In this document: positions 1-64,000 of the stretch, piece by piece
How the letters are laid out: the number at the start of each line of letters is the position of its first letter
Numbering within the stretch: position 1 is the stretch's first letter
From: an uncultured Verrucomicrobiales bacterium
GTDB taxonomy: Bacteria; Verrucomicrobiota; Verrucomicrobiia; Limisphaerales; Palsa-1400
Direction: 5' to 3'
Length of the DNA stretch: 64,000 bases
Assembly: GCA_903927905.1 (NCBI GenBank)
Contig: CAIYOY010000215.1
Span: forward strand, 1-64,000
Translations under genes and position numbers: made by a program
The notes under the pieces: generated by a model
What the model saw: the letters and a program-made list of their open reading frames with translations, nothing else
Database searches by the model: none
What the model was told of the DNA's origin: nothing

Positions 1-67
1 ACACTCTGTATTTTTTTAATAAGTTTCATCACGTTTTCGTGAAACTTATTAAAAAAATACGGAGTGT
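1..67 (+). repeat. Long hairpin: 28-bp inverted repeat with 11-nt loop
   Basis: 1-28 acactctgtatttttttaataagtttca pairs with 40-67 tgaaacttattaaaaaaatacggagtgt. The only non-Watson-Crick position is t7/g61, a G.U wobble in + strand RNA. Confidence 0.9.
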
Positions 68-144
68 GCTGGATGGCACGGGACCGTCGAAATAACGGAC
101 GGCCTCCGGAAATCTTTAACTAACTTCTTCGTACGGCAAAGCGG

Positions 145-213
145 TGGCAGAGGCGGATAAGCAGCAGGCATGACAGACGCTGCGGCTGGCATGACTGCTG
201 CCCGCCTCTGCCA
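145..213 (+). repeat. Hairpin: 12-bp stem, 4-nt bulge, 7-bp stem
   Basis: tggcagaggcgg (145-156) pairs with ccgcctctgcca (202-213); gcagcag (161-167) pairs with ctgctgc (195-201). Confidence 0.8.
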
Positions 214-309
214 GCGCGTGCCACTAATATTCCGGGTGAGACATCGCTAAACCGAAACGCTGATATTGCATCACAAAGCGTGGTGAACCCGTGGGATTCG
301 TGCCTCTGA

Positions 310-373
310 GTGCGTGGCGACTGTCCTGCTCTAATGCTCTTATATTTTAAAAAGCAGGACAGATGACACGCAC
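310..373 (+). repeat. Hairpin: 7-bp plus 10-bp stems separated by a 4x4 internal loop
   Basis: gtgcgtg (310-316) pairs with cacgcac (367-373); ctgtcctgct (321-330) pairs with agcaggacag (353-362). Confidence 0.8.
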
Positions 374-469
374 GAACTAATGTTCTGCGTGGGACGTTGG
401 TGAACCGGAACCGTCCTCTGGCATCGAGGCGTTTATGGAATTGTTTCGGGACCATGATAATCACGGCGA

Positions 470-529
470 GCGGACGGCTGCTGCGTAGGCACCTTGCGCC
501 AGCACGGTGCCGGAGCAGGAGCCGGACGC
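470..529 (+). ncRNA. Structured hairpin module, copy 1 (candidate RNA element)
   Basis: gcg/cgc, GA/GA internal loop, cggct/agccg, g.g, ctgc/gcag, gta/gga, ggcacc/ggtgcc, tgc/gca with GCCA loop. A second copy lies at 601-660 with compensatory changes. Confidence 0.6.
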
Positions 530-600
530 GGACACGGCATGAGTTGCTGAATCGTGTGCGAAACTCATGGCCCGGCACTGGACCGTTAAAATTACCGTGA

Positions 601-660
601 GCGGATGGCTGCCGCGCAGGCACCTTGCGCAAGCACGGTGCCGGAGCGGGAGCCAGACGC
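601..660 (+). ncRNA. Structured hairpin module, copy 2 (candidate RNA element)
   Basis: Same architecture as 470-529: gcg/cgc, GA/GA, tggct/agcca, g.g, ccgc/gcgg, gca/gga, ggcacc/ggtgcc, tgc/gca with a GNRA (GCAA) tetraloop. Confidence 0.6.
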
Positions 661-785
661 GGAGCATGTCTGATCCTGACACTCATCTGACTTTTCTCAA
701 AACCGACGGCTAGTGACAAACAAATCCGCTCGTTTCCGGTGGTGTCTGTATATTTTACTCTCGGGCCGGGATAAATTAAAAGTGG

Positions 786-2447
786 ATGCCCGTAAATACT
801 TTACATCCTGAATACGAAAACCACCAAGATTGGTGGCGCACGTTGCGTGATGTGATGGAGGGCGACCGCACAATGAAGCGGGCGGGTATTCGGTATCTGC
901 CACGGTTGGAGGGAATGAATGATTTGGAATACCGCTGGTATGTCGAAAGGGGATTCTTTTACAACGCCACGGCCCGCACGGTGCTGGGTTACCTCGGGAT
1001 GATTTTTCGGCGCGAGCCGGTTCTGAAATTACCGGACCCTGGCACGGCGTTGGGCGATGCACTCAAAGCATTCGTGAATGATGCCGATCTGTTGGGCAAG
1101 GAAATATCTCATTACGCCCGCGAATTGACCACGGAAGTGGCGGTGATCGGTCGCGCCGGGACGCTGGTGGATTGGTGCGACGCGCCGGAGAATCGAGCTT
1201 ACCTGACGTTTTACGGGGCGGAAGATATTTTGAATTGGCGGGAGCAACGCATCAATGGACGGATGCAAACGACGCTAGTGGTTCTGCGGGAACGCACGGC
1301 CAGCGGATTGAATGACGAGTTTGCGGTGGCGGAAGTGGAACGGCTGCGGGTGCTGCGGTTGGTGAAGGGGAAAGTGAGAGTGGAGAAAGAAAGCTCGTCC
1401 TCACCCCTGCCCTCTCCTCCAGGAGAGGGAGAATCGCTCGCCGCGTCTGTGACTGGAGCAGAGGGCTGGCATTATGTGGTGGAGGTTTGGGGGCGGAAAA
1501 AGGACGGGCGTGGTTCTGATGCGCCGGTGGGAAGTGAAGAAGGCGGCGGGGCGAGTTCTGGTTCGGCGGTCCCCTCCTCCACTGCGGCAAGTTTTCCGGC
1601 GGTGTCGGCGGTGAATCGGGTCGGGACGGATGCTCATGCTTTTGAGTTATTGGAGACGCGGGTTCCTCTGCGCCGGGGCAAGGCGCTGCCGAATATTCCT
1701 TTTGTGTTTCACGGGCCAAGTGCTTCCAAGGCGGCGGTGGAGCGGTCGCCGATTTCTGATTTGGTGGCGGCGAACTTGGACCATTACCGCATGACCACGG
1801 ATTACAAACATGGGATGCACTTCACGGCGCTGCCGACTGCTTGGGTCTCGGGCTTCGACAAGGATGTGGTTTTGCGGATTGGTTCCAGCACGGCGTGGGT
1901 GACGGAGACGCCAGGCGCGACGGCGGGATTTCTGGAATTTAAGGGCGATGGTTTGCAGACGTTTGAACGGGCGCTGGATCGCGTCGAGCGATTGCTGGCG
2001 GTTTTGGGTGCGCGTTTGTTGGAATCACAAAAGCGGGCGGCGGAAAGCGCTGAGTCGGTGCAGCTCCGGCAAGCGGCGGACAGCAGCGTGATCGCGGGAA
2101 TTGCGGTGGCGGTGTCGAAGTCGCTGAACAAGGCGTTGCAGTGGGTCGTTTGGTGGAACTCCTCGGAGGAACATCCTGACCAAGTTTCGAGCGGGGACAT
2201 GCTGATTTCTCTCAATCGTGATTTCGACATCGTGCGACTGACGGGGAAAGAAATTCAAGCGCTGGTGGTGGCTTGGCAATCGTCGGCCATCAGTTTGGAC
2301 ACGGTGCTGCATCAAATGGAACGGGGCAGCGTGTTGCCTCCGGGCCGCAGTGCTTCGGAAGAAATGGAATTGATCAAAAAGAATCCTCCGCCACTCGCGC
2401 CACAACAACATACGCCTTGGGGACAAAGTGGTGGCGGAGAAAATTAA
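786..2447 (+). CDS. Phage portal protein (DUF4055-like)
   Basis: ORF of 553 aa. Its N-terminus (YLPRLEGMNDLEYRWYVERGFFYNATARTVLGYLGMIFRREP) is typical of DUF4055 portals. It is followed by scaffold-like and capsid genes. Confidence 0.8.
   Translation: MPVNTLHPEYENHQDWWRTLRDVMEGDRTMKRAGIRYLPRLEGMNDLEYRWYVERGFFYNATARTVLGYLGMIFRREPVLKLPDPGTALGDALKAFVNDADLLGKEISHYARELTTEVAVIGRAGTLVDWCDAPENRAYLTFYGAEDILNWREQRINGRMQTTLVVLRERTASGLNDEFAVAEVERLRVLRLVKGKVRVEKESSSSPLPSPPGEGESLAASVTGAEGWHYVVEVWGRKKDGRGSDAPVGSEEGGGASSGSAVPSSTAASFPAVSAVNRVGTDAHAFELLETRVPLRRGKALPNIPFVFHGPSASKAAVERSPISDLVAANLDHYRMTTDYKHGMHFTALPTAWVSGFDKDVVLRIGSSTAWVTETPGATAGFLEFKGDGLQTFERALDRVERLLAVLGARLLESQKRAAESAESVQLRQAADSSVIAGIAVAVSKSLNKALQWVVWWNSSEEHPDQVSSGDMLISLNRDFDIVRLTGKEIQALVVAWQSSAISLDTVLHQMERGSVLPPGRSASEEMELIKKNPPPLAPQQHTPWGQSGGGEN
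1410..1429. repeat. REP-like palindrome, copy 1, inside the portal ORF
   Basis: ccctctcct-cc-aggagaggg preceded by the shared flank tcctcacccctg. Confidence 0.7.
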
Positions 2448-2453
2448 AAATTT

Positions 2454-3227
2454 ATGACACTGAAATTCAAATACCAAAAGAAGGAAGAAATTCCGGCGGA
2501 ACATCTGGCCTTTTACGCGGAGCGTGATGGTGCCTGGCAACTTGATGGCGACGGTGTCGCCGACAAAACGAAGCTGGATGAGTTTCGCAACAACAACGTC
2601 GCGCTGCTCAAGCAATTGGATGAGCAGAAGAAACGATTTGAAGGAATTGACCCGGACGCGGTGCGAACTCTGGCGGAAGAAAAGCGCCGCTTGGAAGAAG
2701 CGCAGCAATTGAAGGCGGGCGAATTTGATAAGGTTTTGGAAACGCGCGTGCGAGCCGTGAAAGGCGAAATGGAAGGGAAACTGTCGGCGGTGACTTCGGA
2801 GCGAGACACTTTGAACTCGCGGCTGGTGGCAATTCAGATTGACCAAGGCGTGACGACCGCCGCGACGAAACGCGGTCTCCGGGTCACGGCAATTCCTGAC
2901 ATCACGGCGCGGGCGCGAAGTGTTTTCAAGCTGGTGAACGGTGTTCCCACGGCTTTTGAAAACGATGGCAGCACGGTTCGCGTGGGCAAGGATGGCATCG
3001 CGCCTTTGACTTTGGATGAATGGGTTTCTGCACAAGCGGTGGAAGCTCCGCATCTTTTTGAATCTAACGCTGGCGGCGGTGCTGCTGGCAATCCCGGCGG
3101 TGTCGGGTCGGCAGTGGTCAAGAATCCGTGGAAGCGCAATAGCGCCGAATGGAACGTGACCGAGCAAATGACAATGTTGCGGAACGACCCGCAACGAGCA
3201 GCCGCAATGAAGCTGGCTGCTGGATAG
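2454..3227 (+). CDS. Putative phage scaffold / minor capsid-assembly protein
   Basis: 257 aa with a coiled-coil-rich region (LDEQKKRFEG...EEKRRLEEAQQLKAGEFDKVLE...), located between portal and capsid genes. Confidence 0.6.
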   Translation: MTLKFKYQKKEEIPAEHLAFYAERDGAWQLDGDGVADKTKLDEFRNNNVALLKQLDEQKKRFEGIDPDAVRTLAEEKRRLEEAQQLKAGEFDKVLETRVRAVKGEMEGKLSAVTSERDTLNSRLVAIQIDQGVTTAATKRGLRVTAIPDITARARSVFKLVNGVPTAFENDGSTVRVGKDGIAPLTLDEWVSAQAVEAPHLFESNAGGGAAGNPGGVGSAVVKNPWKRNSAEWNVTEQMTMLRNDPQRAAAMKLAAG

Positions 3228-3272
3228 AAATTAAGAGTGAGAGTAGAACTTGAAAACCCTACCTCACCCCAA

Positions 3273-3307
3273 CCCTCTCCCTCCCGCGAAACGCGGGCCG
3301 GAGAGGG
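3273..3307. repeat. REP-like palindrome, copy 2
   Basis: ccctctcc...cccgcgaaacgcggg...ggagaggg in the scaffold-capsid gap. Confidence 0.7.
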
Positions 3308-3340
3308 AGAAGACACCGAAAAAACAGAAAGAAAACATTT

Positions 3341-4348
3341 ATGGCTAAAACACAAATCGCGGACGTAATCGTCCCCACAGAATTTGAAAAATATGCGATT
3401 CAACGCACGGCAACTTTGTCGGCGTTTTATCAGTCTGGCATTGTCCAGATGGACAATGAATTTGATGCGCTCGCCGAGCAAGGTGGGACGGAAGCGCATC
3501 TGCCCTTCTGGAATGATATTTCCGGGGCGCGTCAACCGCTGAGTGATTCCGCGCCGTTGGTCACCGCGAAAATCGGCGCAGACCAGGACGTTTGCCGGAT
3601 TCACAATGACGGGCAAGCGTGGTCGGTGAATCAGTTGGCGAAGGCGTTGGCTGGAGATGATCCGATGGACGCCATTCTGGAACTCGTCGGCACGTATTGG
3701 GCGCGTATCAATCAGGGCGTTTTGATTTCGTCGTTGAAAGGAATGTTCGGCGCGGCGTCCATGTCCGGCAATCTGCTTTCGATTGCGAGTGAAAGCATCG
3801 CGGGCCAAAGCACGGCGACAAAGCTGACTGGTGCCTCGTTTGTGGATGCCTGTCTGCAACTTGGCGACCGCGCTGATCGGCTTGTGGCGGTGGCGATGCA
3901 CTCCGCGACTGAGGCGGCTTTGAAGAAACTGGATTTGATTGACTTCATTCCTGACAGTGAAGGCAAGCCTGTCATCCGCGTGTTTCAAGGTCGGCGCGTC
4001 ATCATTGACGATGGTTGCCCGGTTCGCGTTGGAACGACGGACGGAAATGTTTATACGTCTTACCTGTTCGGCCCCGGTGCCTTCTGCCAGGGCGCGGCCA
4101 AACTCAACAATCCGGTCCAAGGCGGCTTCGGAACGGAAGGCGTCGAACTTTCCCGCTCGGCACTGGATGGCGATTCCAATTTGATCAACCGCCGTCGTTA
4201 CATCTTCCATCCGCGCGGTGTGAAGTTCACGTCTGCCTCGGTAGCCGGAAAGAATCCGACGGACGCGGAAATTGAAACGCAAACGAATTGGGTTCGCGTG
4301 TACGAACCGAAAAACGTGCGGATCGTGGCGGTGGTTCACAATAATTAA
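3341..4348 (+). CDS. Phage major capsid protein
   Basis: 335 aa; MAKTQIADVIVPTEFEKYAIQRTATLSAFYQSGIV...LPFWNDISG...; capsid-like sequence and position. Confidence 0.8.
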   Translation: MAKTQIADVIVPTEFEKYAIQRTATLSAFYQSGIVQMDNEFDALAEQGGTEAHLPFWNDISGARQPLSDSAPLVTAKIGADQDVCRIHNDGQAWSVNQLAKALAGDDPMDAILELVGTYWARINQGVLISSLKGMFGAASMSGNLLSIASESIAGQSTATKLTGASFVDACLQLGDRADRLVAVAMHSATEAALKKLDLIDFIPDSEGKPVIRVFQGRRVIIDDGCPVRVGTTDGNVYTSYLFGPGAFCQGAAKLNNPVQGGFGTEGVELSRSALDGDSNLINRRRYIFHPRGVKFTSASVAGKNPTDAEIETQTNWVRVYEPKNVRIVAVVHNN

Positions 4349-4361
4349 ACCCTCACCCCTG

Positions 4362-4386
4362 CCCTCTCCCGCCTGACGGGAGAGGG
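4362..4386. repeat. REP-like palindrome, copy 3
   Basis: ccctctcccg-cctga-cgggagaggg with upstream cctcacccctg. Confidence 0.75.
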
Positions 4387-4407
4387 AGCGGAGAAAGGAA
4401 TGTATTT

Positions 4408-5031
4408 ATGAAAATTCTTTCGTTGGAAAAGACAGCCAATTACGGGCGGCGATACTCGAACGTGCTGCGCATTGCGTCGAACGTGGCCGATGGCGAGACG
4501 GTGACAATCGCGAATGAGGTTTACGAAATTGATAACAACGCGGCCATTACGGCCGGAAATATCCTCGTGGACTGTTCCGGTGGCGTGACGCCGGTTCTGG
4601 CCGGTGCTGCTTTGGTGGCTGCGATCAACGCGAACACCAAACTGAAAATCACGGCCAAAGCAATCAGCGCCAATGAAATTCTGGTCACGTCGCGCACTGG
4701 CAAAGCCGGTCGCCAGCTTGCGTGTGCTGAGACGTTGGCCGGGGCAAACAACGCTTGGGCGGCGGCTCTGATGTATGGCGGTTCGGATGTTTTCAAGGCG
4801 GTGCAAATTCAATCGCGAGCCGTGAACGCAACTGAGGTCGCACTGGCCGCGATGCGGTTTGCCTTCACGTTCAATCCGGTTTCGGCGCTGGTGCAAGTGC
4901 GGACGGCGGCGGGTGCGGCGAAGGCTTGGGGCGGCACTACCACCCTGACGGGTGATCGGGTTGACCTGGCGAATACCGGTTCGACCGATTTCGCGTCAAC
5001 AGATGTTGTCACGGTTTTTGCCGGGGAATAA
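4408..5031 (+). CDS. Phage structural protein of unknown function
   Basis: 207-aa ORF in the head module, in the same orientation with tight spacing. Confidence 0.55.
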   Translation: MKILSLEKTANYGRRYSNVLRIASNVADGETVTIANEVYEIDNNAAITAGNILVDCSGGVTPVLAGAALVAAINANTKLKITAKAISANEILVTSRTGKAGRQLACAETLAGANNAWAAALMYGGSDVFKAVQIQSRAVNATEVALAAMRFAFTFNPVSALVQVRTAAGAAKAWGGTTTLTGDRVDLANTGSTDFASTDVVTVFAGE

Positions 5032-5122
5032 CTATGGAAGGACTTTATCCGATTATTCGCCGGAAACGCAAACCACTGGTTGACGTTACGCCACAAGTGA
5101 AAACGCCGGTCCCTCACCCTGG

Positions 5123-5147
5123 CCCTCTCCCATCCGATGGGAGAGGG
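5123..5147. repeat. REP-like palindrome, copy 4
   Basis: ccctctcccat-ccg-atgggagaggg with upstream ccctcaccctgg. Confidence 0.75.
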
Positions 5148-5949
5148 AATGTTCCTCCGATCCCTGAAAATGAAAAGACACCGATACAAGATATTCCCGC
5201 CGCTCCCGTCAAAGGGTCGGGTAAGCCTGCGCGGTTGGTGGGCGGAGCGTGAGCAACGGCGGCGGCGCGAGCGTCTCGACTCCTCAACCAACACGGCTCC
5301 GCCAGTGTTGTGGCTGAAAGGGTCTGACATTGTTGGCAGTCCCGGTGATTCGATTGCGTTCTGGGCGGACGCAAGCAGTTATTCAAACAATGCGGCGCAA
5401 GACACGGTCTCAATGCAACCGACTTTGCAATCGGTCACGTTTGCGGGGAAGACCTTCAAAGTGGCGCGGTTCGACACAGTGGACGACGGAATGATTACCC
5501 AGGCCATTATCAACGATCCTACGCCCTATTCCATTTTTGTGATTTGGCGTCCGGCTGATCTTTGGACCACTTCGGCCATCATCTCCAGCGGTGATGAGGA
5601 TTGGTTGATGGGAACGGACGGCGGCAGAATGCTTTGCTACTTCACTAATTGGAGCGGCGCGACTGTACCGGATGCGATAAACACGGATGACTTTTATCTT
5701 TTTGAAGTTCGCATCACGCCCGGCGAAGATCCAACCGGAATTTATATCAATGGGGTCCAGACCTATGTTTTTCCCGGTGGTGGTTCGGATGCACCGAATC
5801 AAGTCATGCTGGGGTCGTCGGGCAGCAATCCTTATCCGGGCGGATGTGATGCGGCGGAAATCATGATTTACGACCGGCAGTTGCCGGATGACGAAGCGGC
5901 GGATGTTCGGGCGTATTTTCAGGCGAAATACAATTATCTGAAATTATGA
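5137..5949 (+). CDS. LamG/concanavalin-like phage protein (start uncertain)
   Basis: PPVLWLKGSDIVGSPGDSIAFWADASSYSNNA...YFQAKYNYLKL is LamG-like. The ORF 5' end overlaps the palindrome and another ORF (5034-5252). Confidence 0.6.
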   Translation: MGEGMFLRSLKMKRHRYKIFPPLPSKGRVSLRGWWAEREQRRRRERLDSSTNTAPPVLWLKGSDIVGSPGDSIAFWADASSYSNNAAQDTVSMQPTLQSVTFAGKTFKVARFDTVDDGMITQAIINDPTPYSIFVIWRPADLWTTSAIISSGDEDWLMGTDGGRMLCYFTNWSGATVPDAINTDDFYLFEVRITPGEDPTGIYINGVQTYVFPGGGSDAPNQVMLGSSGSNPYPGGCDAAEIMIYDRQLPDDEAADVRAYFQAKYNYLKL

Positions 5950-6275
5950 ATCAGCGTTTTCTCATTATCATTGCGGCGGCTGATCGGGACGCGGCCAATT
6001 CCTTGGCGAAAGCGCAATTCGATACGGCGGGCGGGGAAAAGACTTTCTCGGTCGGGCTTTCGGCGAGTGGCGCGGCTCCGGCGTCGCATTACTGGTGTTC
6101 GGCTTTGTTCACGGGGGATGGGCCGGAAAAGTTGGCGGCGGCACAGGCGGTGTTTCCATCGGCGGTGGTGCAAACTTATGACGCGGATGGTGATCCGGGG
6201 TTTCCTGGGCGAACGATTGCCAGCTTGGGTTTGAAGCAAGTGGTGAATTTACCGGGAGGTGCGCCATGGCTTTGA
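5946..6275 (+). CDS. Hypothetical phage protein
   Basis: 109-aa ORF overlapping the ends of its neighbours, same strand. Confidence 0.5.
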   Translation: MNQRFLIIIAAADRDAANSLAKAQFDTAGGEKTFSVGLSASGAAPASHYWCSALFTGDGPEKLAAAQAVFPSAVVQTYDADGDPGFPGRTIASLGLKQVVNLPGGAPWL

Positions 6276-6889
6276 CGCTGGTTAAAGAGGATGGGACGGG
6301 ATTGGTGAATGCAAATTCGTACGCGGCTGCGGCGGATGGGGATGCTTACCACGATGGGCATTTGTACGCGTCGGCTTGGACCGGGGCGAGTGACGGGGAC
6401 AAGGAAAAGGCGCTGGTGATGGCGACGCGGTTGATTGACGCGGAATGTGAGTTTTTGGGTTTCCACAAGTCGAACACGCAAGCTTTGCAGTGGCCGCGCG
6501 TCCAGGTGCCTGACCGGGAAGCGAGCGGAGTGTTTTGGGCGCCGGGTCTGGTGATTGGACTTGGCCCGGCTGCGCCCTTGTATCTTTCCAGTGATGTTGT
6601 GCCGCCGTGCGTGGTGCAAGCAACGTGTGAGTTGGCTCGGGAATTTCTGGTGACGGACCGGACGGGGCCGCCGCTGGGGGAAGGTTTGAAATCGGCTTCG
6701 GTGAAAACGACGACGGCGACGAAGACCGGCGGCACGACGGGGACGGCTTCGTCTTCATCGGATGCGTCTGCTTATGTTTATGACCGGGCTGATCGCCGGC
6801 CTATATTAACGCGAGTGGTTGAATCTTTGCTGCGGCGGGTGTTGGCGAGTTCGCCGGGGAGCATGACGGTGAAGTTGGTGAGGGCGTAA
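6266..6889 (+). CDS. DnaT-like / head-completion (connector)-like phage protein
   Basis: MALTLVKEDGTGLVNANSYAAAADGDAYHDGH...A..MATRLIDAECEFLG..., a pattern typical of phage 'DnaT-like' head-completion proteins. Confidence 0.6.
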   Translation: MALTLVKEDGTGLVNANSYAAAADGDAYHDGHLYASAWTGASDGDKEKALVMATRLIDAECEFLGFHKSNTQALQWPRVQVPDREASGVFWAPGLVIGLGPAAPLYLSSDVVPPCVVQATCELAREFLVTDRTGPPLGEGLKSASVKTTTATKTGGTTGTASSSSDASAYVYDRADRRPILTRVVESLLRRVLASSPGSMTVKLVRA

Positions 6890-6903
6890 ATTCTGTTTAC
6901 CCC

Positions 6904-8085
6904 ATGGTTTACCTTAACAATTCTTCCTTCGTAGATGGCATTGCGGATTTTCCTCTACCACGATTATTAAAGCGTAAAGACTCAATTGACGATAAATTGC
7001 TTGCTCCTACTGAGTTTTTTGAGAAAGCTTTTGAGAACGAAGAACCCGAAAATATCAATATGGCAGAACGCGAATGGGCTGTCCCAAAATTTTCAAAAGC
7101 AAAAGTGGATAAAGCTGGAACTGATCTTTTTTCGGAGGATTTGTTTTACTCTGGAAACTCATTAGAAATTATTGATAATTGGCGTTCTGCACATAATTAT
7201 CCTTTAAACATTCTTCAAGACGGTTTGCGCAAAAGGGCAAAACCTATTTACAATGACTGCATTATTTCCCAACGAATAAAAAGATTATCTTCGATTACTG
7301 CGAAATTACGCCGATTCCAAAGCATGCGGCTTTCAGTGATGCAGGACATTGGTGGATGTAGGGCTGTATTAATCTCCGTCAAACAAGTTGAAAAACTGGT
7401 TCAAAATTACAAAAAAAGTGACATCAAGCATAAATTGCAGCAGGAAGATGATTATATTAAAAACCCGAAACCTTCTGGATATAGGGGCGTTCACCTTATT
7501 TATCGGTATAACGGAAGGAAATCTGAATACAACGGTTTGAAGATTGAAATACAAATTCGATCTCTTTTCCAACATGCTTGGGCAACTGCGGTGGAAACGG
7601 TGGGAATGTTTATACAACAAGCTTTGAAATCGAGTCAGGGACATCAGGATTGGTTGCGCTTCTTTGCATTGATGGGCACTGCCATTGCTAAACGTGAAAA
7701 AAGCAACCCTGTTCCTGGGACGCCGACCGAAGATTCTTTGCTGAAATCGGAATTAATTGAATATTCAAAAAAACTCGATGTTGAAAACCATCTTCACGCT
7801 TACGGGGAAGCGCTTCAAGAATTAGAAAAACTACAAGATGACGCACATTACTTTCTTCTCACTCTTGACCCCTCAACAAAAAAACTTGAGATCGTTGGGT
7901 ACTCGGATAAAGAGTTGCAAAAAGCGTCTGATGCTTACCTAACAGTTGAAAAGCAAATTAAGGGAAGCAGCAAGGATGCCGTCTTGGTTTCAGTTGATTC
8001 TATTGCTACACTCCGTAAGGCGTATCCGAATTATTTTTTGGATACAAAAATGTTCGCCGACTTGGTTAAAGAAGCAATTGCCTGA
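6904..8085 (+). CDS. RelA/SpoT-domain protein (stand-alone alarmone synthetase-like)
   Basis: Motifs MQDIGGCRAVL, NPKPSGYRGVHLIYRY, LKIEIQIRSLFQHAWATAVETVG. No HD hydrolase, TGS or ACT domain seen. Confidence 0.8.
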   Translation: MVYLNNSSFVDGIADFPLPRLLKRKDSIDDKLLAPTEFFEKAFENEEPENINMAEREWAVPKFSKAKVDKAGTDLFSEDLFYSGNSLEIIDNWRSAHNYPLNILQDGLRKRAKPIYNDCIISQRIKRLSSITAKLRRFQSMRLSVMQDIGGCRAVLISVKQVEKLVQNYKKSDIKHKLQQEDDYIKNPKPSGYRGVHLIYRYNGRKSEYNGLKIEIQIRSLFQHAWATAVETVGMFIQQALKSSQGHQDWLRFFALMGTAIAKREKSNPVPGTPTEDSLLKSELIEYSKKLDVENHLHAYGEALQELEKLQDDAHYFLLTLDPSTKKLEIVGYSDKELQKASDAYLTVEKQIKGSSKDAVLVSVDSIATLRKAYPNYFLDTKMFADLVKEAIA

Positions 8086-8138
8086 ACTGCCTTTTTTGGA
8101 TTGGAAAGCGGCTGGCCTGGTTGTGTAAAAATCTGGAG

Positions 8139-8354
8139 TCATCGGCGGATGGGGAGGGTTTCGCGCTGGCGGCAGCGGTTGCAGACCAGGAACACGGTCA
8201 TTTCACCGGCTTCTTCGTCCATTTGGGTCACCACTCTAAGTTGATAGGAATTACAGCCAAGGCATTTTACATCGAACTTGCGGAACGGGCTGGCCGCCGG
8301 TGTTTGGCGCGGCTGGTAATCTTCCCGTCGCATAAAGGCGCGTGCTGCGTTCAT
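8139..8354 (-). CDS. Small zinc-ribbon protein
   Basis: 71 aa with two CxxC motifs (CLGC...CNRC). Confidence 0.5.
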   Translation of the reverse strand: MNAARAFMRREDYQPRQTPAASPFRKFDVKCLGCNSYQLRVVTQMDEEAGEMTVFLVCNRCRQRETLPIRR

Positions 8355-8442
8355 GGCCAGACCTTACGCCTACGGGTTGGACAATGGCTGTCCAAGGGGG
8401 GAGGGAAGTTGAGGGTTGATGGCGGGGAATAAGGGAAAGGAG

Positions 8443-9054
8443 CTAAGTGCCCTGTTTTAGAAAGATGACGCGGGAAATGTCGCGCCGTCCTGCCCGCTTG
8501 TTATGCAGGGCGATCTCGGCGGTGTTTTCGGTCCAGTTTTCAACCTGGTAATCCCCTTGGTAGGTCCAAGCGCGGTGTTCTTCTTCGTAGATGAAGATCG
8601 GGACGGGGAAGCTCTGTCGGCAAAATAGCTCGGCTGGCTCGGTGATGCGGGCGAAATCGCCGGGCAGCAGAATTTTCGGCGCATCAGGATTGTACTGCCG
8701 GCGAAAGCATCCGCAAACGACATGGCCCTTGTGCATGGGCAGAAATCCTGTGGTTTGACCGTGAAGCTGATCGGAAATTTGTTGACGGGTGTATGGCTGG
8801 CCTTTTTTGAAGCGATCTGCACCTCGCAGAAAATCGTGCTCTAACTGGTGGCATTTGGCGCAGAGGACTTCAAGTTCTGCGAGTTCGTATTCCCATGGAG
8901 GGACACGGCGGTAAACGCGGTGATGGACATGCAGGGTTGAACGGTCGTCTGAGCAACGGATGCAGCGCCAGTCGGCGGCGTCGAGTGTCTGTAATCGTTT
9001 TCGTTGCCACCGTGGATCACGCAACTGGTCGCTGTAGAATTGGGCTGTCGGCAT
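8443..9054 (-). CDS. HNH endonuclease
   Basis: WRCIRCSDDRSTLHVHHRVYRRVPPWEYELAELEVLCAKCHQLEH. Start MPTAQFYSDQL chosen at 9054; the longer ORF to 9138 would overlap the Res gene. Confidence 0.75.
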   Translation of the reverse strand: MPTAQFYSDQLRDPRWQRKRLQTLDAADWRCIRCSDDRSTLHVHHRVYRRVPPWEYELAELEVLCAKCHQLEHDFLRGADRFKKGQPYTRQQISDQLHGQTTGFLPMHKGHVVCGCFRRQYNPDAPKILLPGDFARITEPAELFCRQSFPVPIFIYEEEHRAWTYQGDYQVENWTENTAEIALHNKRAGRRDISRVIFLKQGT

Positions 9055-9070
9055 GGCGGGGTGCGATGTC

Positions 9071-12000
9071 CTACGAGATGGTTTTGCGGAGCATTTTGCT
9101 GATGTAGGTGGCTTTGTCCTCGGTTTGGAAAAGGACATGGCGGGACTCGAAGGCGGCTTTGGACATGGGCTGGCCGGTGCCGGGGGTGAGCCAATGTTCG
9201 ATTTGCTGGTGGCGGGTGGAGGAAATGATGAAGGAATTGAGAATGACGTTCGGGTCGGCCAGGCGTTTCTCCAAGGTTTTGATGGTCTTGAAAAATTCTA
9301 TTTTCGGATCGTTCGCGCCGTCGAGGTTGCGGATGCCTTTGGGGTCAACGAAGGAAACGTATTGTTTGCCATCAACCAGCAGCCAGACGATGAAGTCGGG
9401 GTAGAAGTTGCCCGCCTCGAAAAAGCCGATGCCCCGGCCCCGGCTGAGATTGCGCAACAGGTAAAGTTCCTTGCCAGCAAAGAAGGCAGGATCGGTTTCG
9501 TAGAACTTTTTCAGGTCCAGAACAAAGTCGCGCTCGCCTTCGTTCAAGACGACGGGGCGGACATCAACGGCGGCGCTGTTGATGTAAATCAGCGGCTGGT
9601 AAAGGTGCGGGCCGAAACAAATGGAACGGAACGTGCCCCATTCGATTTGTTTCAATTGCTGGTTGGTGACGGCTTCCTTGACCTCGTTTAATTTGGCAAT
9701 GATTTCCTTGGCGGACTGGTCAATGAGAAAGCGGTATTCGGTGATGAAATTCTCGTCGTTCTCATCGAGGATTTCATAGCGCAGTTTGGGTGACTCCCAA
9801 GCGGATTTTTTCGTTTTGAAAAAGGCATCGCAGTATTTTTTCAGGAGGGCGATGGCGATTTCCTGCCAGCGGGCGACGCGGTCAAAGCGGCCAATTTCCA
9901 TTTCCTGCGGCGGGATGAAAAGGGTGTACCAACTCTGATCCTGCAACAAAGCGCGGCAAGCGTCCGGGGGCAAGTCCAGATTGAACCAAGCCCGCTCGTT
10001 TTTGAACTCCTGCAACTGGCGGTCAACATCGCGCCAGTCGAAGAAGGCAAGGTGTTCATTGGTGAGCTTGGCTTCGTGGCGCGGGGCAAGATCGGCTGAT
10101 GCGCCAAGGCCGGGAGCCTCGCGGCTCTGGATTTTGGGGTACCAGTCGAGGGCGATGCGACGGTCCCGCATGTCGGCATCCGGCGGGCCAAGGGCGGGCT
10201 TGGGGCCGTTGCGTTTGAAGTCGAGGTCTTCGGGCAAGCGCAAGATTTTGAGTTTCTGCGAGCCAAGACTTTTGAAGGTGGGCAGGATAAATTCGATGCG
10301 GTCGTCGTTGGGCGGGAGTCCTTCCTCCTCCAGGTATTCTTTGAATTGCTGCATGAATTGGGCGCGGACGCCGAAAACATTGAGAGTTTCCAAAAGGCGG
10401 ATGTGTTCCGGCCTTTTATTGCGGACCTCGTCAACTTTGTCGCTGCGTTTCAAACCGAAGTTGTAGCCTTTGAGGCGCACACCGCGCCCGAAAAGCTGGA
10501 TGATTTGCGCCCCCTCGGTCAGGCCGACATTCATCAGGCCCATGGTGCTGACGCGCCAACTGCTCCAGCCTTCGGTGAATTTCTTGGAGCCGATGAGCAA
10601 ATTGATTTTGGAGTCCGGTTCGTTCAATTCGGCGAAAAGGGAATTGGAGAAAGGGCGTTCGGTCACAATCAACCATTCGGGGTGCAAGCCGCAGAGATCC
10701 CAGAGCTTGGCAGCGTCGCCGACATTGATCACGCCAAAGGCTTCGTTATTATCGCCGATGCGGAGCGCGATTTCGCCGTCGCTGCCTCTCAGGAGATCCA
10801 CATGTAAAGCTGCGACCTTGGACGTGTTGAAAACATTTTTCAGGATGTCGGTGAAAACAGCAGCAGGGGCGAGGCTGCTTTCCACAAGGAAAGGGAAGGC
10901 GCTTCTGAAAATGTCGTTGCCGTGATCATTGAGCAATCCCGTATTGCCGGAAAGAAGGCGCTGAATCCGGGCGATCGAATCGGTATCGCCTTTGATAAAT
11001 TCGGCGAGAAAGAGCAGGACATCAACCACGTCGGAAACGTCTTTCCGGCCTTCGGTGCGGACGGCGGTCACTTTGCTGCCGACCAGAATCCAAAGGGGGC
11101 GCTCAATCAGGAAAGGGCGGAAGCCGCGCTCCTGCTGCCCGAAAAGGATCAATTGCTGGTAGTAGGCGAGCAAACAGGCGGTGAGGTAAAGGCGGCGGGT
11201 CTCTTCGTCGCGGTCGTCGGCCAAGTTTAGAATCCGGTAATCTTTGCCAAAGCCGTCGCGGTAAAAGTATTTATAGGAGTAATCAAAAAGAACACACTTG
11301 GCGTATTCCTGGGTAAGCTCCGGTTTGTTGGCGGCTTTAAGCGCCTGGCTGAATGTGGCGGAATACTCAAAGGTGAAACCGTTTTCGCAAAGGCGGTCGC
11401 GGTTGCTTTTCCACTTGAAGCCGCCCGCGCCCCGGTGACCTTCATCCACCAGCACGAGGTTGTTGCTCTCAAAGGCGTCCACGGCGATGGTTTTATCGCC
11501 GCTTTCCTCCTGCAATTTGGTGATCTCCAGAATTTCGACCGATTGGCCGGCGAAAAGTCCCCGGCCATCTTTGGAGAAGATTTCCGCTTCGATGCCGCTG
11601 GCTTCCAACTCCTCCAAGTGCTGGCGGGAAAGTCCTTCGTTCGGGGTGAGCAAAATGGTGCGGTTCAATTCGCGCTCGCGTCCGTGCAATTTCAGGTAGT
11701 GGCGGTACTGGAGAATGTTGATGTGCATGAGCAACGTCTTGCCCGAGCCGGTCGCGCTCCAGAAAGCGAGCTTGTGCAAGTCGTCGGCGGTAAAGGCGCT
11801 GAGTTGGTCGCGCTCGGCGATGGTGGCATTGAATGTGGCGAGGTGCGAATTGAGATCGGCCAAAAGCTGGCTGGGGTCGCGGAAATAGCGGTCCAGATAG
11901 ATTTCGGTAAACAGGAGCGCAAGGTATTGAAAGTATTTCCAGCGGATGGGCGCGGCGCGGCGGGTGCTGATGGCCTGGGTGTGGCGGACGATGTTCTGGT

Positions 12001-12259
12001 CGTAAAGCAGCAGGACATCGCGGGAAAGCTGTTGGCGCTTGAAAAGGCGATTGGCGATTTCATGGTGAAAGCGAGAGATGTTGTTTTCATCAACGCCTTC
12101 AAGGCTGGTGTCGTGCAAGCCATCGGTGAGGGGGATGAAGGAGTCCGCCTCGAACAAGCCGAGAATCCACTGGTTCAAAACCAGTCGCTGGTCGAAGCGC
12201 AACGCGGGTGTCTGCGGCTTGCGGGTGCGGCGGTTGGTGGCTGTGGGTGCGGCGGGCAT
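9071..12259 (-). CDS. DEAD/DEAH helicase, type III restriction Res-like subunit
   Basis: 1062 aa; Walker A WSATGSGKTLLM, VDEGHRG, SATF; C-terminal PD-(D/E)xK-like PDFIVWLLVDGKQYVSFVDPKG. Confidence 0.85.
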   Translation of the reverse strand: MPAAPTATNRRTRKPQTPALRFDQRLVLNQWILGLFEADSFIPLTDGLHDTSLEGVDENNISRFHHEIANRLFKRQQLSRDVLLLYDQNIVRHTQAISTRRAAPIRWKYFQYLALLFTEIYLDRYFRDPSQLLADLNSHLATFNATIAERDQLSAFTADDLHKLAFWSATGSGKTLLMHINILQYRHYLKLHGRERELNRTILLTPNEGLSRQHLEELEASGIEAEIFSKDGRGLFAGQSVEILEITKLQEESGDKTIAVDAFESNNLVLVDEGHRGAGGFKWKSNRDRLCENGFTFEYSATFSQALKAANKPELTQEYAKCVLFDYSYKYFYRDGFGKDYRILNLADDRDEETRRLYLTACLLAYYQQLILFGQQERGFRPFLIERPLWILVGSKVTAVRTEGRKDVSDVVDVLLFLAEFIKGDTDSIARIQRLLSGNTGLLNDHGNDIFRSAFPFLVESSLAPAAVFTDILKNVFNTSKVAALHVDLLRGSDGEIALRIGDNNEAFGVINVGDAAKLWDLCGLHPEWLIVTERPFSNSLFAELNEPDSKINLLIGSKKFTEGWSSWRVSTMGLMNVGLTEGAQIIQLFGRGVRLKGYNFGLKRSDKVDEVRNKRPEHIRLLETLNVFGVRAQFMQQFKEYLEEEGLPPNDDRIEFILPTFKSLGSQKLKILRLPEDLDFKRNGPKPALGPPDADMRDRRIALDWYPKIQSREAPGLGASADLAPRHEAKLTNEHLAFFDWRDVDRQLQEFKNERAWFNLDLPPDACRALLQDQSWYTLFIPPQEMEIGRFDRVARWQEIAIALLKKYCDAFFKTKKSAWESPKLRYEILDENDENFITEYRFLIDQSAKEIIAKLNEVKEAVTNQQLKQIEWGTFRSICFGPHLYQPLIYINSAAVDVRPVVLNEGERDFVLDLKKFYETDPAFFAGKELYLLRNLSRGRGIGFFEAGNFYPDFIVWLLVDGKQYVSFVDPKGIRNLDGANDPKIEFFKTIKTLEKRLADPNVILNSFIISSTRHQQIEHWLTPGTGQPMSKAAFESRHVLFQTEDKATYISKMLRKTIS

Positions 12260-12262
12260 CGC

Positions 12263-13351
12263 TCAATTCTTGGCCCAAATAAATCTGCGCTTCAAGCTGT
12301 TAAATCGGTCGTAGCCGATGGCCTTGTCGTGCTGCAAGCGGCCAACAAGGATGCCGGGTGCGATGTTCAAGCCGGCAGCAAAGCAACTGATCTCGGTCCC
12401 GGTAAACACTCCGCGTCTGAGGAAAGCAGCGTACTGGTCCTTTGGGATGAGAAAATCGGCGGCGAAATCGTTGGCGTCTTTTTCCGCATCGTCACCGTCT
12501 TTAAGCCCCTCGACAAAGACGCCGTTTTTGATTTCCTGCAAGACGTGGCGGGCTTCGTGGAAAAAGGTAAACCAGAAATGGTCGTCGGACTTGTAGAGCA
12601 AGCTGAGTTGAATGAGCGCCTTGTCTTTGGTCAGCCAATATGTCGCGCCGCTGACGCGGAGTTTTTTCAACTCCGGGGTGAAAACGAGCGCGACCCCGGC
12701 CTCGGCGCAAAGTTCGCGCATTTGGGGCTGGAACGCGTCCGCATTGGTTTTGGTCAAGGCGCGAATTTTTTTCAGCGCCCCATGAAATTTATCCGCGTCG
12801 AACGGCGCGGTCTGAACCTTTTGGGCGTCGAGTTCGCCTTTGCGCAGCCAAGCCGAGACGATGCCAAGCTCATTGGTGGCCACTTTAGATTTACGGAAGT
12901 TAACGGCAAACTTGGTCCAACATGCTTCCCATAGATCGGGCGTAGCGGTGCCGTAATAGGCCAGGGCCAAGCCGACTTGCTCCTCTTCGCTTTGTCCAGC
13001 AGGGAGCCAGCATTTTTCGATCATCTCTTTAAACGGGATGCGTTTCAGCCAGGAAATCCCGGCCTGAAAAGTCTCCTGCTGTTTTTTCCGGGCGAGAAAT
13101 TCCTGGTAGTTGGCATCAAGATTAAGCCAAAAGGCGGCGGGAGTGCCGAGAGCAGTTTCCAGCTTCACAGCGGTTTCCGCCGTGATGGGGGCGACGCCCT
13201 GAACGATCTGGTTGACGGTCTTACGGCTCAAGCCGACACGATCAGCCAAGTCAATTTGGGTCATGCCCAAGGCTTCGAGCGTCTCGGCGAGAGTGTCGCC
13301 GGGGGGAGTTCGATCCAACGGGGCATAGCGAATGGGAGTTTTTTCAGCCAT
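12263..13351 (-). CDS. XRE/HigA-type HTH fused to ImmA/IrrE-like zinc peptidase domain
   Basis: HTH ALGMTQIDLADRVGLSRKTVNQIVQG near the N-terminus; HEARH in FTFFHEARHVLQEIKNG. Confidence 0.8.
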   Translation of the reverse strand: MAEKTPIRYAPLDRTPPGDTLAETLEALGMTQIDLADRVGLSRKTVNQIVQGVAPITAETAVKLETALGTPAAFWLNLDANYQEFLARKKQQETFQAGISWLKRIPFKEMIEKCWLPAGQSEEEQVGLALAYYGTATPDLWEACWTKFAVNFRKSKVATNELGIVSAWLRKGELDAQKVQTAPFDADKFHGALKKIRALTKTNADAFQPQMRELCAEAGVALVFTPELKKLRVSGATYWLTKDKALIQLSLLYKSDDHFWFTFFHEARHVLQEIKNGVFVEGLKDGDDAEKDANDFAADFLIPKDQYAAFLRRGVFTGTEISCFAAGLNIAPGILVGRLQHDKAIGYDRFNSLKRRFIWAKN

Positions 13352-13682
13352 GATAGTCTATTATTTCATTAACGGTTATTGCCGTGACGCTTTTCCAGTC
13401 CAGTCCGCCGTCGTCTTTGCAGGGAACGGGGTCGTGCGCGGGGGCAAACAAAAGCCTGTAGGGATGATCCAAGTCCACAGCCAACTGGCCTTTCAGATTA
13501 CCGGTCAACTCGTGACATCGAGCGCCGGGCAAGGACCGCATCATTTCCAGGTTTGTCGCCGCCGCAAGTTCGTCGAGCCTGCGGCGAAGCAATTTTCCGC
13601 GCCTTTCGCCCCATTCCCGCTGGGCACTCTCGATGGTTTCGGAGTGCTTGCGGAACTTCGATTTACGGAAATATACATCCAT
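13344..13682 (-). CDS. HigB/RelE-type toxin-like protein
   Basis: 112 aa; [34 protein letters not shown] is HigB-like; overlaps the downstream HigA-like gene. Confidence 0.7.
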
Positions 13683-13740
13683 GTGATCTTGCCGGCAAGG
13701 ATTTTGTTTACCTATTTGGTTACACGTTTTTCCCGATACA

Positions 13741-15042
13741 TCAAACGTCCTGCACGTCGAACATGAGGCGTTTGAACTCGTCCTCGGTGCGGCGGACTTT
13801 CCAGGTCTCGTCGGCCCGTTTTAGGTTTTCAAGGTTGTTGTCGCCGTTAACGTAGATGACGGCGAACTCCAGGTCTTTGGTGTTGTAGCCTTGTTTTTGG
13901 AAAAAGGCGTCGAGGTCGGCGTTATTCTTTTCGGTGACGTTGCGCCAGATGACCAGGACTTTTTCACCGGCGGGATTTTCGCCCTGCACCACTTTGAAGC
14001 CGCGGATGGTGTCCATGTGGGCGACGCGCAAGCCGAGCAAGTATTGTTCCACCCGCGACGTGGCTTCGGCTTCGATGTCGTCCAGGTGCATGATCTCGTT
14101 CTTGATAAAGAAATCGAGTTCGCGCCGGAGAAAGCCGCCGATGTCCTTGTGAATGAAATAATCGAAGGAGTTGCGGGCGGTGTAATCGGCCAGGTGTTTT
14201 TCCAGCAGGGTGCGGTTGGGGTTTTTCTCGGTGGGGCGCAACCCGGAAAGGTGGCCGTAAAAAGGCGCAAATGCAGGAGTGCCAAGCAGGGGCAGGACGG
14301 TTTGGACAGCTTGGGAGTTTAGATCGGCCTGTTTGCGTTTATCGGTGTCGGGGCGGTACTCGAAGCGGATGATGAGTTCGCCGTTAGCTTCCTGCACCGG
14401 CTCGGCGGCAAGAATGAAACGGCGTTCCTGGCCGGTGGCGGCTTTCTTGTTGTCCGCCTCGGTATCGGCCTCCACCAGTTTGAAATGGACGCGGCGCGGC
14501 GATCCGCCGGGGCCGATGTCCCCGAGCCGGAAAGTGTAATCCCGGAGATATTCGCTGGTCTTAATATAGTACTGGTCGGCATTGGCCCAATGGAGTTTCA
14601 CTTCCTCGCCTTCGTAGGGGATGGCATAGACGCCCGCCTTGTAGCGGCGCAAGGCGAGAAAATCGCCGCCCTGATAATAGCGGCGGAAGAAATTGGCGAG
14701 GTCGGAGAAAATTTCGTTTTCGAGTTCGGCGGGATTGGCGTGGGCTTCGATCCGGGCCTGTAATTCTTTGACCTTGGGAATTTGCTCGGCCTGTTCGCGG
14801 GTGAGGCCCATGCCCACGGCAGTGGCGATGGCCTTGGCCTTCTCGGTTTCCAGCGCAGCGCGGTCGCCGGTGTCCACGGCGGCAAGGGTCTGGCGGACCT
14901 GGGGCAGGAGATCGTTTTCCAGAAAGTGGGTGACTTCAACGCGCTTGGCGTTCATCACGCGGTAGATGCCGAAATCGAGGTCGGCCTGGTCGAGCATGAA
15001 AAGCTCGGCCAAGAGTTCTTTAAGTTTTTCGAGATTGGTCAT
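13741..15042 (-). CDS. Type III-like Mod (DNA methyltransferase) homolog lacking the catalytic core
   Basis: N-terminus ([34 protein letters not shown]...[29 protein letters not shown]) and C-terminus ([20 protein letters not shown]...[33 protein letters not shown]) resemble Mod ends. No DPPY-like or FxGxG-like motif in 433 aa. Confidence 0.65.
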
Positions 15043-16238
15043 TGTGCGCCCGTGCTATCTGATTTTTTGTCAGATGTTGGGGCAGCCCGCATGGGAAGGA
15101 AAGCCAGAATTATTTCGCGCTTGGCGCGTATGCCCTCGGGAGTGCGCTCGACCAGATTTAATTTTTCCAATTCGGCCACGTCACGCTGCAAAGTCTTGGG
15201 ACTTTTGGTGGCGTAGGCTTTGGCGAGGCGAGGCGTGGTTTCGGTAATTTTAGCCAGCGGCACGGCGACGGCAAGAGTGCCCAAATCGAGAGCGATATGG
15301 CGCTGGCGGATATCGGACGCCTTCATTTTGTCGCGGAACATTTCATGGACGAAGTTGCGCCAGGCGACGTCCCATTGCTGCTCCCGGACCAGATCAAGCT
15401 GCCCACGCAAACCATCCACCAACCCCTGCACGGCGTAATCAAGGAAAGGAAGGATGTCGCCACCGGATTTACTGGCGTAATCAAGCTGGCGGTAATACTC
15501 CTGCCGGGTGTGATTGTAATGGTTGCTTAAAAGATGGGAGACGGGGGACGGAACGCCGGCGGTGAGCAGGAGTTGGAACTCGACCAAGCGGGCGGTGCGG
15601 CCGTTGCCGTCGCCGAAAGGATGAATCCAAGCGAGGTAAAGATGGGCGAGGACGGCTTTGATAATGGCATAAACAATGGCGTCGGCTTGCGGGGCATGAA
15701 AATCATCGCCATTGAGCCAATCACAAAGTTTCTGGAGAAGGAACTCGCAATCTTCCGCCGGAGCGCCGCGATAACGCAAGACGCCGACGGAATGGGCGCG
15801 AATCTGGCCGGGGACAACTTCCGGTTCGACTTTCAATTTGTCAAGCACAGCGGCATTGAACTCCTTGAGTTTTTCCACATTGAGAGGCACTGGCTGGCTG
15901 GCCTTAAGAAGCTGGCCAATTTTATTGCAGGCACCGAGGACATTTTCAATTTCCTGCTGGAGATATTCCTTGGAAGGAGGGAGTTTGAGGGTCCCCTCCA
16001 AAATCTGGCGAACTTGGTCCTCGGTCAGGGTATTGCCTTCAATGGCGGTGGTCCCCAAAACGCCCTTGGCGAGATAAAGTTTGTGGAGTTCCTGGGCAAC
16101 GGATGGGCGCAAGGGAACGCCAGCAATGTGCTCACACTTCGACCGGGCCTCGCCCAAATTCATCCAAAGCCTTGGCGCGGCGTGCTGTAAATTCACCTGA
16201 AATTTTATCCATGGATGTGTCGTTTCGTATGTCCGCAT
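15039..16238 (-). CDS. Fic family protein with C-terminal winged-helix-like region
   Basis: Catalytic motif HPFGDGNGR; possible inhibitory motif TTAIEGN near the N-terminus. Confidence 0.9.
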   Translation of the reverse strand: MRTYETTHPWIKFQVNLQHAAPRLWMNLGEARSKCEHIAGVPLRPSVAQELHKLYLAKGVLGTTAIEGNTLTEDQVRQILEGTLKLPPSKEYLQQEIENVLGACNKIGQLLKASQPVPLNVEKLKEFNAAVLDKLKVEPEVVPGQIRAHSVGVLRYRGAPAEDCEFLLQKLCDWLNGDDFHAPQADAIVYAIIKAVLAHLYLAWIHPFGDGNGRTARLVEFQLLLTAGVPSPVSHLLSNHYNHTRQEYYRQLDYASKSGGDILPFLDYAVQGLVDGLRGQLDLVREQQWDVAWRNFVHEMFRDKMKASDIRQRHIALDLGTLAVAVPLAKITETTPRLAKAYATKSPKTLQRDVAELEKLNLVERTPEGIRAKREIILAFLPMRAAPTSDKKSDSTGAQ

Positions 16239-16348
16239 TTTTGTCTTGCTGTATTGCTATGTAGCACAGGCAATATCAATGTCTTACACGCAAGGCAATA
16301 TAAATCTGTCTGATATTTTGTCCAGTCCTCTGACGATCTTTAATTATT

Positions 16349-19339
16349 TTAAATAACTTGCCAGCGAATGGAAAACAAATGCTCGCTGGTGGTGCGCTGA
16401 CTGAGACGTTTTTCCAAGTGGTCAATGAGGGTGTCGCGCCGCTTTTTGATGCTGTCCTCCACGTCGAAGATGCGCTGGCGCTGGGTGCGCTGGGTCTTTT
16501 CCAGTTCGCGGATTTGGTTTTGGAGGGCGTGCTGGTCGTCCATGGTGGCGGCAAGCCGGGTCTGGCGGTTCAAGGTTTTTATCTGAGCCTTGGTGTCGGA
16601 CAATTCTTTTTCAGCGGCCATGACCATATCATCGGCCCAACGCTCCAATCGCTCGCGCTCCGCCTGAAAAATTTTGCTGTTGGTTTCCAGCGAGCGGGCG
16701 ATGGTGGCCTTGGCGTGGCGGGTGGCTTCCTGCTGCAATTTGGCGGGCGGCTGGGCGTCCGTAGGGGTGGCTTGCACGGTGGCATTGCACCGGAAAAGTT
16801 TCTCGCACGTTTCCTGATAAAGCGGATTGCCCTGATCCATGAAGGCTGAAAAGAGCATGTGTTCCTCGCGCTCGAAAGATTCGATGGTGAGTTTTTGCAG
16901 CAGCAACCAACCGGATTGACCCTGCAATGCTTCCACCTCGGCAATGCGGGTGGGGTGGGCGCTAACATTGAAAACGACGGTGGCAACGGGGGCCGCGCAT
17001 TTCCGGCCGGTGTCCAAGACGTGTTCGCCCAAGGGGTGGGAGAGGCGGTAAAGAAATTCGCCGGGGACGTTCGGCTCGGGCTTGGGGATGTCAATGCCAG
17101 CGGGCGAGCGGGATTTCCATACCTCCATGAAGTCGCCGGGTTTGGTTTTGGAAATGAGCTTGTAGCGTCCGAGATGGATTTCCGGCTTTGGCGTGGTGTG
17201 GAGATCGAAGGCGAGCGCGTCGTCGTCGAACTTGGCGCTATCGCGCAGCATGAAACGGCTGAGCGCCCAAAAGATACGGCTGACGCGGTCAAGCTGCACC
17301 CATGTCCGGTCCAGTTGGAATTTCAACCGGGCGTGAACGTCTTCGTCAAAGTGTTCCAACAAGGCACTTTTGGTTTTGTCTATCCGCTCGCGGATGCTGG
17401 CGTCCATTTCGGCCTGGAGTTTTTGGAAGGCCTCGGCGATGGCGTCCTGGGAACGGCAGCTTTGATAGATGGCGAGAATACGTTTCTCAAAATCAACGCC
17501 GGATTCAATGGAGCCAAGGACTTCGTCGGACGCGCCAAAGACGCCGTTAAAGAGGTTGAATTTTTCACCGAGCAATTCCAAAACGCGGCGGTCGGCATCG
17601 TTGCGTTCGTTTAAGAAATTGATGACAACGACATCGTGTTTCTGGCCGTAACGGTGGCAGCGGCCAATACGCTGCTCAATGCGCTGCGGATTCCAGGGCA
17701 AATCGTAATTGATAACGAGCGAGCAGAATTGAAGGTTGACGCCCTCGGAGGCGGCTTCGGTCGCGATCATGATGCTGGCCTGGTCGCGGAAGTTTTCGAT
17801 GATGGCGGTGCGGATGTCCACGGGGCGCGAACCGGAAGCGCGGCCCGTGCCGGCATTGGTGGAAAGCCAGTTCTCGTAAACGGCTTTTGAATCGGGGTCG
17901 GAATTGGTGCCATTGAATAGCACGATCTTCCCGGCATAGCCGTTGCTGGCGAGGAAGGAGCGGAGATATTCCTGGGTGCGGCGCGATTCGGTGAAGATGA
18001 GCGCCTTTTGGCTGGCTCCCATTTTCAGCATCTCGGCAAAGCCGATTTCGAGGGCACTGAGCAAGGAACGGGATTTAGTGTCAATGCCGATGCCCCGCGC
18101 CCAGCCGATGTAGCGGTCAAGCTCGGTGATTTCAGCCTGGAGTTTGACGGGGTCGAGCTTGGCCTTTTCCTCGGCGGGCGGCGGTGTGCCTTCCGGGTTG
18201 TCGGGAAGCTCCAACATCTCATCGAGGTAATCGGTTTCCAGTTCGTCGGCATTGATGAGGGTTTCGACGATGTTTTCCTCGGTCGGCTGGCCGTCGAGCA
18301 TTTTTTGCAAGCGGTCTTTCATCGTTTCCAACGTGCCAGCGATGGCGTGGCTGGAGGAGGCGAGCAACTTGCGCAGAATGAGGGTGGTGAGGGAACGTTG
18401 TTGGACCGGGATGGAAAAGGAATCGTCGCGCAGTAAGAACGCGGAAACGGTCTCGTAGAGCTTATGCTCGTCGTCGGTGGGACGAAACGGGCGCGTGATG
18501 GCGCGGCGCTGGGTGTATTGAATGTATTCGGTGACCTGGTTGCGAAGGGTGCGCTTGGTGAAGCCGGTCAGCCGGGCGCGAAGATCGGCAAGGTTGCTGT
18601 CTTTCCCAACGTATTGAGAGCGGAAGGATGAGACGTCGCCGAAAAGATTTTCGTCAATGAGTGAGGCAAGGCCGAAAAGTTCCATCAGGGAATTTTGCAA
18701 CGGCGTGGCGGTGAGCAGGAGCTTGCGGCGATTCTCCAAGGCCCAGCGAAGGCGCTGGCCCATTTGATTGTTGGGCTTGTAGGCATTGCGGAGTTTGTGG
18801 GCTTCGTCAATGACAACGAGGTTCCAATCAACGGCGCGGACATCGCCCTGCATGGCGCTGGCAAAATTGATCGAAGTGATGACAACGCGGTCGGTCAGGA
18901 ACGGCGCCGGGTTGCCGCCGCGCTGGGCTTTGCGGTAGGCAGTGGCGTCCAGGATGGTGGTTGGGACGTTGAATTTTTCCTCCAATTCCAAGCTCCATTG
19001 CTTGCGGATGGAGGCGGGGCAGATAACGAGAATACGACGACGGCGCTCGGCCCAAAGCTGGCAAAGGATCAATCCGGCTTCGATGGTTTTACCCAAACCG
19101 ACTTCGTCGGCGAGCAGGACGCCTTTGCTGAGCGGCGATTGAAGGGCGAATAAGGCGGCGTCAATCTGGTGGGGGTTCAGGTCAACAGTGGCGTTGAACA
19201 ATGAGGCGGAGAGACGGTCAACATCGGCAGAGGGCCTTTGAAGCGTCAGTTCATGCGCGAAATAGCGGGCGTGATAAGGCGTTATGGTTTCCCCGGTCAC
19301 AGCGGGGAAAGGAATAACGGGAATGAGCGGAAGGCGCAA
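16349..19339 (-). CDS. SNF2-family helicase
   Basis: 996 aa; LADEVGLGKTIEAGL, VIDEAHKLRN, LLTATPLQNS, EGVNLQFCSLVINYDLPWNPQRIEQRIGRCHRYGQ. Confidence 0.92.
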   Translation of the reverse strand: MRLPLIPVIPFPAVTGETITPYHARYFAHELTLQRPSADVDRLSASLFNATVDLNPHQIDAALFALQSPLSKGVLLADEVGLGKTIEAGLILCQLWAERRRRILVICPASIRKQWSLELEEKFNVPTTILDATAYRKAQRGGNPAPFLTDRVVITSINFASAMQGDVRAVDWNLVVIDEAHKLRNAYKPNNQMGQRLRWALENRRKLLLTATPLQNSLMELFGLASLIDENLFGDVSSFRSQYVGKDSNLADLRARLTGFTKRTLRNQVTEYIQYTQRRAITRPFRPTDDEHKLYETVSAFLLRDDSFSIPVQQRSLTTLILRKLLASSSHAIAGTLETMKDRLQKMLDGQPTEENIVETLINADELETDYLDEMLELPDNPEGTPPPAEEKAKLDPVKLQAEITELDRYIGWARGIGIDTKSRSLLSALEIGFAEMLKMGASQKALIFTESRRTQEYLRSFLASNGYAGKIVLFNGTNSDPDSKAVYENWLSTNAGTGRASGSRPVDIRTAIIENFRDQASIMIATEAASEGVNLQFCSLVINYDLPWNPQRIEQRIGRCHRYGQKHDVVVINFLNERNDADRRVLELLGEKFNLFNGVFGASDEVLGSIESGVDFEKRILAIYQSCRSQDAIAEAFQKLQAEMDASIRERIDKTKSALLEHFDEDVHARLKFQLDRTWVQLDRVSRIFWALSRFMLRDSAKFDDDALAFDLHTTPKPEIHLGRYKLISKTKPGDFMEVWKSRSPAGIDIPKPEPNVPGEFLYRLSHPLGEHVLDTGRKCAAPVATVVFNVSAHPTRIAEVEALQGQSGWLLLQKLTIESFEREEHMLFSAFMDQGNPLYQETCEKLFRCNATVQATPTDAQPPAKLQQEATRHAKATIARSLETNSKIFQAERERLERWADDMVMAAEKELSDTKAQIKTLNRQTRLAATMDDQHALQNQIRELEKTQRTQRQRIFDVEDSIKKRRDTLIDHLEKRLSQRTTSEHLFSIRWQVI

Positions 19340-19392
19340 TGCTAAAGGGGGAAGGAAAGGGAAGCGGGGTGAAACCGCCGGTCAGCGGCGGT

Positions 19393-19608
19393 TTAATGCA
19401 CAGTGGCAATCGCGGGAGAATAATTTATCGAAAAACTTTTTTGAGAGGATGCCGGTTTGCTTGGGCTTGATGCCTTTACCTTCTCTCGAAGGCGCGCCAC
19501 GAAAACTTCCAACTCTTTGCGCTCAGTTGGATTGGCGCATTGCTCTAATTTCTTCTCAAAAAAAGCTAACGCTTGCGACTCCTGGCCTTCAATATATGCA
19601 AAACTCAT
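19393..19608 (-). CDS. Small helical protein, probable partner of the upstream Ntn hydrolase-like gene
   Basis: 71-aa ORF starting 1 bp after the stop of 19610-20413 on the same strand. Confidence 0.5.
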   Translation of the reverse strand: MSFAYIEGQESQALAFFEKKLEQCANPTERKELEVFVARLREKVKASSPSKPASSQKSFSINYSPAIATVH

Positions 19609-19609
19609 A

Positions 19610-20413
19610 TTATCTATCGAGTAGGCGATACAATTCTTTTTGCGCTATCCATTTAAATCCACCTCTATGGGTAACAAGCGCAACATCAATCTCGCCCCCA
19701 ACATTCGGCAACTGACCAGAAAATCTTTGATAATCTGATGTTGTTCGTATCAAAAACTTCGCATAATCAATCGCATCTTGCAACGAAAAGGCTTCAAAAT
19801 TTGCTCCAGCATTACCATTTGGCCAAAGAAGTGCTACCACCGAAGTGTCACCAGTACAAAACGCTGCGCCACTTTGCTTTTCAACTTTAGATTTTTTCCC
19901 TATGCTAAGACCATAAATCACAGCCACCGGTTCTCCATTAGAGTCTTTTGCAAATCCAGCTAATTGAAAACCAAATGGGTAATAAGTGTCTGGCAACAAT
20001 GCTTCGTTTACGCTTCCCTTCTTCCATTCCAACCGCAATTGCTTATCGAAATATAATTTAATTTCCTCAGCGATAACAGCCAGATGATCATCTCCATCTT
20101 TGGAAGGTTCGGGAAGCTTGGCATTTAAATCCAAAACGTGATTATACATGCTTCTGCTATTCACAAACGCAGAACCGTATATTGCCAGCGCGAACTTTCC
20201 TTTAATATCAAATAATTTTTGTGCGTATGGAAATGTTGAACTTGGCACTGACACTGGCGGCACTTGGACATCCTTGATTTCTACCTGATCAGAACATTTT
20301 GGACAAACCCCGGCCACATTCATTTTTTGAGTGATTGGCCGCGTTAACGTCATGAGGCTATCGGATGCAATGACGATACCATCAGGAACTCGCAGTGAAA
20401 CATTTAAGGTCAT
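19610..20413 (-). CDS. Proteasome/HslV-like Ntn hydrolase-type protein
   Basis: MTLNVSLRVPDGIVIASDS has Thr1 and Asp17 at the same spacing as HslV. K33-like YAQKLFDIKGKFALAIYGSA. C-terminus FSLQDAIDYAKFLIRTTSDYQRFSG...GGEIDVALVTHRGGFKWI is proteasome-beta-like. Confidence 0.7.
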   Translation of the reverse strand: MTLNVSLRVPDGIVIASDSLMTLTRPITQKMNVAGVCPKCSDQVEIKDVQVPPVSVPSSTFPYAQKLFDIKGKFALAIYGSAFVNSRSMYNHVLDLNAKLPEPSKDGDDHLAVIAEEIKLYFDKQLRLEWKKGSVNEALLPDTYYPFGFQLAGFAKDSNGEPVAVIYGLSIGKKSKVEKQSGAAFCTGDTSVVALLWPNGNAGANFEAFSLQDAIDYAKFLIRTTSDYQRFSGQLPNVGGEIDVALVTHRGGFKWIAQKELYRLLDR

Positions 20414-20475
20414 CTCTGGTTTTGCTTGCGACAGTAGCGATCCTACGAGCTCCCGTCAATCGTTTTGGTTCTGTC

Positions 20476-21870
20476 TCACGCAGCGACTTGGAGGTCTCTT
20501 GTTGCTGTTGTGAGTTTGGCGATCGGCCCTTTGACTGTTTTGGGAGTGATGGCCCAAAATTCTTTGGCGTCGGCTTCCTTCACCAAACCACGGTAATGCT
20601 TATGCAGAATGTTGGGGGAGTTGCCGGCCCATGTGGCGGCTTCACCTTCGTGTTTGTTCGTGGCCAGAAACATGGAGACGGCGGTGTGGCGCATGTAATC
20701 CTGCACCCACGGGCGGAGTTTTTCGACTGCCACGGCTTTTTCGGTACGTTTGCCTTTTTTGGCTGACGCGACTGTCTCGGCGGTTTTGCTGGCTTTCTTA
20801 TTGGCGGCAGCGGCTTCGCGTTTCTCTTGCTCGGCTTCTTCGTTGCCATATCCGGCGGCTTTTTTGACGCGGCCAAAGTGACGCGCAAAGGCGGCTGGAA
20901 CGAACGCTGGCTTCTTGGTGGCCATAGGGGTGAGCCAGTCAAGGGCGTTGTCGGAAAGCTTCACAATGCGGCGCTGGCGCGTCTTTGCCATGCTGCCGTC
21001 GAGGGTGATGGTCTTTTCTTCAAGGTCTATCCGGTCCCAGGTGAGGCGGGCGACTTCGGCGGGGCGGAGTCCGGCAAAGAGACTGATGGCGACGTAGGGC
21101 AAGAGGACGCCGTCGTTGTATTCGCGGGCGGCGGACAGTAGGCGGCGGCAATCCTGCACGGCAAGGACGCTCGGCTCGTGGCTGTCGGTGGCGGGCTTGT
21201 CCACGGTGAGCATGGGGTTGGTGTCGGTGTATTTGCGGCGGAGGCACCAATTGAGGAAATTGGACCCGGCCAGGCGGTTGTTGATCTGTGTGCGCGGCCC
21301 GGTGTTGTCGCGCATGACGAAATCACGGCAATCGTCGGTGGTGAGGTCGGAGACGTTCTTGGCGCCATAGAGGCGGTGGAACATGCCAAGGCGACCCTTG
21401 AGGTTGCGGATGGTGTCGGGGCGGCGGTTCTGCTTCTCGCGCTCGGCGACAAAGAGGTCGTAGGCAGCTAGGACGGTGATTTTGTTGATCGGCTCGCGGT
21501 AGTTGGCAATAAATTGTTGAATGCCGAAGAGCAAGGATTTGTCGTGCAGTTTGGGATGCGCTTTGAGCAGGGCCTTTGCGCTCTCGGCGTCTTTGATATC
21601 GTCGTCGGTCAGGCGGGTGGCCTTCATGCGGGTGACGATGTCGGTGTGGAAGTTGGCGACCTCAATATCTAGGTTGCCTTTGGCGGCGATGGCTTCTTCC
21701 TGGGTCTTGTAATTCTCGCGGACGCGGGTGCCGTCGGCCTTGTAACCGGCCACGCGGAAAACGGAGTCGCCGCTGGGGTTGGTGAAGTGGTTTATGTGAA
21801 AACGCTCCTTGGCGGCGCGTTTAGCTTTGGTCTTGGTTTTGGTTTTGCCGGTGGTTGCCGTTGTTTTCAT
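20476..21870 (-). CDS. Tyrosine recombinase / integrase
   Basis: 464 aa; SLFAGLRPAEVARLTWDRID, MRHTAVSMFLATNKHEGEAATWAGNSPNILHKHYRG. Confidence 0.88.
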   Translation of the reverse strand: MKTTATTGKTKTKTKAKRAAKERFHINHFTNPSGDSVFRVAGYKADGTRVRENYKTQEEAIAAKGNLDIEVANFHTDIVTRMKATRLTDDDIKDAESAKALLKAHPKLHDKSLLFGIQQFIANYREPINKITVLAAYDLFVAEREKQNRRPDTIRNLKGRLGMFHRLYGAKNVSDLTTDDCRDFVMRDNTGPRTQINNRLAGSNFLNWCLRRKYTDTNPMLTVDKPATDSHEPSVLAVQDCRRLLSAAREYNDGVLLPYVAISLFAGLRPAEVARLTWDRIDLEEKTITLDGSMAKTRQRRIVKLSDNALDWLTPMATKKPAFVPAAFARHFGRVKKAAGYGNEEAEQEKREAAAANKKASKTAETVASAKKGKRTEKAVAVEKLRPWVQDYMRHTAVSMFLATNKHEGEAATWAGNSPNILHKHYRGLVKEADAKEFWAITPKTVKGPIAKLTTATRDLQVAA

Positions 21871-21960
21871 GGTTTCTATTTAGGCAAATATTTAGGCAAA
21901 TGTCAACCATGTATGCAAAGATATTGATTTTATTGGGTGAAATTGATGCTGTCCGTAGGC

Positions 21961-22020
21961 TTGCTAAACCGTTATACTAGTAAAATCGTATCGGGGGTTC
22001 GAATCCCCCCCTCTCCGCCA
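21961..22020 (+). other. Probable att site: 3' half of tRNA-Ser(GCU) from anticodon loop to CCA
   Basis: ttgctaa (anticodon loop, GCT), long variable arm atac...gtat, T arm ggggg-ttcgaat-ccccc, acceptor strand cctctcc, G, CCA. The 5' half of a tRNA is absent and the integrase starts 90 bp away. Confidence 0.85.
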
Positions 22021-22166
22021 GTTTTTAATAAGGGCAAAGATTTTCCAGCGGAGCATGGTCGGCCAACGGCTTCGAGATGTTGCGTTCTTTCCATGAATAC
22101 TTGGGAAACAAAATGAATACGTCAGCCCTCCCTAGGGGGCTTATTTTCCGATTTGATTCTCCTCGC

Positions 22167-23369
22167 ATGAATATTCAGCACAACTTCAGCTTATCCATTT
22201 ATTTCAGTACGGCAGTCGTCGCGGGACTGGCCTTTGCCCTGGCGACTGGTCAAGCCAGAGGCGGAGACTCGTTCGCGCCTGTCTCGGCCGCCATGCAAGA
22301 GTGTATCGCCAACCAGGAAGCGGCTGGCGTGGTGGCGTTGATCGCCACGCCCAAAAAAATTATCCATCTTGAGGCCGATGGCTTGTCAGATATCGCCGCC
22401 AAAACCCCGATGCGCCCCGACACCATCTGCCGGATCGCTTCGATGACCAAGCTCTTCACCGCGACAGCCGTGATGATGCTGCAAGAAGAAGGAAAACTTT
22501 CGGTGGACGATCCCGTCGCCAAGTACCTGCCGGAACTGGGCGATTTGAAAACGACCGACGGCAAAACTCCGAAACTGACCTTGCGGCATCTGTTAACCCA
22601 CACCGCAGGCATGTCCGAAGGGACGAGAGCGCAATATCGAACGGCCCACTGTCTGGCGGATGTGATTCCCTTCTATGTGGGCAAACCGCTCGGGTTTGAG
22701 CCAGGGAGCAAATGGGAATATTGTCAATCGGGCATCAATACGCTGGGACGGATTGTTGAGATCGTCTCCGGCCAATCGTTTCCTGATTTCCTGCAGAAGC
22801 GAATCTTTGATCCGCTGGGCATGAAGGACACCACGTTTTATCTCCGCCCGGAGCAGCTTCCACGGCTGGCCAAGATCTATCAGCGCATCGATGGAAAACT
22901 TCAAGACGACCCTTTTGATCCCAAAGGACCATCGCCCACCGACCACCGTCGTTTTCCCGCGCCCAACAGCGGTTTGTTCTCCACGGCGCCGGATTTCGCC
23001 CGGTTCTGTCAAATGATTCTCAATCAAGGTAAACTCGATGGGAAACGTTACTTAAAACCGAAGACTGTCAAACTGATGACCAGCATCCAGACGGGCGACC
23101 TCAAGACGGGCTTCACCGAGGGCAACGGGTGGGGTTTGGGCTGGTGCGTGGTGCGCCGACCGCAGGGAATCACCGCCATGCTGTCTCCCGGAACCTGCGG
23201 GCATGGTGGCGGCTTCGGCACGCAGGCCTGGATTGATCCGGCGAAACGTGTGATTTACATCCTAATGTACCAGCGCTCGAACTTTCCGGACAATGCCGAC
23301 GACTCCGAGGTGCGCCAGGCCTTTCAAACCACCGCCGCCGATTCGTTGGGGTTTAAGTTCAAGCATTGA
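22167..23369 (+). CDS. Serine hydrolase, beta-lactamase/esterase family (class C-like)
   Basis: SxxK in RIASMTKLFTATAVMMLQEEGKLSVDDPVAKYLPE; signal-peptide-like start at MNIQHN. The ORF extends to 22077. Confidence 0.8.
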   Translation: MNIQHNFSLSIYFSTAVVAGLAFALATGQARGGDSFAPVSAAMQECIANQEAAGVVALIATPKKIIHLEADGLSDIAAKTPMRPDTICRIASMTKLFTATAVMMLQEEGKLSVDDPVAKYLPELGDLKTTDGKTPKLTLRHLLTHTAGMSEGTRAQYRTAHCLADVIPFYVGKPLGFEPGSKWEYCQSGINTLGRIVEIVSGQSFPDFLQKRIFDPLGMKDTTFYLRPEQLPRLAKIYQRIDGKLQDDPFDPKGPSPTDHRRFPAPNSGLFSTAPDFARFCQMILNQGKLDGKRYLKPKTVKLMTSIQTGDLKTGFTEGNGWGLGWCVVRRPQGITAMLSPGTCGHGGGFGTQAWIDPAKRVIYILMYQRSNFPDNADDSEVRQAFQTTAADSLGFKFKH

Positions 23370-23457
23370 CCGGCCTGCGCCGTGGAAGCTTCCACTCGTG
23401 CACATCATCAAATTATGAGGGCCCTTTGGTTGCCGTTGCAGATTTGACGAACCGCAT

Positions 23458-26400
23458 TCAAGCAACAGGTGCATGAACCGGAGTCTCGATCGCAGGCGTT
23501 TTCTTGACCGGTTCCGTGGCCAGCGGGACCAAGCCGGCAAGTTTTTCATAGAACTCGAATCGCTTGAAAACATTTGCCTGGGCCTCGGCGAGCAACGCGC
23601 GGGCGCGATCCGGGTCTTTGGCCGCCAGGATCTGAAAGCGCGTTTCCGCTTTCCAGAAACTTTCCAAAGTAATCTTGGGGGCCGGGGAATCGAGCTTGAG
23701 ACCGGGCTGGCCGAGCGCGGCGCGGCGCGGGTCAAACCGGTAGAGCGGAAAATAGCCACTGTCAACAGCATGTTTTTGCTGCTCCAGCCCCAGACCCAAC
23801 CCATAGCCATGGGCGATGCAGGGGCTGTAGGCGATGATCAACGAGGTGCCATCATAAGACTCCGCTTCTTCCAAAACCTTGACCGTCTGGCTGTCCTTGG
23901 CACCAAGGGCGACTTGGGCGACATAGGCAGTGCCATAGGTCATGGCGATAAGGCCCAGATCTTTTTTGCCCTGCCTTTTGCCGGAGGCGGCGAATTTGGC
24001 CGTGGCGCCCAGCGGAGTGGACTTGGACTGCTGACCGCCGGTGTTGGAATAAACTTCCGTGTCCAGCACCAGAATATTGACGTCGGTATTGGAGGCAATA
24101 ACGTGATCCAGCCCGCCAAACCCGATGTCGTAAGCCCAGCCATCACCGCCAACGATCCAGACGGATTTCTTGACGAGAAAATCAGCCACGGCCATGAGCT
24201 TGGAACCGTCCAGTGAATCCAGGGTCTGCAATTGTTGTTTCAACGCGGCAACTCGCACCCGTTGCTGGGCAATCTCCGTTTCCGTTGCTTGTTTGGCGTC
24301 GAGCAATTCGTCCACGAAAGAATCGCCCAGGCGCGGCGCGAGCTTTTTCAGCAGATGCCGCGCGAGTTCAGCTTGCTGGTCCACACCCAGGCGCTGACCC
24401 AAACCATATTCCGCGTTGTCTTCAAAAAGAGAATTGGACCACGCCGGCCCCCTGCCCTCACGATTGACCGAATAAGGTGTGGTTGGAAGATTGCCGCCAT
24501 AGATCGAAGAGCAACCCGTGGCATTGGCGATGAGCAAACGATCGCCATACATTTGTGTCAACAACTTAATGTACGGGGTCTCACCGCAACCCGAACACGC
24601 GCCGGAATATTCCATCAACGGCTCCATGAACTGGACTGATTTGACATCGAGCGCCAGCTTCGTCCGGTCCGGCGAAGGCAGGCTGAGGAAGAATTTGAAA
24701 TTCTCCTTCTCCTGTTCCCGCACCGGTTCCATCGGAACCATGTTCAAGGCCTTGCGGGCCGGGTCTGTTTTTGACTTCACCGGACAAACGGCAAAACAAA
24801 GGTTGCAACCGGTGCAATCCTCCGGCGCGACTTGCAGGGAATACTTGGTCCCTTTGTGTTCGTTGGAACGAAAATCAACCGCCTTAAATTTTTCCGGGCC
24901 TTCGGCCAGATGTCCCGCCGGGTACCACTTCGCCCGAATGGCCGCGTGCGGACAGACCAGCACGCATTTATTGCATTGGATGCAAATGGCCGAGTCCCAC
25001 TCTGGAATCTCCAGCGCAATGGCCCGTTTTTCCCATTTGCTCGTGCCGGTCGGCCAGGTGCCGTCCGGGGTGAACACGCTCACCGGCAAGAGATCGCCTT
25101 TGTTCGCCATCATCATGCTGGTGACCCGCTGCACAAAATCAGGAGCTTCCAGCGGGACCGTCGGAGCCTGGTGATGGCCCGATGCATCCGCTGTCGGAAT
25201 CGGAACTTCATGCAGCGCGGCCAGGGTTTGGTCCACGGCCGCAAAATTCTTTTGCACCACCGCTTCACCTTTCTTCGCATAGCTTTTACGAATGGAATTT
25301 TTGATGTGTTCGATGGCCTCATCGCGTGGCAGCACACCGGAGATGGCGAAGAAGCATGTCTGCATGATGGTGTTGATGCGGCCACCCATGCCGGCCAGTT
25401 TGGCGACTTTGTAGGCGTCAATGATGTACAGTTTCAAACCCTTGGCCCGGATCTGCTCTTGGACCTCGATCGGAAAATGGTTCCAAACATCCCCCGGGCT
25501 GTAAATCGAATTGACCAAAAACACTGCGCCGTGATCCGCACAACTCAGCACGTCGCAACGTTCCAAAAATTGCCATTGATGGCAGGCGACAAAATTCGCG
25601 TGCCGCACCAGATACGGCGACTTGATGGGATTTGGGCCGAAGCGCAGATGCGAAATGGTCATCGCGCCCGATTTCTTGGAATCATAGACAAAATAACCCT
25701 GGGCATAATGTTCGGTCTCGGTGCCGATGATTTTGATGGAGTTCTTATTTGCGCCCACGGTGCCATCGGCGCCAAGCCCGTAAAACACCGCCCGCACGAC
25801 TTCTTTCGGCTCGATGTCGAATTCGGGATCAAACGGAAGGGAATGATGCGTGACATCATCCGTTATCCCCACAGTGAAATGATTCTTGGGATGGCTCTTT
25901 TTCAGTTCATCAAAGACTGATTTGACCATCGCGGGGGTGAATTCCTTGGAGGACAGACCATAGCGCCCGCCGGTGATTTGCACCGGCGCGTCGAATGAGC
26001 CAAGCCCCGCTTCACATCCTTCGTGCAGCGCCGTGACTACATCCTGATAAAGCGGTTCGCCGATGGCTCCCGGTTCCTTGGTTCGATCCAGCACCGCAAT
26101 TCGCTTGGTGGTGGCCGGAAGTGCGCTGATAAAGTGTTCCACGGAAAACGGACGGAACAACCGCACTTTCAAAACTCCGACCCGCTCGCCACGAGCGTTC
26201 AACCAGTTGGCCGTTTCTTCCGCCGTTTCACCACCCGAACCCATGATGACGATCACCCGGTCGGCCTGGGGATGGCCGACATAGTCAAATAACCGGTATT
26301 TTCTGCCCGTCAGCGGGGCGAACAAATCCATCTGCTCCTGCACAATGGCGGGGGTTCGATCATAAAAGCGGTTGGCGGCTTCACGCGCCTGGAAAAAAAC

Positions 26401-27096
26401 ATCCGGATTCTGCGCCGTGCCCCGAATGAACGGGCGATCAGGGGAAAGACCGTTCTGCCGAAAAGCCTGCACCAAATCGTGAGAAATCATTTTGCGCAGT
26501 TGTTCATCGGTCAAGGTCCGGATTTTTGCCAATTCGTGCGAGGTGCGAAACCCGTCGAAAAAATGCAGAAAAGGGATGCGCGATTCCAGGGTCGCTGCGT
26601 GACAAATACAGGCCAGATCCTGCGCCTCCTGCACGGAACCGGAGGACAACAGCGCAAAACCGGTCTGACGGCAGGCCATCACATCCGAGTGATCGCCGAA
26701 AATGGAAAGGGCATGAGTCGCGACCGTCCGCGCCGTCACATGCATGCATACCGGCAGCAGTTCCCCCGCCATCTTGTACATGTTCGGAATCATCAGCAGC
26801 AAGCCCTGCGACGCGGTGAACGTCGTGCTGAGCGATCCCACTTGCAGCATCCCGTGCATGGCTCCGGCGGCTCCGGCTTCAGATTGCATTTCCACCACAT
26901 GCGGCACGGTGCCGAAAAGATTCTGGCGTCCTTCCGCCGACCATTCGTCGCACGATTCTGCCATGGCCGAGGAGGGCGTGATGGGATAGATGGCGATGGT
27001 TTCGGTCAACCGATAGGCGACCGAGGCGACGGCCTCATTCGCGTCCAACGTGGCGAATTCGGCTTCCGATTCAGCAGTTTGGGGTAATGGATTCAT
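23458..27096 (-). CDS. nifJ: Pyruvate:ferredoxin (flavodoxin) oxidoreductase
   Basis: 1212 aa; CIQCNKCVLVCPHAAI, CTGCNLCFAVCPVKS, GDGWAYDIGFGGLDHV, DTEVYSNTGGQQSKSTPLGA. Confidence 0.95.
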   Translation of the reverse strand: MNPLPQTAESEAEFATLDANEAVASVAYRLTETIAIYPITPSSAMAESCDEWSAEGRQNLFGTVPHVVEMQSEAGAAGAMHGMLQVGSLSTTFTASQGLLLMIPNMYKMAGELLPVCMHVTARTVATHALSIFGDHSDVMACRQTGFALLSSGSVQEAQDLACICHAATLESRIPFLHFFDGFRTSHELAKIRTLTDEQLRKMISHDLVQAFRQNGLSPDRPFIRGTAQNPDVFFQAREAANRFYDRTPAIVQEQMDLFAPLTGRKYRLFDYVGHPQADRVIVIMGSGGETAEETANWLNARGERVGVLKVRLFRPFSVEHFISALPATTKRIAVLDRTKEPGAIGEPLYQDVVTALHEGCEAGLGSFDAPVQITGGRYGLSSKEFTPAMVKSVFDELKKSHPKNHFTVGITDDVTHHSLPFDPEFDIEPKEVVRAVFYGLGADGTVGANKNSIKIIGTETEHYAQGYFVYDSKKSGAMTISHLRFGPNPIKSPYLVRHANFVACHQWQFLERCDVLSCADHGAVFLVNSIYSPGDVWNHFPIEVQEQIRAKGLKLYIIDAYKVAKLAGMGGRINTIMQTCFFAISGVLPRDEAIEHIKNSIRKSYAKKGEAVVQKNFAAVDQTLAALHEVPIPTADASGHHQAPTVPLEAPDFVQRVTSMMMANKGDLLPVSVFTPDGTWPTGTSKWEKRAIALEIPEWDSAICIQCNKCVLVCPHAAIRAKWYPAGHLAEGPEKFKAVDFRSNEHKGTKYSLQVAPEDCTGCNLCFAVCPVKSKTDPARKALNMVPMEPVREQEKENFKFFLSLPSPDRTKLALDVKSVQFMEPLMEYSGACSGCGETPYIKLLTQMYGDRLLIANATGCSSIYGGNLPTTPYSVNREGRGPAWSNSLFEDNAEYGLGQRLGVDQQAELARHLLKKLAPRLGDSFVDELLDAKQATETEIAQQRVRVAALKQQLQTLDSLDGSKLMAVADFLVKKSVWIVGGDGWAYDIGFGGLDHVIASNTDVNILVLDTEVYSNTGGQQSKSTPLGATAKFAASGKRQGKKDLGLIAMTYGTAYVAQVALGAKDSQTVKVLEEAESYDGTSLIIAYSPCIAHGYGLGLGLEQQKHAVDSGYFPLYRFDPRRAALGQPGLKLDSPAPKITLESFWKAETRFQILAAKDPDRARALLAEAQANVFKRFEFYEKLAGLVPLATEPVKKTPAIETPVHAPVA

Positions 27097-28577
27097 AAAT
27101 TTGAGGCGACCAGGGTTAAACCGTCATTCAATCGGCCCAACAACAGACCAGGCGCAAAGCCCAGCACGATGACCGCAATGGCCAGCGCGACGATGCCGAT
27201 TTGAGCAGGCATGGATATGTTCAACGAGCCGACATTAGCCGGCGCGGGAGCGACGTAAATCTGCTTAAGCACCTGTAAATAGTAATAGATCGAAACCACG
27301 CTGGTGGCCCCGCCCACGATGAGCAGCCAGAAGGCCTGCAAATGGTCGGGTCCGGAGATGGCGGCGGTGAACACGTAAAATTTTCCAAAGAAGCCGGAAA
27401 GCGGCGGGATGCCAGCCAGGGAAAGAAGAAACACCAACATGCAAAACGAAAGCAATGGCGCGCGGCGGCTCAGCCCGGCAAAATCAGAAAAACGATCGCG
27501 GCCACCACTATGTTCAACCATCGCGACGACGCCAAATGCGCCCAGCACCGTGATCGCGTAAGTGATGACATAAAACAACAGCGAACTTACCGCCCGTTGT
27601 TCGTCCGCCAACAAAGCCATGAGAGCATAGCCGCCGTGGGCAATGGCGGAATAGGCCAGCAAACGCTTGACACGAGTTTGCACGATGGCGACGAGATTGC
27701 CGATGACCATCGAGACCGTTGCCAGGATGGCCAGAACCGGAACCCAACCGGCCGCCAAGTGTCCCCACCCTGCCCCACCACGAGCAGAGCCGAATCCAGC
27801 CAGAACGATGCGGGCCAGCACAAAGAAACTCCCCACCTTGGAGGCGGAGGCGATAAATGAGGCGATTGGCGTCGGCGCTGCTTGATACACGTCCGGCGCC
27901 CAAAGATGGAATGGCGCGGCGGCGATTTTGAAGGCGAAACCCGTCAGCGTCATCACCAGGGCGACGTAATGGATCGGTTCCAAGTGTTGGGTTTGGAGTT
28001 TTCCAGCGATGGCGTCCAGTTGCAACTGGCCAGTCACACCGTAGAGCAAGCTGATGCCGAACAGCATGAAGGCCGCCGCCACGCTGCCAAAAAGAAAATA
28101 TTTCAGGGCCGCTTCCGCCGAAGCCGGGCTGGTTTTGTCCAGCGCGGTCATGGCGTAAAGCGAGAGGCTGACCAGTTCCACCGCGACGAAAATCATCAGC
28201 AGATTGTTCGAGCTGATCAAGAGCATCAACCCAACGGCGGCCAGCAGCAGCAACGCGTAATATTCGCCGATGTGGCGGGTAAATTTGGCATCAAAGGAAA
28301 TCAACGCAGTCACCAGCGTCAAACCCAGCAGCACTTCCTTGAGCAAAAAGCTGACGGCGGGCAATTCCACCATAGAGTAACTCCCCTCGGGCCGAATGCA
28401 GGCGATCCAGATCATCACTGTCAAACAAGCCACTCCACTCAACGAACCGACCACCCATTGCCGCACTTTGGCTGACTGTTCGCGCAGCGTGGCCACGTCC
28501 ATGAACAGCGCGGTCAGCGCGAAGATCACCAGAATACATTCGGGCGCGACCAACCGCATCAAGTTGAGGGGATTCAT
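27093..28577 (-). CDS. nuoN: NADH-quinone oxidoreductase subunit N
   Basis: 494-aa polytopic membrane protein of the proton-pump family, located next to nuoM. Confidence 0.9.
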   Translation of the reverse strand: MNPLNLMRLVAPECILVIFALTALFMDVATLREQSAKVRQWVVGSLSGVACLTVMIWIACIRPEGSYSMVELPAVSFLLKEVLLGLTLVTALISFDAKFTRHIGEYYALLLLAAVGLMLLISSNNLLMIFVAVELVSLSLYAMTALDKTSPASAEAALKYFLFGSVAAAFMLFGISLLYGVTGQLQLDAIAGKLQTQHLEPIHYVALVMTLTGFAFKIAAAPFHLWAPDVYQAAPTPIASFIASASKVGSFFVLARIVLAGFGSARGGAGWGHLAAGWVPVLAILATVSMVIGNLVAIVQTRVKRLLAYSAIAHGGYALMALLADEQRAVSSLLFYVITYAITVLGAFGVVAMVEHSGGRDRFSDFAGLSRRAPLLSFCMLVFLLSLAGIPPLSGFFGKFYVFTAAISGPDHLQAFWLLIVGGATSVVSIYYYLQVLKQIYVAPAPANVGSLNISMPAQIGIVALAIAVIVLGFAPGLLLGRLNDGLTLVASNL

Positions 28578-30091
28578 GGCGCGCCCCCTTTCCAGACCCG
28601 CTCAAATAACGGCGAATGCAAGCTGGGCAAAATCAAATCGAGCAAGACACTTGGAAACAGGCCGACCAAAATCGCCATGCTTAACAACAAGATCGCGCCC
28701 GCCTTTTCCGGCAGGGAAATGGCGTTAACCCCTGCGCGGTAAGTGGATGACTGCGCGTTTTTGTCACTGAAAAACGCCAGCACCATCACCCGCAACGTAT
28801 AGGCCACCCCCAGGATGATACCCAGCCCGGCTAGCAGGGTTAAGTGCGGAAAAGTGCGCCAGGCACCCACCAAGACCTGCAATTCCGCCATAAATCCGCT
28901 GAACCCCGGCAAGCCCATGGAGGCCGCGCCAGCAATGACAAACGTCACCGACGCAAACGGCAACACCCGGCCCAAATGCAGCGGTTCCAGTTCCGACAAC
29001 TCGCGGGTATGCGAACGCTCATAAACCATGCGACCGACCACGGCGAACAGCAGCCCGGCAATGATGCCGTGCGAAAACATTTGCAAGACCGCGCCGCTCA
29101 AGCCGATTTGCGAGAGGGTCATAAAACCGAGCAAAACAAATCCCATGTGACTGACGCTGGAATAGCCGATGACAAATTTGAAATCGCGCTGCACCAGCGC
29201 CACCATCGCACCATAGACAATTCCGATCACCGCCAGCACCGCAATCGGATAGCGCCAGAAATCCAATCCGAGCGGAAAAAGAGTCATCGCCACGCGCAAC
29301 GCGCCGTAGGCGCCGAGCTTCATAACCACCCCCGCGAGCAACATTGAAGCCCCCGTTGGCGCAGCCACGTGCCCGGTCGGCGCCCAGGTATGCAGCGGCC
29401 AAATGCCTGCCAAAATTGCGAAACCAATGAAGATCAAAGGAAACGCCCAGTACTGAAAAGTGGCCGGAAACGGATGCTGCGCCAGAGTTGCAAGATCAAA
29501 GGTGTTTGCGCCAGAGACAACGTAAGCAGCGATCAGTCCGATGACCACCATCGCGCTGCCGGCGAATGAGTAGAGGGCCAGCTTCATCGCGCCATACTCG
29601 CGCCGCGTGGAACCCCAAATGGCGATGAGAAAATATTTCGGAATGATGGCGATCTCATAAAACACCAGGAGCAGAAAAAGATCAAAACTCAGGAACACCC
29701 CATAAACCCCGCCGATCAGAACAAAATAAAGCGCAAAAAATTCCTTGGTGCGATAAGTGACGTTCCACGAGAAAAGCACCCCGGCCAGAGCGGCGATGCC
29801 GGTGAGCAGAACGAGGACCACGCTGATGCCATCGGCGGCCAGATGATAATGGATGCCAAGCTGGGGTATCCAATTGAGATTGATGATTGATTTAAGAACG
29901 CCCAATTCGTCCAGGTCATTGGGAAACAAAAGTTGGGTCAGAGTAACGGCCAGGCCGGCCGTCGCCGTCAGCAGGGCGAGCGCGCGAGTGTAGCGGGTCG
30001 GCACCAGCAGGAGCAGTGCCGCCCCAATGAACGAAATATAAATAGTCCAAGCGAGCATACCGTCGTGCAATGAAGGTATCGGGCGGGACAC
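28574..30091 (-). CDS. nuoM: NADH-quinone oxidoreductase subunit M (second copy)
   Basis: LLLVFYEIAIIPKYFLIAIWG..., FPLIFIGFAILAGIWPLHTWAPTGHVAAPTGASMLLAGVVMKLGAYG. Confidence 0.9.
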   Translation of the reverse strand: MSRPIPSLHDGMLAWTIYISFIGAALLLLVPTRYTRALALLTATAGLAVTLTQLLFPNDLDELGVLKSIINLNWIPQLGIHYHLAADGISVVLVLLTGIAALAGVLFSWNVTYRTKEFFALYFVLIGGVYGVFLSFDLFLLLVFYEIAIIPKYFLIAIWGSTRREYGAMKLALYSFAGSAMVVIGLIAAYVVSGANTFDLATLAQHPFPATFQYWAFPLIFIGFAILAGIWPLHTWAPTGHVAAPTGASMLLAGVVMKLGAYGALRVAMTLFPLGLDFWRYPIAVLAVIGIVYGAMVALVQRDFKFVIGYSSVSHMGFVLLGFMTLSQIGLSGAVLQMFSHGIIAGLLFAVVGRMVYERSHTRELSELEPLHLGRVLPFASVTFVIAGAASMGLPGFSGFMAELQVLVGAWRTFPHLTLLAGLGIILGVAYTLRVMVLAFFSDKNAQSSTYRAGVNAISLPEKAGAILLLSMAILVGLFPSVLLDLILPSLHSPLFERVWKGGAP

Positions 30092-30248
30092 GCCATGACT
30101 CGGCGGTTATTGTCATTTGCTTCGCATTTTTTGCTCAGTGGCCGGGCAATGCAGGTGAGTGAGGAAGACAGAGGCGGATTGACACGGATGGATTTTGAAC
30201 GAAGGAGCGGTCGGAAAGGGAATCTTGCTGGCCATGGTTTGATGAGGT

Positions 30249-30725
30249 ATGACTGATTCCATGAAAGCCATTCAAGGTTATCATCTCATCAAGCCGGAGG
30301 ATCTCTCTTGGCGGCCCTCCAACCTGATGCGCATTCCGAACGCGGATTATCTGGAGCGCACCGGCAGCGAAAACATTGGGGCACGCCTCTGGCGGCTGCC
30401 GCCGAAAAGCGCGAACACATGGCACAAGCATATCCGGGCGGAAGAATTTTATTTCGTGCTGGAAGGCGTCGGACGCATCCGCGTGGGTGATGAGACATTG
30501 ACTGTGCCAAAGTATGGCGGATTGTTGGTCGGACCGGATGAGTTGCGTCAGGTGTTCAATGACACCAACGCCGAGGTGCTTTGGCTCATCATCGGCGCGC
30601 CGGAGGAACTGGAATTTCTGCAAGGCTCAAAGTCGTCGGGCATGGATCTCAAACTTATCTATCCGACCGACCCGACGCAGTTGCCGAAGGAACTCACCGG
30701 CGTGCAATGGCCACTGAAGCAATAA
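30249..30725 (+). CDS. Cupin-domain protein
   Basis: NTWHKHIRAEEFYFVLEGVGRIRVGDETLTVPKYGGLLVGPDELRQVFN. Confidence 0.8.
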   Translation: MTDSMKAIQGYHLIKPEDLSWRPSNLMRIPNADYLERTGSENIGARLWRLPPKSANTWHKHIRAEEFYFVLEGVGRIRVGDETLTVPKYGGLLVGPDELRQVFNDTNAEVLWLIIGAPEELEFLQGSKSSGMDLKLIYPTDPTQLPKELTGVQWPLKQ

Positions 30726-30893
30726 AACGAAGGCACAAAGGTAAAGGGTGAGTTGCGGAATGGGCGATGGGGTGAAAAAATTCAAAATTCATTTTTCAAA
30801 GCTGCCCTCATCGGCAAAGGAGGCGAACCACGCCAACGGGACGGGGTGAAAATGCCATTGACGGGCAGGCGAACCAGGATTTAGGTTCGTGGC

Positions 30894-31442
30894 ATGAACC
30901 CGGCTGAGAAACAATTCCCATCTTCCACGCCACGGATAAAAAAGCCGCAGCCGGTCATTGGACTTGGGTTGCTCTACCTCACCTCCACCATAATCATCAG
31001 TGTGCTCATCAACACTCCGGTCAACGCCGCCCTGGGGATCACCTGGCGCTATCTGGCCTTGCCCGAGGCTCTGCTGGTGTTTGGCTACACCGCGCTGTCG
31101 GCCCGGCCAGGGCAGGGAGAAAAACGGCGCTGGTTTGCTTGGCCCCTGGCTTTGGCCATCTACTTGCTGGTGGTCATCACCTCGCAAAACTATGTTGTCG
31201 CAGCCAACAGCATCGCGTCAGGGCACGAAGAAATTGTGCTGTCAGGACCGATCCTGAAGAAGTGGACGCGCAGCTACAAGACAACGGGATTCTATATCCA
31301 GATCCAGGATGCCCGAAGCGGGGTCAAATTCAGCCTGCCTGTCTCCAAGGAGGAATACGGGGCAAAAGAGACGGGCGCAACCTTCAGCCGAACCTACTTG
31401 CTGGGACGTTTTGGCATACCCTATCGCTGGACCTTTAGGTGA
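30894..31442 (+). CDS. Hypothetical membrane protein
   Basis: 182 aa with several predicted hydrophobic helices. Confidence 0.55.
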   Translation: MNPAEKQFPSSTPRIKKPQPVIGLGLLYLTSTIIISVLINTPVNAALGITWRYLALPEALLVFGYTALSARPGQGEKRRWFAWPLALAIYLLVVITSQNYVVAANSIASGHEEIVLSGPILKKWTRSYKTTGFYIQIQDARSGVKFSLPVSKEEYGAKETGATFSRTYLLGRFGIPYRWTFR

Positions 31443-31632
31443 TAACCGCGAACCGGACGAACGACGCGAACAGGAGCAGGCAAAGGGCCAAGCCGGAGGA
31501 ATTTGAGAGTTGTCGAGATGAGAGTTGAGAGTGGGCAACAAAGCTGGCACAGAGGAAACGGAGGGGAGTAATCAGCAGTTATTATTTCGGTTCGCATTTT
31601 TGACCAATGGCTGTGTTGCGCAGGCTGCCTGA

Positions 31633-33105
31633 TCAAAGCTGCTTTTCCAGCGCGGCGCAAAGGGTCCGAAGGATTTGGATGCGGGCGAATTTTTTATCGT
31701 TGCCGGCCACCACCGTCCACGGGGCGTATTCGGTGCTGGTATGCGCCACCATGTCGTTGATAGCGCGTTTGTAGGCGTCCCATTGTTTGCGGTTGCGCCA
31801 GTCTTCGTCGGTGATCTTGTAGCGTTTGAACGGGGTGTTCTCGCGCTCCTTGAATCGGCGCAGTTGTTCCTCTTTGCTGATGTGAATCCAGAATTTGGCC
31901 ACGGCAATGCGGGCATCAGCCAGTTGTTCCTCGAAATCGTTGATCTCCAGATAGGCCCGCTGCCACTCGTCCACCCGGGCAAACCCCTCGACCCGCTCGA
32001 CCAGCACGCGGCCGTACCAGGTGCGGTCAAAAATCGTCACCCGCCCTGCCCTGGGCAGATGCCGCCAGAACCGCCAGAAGTAATGGTGGGCGCGTTCCTC
32101 ATCGGTCGGCGCAGCCACGGGGATGATCTGGTATAAACGCGGATCAACGGCGGAGGTGACGCGGCGGATGGCGCTGCCCTTGCCAGCGGCGTCCCAGCCT
32201 TCAAACAAGGCCACGGTGGAAACTTTCTTTTTGTTGGCCGCCCAGGTCAGGCGGGTCAATTCACCCTGATATTTTGCCAGTTGCTTGTCGTATTCGTGGT
32301 CGGTAAGGCGTTGGCTGAGATCAACATGGTCGAGAATGGTGATTCCCTTTTTGACAGGAAGCGAGGCAGCGTCGCCAGTCTGGGTGGCAACAGGCTGCTT
32401 TTTCAAACGGTCCCGCAAAGTCTTCAAAATGATTTGGCCGGCGGTCAATTCGCGATAACGCCGGTCGGTGGCCTCGATGACATGCCACGGGGCCGGCCCG
32501 GAATCGGTGCGGCGCAGGGCGCGTTCGCTGATCTTGACAAACTTGTCAAACATCTTGAAATGCTTCCAGTCGGAGGGCAGGACGCGCCAGTGGGTCTTGG
32601 GATTTTTTTCCATGGCCTTGAGCCGCTGTTTCTGGGCTTTTTTGGGCAGATGAAACCAAAACTTGATGATGACCGCGCCGTCTTCGGCCAGCATTTTTTC
32701 AAAAAAAGCGATGCGCTCCAGGGCGTTGTCCAGTTCGCTGGTTTTCGACTCGCCATAGACCCGGCGGATGATCGGCTCGGTGTACCAGGAGCCAAAGAGA
32801 ATCCCGATGCGCCCGCGAGCCGGTAACGCGCGCCAAAACCGCCAATAGGGCGGACGTTCGCGCTCCTCGTCCGAGCTTTGCCAGAAGGCATGGGTGTCCA
32901 CGCCGCGCGGGTCGAGCCATTCGTTCAACCGATGCACGGCTTCGCCCTTGCCCGCGCCGTCCGCACCGGAAATGATGATGATGACCGGAATTTTCGCCAC
33001 CTTCAGGGCAAAATGCGCCTCCAGCAGCGCAGAGCGCATTTTGGGAAGGGCGGCCTGATATTTTTTCTCTGAAACTTTTTGTCCTAACTCGGCGGCTTCG
33101 AACAT
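31633..33105 (-). CDS. pap: Polyphosphate:AMP phosphotransferase (two-domain PPK2 family)
   Basis: Two PPK2 units: IIIISGADGAGKGEAVHRLNEWLDPRG and TVALFEGWDAAGKGSAIRRVTSAVDPR...VTIFDRTWYGRVLVERVEGF. Confidence 0.85.
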   Translation of the reverse strand: MFEAAELGQKVSEKKYQAALPKMRSALLEAHFALKVAKIPVIIIISGADGAGKGEAVHRLNEWLDPRGVDTHAFWQSSDEERERPPYWRFWRALPARGRIGILFGSWYTEPIIRRVYGESKTSELDNALERIAFFEKMLAEDGAVIIKFWFHLPKKAQKQRLKAMEKNPKTHWRVLPSDWKHFKMFDKFVKISERALRRTDSGPAPWHVIEATDRRYRELTAGQIILKTLRDRLKKQPVATQTGDAASLPVKKGITILDHVDLSQRLTDHEYDKQLAKYQGELTRLTWAANKKKVSTVALFEGWDAAGKGSAIRRVTSAVDPRLYQIIPVAAPTDEERAHHYFWRFWRHLPRAGRVTIFDRTWYGRVLVERVEGFARVDEWQRAYLEINDFEEQLADARIAVAKFWIHISKEEQLRRFKERENTPFKRYKITDEDWRNRKQWDAYKRAINDMVAHTSTEYAPWTVVAGNDKKFARIQILRTLCAALEKQL

Positions 33106-34505
33106 AACAGGTTTCCTTTCAATTTGAGCGATTGCGCGGCGGCGATGGTCCGCTGGCTGATATCAACGGGGGCGCCTTCGCCCTGGACCGTTGCCAGCAA
33201 TCCGCGCTGGCGATAATAGTCAAGCAGCGGTTCGATCTGGGCGTGAAACGTTTTCAACCGGGCTTTGATGGTTGCGGGATTATCGTCATCCCTTTGCCCC
33301 AGCACCCCGCCGCAGTGGTCGCAGAGACCGGGCTGATGCGGCGGTTTGAATTCCAGATGATACGAGGCCTGGCATTGGGTGCAGATCCTGCGTCCGCCGA
33401 GGCGTTTGATGATTTCCGTGTCTGAGACATCAATCAAAATCGCCCCGGACAAACGCCGCTCGGCCGCCGTCAAGATCTCATCCAGCGCCTTGGCCTGGGC
33501 CAGGGTGCGCGGGAAACCGTCGAGCAGGAAACCATCGGCGGCATCGGATTTTTTCAGCCGCTCGGCCACCATGTCTTCGGTGACGCCGTCGGGGACAAGT
33601 TCGCCGCGGTCCATGTAAGATTTGGCCAGCTTGCCCAGGCTTGTTCCCTGTTTGAGATTCTCGCGGAAAAGATCCCCGGTGGAAATATGCGGCAGCGCGA
33701 GATCACGACAGATATGCTCGGCCTGCGTTCCTTTGCCCGACCCGGGGCCGCCGAGCAAAACCAGATCCAGACTCGGGCGCAGCACGTGCGTGGCCGGGAG
33801 GATGACTGGCTCCGGCACTTTCAAAGTCTCCAACTCTTCCATCGTGGTCGCGCGCCATTCCTTTTGCCGCAGCAGTCCGGCCAAGACGCGATAAACCTCC
33901 GCCGGTGCCCCTTCTGCATCCTCGATGGTCAGCCGGCCGGCCGAGTGATAATGATAAAGGACGGGATCAATGGTCCGGTGAAAAATGCCAAGGCGGGCCC
34001 GGGCCGATTCTACTTCATCGTCGGGGCGATGATGCAACCCACCACCACAAACATCGCAGCGACCAGGCTGGGTTGGTGGATGAAATCTGGCGTGATAACT
34101 GGCCTGGCAGTTGGGGCAGATCAGGCGTCCGGTCAAGCGCCCCAGCGCGACATCATCGCGCACTTTAAGATAAACAACGCCGTCCAGACGCTGGCCTCGC
34201 AAGTGCAGGATCTCGTCCAAAAACAACGCCTGAGCCAGCGTGCGTGGAAAGCCATCAAACAAAATCCCCTTGTCCGCCGGAACTTTTCCGAGCGACTCTT
34301 CGACCATGGCATCGGTGACTTCATCGGGCACGAGTTCGCCGCGATTCATGTAATTGCGGGCGAGCAATCCAAGCGCGGTCTTGTGTTCGAGATGGTCGTG
34401 AAAAAGGTCGCCGGTGGAAATGCGGATAAAATCAAAATCAGCCACCAACCGGCTGGCATGAGTGCCTTTGCCGGAGCCTGACGGCCCGATGAGTGCGATA
34501 TTCAT
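33084..34505 (-). CDS. adk: Tandem-domain adenylate kinase (two Adk units, each with a Cys4-type lid)
   Basis: Two P-loops (GPSGSGKGT, GGPGSGKGT), two DGFPRT motifs, two zinc lids (CPNC..CDVCG; CTQC..CDHCG). Confidence 0.9.
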   Translation of the reverse strand: MNIALIGPSGSGKGTHASRLVADFDFIRISTGDLFHDHLEHKTALGLLARNYMNRGELVPDEVTDAMVEESLGKVPADKGILFDGFPRTLAQALFLDEILHLRGQRLDGVVYLKVRDDVALGRLTGRLICPNCQASYHARFHPPTQPGRCDVCGGGLHHRPDDEVESARARLGIFHRTIDPVLYHYHSAGRLTIEDAEGAPAEVYRVLAGLLRQKEWRATTMEELETLKVPEPVILPATHVLRPSLDLVLLGGPGSGKGTQAEHICRDLALPHISTGDLFRENLKQGTSLGKLAKSYMDRGELVPDGVTEDMVAERLKKSDAADGFLLDGFPRTLAQAKALDEILTAAERRLSGAILIDVSDTEIIKRLGGRRICTQCQASYHLEFKPPHQPGLCDHCGGVLGQRDDDNPATIKARLKTFHAQIEPLLDYYRQRGLLATVQGEGAPVDISQRTIAAAQSLKLKGNLLCSKPPS

Positions 34506-34652
34506 AGGACAAAGACCATTGGTCTGGTCAAATGAACTCTATCCCCTGCCCCGGTTCTTACTACCCGTATTTTGGCAGGATGCGACCTTCCTTTGGCTTC
34601 CGAAACTGCGGCAATTGCGCGCCACCTTTATTTCCAGTCAGAATGGAAAATT

Positions 34653-34788
34653 TTGGTAGTGACTAAATTTGGATGGCGAACAGATGTTCGAGCATGGACA
34701 GACGTATTGTCGGCCCAGCAGGTAAAAAACCTGCGATACAGCAGATTGAAAATTTGCACTACGAAAAAGCAAATTAAGGCACTACCAA
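34653..34788. repeat. MITE-like intergenic repeat with 9-bp terminal inverted repeats and internal hairpins
   Basis: ttggtagtg (34653-34661) and cactaccaa (34780-34788); internal gcaggt/acctgc and aatttgc/gcaaatt hairpins. Confidence 0.6.
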
Positions 34789-36357
34789 TTACTGCGCCAA
34801 CTTCTGAACCATCTGCACGGCGGTTGGGTTCGTCAGCGCAATCACGATCTGCGGATATATTCCCAGCACAAACATAAGGGTGATGATGGGAATGACGGTG
34901 AATCGTTCGGTCCGTGTCAAATCAACGGCCCCTGAATTAGCAGAACTCGTCCCTCCGGGGAGAGGGCCGTGAAAGACGCGTTGAATCAGCGTCAGAATGA
35001 AGATAGCGGTCACCATCAGTCCTATGGTTGACACTGCGGCAGCAGCGGTGGCCAGCGGGAAGACACCTTTGAAGATCAGAAATTCACCGATGAATCCGTT
35101 CAGGCCAGGCAGGCCCAGCGAGGCGAACAGGGTGATGCCCATCAGGCCACAGAGGATGGGGGCGGTTTTGCGCAGGCCGCCGAAATCATCAATGGAACGC
35201 CGTCCGCTGCGTTGTTCAAGAATGCCGACAAAGTAAAACAGCGCGGCGGCGGTCAGGCCGTGGTTGAACATTTGCAGCATGACGCCGTTGAGCACGGCGG
35301 TTTTTTCGAGCGGGCCGTTGACGGAAGTCCCCGTCACTTGGGCGACCGCAAAAATACCGAGCAGGCAGTAGCCCAGATGATTGATGGAGGCGTAGGCGAC
35401 CATGCGTTTGAGGTCTTTTTGGGCGAAGGCGGCAAAGGCGGAGAAAACGATGGTGGCGACGGCGAGCCAAAGCAACGGCGTGAGCGCGGCGCGGGTTTGG
35501 TCGGGAAAGATCCGGAGCAGGATGCGCAGGAAACCATAGACGCCCATCTTCGACATCACCCCGGTGAGAACCATCGAAGTGCCGGTGGGAGCTTCGGCGT
35601 AAGCATCGGGCAGCCAGGTGTGAAAGGGAAGGAGCGGGACTTTGACGGCGAAACCGAGGAAGACGCCGAGAAAGAGAACGGTGCCCAGGATCTCCCTGGT
35701 TTTGAATAATCCGCCGCCGAGTTTGGCGAAGAGGATGGATTGGAGTTCGCCGTCGCGGGCCAGATCGGCGAGTTGAACGAAATCACAAATGCCGGTGGCC
35801 GACAAGATGGCGAGAAAGGCCAGCAGCATGGTCACACTGCCGACCAGGGTATATATGAAAAACTGCATGGCGGCGCGGGTGCGGTTCGGGCCGCCCCAAA
35901 GTTTGATGAGGAAAAACGCCGGGATGAGGCTCAATTCCCAAAAGATGAACCAGTGAAAAAAGTTGATCGCGGTGAAGGTCCCGAACAAGCCGGTTTCGAG
36001 CAGAAGCAGCAGCCCGAAATAAAGTTTTGGATTTTCGGTGATTTTCCACGAGGCCAGCATGGCAAAAGGGATGATAATGGCCGCCAGCAACACCATGAGC
36101 AGGCCGAGCGCATCCACGCCCAGATGAAACTCGATGCCCAAGGATGGCACCCAGACGGCGCGCTCGGCGAATTGCATCCGCCAATCGGCGGGATCATAAT
36201 GGCACCAAAGCCATCCGGTCAGCCCCAGGGTAAGCAGAGCGGTCGCGAGAGCAAATCGGCGGACGAATTTAATCTTTTCCGGCGGAATGAAGGAAAGCAG
36301 AGCGGCGCCGACGAGCGGCAGCAGCGTCAGGATGGAAAGCAGTGGCAATGAATTCAT
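34789..36357 (-). CDS. nuoM: NADH-quinone oxidoreductase subunit M
   Basis: FHWFIFWELSLIPAFFLIKLWGG, LLPFHTWLPDAYAEAPTGTSMVLTGVMSKMGVYG. Start MNSLPLLS chosen at 36357, just after nuoL. Confidence 0.92.
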   Translation of the reverse strand: MNSLPLLSILTLLPLVGAALLSFIPPEKIKFVRRFALATALLTLGLTGWLWCHYDPADWRMQFAERAVWVPSLGIEFHLGVDALGLLMVLLAAIIIPFAMLASWKITENPKLYFGLLLLLETGLFGTFTAINFFHWFIFWELSLIPAFFLIKLWGGPNRTRAAMQFFIYTLVGSVTMLLAFLAILSATGICDFVQLADLARDGELQSILFAKLGGGLFKTREILGTVLFLGVFLGFAVKVPLLPFHTWLPDAYAEAPTGTSMVLTGVMSKMGVYGFLRILLRIFPDQTRAALTPLLWLAVATIVFSAFAAFAQKDLKRMVAYASINHLGYCLLGIFAVAQVTGTSVNGPLEKTAVLNGVMLQMFNHGLTAAALFYFVGILEQRSGRRSIDDFGGLRKTAPILCGLMGITLFASLGLPGLNGFIGEFLIFKGVFPLATAAAAVSTIGLMVTAIFILTLIQRVFHGPLPGGTSSANSGAVDLTRTERFTVIPIITLMFVLGIYPQIVIALTNPTAVQMVQKLAQ

Positions 36358-38372
36358 GAGCACCCCCATAATAGTAACAACACCAGCAGGCAGAGCGCCG
36401 CGCCAATCACCCGGAGGTAACGCTGGACCTGGCCGTTTTGCCACAGGCCCAGCAACCGCGACGAACCGCGCACAGTTTGGCAGCCTTGGTCGAAACCTTG
36501 ATTGACACCTTGTTCATCCACGGCCCGGCTGAACACCGAAAGAGCAAGGACAACCCAGGCGATGGCACTGACGACTCCGCTCCAAATAACGCGATCAAGC
36601 CAGTCGGACAATTTGGCGAGGCTGCCATTCAGCCGCACGATGGTCGCAGCGTAAAGTTCATCAATGAAGAATTTTTGGCCAAGAAGATGATACAGGGCCG
36701 GGAAAGATTTTTCCAAGGGATCAAGCGCCTGGGAAGCAACTCGAGCGCGATAGATAAGGTAGCCGGAGCCAAGGCCGACAGACACCACGATGATCGAGAA
36801 AAGCATCAAACCGGCGGTGGCGGAAAAATTGGCCAACTGAAATTTCACTGGTTCGCCGGAGAGATAGCTTTCAAACCACGGCCAGGCCGGAGTGCCAATA
36901 AAGCCGAGGAGGACGGAGCACGCGGCCAGAATGACCAGCGGGATGGTCATCACCGGCGGACTTTCGTGCGGCGGGGCAGACTGGGAGGATGCTTTCTGGC
37001 CGAAGAAAACATAGTGCATTTGCCGTGTCATATAAAAGGCGGTGAGAAAAGCGCCGACGATGCCGAGAACAAACGGGACAATCGAAACGGGCCAGTGCCG
37101 GGCGGCGTGGAGAATGGCGTCCTTGCTCCAGAAACCGGAAAAGAACAACGGCACGCCGCACAGCGCCATCATGCCGACGGCATAAGCGGCAAAAGTGACG
37201 GGCATGTATTTCCGCAGCGCGCCCATCCGACGGATGTCCTGCTCGTCGTGGCAGCCGTGAATGACTGAACCGGCGCCAAGGAACAACAACGCTTTGAAGA
37301 ACGCGTGGGTGATGAGATGAAACATGCCCACCGCCACGCCACCGACTCCCAGCCCCATCATCATGTAACCGAGTTGCGAAACGGTGGAGTAAGCCAGGAT
37401 ACGTTTGATGTCGTTTTGGGCCACGGCGATCGAAGCCGCAAACACAGCGGTGATTGCGCCGATCCAGGTGATGACCTGCAACGGGACGGCTGGATGCAGC
37501 AGGCTGCCTCCGTCGCTCATCAGGGGAAAAACTCGCGCGACCAGAAAAACCCCCGCCGCCACCATGGTCGCAGCATGGATCAGCGCGCTGACCGGTGTCG
37601 GACCTTCCATCGCATCCGGCAGCCAGACGTGCAGCGGGAATTGCCCGGATTTTCCCATCGCCCCACAGAAGATGAGAATTCCAATAACGGAGGAGACGGC
37701 CATCCCGCCAATGGTGGTATGGGCCACAAGTTTGGCCAGCGCAGATTGTTCCAAGCAACCATTGCCGTTATCATAAAAGAGTAGCGTCCCGGTGTTGGCA
37801 TAAAGCCAGATCATGCCCAGGAACAGTCCGATGTCACCGAGCCGGGTGACGATGAACGCCTTTTTGGCCGCCGCCGCCGCGCTCGGTTTGTGATACCAAA
37901 ATCCGATTAAGAGATAAGAGGCAAGACCGACCAGTTCCCAACAGATAAAAAGCAGCAGCAAACTGTTGGCGATGACGATGCCCAGCATGGCCGCGGCAAA
38001 GAGCGACAAAAAGCAGAAGAAGCGGCCGAAGTTTTCGTCGTGCTCCATGTAGCCGAGGCTGTAAATAAAAATCAACAGCCCGACAAAGGTGACCATGACC
38101 AGCATCAGAACAGTCAGAGGATCCAGCACGATGCCAAGACGGACGGAGGTGTCCGCCAGATCAAACCAGCTAAAATTCAGCACCGAGCGGGACGCGTGGA
38201 AGGTGGCCATGAACGCGGAGCACGCCAGCAGGAAAGAAATGAACATGCTGCCGATGGCCAATGTAGCCGAGAGACGCCGGGAGCCGCGCGGCAGCAGCGC
38301 GGAGATTCCCGCCGCCAGGAGCGGCAGGACCGGGATGAGCCATAAAATTTTAAGAATGAAGGGCATGGTCAA
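36354..38372 (-). CDS. nuoL: NADH-quinone oxidoreductase subunit L
   Basis: CWELVGLASYLLIGFWYHKPSAAAAAKKAFIVTRLGDIGLFLG, FPLHVWLPDAMEGPTPVSALIHAATMVAAGVFLVAR. Confidence 0.95.
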   Translation of the reverse strand: MTMPFILKILWLIPVLPLLAAGISALLPRGSRRLSATLAIGSMFISFLLACSAFMATFHASRSVLNFSWFDLADTSVRLGIVLDPLTVLMLVMVTFVGLLIFIYSLGYMEHDENFGRFFCFLSLFAAAMLGIVIANSLLLLFICWELVGLASYLLIGFWYHKPSAAAAAKKAFIVTRLGDIGLFLGMIWLYANTGTLLFYDNGNGCLEQSALAKLVAHTTIGGMAVSSVIGILIFCGAMGKSGQFPLHVWLPDAMEGPTPVSALIHAATMVAAGVFLVARVFPLMSDGGSLLHPAVPLQVITWIGAITAVFAASIAVAQNDIKRILAYSTVSQLGYMMMGLGVGGVAVGMFHLITHAFFKALLFLGAGSVIHGCHDEQDIRRMGALRKYMPVTFAAYAVGMMALCGVPLFFSGFWSKDAILHAARHWPVSIVPFVLGIVGAFLTAFYMTRQMHYVFFGQKASSQSAPPHESPPVMTIPLVILAACSVLLGFIGTPAWPWFESYLSGEPVKFQLANFSATAGLMLFSIIVVSVGLGSGYLIYRARVASQALDPLEKSFPALYHLLGQKFFIDELYAATIVRLNGSLAKLSDWLDRVIWSGVVSAIAWVVLALSVFSRAVDEQGVNQGFDQGCQTVRGSSRLLGLWQNGQVQRYLRVIGAALCLLVLLLLWGCS

Positions 38373-38680
38373 CCTTTGAGCGTGTCAAGTTTCTCCAGTT
38401 GGGTGGTTTTGCGGTGACGATAGACCGCGATGATGAGCGCCAGACCGACGGCGGCTTCGGCGGCGGCAATGGCGATGGAAAACATCACCGCCATGATGCC
38501 GGTCGGGGCGGCGCCGCTGACGCCGTAGCGCCAGAAGGCGATGAAGTTCAAATTAGCGGCGTTCAGCATGAATTCGATGCCGACCAGCACAATCACGGCA
38601 TTGCGGCGAGTGACCACGCCAGCGAAACCGATGGCAAAAAGCAGCGTCGAAAGAAAAAGATATTGGGAGAGCGGTGTCAT
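38369..38680 (-). CDS. nuoK: NADH-quinone oxidoreductase subunit K
   Basis: IGFAGVVTRRNAVIVLVGIEFMLNAANLNFIAF...AEAAVGLALIIAVYR. Confidence 0.95.
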   Translation of the reverse strand: MTPLSQYLFLSTLLFAIGFAGVVTRRNAVIVLVGIEFMLNAANLNFIAFWRYGVSGAAPTGIMAVMFSIAIAAAEAAVGLALIIAVYRHRKTTQLEKLDTLKG

Positions 38681-39255
38681 GGTTGCACCTCCGCGACCAG
38701 TTCCTCGGTGGTGGGTTGCTTTCGGATTTCGGATTTCGGATTTCGGATTTCAGATTCTTCCGGCTCACGCAGGGCGATAACGGCGGCCCCAATCAGCGCG
38801 ACGGTCAAGAGCAGCCCCATGGTTTCGAGCGGAAAAAGATACCGCGTCATCAACTCTTCTCCGATTAATTTGACCGGAGCGACAGTCATCTTCGGCGCGA
38901 TCTTCTCACCAAACGAACTCGAGCAAACCGGAACAGCGATGACAAAAGCGACCAGGACGGCGATAGCCAGGCCAGTCAACCAGTGCGGCGACGCCAGCTC
39001 GACTCCGGGTTGAATGTCACTGCCCCGGGTCAGCAGGACGGCGAAGATCACGAGGATGGAAATGGCACCGACGTAAATGAGCAATTGGGCAAAACTGATG
39101 AATTCGGCATCAAGTTGGAAATAAATCACCGCCAGCCCGGCAAAAGCCGCCGCCGCCGCCAGCGCGCAATGCACCGGGTTGCGCAAGCGCATGGCGGCAG
39201 TCGCGGTCGCGAGCACACCGACCGCAAAAATATAAAATGAAATATTATTCGGCAT
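38677..39255 (-). CDS. nuoJ: NADH-quinone oxidoreductase subunit J
   Basis: FQLDAEFISFAQLLIYVGAISILVIFAVLLTR. Confidence 0.92.
   Translation of the reverse strand: MPNNISFYIFAVGVLATATAAMRLRNPVHCALAAAAAFAGLAVIYFQLDAEFISFAQLLIYVGAISILVIFAVLLTRGSDIQPGVELASPHWLTGLAIAVLVAFVIAVPVCSSSFGEKIAPKMTVAPVKLIGEELMTRYLFPLETMGLLLTVALIGAAVIALREPEESEIRNPKSEIRKQPTTEELVAEVQP
38721..38757. repeat. 7-bp tandem repeat (ttcggat)n inside the nuoJ 3' end
   Basis: ttcggatttcggatttcggatttcggatttcagattc; encodes SEIRNPKSEIR on the minus strand. Confidence 0.8.
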
Positions 39256-40426
39256 ACTGGTAAATGCGGGTGGGCCGGTTCGGGCTCAAGGCGCGGCCAA
39301 AATAAACGTAAGCTGGAACAATCATGGCGGCGGAGATCAGCCAGCGCAGCGACTGATCCAGGCCCGCTCCGAGGCTGGTAAAATGCCAGACGACGGCAAC
39401 GAGCAAATTGACCAGGGTCAGCGGCACCAGAAAACGCCAGGAAAAATTGAGCAACTGGTCAAAACGCAGGCGCGGGACAGTGCCGCGCACCCAAATGAAC
39501 ACCGCGATAATGGCGGCAAATTTGACAAAGAAACAAAACCACGAGGGCAGAAACTCCAAAACTTGCAAAGGCGCATGCCAGCCGCCGAGGAACAATGTCA
39601 CCGAAAGTGCGGTGACAGCGAACAAGCCGAGGTATTCGCCAAGGAAGAAAAGGGCATATTTAAAACCGGAATATTCCGTAAGAAAACCGGCGATGATTTC
39701 CGATTCACCTTCCGGCAGATCGAACGGGGAACGGTTGGATTCAGCCGTGGCGGCAATGAGGAAAAGAAAGAAACCAGCAAATCCCCAAGGCGTAAAAACA
39801 TTCCACTGCGCCACGCCGAAAGCATAACCAGATTGCGCCTCGACAATTTTATTTAAGTTCAACGACCCGGAAAGCATGATCACCGGGATGGTGGCCAGGA
39901 CCAGCGGAACTTCGTAACTGATCATTTGCGCGATCGCGCGCATCGCGCCAACGAGCGAATACTTGTTGCGGCTCGACCATCCGGCCATGAAGACTGCCAG
40001 TTCGGAAGCGCCTCCCACGGCAAAAAAGAAGAGCACGCCGGCATCAAGATCAATGGCGCTCATCTCGCGGCCAAAAGGAATCACGGAAAACGCCAGCCAG
40101 ATGGGGACGGTCAAAACCAACGGTGCGAGGTAATGGACAACTTTGTCGGCAGCAAACGGGACGATGTCTTCCTTGGTCAGCATTTTAATGGCATCCGCCA
40201 TGGGCTGAAGCAAACCACAAGGACCAACGCGGTTGGGGCCATAACGGTTTTGGATGCGGCCCAGTCCTTTGCGTTCAAGAATGGTGGTCAGCGCAAAACA
40301 GGTTCCAAAAACGGCAATGATGGCAATGATGTCGAGCACGATGGAAACCAATGACTGCACCCCGCCTGGAAGCTGGGAAAGCAGCCAGTATTTTGCATAA
40401 ACAAAAATTTGATCCAGGTTGTTCAT
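39245..40426 (-). CDS. nuoH: NADH-quinone oxidoreductase subunit H
   Basis: ERKGLGRIQNRYGPNRVGPCGLLQPMADAIKMLTKEDIVP, NRSPFDLPEGESEIIAGFLTEYSGFKYALFFLGEY. Confidence 0.95.
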   Translation of the reverse strand: MNNLDQIFVYAKYWLLSQLPGGVQSLVSIVLDIIAIIAVFGTCFALTTILERKGLGRIQNRYGPNRVGPCGLLQPMADAIKMLTKEDIVPFAADKVVHYLAPLVLTVPIWLAFSVIPFGREMSAIDLDAGVLFFFAVGGASELAVFMAGWSSRNKYSLVGAMRAIAQMISYEVPLVLATIPVIMLSGSLNLNKIVEAQSGYAFGVAQWNVFTPWGFAGFFLFLIAATAESNRSPFDLPEGESEIIAGFLTEYSGFKYALFFLGEYLGLFAVTALSVTLFLGGWHAPLQVLEFLPSWFCFFVKFAAIIAVFIWVRGTVPRLRFDQLLNFSWRFLVPLTLVNLLVAVVWHFTSLGAGLDQSLRWLISAAMIVPAYVYFGRALSPNRPTRIYQYAE

Positions 40427-41034
40427 GCTGCGACCTCCACCTGCTTCGCACTGGCTTCAGAACTCTTGATCGCTGCCGCTGCTTTGGCGGCCACCGCCGC
40501 TTTGGCTTTGGCTTCAGCCTTGCGTTTGTCCTCATCACGCCGCGCGTCAATGTCACCGGCATCGGAGGGATGTATGGCGTGGAAATATCCGTTGGCTTTG
40601 GCCAGATCTTCTTTATGAAGCAGCAAGCCGCTGAAACGATTCTGCGTGCTGAGTGCAAACACCTGATCCATCATGATCGAGTCGAATGGACAGACCTCCG
40701 CACAGATGCCGCAGGCCATGCAGACCGAAATATCAATATCGAACACCCTGGGCTGGAATTGCATACGGCCAAGATAATCCGACTTTTTGACCGTATCTTT
40801 GACGATGTATATGCATTGCGCCGGACATTCCATCTCGCAGATGCCGCAAGCGGTGCAGCGCAAATGCTCCATGTCGCCGTCGTAAACCAGCAGCGGAATG
40901 GTGCGCGCGTTTTCGTGCGGGGCCAGTTGCTGCTCGGGATATTGCACCGTCGTAAGCCGCTCCCGGCTGACATAGCTGCCGAAAAAGTTTCGCGCCGTCT
41001 CCACCATTCCCTTGATGATGCCTGATCCTAGCAT
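40423..41034 (-). CDS. nuoI: NADH-quinone oxidoreductase subunit I
   Basis: CTACGICEMECPAQCI and CMACGICAEVCPFDSI 4Fe-4S motifs. Confidence 0.95.
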   Translation of the reverse strand: MLGSGIIKGMVETARNFFGSYVSRERLTTVQYPEQQLAPHENARTIPLLVYDGDMEHLRCTACGICEMECPAQCIYIVKDTVKKSDYLGRMQFQPRVFDIDISVCMACGICAEVCPFDSIMMDQVFALSTQNRFSGLLLHKEDLAKANGYFHAIHPSDAGDIDARRDEDKRKAEAKAKAAVAAKAAAAIKSSEASAKQVEVAA

Positions 41035-41080
41035 AATGGTGTTTGAATTTTAGTGCTTGGAATTTGGAATTTGGAATTTT

Positions 41081-42304
41081 TCATCGATCCACCTCCCCCA
41101 GGACAATATCCACACTGCCCAGGATGATGACCACGTCGGCGATGGTGTGCCCGAGGCACATGTCTTCGAGAACGGTCAGGTTGATAAGACTCGGCGGACG
41201 GATGCGAAAACGATACGGATTCGGCGACCCATCACTCACCACGTAAAATCCCAGCTCGCCCTTGGGTGCTTCGATGCGGCCATAGGCTTCACCGGCTTTG
41301 GGACGCAAGCCGCGTTGTTTGGCCTTCGGATCCACGATCGGCCCGGCCGGGATGGTGTCAAGGGCTTGTTTGAGAATGCTGAGAGATTCCCGCATCTCCA
41401 GCAGGCGAATCATGTAACGATCAAAAACATCCCCATGCTGGCCGAGCGGAATGCGGAAATTGAAGCGCGGATAAATACTGTATTTATCCACTTTGCGAAG
41501 GTCGTAGCCAACCCCGCTGGCGCGAAGCATCGGCCCCGTGACCCCGGCATTGACCGCCAGTTCCTTCGACAACACACCGATCCCCTGCGAGCGCACGAGA
41601 AGAATTTCATTCCCAGTGAGCAGCGCTTCAAATTCATCAAGAAATCTTGGAAATTCCGCGACAACTTGTTTGGCCTCTTCGATCCAGCCATCCGGCAGAT
41701 CGCAACGAACGCCGCCGAAACGCATGTAATTGCACATCATGCGCGCGCCGCTGAGGGATTCAAAGAGGTCGAGAATTTTTTCGCGCTCCCGGAAGGCATA
41801 CATCAACGGAGTCCCCAGCGCGCCCATGTCCTGCAAAAGAAAACCAACCAGACAGGCGTGATTGAAAAGGCGCGTCAACTCGCCAACGATCACGCGGATG
41901 TATTCGGCGCGTTCCGGCGGTTGAAAGCCGGTGAGCTTTTCGACGGTCATGACATAAGCCCAGTTGTTGGTCATCGAGCAGATGTAATCGAGCCGGTCGG
42001 TGTAAGGGATGGCGGCGAGATAACTGTTTTTCTCGGCGATTTTTTCATGGTTGCGGTGGAGATACCCGAAGACCGGTTTAAGCCGGACAACTTCTTCCCC
42101 GTCAAGCACAACATCCATCCGAAAAACTCCGTGGGTTGAAGGATGATGCGGCCCAAGGGCAACTTCCAGCAGATCATGATCCGGAAGGCCCCCTGCCCTG
42201 TCGTCCGTAGGCCCGGCAAAGGAGGACCTGTCCTCCGCCAACCGCCAAATTGTCCCGGAAGGCGGCGCTTCGTGCATCACCGGTGGTTCAGCAAGGGCCG
42301 TCAT
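41081..42304 (-). CDS. nuoD: NADH-quinone oxidoreductase subunit D
   Basis: [73 protein letters not shown]. Confidence 0.95.
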
Positions 42305-42936
42305 ACGGTTGCCTCCTGTGCGTAGTGGCGCTGCGCCTTTTCCAGCACATCATCGTGCGGTGTGGGCTCGTATTCGTAGTCATCCGGCTCAACATAATCT
42401 TTGCGCATGGGATGATCTTTGAATCCGTCCCACATGAGGATGCGGCGCAAGTCGGGATGACCGTCGAAAACGATTCCGAAGAGATCAAAAATTTCGCGCT
42501 CCTGAAATTCACAACTCCGCCAGACCGGTGTCAGCGATGGCAAATGATTGTTCTGGCCGCGATCACCCGTGCGCAGGCGAAGCACGAGCGGGCCGGTGGA
42601 AAGACTCATCGAATAGAGGTGATAAACGGTTTCGAGAAAAGCGGGGGTTTTCTTCTCGGTAATTTCCTCCACCTCTTTCTCCACGCCATCCACCATTTTC
42701 TTCACTTTATTTTTTTCCTTGATGACCCGTTCAGGCCAGTCAATGCCGGTCGCGTTGGAAGCAAAATCAAAGGCCAATTCCTCGGCATCGCGCAAAAATG
42801 TCGTCGCGGCCAAAGCGTGATCACTATCAATCAAAATCGAAGCGGGGCCACCTGGGCTGCCGTTCGGCACCAGCTCGATTTGCGCGCCAGGCACGTTTTG
42901 CTCGATCAGGCTTTTGATTTGTTCGGGTGTTTGCAT
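42301..42936 (-). CDS. nuoC: NADH-quinone oxidoreductase subunit C
   Basis: [35 protein letters not shown]. Confidence 0.93.
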
Positions 42937-43553
42937 TATTTCTCAAGCAGCACGGCTGCGGGGTGAAACAGGGCGGGATTTTTGTCGGGTACAAGGTCAT
43001 GCTCGCCAAATTCCGGAATTGGAAACTCGCTGGGCGCATCAGGGCGAATGTGACGCGGACGATTGGCTCCGCGCAGCGTGTCGCCTTCGATCTTTTTCTG
43101 CAAAGCCATCAGCGCATCCAACAAGGCTTCGGGACGCGGCGGACAGCCGGGAATAAAAATATCCACGGGAATAAAACGGTCAATCCCCTTGAGCACATTG
43201 TAGCCCTGCTTGAACGGCCCGCCGGAAATGGCACAAGCCCCCATGGCAATGACGTATTTCGGCTCCGGCATTTGATTATAAAGACGGACGACTTGCGGCG
43301 CCATTTTTTTGGTGACCGTCCCCGCGACAATCATCAGATCGGCCTGACGCGGCGAGGGCCGGAAGACTTCCGCGCCAAATCGGGCAATATCAAAACGCGC
43401 CATGGAGGCGGCAATCATTTCAATGGCGCAACAGGCCAAACCGAATTGCAGCGGCCAGATGGAATTTTTTCGGCCCCAGTTGTAAAGTTCCCCCATGGAC
43501 GTGATGACCACGCCTTGCTTTTCCAATTCTTTGCGCGCGATTTCGTCAGTCAT
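42936..43553 (-). CDS. nuoB: NADH-quinone oxidoreductase subunit B
   Basis: [75 protein letters not shown]. Confidence 0.95.
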
Positions 43554-43989
43554 ATTGATGCCATTTCAAAATGCCCTTCCAGCAGGCCCAAGCCAGGCCT
43601 TCGACCAGCAAGAGGATAAAAATCAACATCGCCACGGAAGCGCCAATTGACAACTCTTTGAACGCGACGGCAAAAGGCAGAAGAAACAAAACCTCCACAT
43701 CGAAGACGAGAAAGACAATGGCGTAGAGATAATATTCGGCCTTGAATTGGATCCACCCGATCGGCTGGGTGTCGAGCCCACATTCATAAACCGCATTCTT
43801 GCTGGGGCCGGGCTTGTGCGGGGAAAAAAGCCTGGCCCAAAGCCACGCGATACCCAGCGGAGTCAGCGCGAAAATCACCGCAGCGGCGGCGAAAACGGCT
43901 AGAAATATTTGCGTGTCATTCACTTTGTGTCGCACAGCTTTTTTGCTGTGGCGATAGAATGAGGGAATGGGTTCAAGCAAACTCCACAT
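43546..43989 (-). CDS. nuoA: NADH-quinone oxidoreductase subunit A (start uncertain)
   Basis: [45 protein letters not shown]. Confidence 0.9.
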
Positions 43990-44125
43990 ATCTTGTCAAA
44001 AGCTTCGCGGTTTTTGTGGAGTCGAATTTGCCTGTCGAAGCCCTGATGAAACTTGAATTCATGTTGCGCAAAAAATGTTTGACCCAAATCAAAGCAATCT
44101 CATTGGGACTATCGTCTTTAACCAC

Positions 44126-44728
44126 ATGAAACGAACCATCACTTATTTCAGCCTTTTCCTCGGCGTATGTGTCTTGACCGCCGCCACCCCGCAATGGAAA
44201 CCCCTGTGGGACGGAAAAACTTTAACCGGCTGGCACATCATCGGCAAAGGGCAATGGACCGTCGAGGACGGCGCGATTCATGGCACCCACCCAAAGACGG
44301 AAAAAGAATTCGGCCACCTGGTCACGGACAAGATTTATAAAGATTTTACCGTGCGGATGAAATTCAAGGCGCTCAAAGGCAACAGCGGCCTCTATTTTCG
44401 CATCGAGGAAAAAGGCCACAGCGGCGTGACCGGTTTTCAGGCGGAAATTGACGAGATCAAGGATGTCGGCGGACTTTATGACACCAATGGCCGCTCGTGG
44501 GTATCCAAGCCCACGCCAGAGCAGGTCAAGACCTGGTTCAAGCCGGGCGAATGGAACGATATGTGTGTGAACGCACATGGCGGCCATATCATCGTGACGG
44601 TCAACGGCATCAAAACTGCGGAACTCAAGGACGACCCAGGCCGCGCGGAAGGCCGGATCGCATTGCAAATCCACGCCAATCTCGATTGTGATATGTGGTT
44701 CAAGGACCTCGAAATTCAGGCGGAATGA
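44126..44728 (+). CDS. Secreted DUF1080 (3-keto-disaccharide hydrolase-like) protein
   Basis: Signal peptide, then WKPLWDGKTLTGWHIIGKGQWTVEDGAIHG...GLYFRIEEKGHSGVTGFQAEID. Start set at MKRTITY. Confidence 0.85.
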   Translation: MKRTITYFSLFLGVCVLTAATPQWKPLWDGKTLTGWHIIGKGQWTVEDGAIHGTHPKTEKEFGHLVTDKIYKDFTVRMKFKALKGNSGLYFRIEEKGHSGVTGFQAEIDEIKDVGGLYDTNGRSWVSKPTPEQVKTWFKPGEWNDMCVNAHGGHIIVTVNGIKTAELKDDPGRAEGRIALQIHANLDCDMWFKDLEIQAE

Positions 44729-44932
44729 AAATGAAAAGCAATTGGGCCATCGCCGCTGCCCGGCCGGGTGGCAAAAAATGATGATAGTATGCGACACGCA
44801 AAACAGATTGGCTCAATTCGGCAGCTCGTGAACAAGCAAATTTGCATTGCAATTCGAATTAACGAGGTGTAGGGCTAGCAGTATTCACTGGACGGCAAAC
44901 CCCGTCCGCTCACAGCAAATAATAATCCCGAA

Positions 44933-47900
44933 TTGTTTATGAAAATCAAATTTCATCGTTTATTTATCCTGCTGGCTTTGCTTGGTGGCAATCATCCAGT
45001 GGTCGCGCAAAACTGGACGCACACCAGTGCGCCATATAACGACTGGGTATCCATTGCTTCGTCAGCAGATGGAACCAAACTTGTGGCTGCATGTATTAAT
45101 GCTGATAGTGCAGCAACCGTTTCACCTGGTGGAATTTACACCTCGACCAATTCGGGAACGACTTGGACTCTGTCCGGCATATTCAGCAATTGTGATTTTT
45201 CCATCGCCGTTGCCTCTTCAGCAGATGGGAAAAAATTGGTGCTAAACACCTTTGGTGGGGCTTATACCTCGACCAATTCGGGGGCGACATGGAACCAGAC
45301 CAGTGCTCCTACTTTCACAAATTCAGGATGGTATACTTTGCCTTCTGTCGCCAGCTCGGCCGATGGGAATCAACTGGTGATAGCGGGGTTTTTTAGTAGG
45401 GGAATTTGGATTTCAAAAAATTCTGGTGCGACTTGGGCACAAACTACTGCCCCTTGTGATGGATGGTCCAGCATCAGCTCTTCGTCAGACGGAACAAAAC
45501 TTTGCGCGGTAAGTGCTTCGCTATTTGACAACTGCTTATCGGTTTCTGCGGGTGGTGAGGTTTATATCTCGACTAATTCAGGCGCCACATGGACGAAATC
45601 CAGTGCGCCAAGTGGTTCAACAGTTCAATATAATTCTGTCGCTTCGTCGGCAGATGGCAGCAAGCTGGTTGTTGGAACGATCGGCGAAAATGGTGGCCCC
45701 GGTTTTATTTATACCTCGACTGACTTTGGTTTGGATTGGATGCAGACCAGCTCGCCCAACACGTATTGGGAGTCCGTTGCCTCTTCCGCCGACGGCACAA
45801 AATTATTGGCGTCGGGTGAGGGTGGGACTTATGTTTCGACTAACTCCGGAGTGTTATGGACACAAACAAGCATGTCAAGCATGTGGGTGTTTGGAAATTC
45901 AGTTTGCTCATCTGCGGATGGAACCAAATTGTTTGCGGTGATCAAAGGCGACTCCATTTATACCGCACAAACTCCGTGGACCAATATAGTCATCAGCCCA
46001 GCCAACCCCGTCATTATCACCGGCGCGAATGAAGCTTTTACCGCGACCGGCTATTTCTCCGACGGCTCGTCGAGCAGTCTCGCCCCGACCAATGGACTGG
46101 TTTGGAGCAGCAGGTATCCCAGCATAGCCACCATCAACACCAACGGCGTCGCCACCGGCTTGACCAGCGGCACCACGACCATCACCGCCATGTCCGGCAG
46201 CGTCAGCAACAGCACGATTTTAACCGTGGTGGCTCCGCCGTCCATTTCCCATACTTCATTTTCGCTTTCCACCAATTATAATGTTGGAAATAATCCGGTT
46301 TCGGTCATGGTCTTCACCAACGTGAATGGCAAGTTGGACATGGCCTACGCGGACTTTTATGGTAATCCAGGTCTTACGATCATGACCAACGATGGCAGCG
46401 GAAACTTTTCCATCAAAAGCTCCATCACTCTCGCTACCGGTTCCCAGCCCAATTGGCTGACGGCGGCGGATATGAACGGGGATGGCAAGATGGATCTGGT
46501 CTGCCTGAATTATGGGGTCAACGGCTTACTGACGGTGTTGACCAACGATGGCACCGGCGGTTTTGTGATCGCTTCCACCATCATACCCGCGCTAAGAAAC
46601 GGATTGAATTCGGTCACGGCAGCGGATGTGAACGGGGATGGCAAAATTGATTTGATCGCCACTGCTTCCTCGACCAGCGGCCATCTTCTGGTGCTGACCA
46701 ATGATGGACACGGCGGATTTGTCCTGGCCTGTTCACCCGGCGTGGGCAGTGGCCCCAATTCGCCCGTGGTTTTCACCAATATGAATGGCCAGATTAACAT
46801 CGCCTGCGGCAGCACTGTAAACTCCACCCTCACGTTGCTGACCAATCAGGGCAATGGCGTCTTCGTGGTTTCCTCCTATCCCACGGGCGGTAATAACCCA
46901 AGCAGTCTGGTGGCGGCGGACGTGAATGGCGATGGCAAGATGGATTTGGTCTGCGCCGACACGGGCGACGGCACTCTTACCGTGCTGACCAATGATGGCA
47001 GCGGCGGATTTGTCATTGCGACCAATCTGGCTTCAGGAACACATGTGCAAAATAATGGCACCTATGTCACGGCAACGGATGTCAATGGCGATGGGAAAGC
47101 GGACCTGGTCAGTGTAAATAATATTGATGGCACCCTAACGGTTTATACCAACAACGGCAGCGGCGGGTTCGCGCTGGTAACCAACATTTACTCAGGCAAC
47201 CAGCCCAGGTGCGTGGCGACAGGGGATGTGAACGGGGATGGCAAAGTGGATTTAATCAGCGCCAATTTCAATAATTCCACCATTTCCGTGCTGCTGAACA
47301 CATCCGTTTTCCCGTCTGCGACGTTGGTGACCAACATCATCGTCAGTCCGGCCGGAGCCACCATCGCCGTCAGCTCCAACATGTCCTTCACCGCGACGGG
47401 CTATTTCAACGATGGCTCCAGTCACACGCTGACCACAAATTTGACGTGGGCCAGCAGCAGCGTCAATGTGGCAGCCATCAACACTAACGGCCTCGCCACC
47501 GGTTTGGCCCAAGGCGTGACCACAATCACCGCCACGTCAGGCAGCGTCAGCAACAGCACGACATTGACCGTCGTGGCACCACCGTCCATTTCCGTGCAAC
47601 CGACAAACGACATTGTTTACCCCAACGGCCAAGCGAACTTGAGCGTCGCGGCAACCGGCGGCGGATTGAGTTATCAATGGCGGTTTAATGGAACCAACAT
47701 CAACGGCGCAACTGGGGCAATTTATACCATTACCAATATCTCCTCCGCCAACATTGGTGTTTACACTGTTGTCATAAGCAATCTTGCGGGCAGCATCGTC
47801 AGCCAGGCCGCCATGGTGGGCACCACGTCCATCCAGATGTATGCTGGCATTGCGGTCAACGGGCCGCTGGGTTCTAACTTTGTCATTCAGTCAACCGCAA

Positions 47901-48019
47901 ATCTTTTTAATGGCTGGACGACCCGAACCAACCTGGCCCTGCCGTCGCAACCTTACATCTACATTGATTACAATTCGCCAACCAACCCGCAACAGTTTTA
48001 CCGCGCCCTGCCACAGTAA
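44933..48019 (+). CDS. Large secreted protein: BNR/sialidase-like repeats, Big_2-like, FG-GAP/VCBS repeats, Ig-like domain
   Basis: Repeated SSADGTKL...YTSTNSGATW; ISPANPVIITGANEAFTATGYFSDGS; repeated DVNGDGKxDLV; C-terminal Ig-like SVQPTNDIVYPNGQANLSV. Confidence 0.85.
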   Translation: MFMKIKFHRLFILLALLGGNHPVVAQNWTHTSAPYNDWVSIASSADGTKLVAACINADSAATVSPGGIYTSTNSGTTWTLSGIFSNCDFSIAVASSADGKKLVLNTFGGAYTSTNSGATWNQTSAPTFTNSGWYTLPSVASSADGNQLVIAGFFSRGIWISKNSGATWAQTTAPCDGWSSISSSSDGTKLCAVSASLFDNCLSVSAGGEVYISTNSGATWTKSSAPSGSTVQYNSVASSADGSKLVVGTIGENGGPGFIYTSTDFGLDWMQTSSPNTYWESVASSADGTKLLASGEGGTYVSTNSGVLWTQTSMSSMWVFGNSVCSSADGTKLFAVIKGDSIYTAQTPWTNIVISPANPVIITGANEAFTATGYFSDGSSSSLAPTNGLVWSSRYPSIATINTNGVATGLTSGTTTITAMSGSVSNSTILTVVAPPSISHTSFSLSTNYNVGNNPVSVMVFTNVNGKLDMAYADFYGNPGLTIMTNDGSGNFSIKSSITLATGSQPNWLTAADMNGDGKMDLVCLNYGVNGLLTVLTNDGTGGFVIASTIIPALRNGLNSVTAADVNGDGKIDLIATASSTSGHLLVLTNDGHGGFVLACSPGVGSGPNSPVVFTNMNGQINIACGSTVNSTLTLLTNQGNGVFVVSSYPTGGNNPSSLVAADVNGDGKMDLVCADTGDGTLTVLTNDGSGGFVIATNLASGTHVQNNGTYVTATDVNGDGKADLVSVNNIDGTLTVYTNNGSGGFALVTNIYSGNQPRCVATGDVNGDGKVDLISANFNNSTISVLLNTSVFPSATLVTNIIVSPAGATIAVSSNMSFTATGYFNDGSSHTLTTNLTWASSSVNVAAINTNGLATGLAQGVTTITATSGSVSNSTTLTVVAPPSISVQPTNDIVYPNGQANLSVAATGGGLSYQWRFNGTNINGATGAIYTITNISSANIGVYTVVISNLAGSIVSQAAMVGTTSIQMYAGIAVNGPLGSNFVIQSTANLFNGWTTRTNLALPSQPYIYIDYNSPTNPQQFYRALPQ

Positions 48020-48133
48020 ATGAGAGCAGGAAAAATGCTTTTCATTCAGGCCCGCTCGCCAAGATGTAAACCCCGCGTCAAGGCGATCTTTGCCCCATTA
48101 AGCCCGTTCAGCTTTAAACATTGCTTGAACTGC

Positions 48134-48787
48134 TCAAGGAGCCAACCGATCAATTTTCCACGAATCATCCGCCTGGCGGGTGTAGAGAAAACGATCATGC
48201 AGCCGGCTGGCCCCTCCCTGCCAGAATTCGAATTCACGCGGCACCACGCGAAAACCACCCCAGAATGATGGCAACGGGATCTGGCCATCGGAAAATTTAT
48301 GCTTCATTTCCTCGATTTGCATTTGCAGGACTTTGCGCGACTCAATGACCCGGCTTTGCGGCGAAGCACAGGCGCTCCACCGGCTTTCCAGCGGCCGGGT
48401 CATAAAATATTTCAGCGTCTCCGCTTTGGAGATTCGTTCCGCGCTGCCGGTGATGATCGCTTGCCGCTCCAGCGCCAGCCAAGGAAAGAGCAGCGCGACA
48501 TTCGGATTTTCGGCGATCTGCCGGGCTTTTTTGCTTTCGTAGTTGGTGAAAAACACGAAGCCGCGCTCATCAAATTGTTTCAAGAGCACGGTCCGAATGG
48601 ACGCCCGCCCATCCGCCGACGCCGTGGCCAGGCTCAGTGCGTTTGGCTCGTGCAATTGCGCCTGGCACGCCTGGTCGAACCAAATGGTGAATTGGTCGAA
48701 CGGATTATCTTTGATATGCTCGCGATCCAGCGCAACGCGGGTGTATTCGCGCCGCATGTCGGCAAGGTTCGTTCCTGTCATCGCCAT
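48134..48787 (-). CDS. pdxH: Pyridoxamine 5'-phosphate oxidase
   Basis: NPFDQFTIWFDQACQ, RTVLLKQFDERGFVFFTNYESKKARQI, SFWGGFRVVPREFEFWQGGASRLHDRFLYTR. Confidence 0.93.
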   Translation of the reverse strand: MAMTGTNLADMRREYTRVALDREHIKDNPFDQFTIWFDQACQAQLHEPNALSLATASADGRASIRTVLLKQFDERGFVFFTNYESKKARQIAENPNVALLFPWLALERQAIITGSAERISKAETLKYFMTRPLESRWSACASPQSRVIESRKVLQMQIEEMKHKFSDGQIPLPSFWGGFRVVPREFEFWQGGASRLHDRFLYTRQADDSWKIDRLAP

Positions 48788-48869
48788 AAAGATACACGCG
48801 GAATTCGCGCCTTGTTTTGATGCAAGTCAACTTATTGCCCGCCGCCGCGCAGTCTGTTTAGGCAGATTG

Positions 48870-49781
48870 ATGAAAACACATATCAAATATCTGTTCCTCC
48901 CTCTCCTTGCCGTCGGCCTGGCGCAAGCGGAAATCCAACCGGGTCAGGGCCATCACTTTGTCTGCGCCGACTATACCCTGGGTAAAATCTTCATTGTTTC
49001 GCCCGGGGGCAAGGTGGAATGGGATTACCCTGCCCCGCATTGTGATGAACTGTGGGCGTTGCCCAACGGCAACCTCCTTTTCACCACCGGCCACGGCGTC
49101 AAGGAAGTGACGCGCGACAAAAAGGTCGTTTTCACCTACGAATCCAAAAGCGAGATTTACGCCTGCCAGCGATTGGCCAACGGCAACACGTTCATCGGCG
49201 AATGCAATGCCGGGCGTTTGCTCGAAGTCACTCCGGCGGGCAAAGTGGTCAAAGAAATCCGGCTCCTGCCTGATGGCGTCACCGGTCCGCACCTCTACAT
49301 GCGCAACGCGCGCCGCCTGGACAATGGCAACTATCTGGTCGCCCATTATGGCGATCAGGTGGTCAAAGAATACGATCCACAGGGCAAAGTCGTTCGCAGC
49401 ATCCCCGCGATGGGCGGGCCGCATAGCGTGGTTCGCTTGAAAAATGGCAATACCATCGTCGCCTGTGGCGATCTCAAAGGTGGATCGAGGGTCTTCGAAA
49501 TTGATCAACACGACACCGTGGTTTGGGAAGTGAAGGACGGCGACTTGCCCTGCATCAGCTTCAAAGTGATGGCTGGTTTCCAACGTTTGCCCAACGGCAA
49601 CACCGTCATCACCGACTGGCTTGGCCACAACCATTTCGGTGAAGCGCCGCATTTGATCGAAGTGACGCCGAATAAAAAAGTGGTCTGGACTTTTGCCGAC
49701 CACAAAACGATGAAAACAATCGCCTCCGTTCAGCTTCTCGACGTGCCCGGTGATGCCACCAAAGGTGAAGTGGCCCATTGA
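48870..49781 (+). CDS. Secreted beta-propeller (PQQ/NHL-like) protein
   Basis: Signal peptide MKTHIKYLFLPLLAVGLAQA; repeated LPNGNxL...VTPxGKVVxE units. The longer ORF from 48543 overlaps pdxH antisense. Confidence 0.75.
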   Translation: MKTHIKYLFLPLLAVGLAQAEIQPGQGHHFVCADYTLGKIFIVSPGGKVEWDYPAPHCDELWALPNGNLLFTTGHGVKEVTRDKKVVFTYESKSEIYACQRLANGNTFIGECNAGRLLEVTPAGKVVKEIRLLPDGVTGPHLYMRNARRLDNGNYLVAHYGDQVVKEYDPQGKVVRSIPAMGGPHSVVRLKNGNTIVACGDLKGGSRVFEIDQHDTVVWEVKDGDLPCISFKVMAGFQRLPNGNTVITDWLGHNHFGEAPHLIEVTPNKKVVWTFADHKTMKTIASVQLLDVPGDATKGEVAH

Positions 49782-49821
49782 GTCATAAAGGAGCGCGGGA
49801 TGAATGCCGCGTCCTGGGACA

Positions 49822-52737
49822 CTACCGGCGATGGGTCAAAGCCTTGCCGACCAAACCATCCGATTCTAAAAACTCGATCAAATCCAAAATTTCATCCTTG
49901 CTCAAAATATTCAGCAACCCTTCCGGCATCAGCGACACTTTGGAAACCATGCGGGACTGAATCTCACTTTTGTTCACCTCGACGGATTTGCCGTTCAACG
50001 GATCAACCATGACCACAATTTTCCGGTCATCTTCCTCGACGATGAATCCGCTGGTTTGCTCGCCGTCCCTGGTAAAAATATTATAGCGCTGATAACGGTC
50101 GGAAATGATTTTCGACGGCGATAGGATATTGTCAATCAAATCACGCCGGCTGAAACGGCCCGAAACCCCGGTCAAATCCGGCCCCACCACACCGCCCACG
50201 CCGCCGATCCGGTGACAAAGAATGCACTGCGCTGCGGCAAAAATTTCCCGTCCTTTGGCTGGCGAACGTCCCTTCCCGGCGGCAGCCAGCCCGGACGACA
50301 AATCGCCCAATGTCCATTCGCGGACGAATTTTCGCGGCGACAGCGCCGCCGTTTGGGACGGACGGATCGCGTCAATGATGGCCGCGAGAGCGGTGTGATC
50401 GTCGGCGGACAACCTGCCCGCCGCCTCTTTGCGGATATTGACCAGATACTTGTCAAAGCTGTTGCCGCCTTTGTATTCGGCCAGCGCCTTGTTGAACCAC
50501 ATAAAATAAGTTTTGCGCTCGGCCATGGTCCAGCCATTGGTCACATTGCGCAGGGTGAAGGCGTAAAACATTTGCTCCTCCTGTGTCGGCGCGCTGCCAA
50601 GCAAGGTAATGGTTTTCGTCAGCACATCGGGCGAATCCAGATAAACGAGCAACTGGCACAATTCCCGGCTGATATTGAGGGATTTGTGCGGGAAACCAGG
50701 CGAGAGGACATCAGCTATCCGCTTGACTGTCGCGGCCTCCGGCTTCCCCATGCGGGTGAAACAAACTTCAAAATCTCGCAGCAGTTCCAAGGTTTGCGCC
50801 TCGTTTTCCGAAGCGACCAGAAGATTTTGCAGGCGCGACAGAATTTCGGGCTGCAACTTTTTATCACCGCAGCGTGAAAGTGCCAGCAAGGCCGTCAGCG
50901 CCGCTTCAGTGTTTGTTTCCGCCAGCGCGCGTTTTTGCCAACCGGAAACGCTTTGGGATTCGATGGCCACACGAGCCGCGTAGCGCAGCCAGCGATCCGG
51001 ATTGGCCAAGTACGGCCAGGCCTGGTCCACGGCGGCGGAATTTTTCTGGCCGTGAAAGGATTCGAGTTTGTGGCGAATTTTTCGCTGCTCGGACGCCTGT
51101 TGCGCCAGGCGTGTTTCCTCCGGCGAAATCATTTTGGGTTTATCCGGCTCACCCACATAGCTCACACGATAAAGTCCTGACTGCGTTTTCCATCCGCCGA
51201 TGATGAAATACATCGCGCCATCCGGACCGAATTCCAAATGGGTGACATTAAGCGGCTTCCCGCTGATAAACGTTTCAAATGTTCCGCCGTAACTCGCGCC
51301 TTCCGGTTGCAAATGAACGGCAAAGATTTTTCCGTAGGCCCAGTCGGCGGCAAAAAGGGCGTCCTTGTATTTTTTGGGGAAGTTGCTTTTCGTCCCGAAC
51401 CGCACTCCCGTCGGCGAACTGAGCCCGACATCCAGATTACTGGGCAAACTGTCATGATCATAAACCGGCCATTTGCCCGAACCGGAGCGCCAGCCGTACT
51501 CGCCGCCGCTGACAATGTGATTGATTCGCGTTGGCCGGTACCACGGAGCGCCAACGTCCCATTCCATGTCGCTGTCGAAGGTGAACATTTCACCGTCGGG
51601 ATTGAAATCAAAGTCGTAGGTGTTGCGAAAACCGCCGCATATCAAATCCCACTTCTTTCCATCGCGATCAGTCTGCAGCACATATCCGCCCGGTGCCAGA
51701 ATGCCCTTGGCATGGCCGTTTGGGTCCCAGAGCCGTGGCAGGAGCAAGTCCTCCTGATAATTTCGATGAGGCGAATTCAGGTCAATTCCGGGCGGCACTT
51801 TGGTGTGGTTGCCATTCATCACATAAAGTTTTTTATCCGGACCGAAGGCCACCGCGTGATAGCCATGCTCGTTTTCGCCATCGAAATTTTTCAACAACGT
51901 GATTTCGTTCGGCTCAAATTGGTCATTGTGATTTTTATCGGTCAGGCGGTAAAGCCCTACACCCTTGGGACCGTGTCCGTTCACATAGAGACTGCCAAAC
52001 CCATAGCAAAGTCCCATCGCCCCGCGCATCGGCGCGGCAATGGCTTCTGTCTTCACCACTTCGCCGCCTTTCGAAACCGTAATGCGCAACAACGGAAACT
52101 CCATTTTTTCCGGCGAGATGATGAACCGCCCTTGGTCATCCATCGTCATGCAAATCCACGAGCCTTCATGCCGGCCGGCGGATTTCAGCAACTCCGCCTT
52201 AAAACCCGGCGGCAAGATCAGCGATTCCGCCAGTGTGGCAGTCGGTTTTCCCAGCGCTTCACCCCAAGGTTCCATGCCGAGCTGGCCGAGGCTGGCCGAC
52301 GGACGCCATTTTTCCACCGCGATCGCTTCGTTGGTCGAACACAGCCACGTTTTATCCGTCAGCACGAAAACCGGCGAGCCATTGGGCGTGCGCATTTCGA
52401 GCTTGAGCACCACGCCGGCGGCAGACTTCAGATTTTTCGCGCGAATGGTAAAAACATTTTCACCCATATGTATCCTGTCCCCCACCTCCATCATCACAGG
52501 TTCCTGCCAGTTGGTTATCACGGCGACTGATTTGCCGTTCAGGAACACTGACATTTCATCGTCCGCCGTGCAACGCAATTCGGCTTTCGCCGGTTTGAAC
52601 CCGCAGGAGAACGTCTTGCGGAAAAAGCACGTTTGATTTTCCGTTGCATGGCCGTCGTGCCAGATCCACTCGGGAACCTGGGCCGTCGCGGCAAAAGACT
52701 CTGTTAGAAACATGATTAGCAGCCAGCGCATTCGCAT
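49822..52737 (-). CDS. PVC-type heme-binding CxxCH protein (membrane-bound dehydrogenase-like)
   Basis: 971 aa; C-terminal FAAAQCILCHRIGGVGGVVGPDLTGVSGRFSRRDLIDNILSPSKIISDRYQ; N-terminal secreted domain. Confidence 0.88.
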   Translation of the reverse strand: MRMRWLLIMFLTESFAATAQVPEWIWHDGHATENQTCFFRKTFSCGFKPAKAELRCTADDEMSVFLNGKSVAVITNWQEPVMMEVGDRIHMGENVFTIRAKNLKSAAGVVLKLEMRTPNGSPVFVLTDKTWLCSTNEAIAVEKWRPSASLGQLGMEPWGEALGKPTATLAESLILPPGFKAELLKSAGRHEGSWICMTMDDQGRFIISPEKMEFPLLRITVSKGGEVVKTEAIAAPMRGAMGLCYGFGSLYVNGHGPKGVGLYRLTDKNHNDQFEPNEITLLKNFDGENEHGYHAVAFGPDKKLYVMNGNHTKVPPGIDLNSPHRNYQEDLLLPRLWDPNGHAKGILAPGGYVLQTDRDGKKWDLICGGFRNTYDFDFNPDGEMFTFDSDMEWDVGAPWYRPTRINHIVSGGEYGWRSGSGKWPVYDHDSLPSNLDVGLSSPTGVRFGTKSNFPKKYKDALFAADWAYGKIFAVHLQPEGASYGGTFETFISGKPLNVTHLEFGPDGAMYFIIGGWKTQSGLYRVSYVGEPDKPKMISPEETRLAQQASEQRKIRHKLESFHGQKNSAAVDQAWPYLANPDRWLRYAARVAIESQSVSGWQKRALAETNTEAALTALLALSRCGDKKLQPEILSRLQNLLVASENEAQTLELLRDFEVCFTRMGKPEAATVKRIADVLSPGFPHKSLNISRELCQLLVYLDSPDVLTKTITLLGSAPTQEEQMFYAFTLRNVTNGWTMAERKTYFMWFNKALAEYKGGNSFDKYLVNIRKEAAGRLSADDHTALAAIIDAIRPSQTAALSPRKFVREWTLGDLSSGLAAAGKGRSPAKGREIFAAAQCILCHRIGGVGGVVGPDLTGVSGRFSRRDLIDNILSPSKIISDRYQRYNIFTRDGEQTSGFIVEEDDRKIVVMVDPLNGKSVEVNKSEIQSRMVSKVSLMPEGLLNILSKDEILDLIEFLESDGLVGKALTHRR

Positions 52738-52805
52738 ATGGACATTCTGACGCAGCGAAGTCCCCGGCTCACTTGATTCAGGTCAAATATTCAGGTGATC
52801 CATCA

Positions 52806-53183
52806 TTAACCTTCCGTCTTGATTGAACGTGTCCACAGTCCGCATAAAAGCAACAGAATACCCGGCGCGGACAGCAGCACAAAAGCAAACCCCCTCGGAA
52901 ATCCCGATGACATGAAGTAATGCGCCAAATAAAAGCCAGCCAGACTCACAACCGTGATGCCTCCGCCCAAACCCTCCCAGCGCCAAGCCAGAGCCATCCC
53001 CAGACCAACTCCCAATGGGAAGAAAGCGAATAAAACCAAATCGCGCGTGGAAAAATGCAAAAAATTTAATCCTTCTCCGAAGGCAAATAAAAGGACAACA
53101 CCCAGCGAAAGGAGGCTCAACACCCTGGCCGACCAACGCAGAACGCCAAGTAAAAGCAACCGGTTTTTCATCGGGCCATTCAT
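52806..53183 (-). CDS. Hypothetical membrane protein
   Basis: 125 aa, strongly hydrophobic. Confidence 0.5.
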   Translation of the reverse strand: MNGPMKNRLLLLGVLRWSARVLSLLSLGVVLLFAFGEGLNFLHFSTRDLVLFAFFPLGVGLGMALAWRWEGLGGGITVVSLAGFYLAHYFMSSGFPRGFAFVLLSAPGILLLLCGLWTRSIKTEG

Positions 53184-53427
53184 TTTTATCTTCTTCCTTT
53201 CCGCTGTATCAATCGTGCGTCACTGGTGATCATGTTCATGGTTCAGCCGTTTCCATGAGTTTCCGCCAGCCATCGCCAACCGGCTTACCCTCTTTTGCCC
53301 AAGCCTTGACTTTACTTGGCGTGATTTATTTTTGAGCGGGCCGCTGAAAGGTTCTAACTATTTTTTGGCGCGTGTCCTGCGCTTATTTATCTTCGCGCAC
53401 CAAATAATTTTGCCCGGGGAACAACGA

Positions 53428-53949
53428 TCAGGGACTGGCTGACGCGGTTGCCGACGCTGGGCGGTCGCCTATCCGGACCAGCGCGTAAATGATTCCCGCC
53501 GGGATCCCGGCAATCAAAGCCAGCAGAATGAAAATCCCTGAGCCTTGGCCGCGTTTGCGGATGTCGCCATAAATCCAAATGGCCATGGTGATGTTAAAGA
53601 CAATCGCTCCGAGGAAGCAGATTCTAATCAACCCGGCAAGATGACGGTGGAACTTTTCGACTTCGGGCTGGCGGAGGCCGACCTGAGGTGGAGCCGGAGG
53701 CAAGCCGGCGGGGTCAGGCAACGGTCCCGGTGGCCGGCGATCAAACCGGCTTTGGGGATCATTGTCCGGCAGCCGTTGGCGGGCGAATTGTTCGGGATGC
53801 CGCAGATCAGGGCGCCGGTCCGGGCCTTGCATTCGATCCGGCTGTTGGTCCGGGCCGGAGGGATCGCGTTCCGCCGCCAGGGCAACGTTCAGGTTGGCGG
53901 CCAACAAAAAGCCAGCCAGCAAAACAATCAGGGTTGGGATTTTTTTCAT
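53428..53949 (-). CDS. Hypothetical secreted/membrane protein, Pro/Arg/Asp-rich N-terminal part, two TM helices
   Basis: 173 aa; signal peptide, PDRRPDLRHPEQ-type low-complexity region, then hydrophobic helices. Confidence 0.55.
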   Translation of the reverse strand: MKKIPTLIVLLAGFLLAANLNVALAAERDPSGPDQQPDRMQGPDRRPDLRHPEQFARQRLPDNDPQSRFDRRPPGPLPDPAGLPPAPPQVGLRQPEVEKFHRHLAGLIRICFLGAIVFNITMAIWIYGDIRKRGQGSGIFILLALIAGIPAGIIYALVRIGDRPASATASASP

Positions 53950-54036
53950 AGGTTATCTGTTAGACGGCTCTCCTGGAGGGAAAGTTACGGTTCCTTTTCC
54001 CTTTCACTCCACTCTCACACTCACTTCGTCATTCAC

Positions 54037-54114
54037 GGATGCAGCGAAAACGACCCCACATTCGTCGTCCCGATCAAATACCCCGCCCCATTGGTATTCA
54101 CTTGACCCACGATC
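54037..54114. repeat. 78-bp partial duplication of the internal gene segment at 54865-54942
   Basis: By eye, 74 of 78 positions match; encodes ...NTNGAGYLIGTTNVGSFSLHP followed by a stop on the minus strand. Confidence 0.85.
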
Positions 54115-54136
54115 TGCTCCACTCCGTCTGTTTAGC

Positions 54137-57100
54137 TCACTGACCTGGGGCCAGGACCACCCGGAAACCGAGGAAGGTGCCCGTGCTCGACGGGAAGTTG
54201 CCGTAGCGATTGGCCGACCGGCAGTTCGCGCCGTCGTCACTCCAATCGCCGCCGCGGATCACGCGGTCCGAGCTTGAGGCAGGACCTGACGGATTCGTCA
54301 CACTCCCGCCGGGATAGGTTCCAAACCAGTCCTGGCACCACTCAAACACATTCCCGTGCATGTCATAAAGCCCCCACGGATTAGGCAGTTTTGTTCCCAC
54401 CGGCTGCGTCGTACCGCCGCTGTTGCTGGAATACCAGGCATACGACCCAAGCAGGGTGGAAGAGGGATCATCCCCAAAACTAAACCGCGTGGTCGTCCCA
54501 GCACGGCAGGCATATTCCCACTCCGCCTCCGTCGGCAAACGATACACCCAACCCGCAGGCAGCCTCCCGGCGGTCTGCTCCTGGGCGTTCAACTGCGCGC
54601 AATAATTGGTCGCGTTAACCCAACTCACCGTTTCCACCGGACGATTGGCGTCGCCAGTGTAATGGCTCGGATTGCTCCCCATCACCGCGAGATAGTCCCC
54701 CTGCCTCACCAGATACTTGCTCATGAAGAATCCGGTCGTCAAGGTCACCACCGTCTGCGGACCCTCATCAGAATTACGATCTTGTTCGTTGTCTGGGCTG
54801 CCCATGGTGAAAGTGCCGGGCTGAATCCAGACCGCCGGCAAGGAAGGAACAGGGACGCCCCAAGGATGCAGCGAAAACGACCCCACATTCGTCGTCCCGA
54901 TCAAATACCCCGCCCCATTCGTCTTCACCTGATCCACGATCCCCGCCAGCGTCTTGTTCGGGCCGCCCGTCGTCTGATAAGCGATGTTCAACGTCCCGTC
55001 CGCCGGATTGATGGCTGCCACCGACAATTTATTCGTCGCGCTCCCCGCCACCACCACCAAATTCGTCGCCCGCAATTGCACATTCCACAACAAATCCCCG
55101 CCCGCATTGTTCGTCGAAAAACCTTCGCTGTCATGCACCGTCAACACCAAATTCGTCTCCGCCAACACCCGCGCCGGGGACACCGGTTTGGTGTAAGTGT
55201 CTCCGCTCAGCGCCACCGTATTGGTGAACCCTTCCGGATACGTCCCGACATTCGTCAACCCACCCGGCTTGATCCAAGTCGCGCTCCCCGTCATCGCTCC
55301 GTTGGTGAAATTCAACATCCCGGCCAGCAAACCCTGGCTGTTATAAAGCTTCACATACAACGGCACATTTCCATCCTTCGAAATCGGAACCACTTGCGAG
55401 ATGCCGCTCCCGTCCGCCACCTTGCCTATAAGATTAAACATCCCCGACGAACTGTTTGAAATCGCTCCATAACCATCCCCCTGCGGCCCGCTCACCGCAG
55501 GCGCAATCACCGAGGTATATCGCCCTGCCGTCGCGCTGCCGGCCGCCTGATCGAGCAACAACGTCGCGCTCCAAGGATCAGCCAGATCAGTATTTGTCAC
55601 CGTCCCCGTGATCTGCTTCGTCCCGTTCACCCAATCCAAGTGCAGCGTCGCCACCAGATTGCTCCGGACGGGAATGGTGGCCGTGCGTTTGATCAAGAGC
55701 GTGCTGTCTCCGTTGTTGTCAAATTTCCCGGTGAGATAAGTATTCAATATGGTTGGATACGTCTTCCCCTGCACCGTCACCGTGCAAGAATAAGTCCCGT
55801 TGCTCGCCACCACCAGGTTCCCCACAAATCCCGCGCTCCTCAAATCCATCGGCGAAGTGTTAAACAACCCGTTGTATTTCCCAAACGCATGATTCGCTGT
55901 GATCGGGTTGGTGACGAAATTGGCCGTCAGCACCAAATTGCTTTGCATGACAAAAATGCAATTGGTTACGTTGGTGACCACCACCGTTGGCCCGCCGTTG
56001 GCCGAGGCGAGCCAGTTGCTGAAGACGTAATTTGCCGAGGCAGTAGCGCGGTTGGTATAGACTTTGGTCAGGACAAGGTTGGTGCCGTTGGCCATGGAAG
56101 TCTTGCCGTGACCGTTGGTGATGACGGTCAAAGGCTGGACCACTTTCAGGAAATAATTATTGGTGTGCAGGGCGGAAACATTGCCGCGATAATCCAGACT
56201 TTGCGCTGCAAACGTGTTCGATCCCGGATTCAGCGTCACCGTGGCCGACCAATTGGCGTACTGATTGGTCGTACCGGCCGGTTGGAGCGGGCCGTCATTG
56301 AGCGAATACAGCACCAGCGCCACGCCCGTGTTGGGGGTGCCATTGGTATCGCGAGCCGCTCCCTTGATGGTGGTGATGAAATTGGTGACCGCGGCGTTGT
56401 TCGTCGGAGAGGTTATGGATAATGTCGGTTTGTTGGTGTCCAGGGCCGAACCGCTCGGAGCAATGGTCAAGGTGGCTGGCGCGCTCGTCACACTGCCGTA
56501 ATTATTTGTCACCATGATGGTGTACGTGGCCTCATCCGCCTTGCTGAGGTGGTTCAGCGTTAAACTCGCGGTCGCCCCTCCGGAAACATTTCCGCCGTCC
56601 GAAATGGGCGCATTATTCTTGCGCCATTGAAACATCAGTGTCGGATTGCCGGTGACGGTCGCGCTAAAAATCACGGTAGTTCCAAAAAAGTTAGTCTGGC
56701 TCTGCGGCTGTGACGTGATCTGCGGGGGAAAGCGCAAGTCGAGGACAAAATCCGGCGAATCATTTGCGGCCGGACCGAAGACATAGAGCACTGCCGGTTC
56801 GGTGATCACGCTTCCAACTGAGTTGGTTGCGGTGAGCGTGTAACTTGCCATATCGGACAAACCAACATTGGTCAGGACGAGGCTGGCCGACGTGGCCCCG
56901 GAAATATTTCCGCCGTCGGTCAACGCCGTCCCATTCTTCTTCCATTGGAAGTTCAGTGGCGAGGAGTTCCCCACCGCCAGGGAGAAGGTAACTGTCTCCC
57001 CCTCATGCACCGTTTGGTTCTGCGGGTGGATCGCCACATCAAGCATAAAATCAGGCGAATCAGAATAGCCTGAATCAGCCAGCGCTACCGCCGGGCTAAA

Positions 57101-57187
57101 AAACGGAGCAATCGTTAAACCAATCACCAATAAACTGTATAACACCCGACAAACCGATGAAATCGGCCCTTTTTTTATAGGTTTCAT
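54137..57187 (-). CDS. Ig-like domain protein with C-terminal SUMF1/FGE-sulfatase-like domain
   Basis: Ig-like repeats (SQPQSQTNFFGTTVIFSATVTGNPTLMFQW) and FTMGSPDNEQDR...RLPTEAEWEYACRAG...GNVFEWCQDWFG...RVIRGGDW. Start set at MKPIKKG. Confidence 0.85.
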   Translation of the reverse strand: MKPIKKGPISSVCRVLYSLLVIGLTIAPFFSPAVALADSGYSDSPDFMLDVAIHPQNQTVHEGETVTFSLAVGNSSPLNFQWKKNGTALTDGGNISGATSASLVLTNVGLSDMASYTLTATNSVGSVITEPAVLYVFGPAANDSPDFVLDLRFPPQITSQPQSQTNFFGTTVIFSATVTGNPTLMFQWRKNNAPISDGGNVSGGATASLTLNHLSKADEATYTIMVTNNYGSVTSAPATLTIAPSGSALDTNKPTLSITSPTNNAAVTNFITTIKGAARDTNGTPNTGVALVLYSLNDGPLQPAGTTNQYANWSATVTLNPGSNTFAAQSLDYRGNVSALHTNNYFLKVVQPLTVITNGHGKTSMANGTNLVLTKVYTNRATASANYVFSNWLASANGGPTVVVTNVTNCIFVMQSNLVLTANFVTNPITANHAFGKYNGLFNTSPMDLRSAGFVGNLVVASNGTYSCTVTVQGKTYPTILNTYLTGKFDNNGDSTLLIKRTATIPVRSNLVATLHLDWVNGTKQITGTVTNTDLADPWSATLLLDQAAGSATAGRYTSVIAPAVSGPQGDGYGAISNSSSGMFNLIGKVADGSGISQVVPISKDGNVPLYVKLYNSQGLLAGMLNFTNGAMTGSATWIKPGGLTNVGTYPEGFTNTVALSGDTYTKPVSPARVLAETNLVLTVHDSEGFSTNNAGGDLLWNVQLRATNLVVVAGSATNKLSVAAINPADGTLNIAYQTTGGPNKTLAGIVDQVKTNGAGYLIGTTNVGSFSLHPWGVPVPSLPAVWIQPGTFTMGSPDNEQDRNSDEGPQTVVTLTTGFFMSKYLVRQGDYLAVMGSNPSHYTGDANRPVETVSWVNATNYCAQLNAQEQTAGRLPAGWVYRLPTEAEWEYACRAGTTTRFSFGDDPSSTLLGSYAWYSSNSGGTTQPVGTKLPNPWGLYDMHGNVFEWCQDWFGTYPGGSVTNPSGPASSSDRVIRGGDWSDDGANCRSANRYGNFPSSTGTFLGFRVVLAPGQ

Positions 57188-57212
57188 AATAAAACTTAAG
57201 CGTTTCGGTTCG

Positions 57213-58319
57213 TCATGGCTGTCCCGGGGCCAGGACAACCCGGAAACCAATACTGGGGATTTGGGTCGCCTGTCCACTGTGGTCCCGACCCGCTGACCGG
57301 CTGAACGTGTCGAAGTCGGTCCAACTGCCGCCGCGGATCACTCGGTCCGAACCTGAGCCCGGCCCCCCGGGATTTGTGACACTCCCGCCCGGATAAAATG
57401 TTCCATACCAGTCCAGGCACCACTCAAACACGTTCCCGGGCAGGTCATAAAGTCCCCACGGATTGGGCAGTTTGGTCCCCACCGGATGTGTCGTGCCGCC
57501 GCCATTGCCGATATACCAGGCATACGACCCAAGCTGGGTGTAAGTTGCATCATCTCCAAAACTGAATCGTGTCGTGGTACCGGCACGGCAGGCATATTCC
57601 CACTCCGCCTCCGTTGGCAAACGATAGACCCAGCCTGCTGGCAGCCTCCCGGCGGATAGTTCCTGGGCGGTCAACTGCGCGCAATAATTGGTCGCATCAT
57701 TCCAACTCACCCGTTCCACCGGACGGTTAGTGTCGCTGGTGAAATTGCTCGGATTGACGCCGGTGACTCGCAGATACTCTCCCTGTGTAACGGGAAACTT
57801 ACCCATAAAAAACATATTGGTTAAGGTCACGATAGTCTGCGGTCCTTCGTCGCCCGAACGATCCTGCTCATTGGCCGGGCTGCCCATGGTAAATGTGCCG
57901 GGTCGAATCGTAATCAACGGGGTGGCGTTCGTCGGGCTGTCCTCCGCTATGACTCTCACCCGGACGGTCGGGAACAGCAGCGGGGCCATGTCCAATTTTG
58001 CGTTCCAAACGATGTGCAGATGGGTGCCTGGCACTACCGGCCATCCGATATCTCCGCTCACATGGACCGGGGTGACATTAAAGGTCGCACCTTGATTGGT
58101 CGAAACCACGACGCTAATGGAGCTAAGCGGAAAGTTCGCATCGGCCAAATCATAGTAGATATCCACAAACCCCGTCCCGCTCTGTTGCGAGGCCGTGACG
58201 TTCGAGACGACCGGCACGGCGAGAGCGGAGTTCAGCGCCGCGCCACAGAAGGCCAACGCGAGCGCCAGGGTCAGTGGAAACTTTTTCAAAGCCGGGAGTT
58301 TTTTGATATTCATTTTCAT
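57213..58319 (-). CDS. SUMF1/FGE-sulfatase-domain secreted protein
   Basis: FTMGSPANEQDRSGDEGPQTIVTLT...RLPTEAEWEYACRAGTTTRFSFGDD...GNVFEWCLDWYG...DRVIRGGSW. Confidence 0.88.
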   Translation of the reverse strand: MKMNIKKLPALKKFPLTLALALAFCGAALNSALAVPVVSNVTASQQSGTGFVDIYYDLADANFPLSSISVVVSTNQGATFNVTPVHVSGDIGWPVVPGTHLHIVWNAKLDMAPLLFPTVRVRVIAEDSPTNATPLITIRPGTFTMGSPANEQDRSGDEGPQTIVTLTNMFFMGKFPVTQGEYLRVTGVNPSNFTSDTNRPVERVSWNDATNYCAQLTAQELSAGRLPAGWVYRLPTEAEWEYACRAGTTTRFSFGDDATYTQLGSYAWYIGNGGGTTHPVGTKLPNPWGLYDLPGNVFEWCLDWYGTFYPGGSVTNPGGPGSGSDRVIRGGSWTDFDTFSRSAGRDHSGQATQIPSIGFRVVLAPGQP

Positions 58320-58589
58320 GGCTGGTCTAACTGTGGATTGCTTACGTGTTATTCTACATGACTTGCTGAAGTCAGCAGCATTCGGAAATCCCAGATGGAT
58401 GACAAGCTAATTTTTGCGTCTTTTGCGCATTTTTCGGCCCGATCAATTCTCGACCCTCTCCCTCTTCACCCAATCCTTGACCTGCGTCAAAGCCCCCCGC
58501 CCCGCCGCAACGTCATTCTAGGGAGAAACACATTTTAACCGTGGGAGAAAAGTTGAACGAATTTCGCCGGCGGCCGGCGATCAATCAAT

Positions 58590-61397
58590 ATGACACGACA
58601 CTTCTTCGCGACCCTGGCTCTGCTCGCCCTGGCCATCGGCCCGGCGCGGGCCGCCATCGAACACTTCACCGCCGACGAATGGCGGCGAAAACTCGAAGCC
58701 GACTGGCTGACCGACGCGGAAATCCGCACCTCCACCCAAGTCCAAATGCGCGCGACGCAAAGCGACGCCGCCGGGGGCGTAGATGGAATCAAAAACGGTC
58801 ATGGGGGCTTTCACACCGGTAATCAAGCCAAGCCATGGTGGCAAGTGGATCTCGGCCAAAGACACCCGCTCGACCGGGTGGCCATCTGGAACCGGTGCGA
58901 TGAGGCCGGGCGGGCCAGTCATTTGCAAGTCCTGTTGTCCGACGATGGCAAGGAATGGCGCAACGTTTACACCCACAAAGGCCCAAACTTTTATGGTTTC
59001 ACCGACCACAAGCCGTTGGAAATAAAACTGGCCAACCAGTCCGCCCGGTTTGTCCGCGTGCAGCTTCCGGGCAAAGATTTTTTGCATCTCGACGAGGTCG
59101 AAGTGTTCGGCGCGAACCAACCGGATAAAAATATTGCGCTCCATTGCGCGGCGGATCAAAGCAGCGTTTCTCCATGGTCCCACGCAAACGGCAGCCGGAA
59201 AAAAGTCGAGCCTGACTGGCCGGCGCGAATCAGCGAATCCCTGGCCGGATGCCAATGGCTGCTCGAACAACTGGGCGCAGCCGGGGTGAAAGTCTCGGCG
59301 GAAGCAGGGCAGTTGCAAAAATTGAAACAACGCCTAACAGACCGGCCAACGAAGGAAGTTTATTTTGCCGCGCGGACACTGCAACGCAAACTTGCCCTGG
59401 CCAATCCGCTGCTCGATTTCGACACCGTCCTCTTTGCCAAACGCGCCCCCGGCACCTTCAGCCACATGTCAGATCAATATTACGGCTGGTGGTCCCGCGG
59501 CGATGGCGGACTTTATCTGCTGAAAAATTTCAAGAGCGACCGGCCGGTGCTCGATTGCCTGACCACCGGCATGCCGTCGGGCAGCTTCCTGCGACCGGAG
59601 CTGTCCTTCGACGGGAAAAAAATCCTGTTCGCCTACTGCACATTTTATCCCGGGGTCGCGGGCGAAACCAACAAGACCGACCGGCAACGCCTGCCGGAAG
59701 ACGCTTTTTATCATGTTTTTGAAATGAACGTGGACGGCTCGGGCCGGCGGCAATTGACCCATGGCCGCTATAACGATTTCGATGCCCGTTATCTGCCGAA
59801 CGGCGAGATCGTCTTCCTGTCCACGCGGCGCGGCCAGTTCACCCAAGCCAATAAAAATTGCGCGACAAAAACTTTGGAGCACGACGCGCTGCCGGACGCT
59901 TTCGTGCGCTGCGGAGGAGGCGACGAGCGTCCGGTGGCGGTCTATACGCTCCATGTGATGGCCCGCAACGGCGGCAATCTGCGCGTCATTTCGCCCTTTG
60001 AAAGTTTCGAGTGGAACCCGTCAGTGGCGAACGACGGACGCATCTTTTATTCGCGCTGGGATTACATTGACCGCGACAACATGCCGTACATGAAACTGTG
60101 GTCCACCAATCCCGACGGCACCCGGCCGCAATTGGTCTATGGCAACTTCACCCACAATCCCTATGCCGTGTTCGAAGCCCGGCCCATCCCCAATTCGCGC
60201 AAAATCATTTTCACCGCCTCGGCCCATCATTCCATCGCGGGCGGCAGCCTGGTGCTGCTGGACCCGACCAAGGGCAGTGAAGAATCCGCCCCGCTCAAAC
60301 GCCTGACCCCGGAAGTGTGCTTCCCCGAAACAGAAGGATGGCCTGAAACCTGGTATGCCGGGCCTTATCCGCTGTCGGAGGAATTTTATTTGACTGCATG
60401 GAGCAACACCCGGCTCATCGGCCAGAGCGCTTCCAATCCCCGTGCCGGCTTGGGCCTGTATGTCTATGACGCTTCCGGCAATCGCGATCTCCTCTATCGC
60501 GATCAGGAGATTTCCAGCATGGACCCGATTCCGGTTCGGACCAAATCCATCCCCCCCACCCTCTCCAGCAGCGTTGAATGGGACGGGAAGCAGGAAGGCA
60601 AGTTTTTGGTGCTGAATGTCTATGACGGATTGACCGGGGTGCAACCGGGCGATGTGAAAAGCCTGCGCATCGTCGCCGTGCCAACGAAAACTCAGCCGAC
60701 CATGAACCAACCCAATCTGGGCATCACCCGCGACGATCCGGGCAAATGCATCCTCGGCACGGTGCCGGTGGAGGCGGACGGCTCGGCCTATTTTCGCGTG
60801 CCTTCGGGCGTGAACCTCTTCTTCCAGACGCTCGACGCCCAGGGCCAAGCCGTGCAAACCATGCGAACAGTCACTTACGTTCAACCCAACCAAACCGTTT
60901 CGTGCGGCGGCTGCCACGAACTGCGCTCCGCCGCGCCGCAAAATGTTGCGACCCTGGCCTGGCATCGTGAACCCTCGAAAATCACCCCCGGCCCCGAAGG
61001 TTCCTGGCCGCTGCGCTTTGATCACCTGGTGCAACCGGTTTTAGACCGGCAGTGCGTGAACTGCCATGACCACTCCAGCAAATTCGACCTCACGGCAGCC
61101 GCGTCGTACGAAAAACTTATTTCCTACGGCAAAAACAGCCTGCAACAACAGATCCACGAGCACTACCGCGAAGGCAAATCCGAGTCAGGCCAAAGCCCGT
61201 CCAAAGACAGCGCCCTGCTCGCCTATTTGCGGGCCGACAAACAACATCAGGCCGTGAAACTCACTCCGGACGATCGCAACCGCCTGAATACCTGGATGGA
61301 TGTTTATGCCCAGCGCCTTGGCTCCTTCAGCGACGCGCAAGAGCACGAGCTGCAAGACCTCAAAAAATCCTTCGCCTCACTTTTAGAACACAAATGA
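58590..61397 (+). CDS. F5/8 type C domain plus HzsA-like/PD40 CxxCH protein
   Basis: WWQVDLGQRHPLDRVAIWNRCD (discoidin), SCGGCHELRS, CVNCHDHSSKFD. Confidence 0.82.
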   Translation: MTRHFFATLALLALAIGPARAAIEHFTADEWRRKLEADWLTDAEIRTSTQVQMRATQSDAAGGVDGIKNGHGGFHTGNQAKPWWQVDLGQRHPLDRVAIWNRCDEAGRASHLQVLLSDDGKEWRNVYTHKGPNFYGFTDHKPLEIKLANQSARFVRVQLPGKDFLHLDEVEVFGANQPDKNIALHCAADQSSVSPWSHANGSRKKVEPDWPARISESLAGCQWLLEQLGAAGVKVSAEAGQLQKLKQRLTDRPTKEVYFAARTLQRKLALANPLLDFDTVLFAKRAPGTFSHMSDQYYGWWSRGDGGLYLLKNFKSDRPVLDCLTTGMPSGSFLRPELSFDGKKILFAYCTFYPGVAGETNKTDRQRLPEDAFYHVFEMNVDGSGRRQLTHGRYNDFDARYLPNGEIVFLSTRRGQFTQANKNCATKTLEHDALPDAFVRCGGGDERPVAVYTLHVMARNGGNLRVISPFESFEWNPSVANDGRIFYSRWDYIDRDNMPYMKLWSTNPDGTRPQLVYGNFTHNPYAVFEARPIPNSRKIIFTASAHHSIAGGSLVLLDPTKGSEESAPLKRLTPEVCFPETEGWPETWYAGPYPLSEEFYLTAWSNTRLIGQSASNPRAGLGLYVYDASGNRDLLYRDQEISSMDPIPVRTKSIPPTLSSSVEWDGKQEGKFLVLNVYDGLTGVQPGDVKSLRIVAVPTKTQPTMNQPNLGITRDDPGKCILGTVPVEADGSAYFRVPSGVNLFFQTLDAQGQAVQTMRTVTYVQPNQTVSCGGCHELRSAAPQNVATLAWHREPSKITPGPEGSWPLRFDHLVQPVLDRQCVNCHDHSSKFDLTAAASYEKLISYGKNSLQQQIHEHYREGKSESGQSPSKDSALLAYLRADKQHQAVKLTPDDRNRLNTWMDVYAQRLGSFSDAQEHELQDLKKSFASLLEHK

Positions 61398-64000
61398 AAA
61401 CATTGTTGAAGTGCGGGTATGCGTTACTCGGGACGCTTTCAACCATGGCGGCAGCGAATTTACCTCCCGTGCCGACGGCGGCGAAGCCAACGGAGCAGGA
61501 AATATCGGCCCGAACCTGGCAGCGGCAGGTGGAAGAAGATTGGCTGAAACAAGCCGGTGTGATTTCCCATTCGAATTATCCCACGGCAACCTGGATTGAC
61601 CACGGCCTGCGGCTGGCGGCGGATCTGGGTGAAAATGAATCCAGCATTCACGCGTTGCATGAAATCGCGGCCCGCCTGAAAGCATTGCCCGCCAATGCGC
61701 CGGACAAAACGAAGCGGCAGCTTTATTTTCAAACGCGCTGGATGGTGCGGCGACTGGCGCTGGGCAATCCCCTGCTCCATTTTGACCGACTGCTGTTCGT
61801 GAAACGATTCACCCAGGAGGCTTACCCGGATGTCTGCCTCAATCACATGCCGTGGGTCTCGCGGCCCGGCGGTGATCTCTGCGTTCTGTCCGCCGCCAAT
61901 GGTAAAAAATTATTTTCCGCCCTATCCGTGTCCAGTGGACAAAACATTGCCGTCCAAAACATCATAAACAAGGCGCTGGGGCCGGGTCACGTTCACGGCA
62001 TGGATCTGCGGTGGGATGGAAACAGGATTGTGTTCGGCTTTGCCCGAGCGTCCAGCGATCAGCCGCCGCCAGGCTGGCTCGACCGATCGCAGAGTTTCCG
62101 GCTCCGACGCACGGAAGAGCCGACGCACATTTATGAAATCGGCGTGGATGGCGGCAACCTTCGCCAACTCACGTCCGGCGAATGGAGCGATCTGGACCCG
62201 ACCTACGCCCCCAGCGGCGACATCGTTTTTGTTTCCGAACGCTGCGGCACCTCCCTGCAATGCAACGAATACGACAAGGACGAAACCAGTTGCAACCTTT
62301 ACGTGATGAACGCCGACGGCAACGGCATCCGGCGCCTGAGCGTGAGCAAGGACGGAGATTATCTGCCGCACACATTGGACGACGGCGCCATTGGTTACAC
62401 GCGCTGGGAATATCACGAGCGCGGCTGGGCCTTCATTCAATCACTGTGGACGGTCCATCCCGACGGCACCGGCGCGGACGCCATCTTCAAACAGCATTTC
62501 ACCAACCCATGGTCGCTGGAAGACGTCCGCTCGATACCCGGCAGCAAAAAACTGGTGTGCATCGCCGCCGGCCATCACACCCTGGCCACCGGCCCCTTGG
62601 TGGTGGTGAATCCCGCAATGGGCATCAATGAAAGCAAGGGCATTTCCATCATCACACCCAAAGTCAAACCGCCCGAAGGCGGCATGGATGGTGTGAACGT
62701 GACCGAAGGCGGCGTGCAGGATGCCGGCGGTTTTTACTCCACGCCCTGGGCGCTGTCGGAAAAATATTTTCTCGCCAGTTACACCTATGCCAATAAACAA
62801 ACCGACGCCACTGGCTACGGCCTCTATCTGCTCGATGTCTATGGCAACAAAGAATTGCTTTATCGCGATCCGGCAATTTCCTGTTTCATGCCCATGCCAT
62901 TGCGCGCCCGTTCGCGCCCAACGGTTTTGCCCAATAATGCCAATCTTTGCAGCGACTCGGCGGTGTGCCTGCTGAGCGACGCAAGTTTTGGCTGCGACGG
63001 CATTGCGCCGGAACGCGCGCGTTACCTGCGCATCGCCGAACCGGTCGCCTGGCCGTACGACAACCAATACGGCGGCCAGCGTTACGGCGAACCCCATCGT
63101 TACAGCGGCCCGGATGGCGCGAAGAAAAATCTGCTGACTTGGACGCCAGTGCGAATCCTGGGTGATGTGCCGATCGAACGCGACGGCAGCGCGCATTTCA
63201 AAGTGCCGGCCGACACCGCCGTCTATTTCCAATTGCTCGACGAAAACCGGATGGAAATCCGGCGCATGAGAAGCTTCGTGAGTTTTCAACCCGGCGAAGT
63301 TCGCGCCTGCGCCGGTTGCCACGAATCGCGCGGCATCTCGCCCCCATCCGAGCGGGTTTCCATCGCCGCCAATCGCGCTCCATCCGACCCCATGCCGCCT
63401 CCGTGGGGTGATCGTCCGGTCAGTTTTCTGCGCGACATCCAGCCGGTGCTGGACCGCAATTGCGTCAGTTGTCACAGCGGTTTGAAACCGGCGGGCGGCC
63501 TGGATTTCTACGGCGGACTCACCTCGCACGATGCCGACATCCCGGGCTACGGTTACAATCGCGCGTTTGAAACCATCCGCGACCATGAGCTGGTTTCGAT
63601 TTCCAAAGCGATGCTGGCGGATGCCAGCATTACTCCACCGCTGGCTTATGGCTCGCTCCAAAGCAAATTGATCTCGTGCCTGGGCCGGAAACCGCATGTT
63701 CAGGAAGTGAATTTGTCAGCCGATGACCGCCTGCGCCTGGTCATGTGGATTGATGCCAATGCGCCGTACCATGATGCCTTTGTCAACAAACGGGCTGGAG
63801 CCGCAGCCTACGACCTGCCGGCCGATATGGAATTGAAAAAGCAGATCGCCGCCATCCACCAAACCCGCTGCAACAAATGTCATCAGCCGTCAGAAATAAC
63901 GCGCCTGGACTGGATTGATTTCCGGCAGCCGCAACGCAGCCTGTTCCTGACCGCGCCCCTGGCCAAAGAATGGGGCGGAACCAGCCGCTGCCCCTGCGCG
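61394..64000 (+). CDS. HzsA-like/PD40 CxxCH protein, truncated by window edge
   Basis: Frame open from ATG 61394 (ATGA overlap with previous stop) to the window end; in-frame CAGCH (63308), CVSCH (63461), CNKCH (63869). Confidence 0.8.
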   Translation, partial: MKTLLKCGYALLGTLSTMAAANLPPVPTAAKPTEQEISARTWQRQVEEDWLKQAGVISHSNYPTATWIDHGLRLAADLGENESSIHALHEIAARLKALPANAPDKTKRQLYFQTRWMVRRLALGNPLLHFDRLLFVKRFTQEAYPDVCLNHMPWVSRPGGDLCVLSAANGKKLFSALSVSSGQNIAVQNIINKALGPGHVHGMDLRWDGNRIVFGFARASSDQPPPGWLDRSQSFRLRRTEEPTHIYEIGVDGGNLRQLTSGEWSDLDPTYAPSGDIVFVSERCGTSLQCNEYDKDETSCNLYVMNADGNGIRRLSVSKDGDYLPHTLDDGAIGYTRWEYHERGWAFIQSLWTVHPDGTGADAIFKQHFTNPWSLEDVRSIPGSKKLVCIAAGHHTLATGPLVVVNPAMGINESKGISIITPKVKPPEGGMDGVNVTEGGVQDAGGFYSTPWALSEKYFLASYTYANKQTDATGYGLYLLDVYGNKELLYRDPAISCFMPMPLRARSRPTVLPNNANLCSDSAVCLLSDASFGCDGIAPERARYLRIAEPVAWPYDNQYGGQRYGEPHRYSGPDGAKKNLLTWTPVRILGDVPIERDGSAHFKVPADTAVYFQLLDENRMEIRRMRSFVSFQPGEVRACAGCHESRGISPPSERVSIAANRAPSDPMPPPWGDRPVSFLRDIQPVLDRNCVSCHSGLKPAGGLDFYGGLTSHDADIPGYGYNRAFETIRDHELVSISKAMLADASITPPLAYGSLQSKLISCLGRKPHVQEVNLSADDRLRLVMWIDANAPYHDAFVNKRAGAAAYDLPADMELKKQIAAIHQTRCNKCHQPSEITRLDWIDFRQPQRSLFLTAPLAKEWGGTSRCPCA

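Follow-up and report, generated by a model that had tools for sequence, protein, structure and literature searches.

The duplicated hairpins upstream of the DUF4055 portal gene are real, and they are parts of a larger unclassified structured region that extends from a palindrome, P0, to the portal ATG at position 786 of the window (the whole 64,000-nt stretch analysed, which starts at base 1 of a 71-kb contig in a 4.7-Mb draft genome). As judged from sequence comparison, the structure is conserved and covaries across related loci, lies on the portal strand close to the portal and has a divergent ORF for a small basic protein linked to it. We consider that the region probably, if far from certainly, encodes an independent + strand noncoding RNA of DUF4055-portal phages or prophages of Verrucomicrobiota, made of repeated hairpin modules and coupled to the small-protein gene.

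The duplication appears in a repeat search as an 84-nt direct repeat (449-532 and 580-663; 86% identity, spacing 131). The original prediction that its two imperfect copies fold into the same hairpin on the + strand holds, none of 200 shuffles folding as well as either copy, and the - strand folds less well (z -2.4 for copy 1 and -3.5 for copy 2). The layout, hereafter hairpin C, also came out as described, with 3 bp, GA/GA, 5 bp, G.G, 4 bp, a 3x3 loop, 6 bp, a 1x1 loop, 3 bp and a tetraloop, and the coordinates and pairs assigned to it were correct. Six sites differ between the 61-nt hairpins at 470-530 and 601-661, comprising two fully compensated pairs and two unpaired sites (486 and 500). 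The compensated pairs are exactly, to the base, those that had been named: C475-G524 becomes T606-A655, and T482-A517 becomes C613-G648. When six changes were placed at random in simulation, at least two compensated pairs arose with P ~0.0015. The two motifs that had been singled out were less constant, the GNRA loop (GCAA) being present in copy 2 and missing from copy 1 and L019 (both GCCA), contig C233 (3-nt loop) and L033 (GACA), and the tandem GA/GA mismatch being present in both window copies and the C233 copy and missing from L019. Beyond the window there is one strong copy of hairpin C (C233) and two distant ones (the C-type hairpin of L019 and that of L033), and the support for hairpin C itself is thus a small sample. 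A reading frame kept through the repeats is unlikely, and a coding explanation was rejected, because the spacing of 131 is not divisible by 3 and one loop base is missing in the C233 copy.

The claim of a selected RNA structure on the + strand is supported by covariation among homologues, but its extent had been understated: the element starts at base 1, and hairpins C are its 3′ modules (Table 1). Positions 60-785 fold at z -9.5, measured against only 20 shuffles. Pfam and PHROG matches bear out the placement of the repeats upstream of a portal gene. On its 3′ side the noncoding region ends where this gene starts, and after the gene come those for scaffold and major head. No Rfam family had been recognised by eye, and none reached the gathering score in a search of the window; at a loose threshold, positions 1-800 gave only below-gathering matches, mostly to microRNA models and none to GOLLD or ROOL. 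Simple hairpins often give weak microRNA-model matches. A sigma-70 promoter and terminator scan of positions 1-900 gave no + strand signal, with neither a promoter nor a terminator for the RNA, which counts against an independent transcript. Further into the window, phage-type genes seem to end near 8 kb and long minus-strand ORFs follow (8443-64000), so that the window may include a prophage end or remnant. A CCCTCTCCTCC-type repeat is read in frame inside the portal gene (1381-1440; SSPLPSPPGEGE), and a stretch similar to it occurs in a small ORF (5034-5200; VPHPGPLPSDGRG); the two are possibly in-frame insertions of a dispersed repeat.

Table 1. Features of the structured region and the adjoining portal gene in the window; E-values of covariance models are rough (short calibration)
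Feature	Position	Strand	Evidence
P0, 28-bp near-perfect palindrome, 11-nt loop with TCATCAC	1-67		Inverted repeat; same element in other loci
Probable start of divergent small basic ORF (MKLIKKIQS...), cut by contig end	1-29	-	Translation
Domain I hairpin, RUGACAG / CUGGCRY A.G-mismatch motif	133-223	+	Model R1 72.1 bits, E 5.6e-14 (window in model input); covariation
Hairpin B	310-373	+	Inverted repeat
Hairpin C copy 1	466-532	+	Fold z -5.3; model R2 97.8 bits (copy in model input)
Hairpin C copy 2	597-663	+	Fold z -5.7; model R2 98.1 bits (copy in model input)
Portal gene, DUF4055	786-2447	+	Pfam PF13264 E 2.2e-36; PHROG 145 portal E 6.3e-102

Evidence for selection comes from related portal loci. 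Searches that started from the portal yielded 21 loci from viruses and 52 from Verrucomicrobiota, and domain I was found through [AG]TGACAG, a motif common to the window and G005, a genome of the same family. Related portal loci in Verrucomicrobiota MAGs and viral contigs follow a common plan of P0, domain I, sometimes a junction domain, and the portal. The same plan is found upstream of the portal in G005, where the entire region has only a modest folding advantage over shuffles (z -1.55) and where the sequence upstream of the homologous portal is 79% identical to hairpin B with its 3′ tail (351-414; DNA match E 2.5e-6). A covariance model of homologues had been put forward as the check on the prediction, and domain I upstream of DUF4055 portals covaries far beyond shuffled and slid controls. 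Over 12 sequences, 93.5% of its pairs are standard, 13 pairs are changed on both sides, and the cells changed on both sides number 41 against 11.6 in shuffles, all of them being lost on sliding the partners; significance is taken from these controls, in which shared ancestry remains, and because the few sequences are related the counts for covariation and association are inflated. The paired cells hold 20 G-U against 4 A-C, which points to the + strand, and one U-G pair is retained in most sequences. Full-length R1 matches lie upstream of portals at fifteen distinct loci, all on the portal strand, and are accompanied by partial matches; the input loci match by construction, and L011, L037 and L057 lie outside the input, L057 appearing to repeat the L028 sequence at the match. 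The junction domain, common to six loci, has one helix that encloses further arms, and 13 of its 37 pairs are changed on both sides. Covariation beyond controls, by which a structured noncoding RNA may be recognised, was found in both domains.

Module content differs between loci, a point against the independent RNA. A hairpin in L033 (462-529) joins the RUGACAG motif of domain I to the apex of the window's C hairpins, a resemblance which suggests that hairpins C and domain I may be one hairpin family. In L049 and L033 the domain I flanks surround a shortened stem, and from such sequences the module seems to grow and shrink. Position-binned fold z-scores (120 nt) revealed no structured position in common among the portal loci, which were later found to differ in their modules and in how far these lie from the portal. 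A pattern scan of 2.9 million IMG/VR contigs, followed by R1, left four contigs, all with a DUF4055 portal, the pattern requiring exact letters that divergent members would escape. The pattern CTGCGTGGGACGTYGRT gave six matches in viral contigs, all in apparently unrelated coding sequence. Neither the RNA region, sought at the DNA level, nor the small protein turned up in the phage collection searched. Several DUF4055 portal loci can occur in one genome, with six in MJ-time_bin-3030 (L042, L054, L060, L071, L081 and L084) and three in MJ-time_bin-1719 (L062, L065 and L067), which suggests multiple prophages or a multi-copy capsid element in such Verrucomicrobiota genomes.

A candidate partner of the region lies at its 5′ end. 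In other loci P0 precedes domain I by about 65-120 nt, and of the P0-type palindromes among portal loci 15 of 16 are in RNA-bearing loci. TCATCA is invariant in the P0 loop, which in reverse complement gives the start codon of a minus-strand ORF (about 70-90 aa) that has a conserved PWWQP stretch, and the small proteins examined are basic (pI 10.8-12) and Trp-rich. This ORF is present in 16 of 21 RNA-bearing portal loci against 0 of 36 other portal loci with enough upstream sequence, an association whose Fisher p of 3.5e-10 overstates independence, the loci being related. The minus-strand MKLIKKIQS of the window compares with MKKIQKIK in L012 and MKQINKIK in L019 at the same place, and bases 1-29, too short for a homology test, are likely the cut-off start of the same ORF. 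Searches of the small protein against Pfam and PHROG gave no match, and its structure model (pLDDT 80.8), mostly one long helix, gave no significant fold match in the PDB. A different small ORF, 79-81 aa long (MARTYYITAPPAVAGSHIRYT...; L020:1781-1850 and L011:351-420, minus strand), begins within the palindrome in L011 and L020, its start codon again lying in the P0 loop. In L036, L040, L058 and L077, P0-like arms enclose a domain I-like hairpin rather than precede it.

The pairing within P0 raises the question of which nucleic acid folds. Its stems vary from AT-rich to GC-rich, and over 12 loci they hold 250 Watson-Crick against 2 G-U pairs. Such a near-absence of G-U is expected if both DNA strands must fold, and a DNA cruciform would likewise account for it; together with the position of P0 beside the head genes, this is what a DNA-level phage element would predict, such as a site for packaging or replication where P0 and the hairpins work as cruciforms or as single-stranded DNA structures. 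However, such an element is hard to reconcile with the conserved U-G pair and + strand bias of domain I, with the multi-helix junction or with its absence from most related portal loci, and the terminase lies kilobases from these portals in the records where PF03237 found one. We consider a DNA element very unlikely. Under the independent RNA that we favour, P0 may be present in both transcripts; if so, both would have to fold it, and this would account for the near-lack of G-U pairs in the freely changing stems.

Within this family some hairpins are mobile or reused, but the portal-linked arrangement keeps both its position and its partner. On contig C233 hairpin C occurs a third time, between convergent ORFs; G399 holds eight scattered related hairpins and G124 three, with no portal seen in their neighbourhood, and one of those in G124 adjoins a Y1_Tnp gene; domain I modules in G046 have no portal within about 1.5 kb, and spacer motifs recur within apical loops. 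Hairpins away from portals in a few genomes, and a hairpin C copy on another contig, count against an independent RNA, and the C233 copy keeps alive the alternative that these are dispersed palindromic hairpins, REP- or MITE-like, that spread between intergenic sites as folded single-stranded DNA, a mode of movement that would preserve the structure, with the duplication representing two insertions. Like REPs with their RAYT (Y1_Tnp) partners, the hairpins are imperfect palindromes with mismatches, and some are dispersed. Unlike them, they occur at very low copy rather than as many near-identical sequences: hairpin C has only three copies in its own genome and none in five family members, and domain I is mostly single copy (one in G000, and often one in other closely searched genomes, with up to five when weak matches are counted). 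At the thresholds used, 8 of 97 relatives carried domain I, as did 6 of 388 genomes from across the phylum. These hairpins flank none of the six Y1_Tnp genes in the own genome, although one copy lies beside a Y1_Tnp gene in the distant G124; divergent phages keep the position beside P0 and the small ORF, and the junction domain is more than a hairpin. For these reasons we find a mobile hairpin an unlikely explanation of the region. The G399 and G124 hairpins (L109, L110, L113, L121, L125 and L128) resemble the domain I core, and two of the G399 copies lie beside paralogous genes.

The position of the element on the portal strand, usually directly upstream of the portal, is also that of a cis-acting 5′ leader of the late structural operon, whose nascent hairpins would control termination or translation of portal-scaffold-capsid in the manner of HK022 put. 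The putL and putR RNAs are ~70 nt each, with two stem-loops each, and lie downstream of early promoters (PMC9378689); the region resembles them in having two related structured stem-loop elements of ~70 nt that belong to a phage and share the coding strand of the operon downstream. Whereas a put element has two short stem-loops and lies close to an early promoter, each module here is a single long hairpin, the hairpins lie beside late genes (portal, scaffold and major head), and in most relatives transcription of the portal seems to begin downstream of the element. That last point comes from a motif, GTGYTANNGT, noted before portal starts across L019-L086: both strands of 952 kb together hold 38 copies, of which 32 lie 15-26 nt before a portal start, mostly at exactly -16, and we take it to be an extended -10 element that would give a leaderless portal mRNA. 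A leader is further opposed by L011, in which three minus-strand ORFs intervene between RNA and portal, by an RNA-portal distance that ranges from 258 to 2464 nt, and by the link with the divergent small ORF, which it leaves unexplained. The promoter-like element before most portals and the opposing ORFs of L011 favour an independent RNA over a leader, which we regard as rather unlikely; the window portal has no -16 element, and for the window locus the leader reading therefore stays.

How might an independent RNA be connected to the small protein? It would be a transcript of its own, separate from the portal leader, acting in trans and coupled to the small-protein gene either through P0 or through the repeated mismatch motif. 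In the first case, the P0 loop of the RNA (UCAUCAC) would pair as an antisense with the P0 loop of the small-gene mRNA (GUGAUGA), which holds the start codon, a step that we offer as a guess and hold to be doubtful. In the second, the basic, Trp-rich protein would bind the repeated A.G-mismatch hairpins. Small protein genes controlled by antisense RNAs are found in type I toxin-antitoxin systems and in plasmid copy-number control. By analogy with these, the putative RNA and a small basic or hydrophobic ORF lie on opposite strands, overlap at the start codon and would present complementary loops; unlike in these, the RNA would be far larger and structured, and the ORF is without a Pfam or PHROG match. 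Among known phage RNAs, the closest are GOLLD and ROOL, long (about 660 to over 800 nt), highly structured noncoding RNAs of phages and prophages, GOLLD having one conserved part and one variable part (PMC12286853). The region is likewise long, highly structured and phage- or prophage-borne, and differs in its link to the portal gene and small basic ORF and in being made of repeated hairpin modules, and no tRNA island was apparent around it; the Rfam covariance models of GOLLD and ROOL gave no match at the gathering score in the window.

We tentatively envisage a two-part unit, a large modular phage RNA of a new family with a small basic protein. The RNA and the mRNA opposite it would each fold the palindrome, and their loops would pair across the start codon. 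Large structured RNAs known from phages are few and without a settled function. Here, a linked small protein, a palindrome over its start codon and a repeated mismatch motif resembling a binding site make partner and mechanism directly testable, and the RNA region may serve as a marker for viruses of Verrucomicrobiota.
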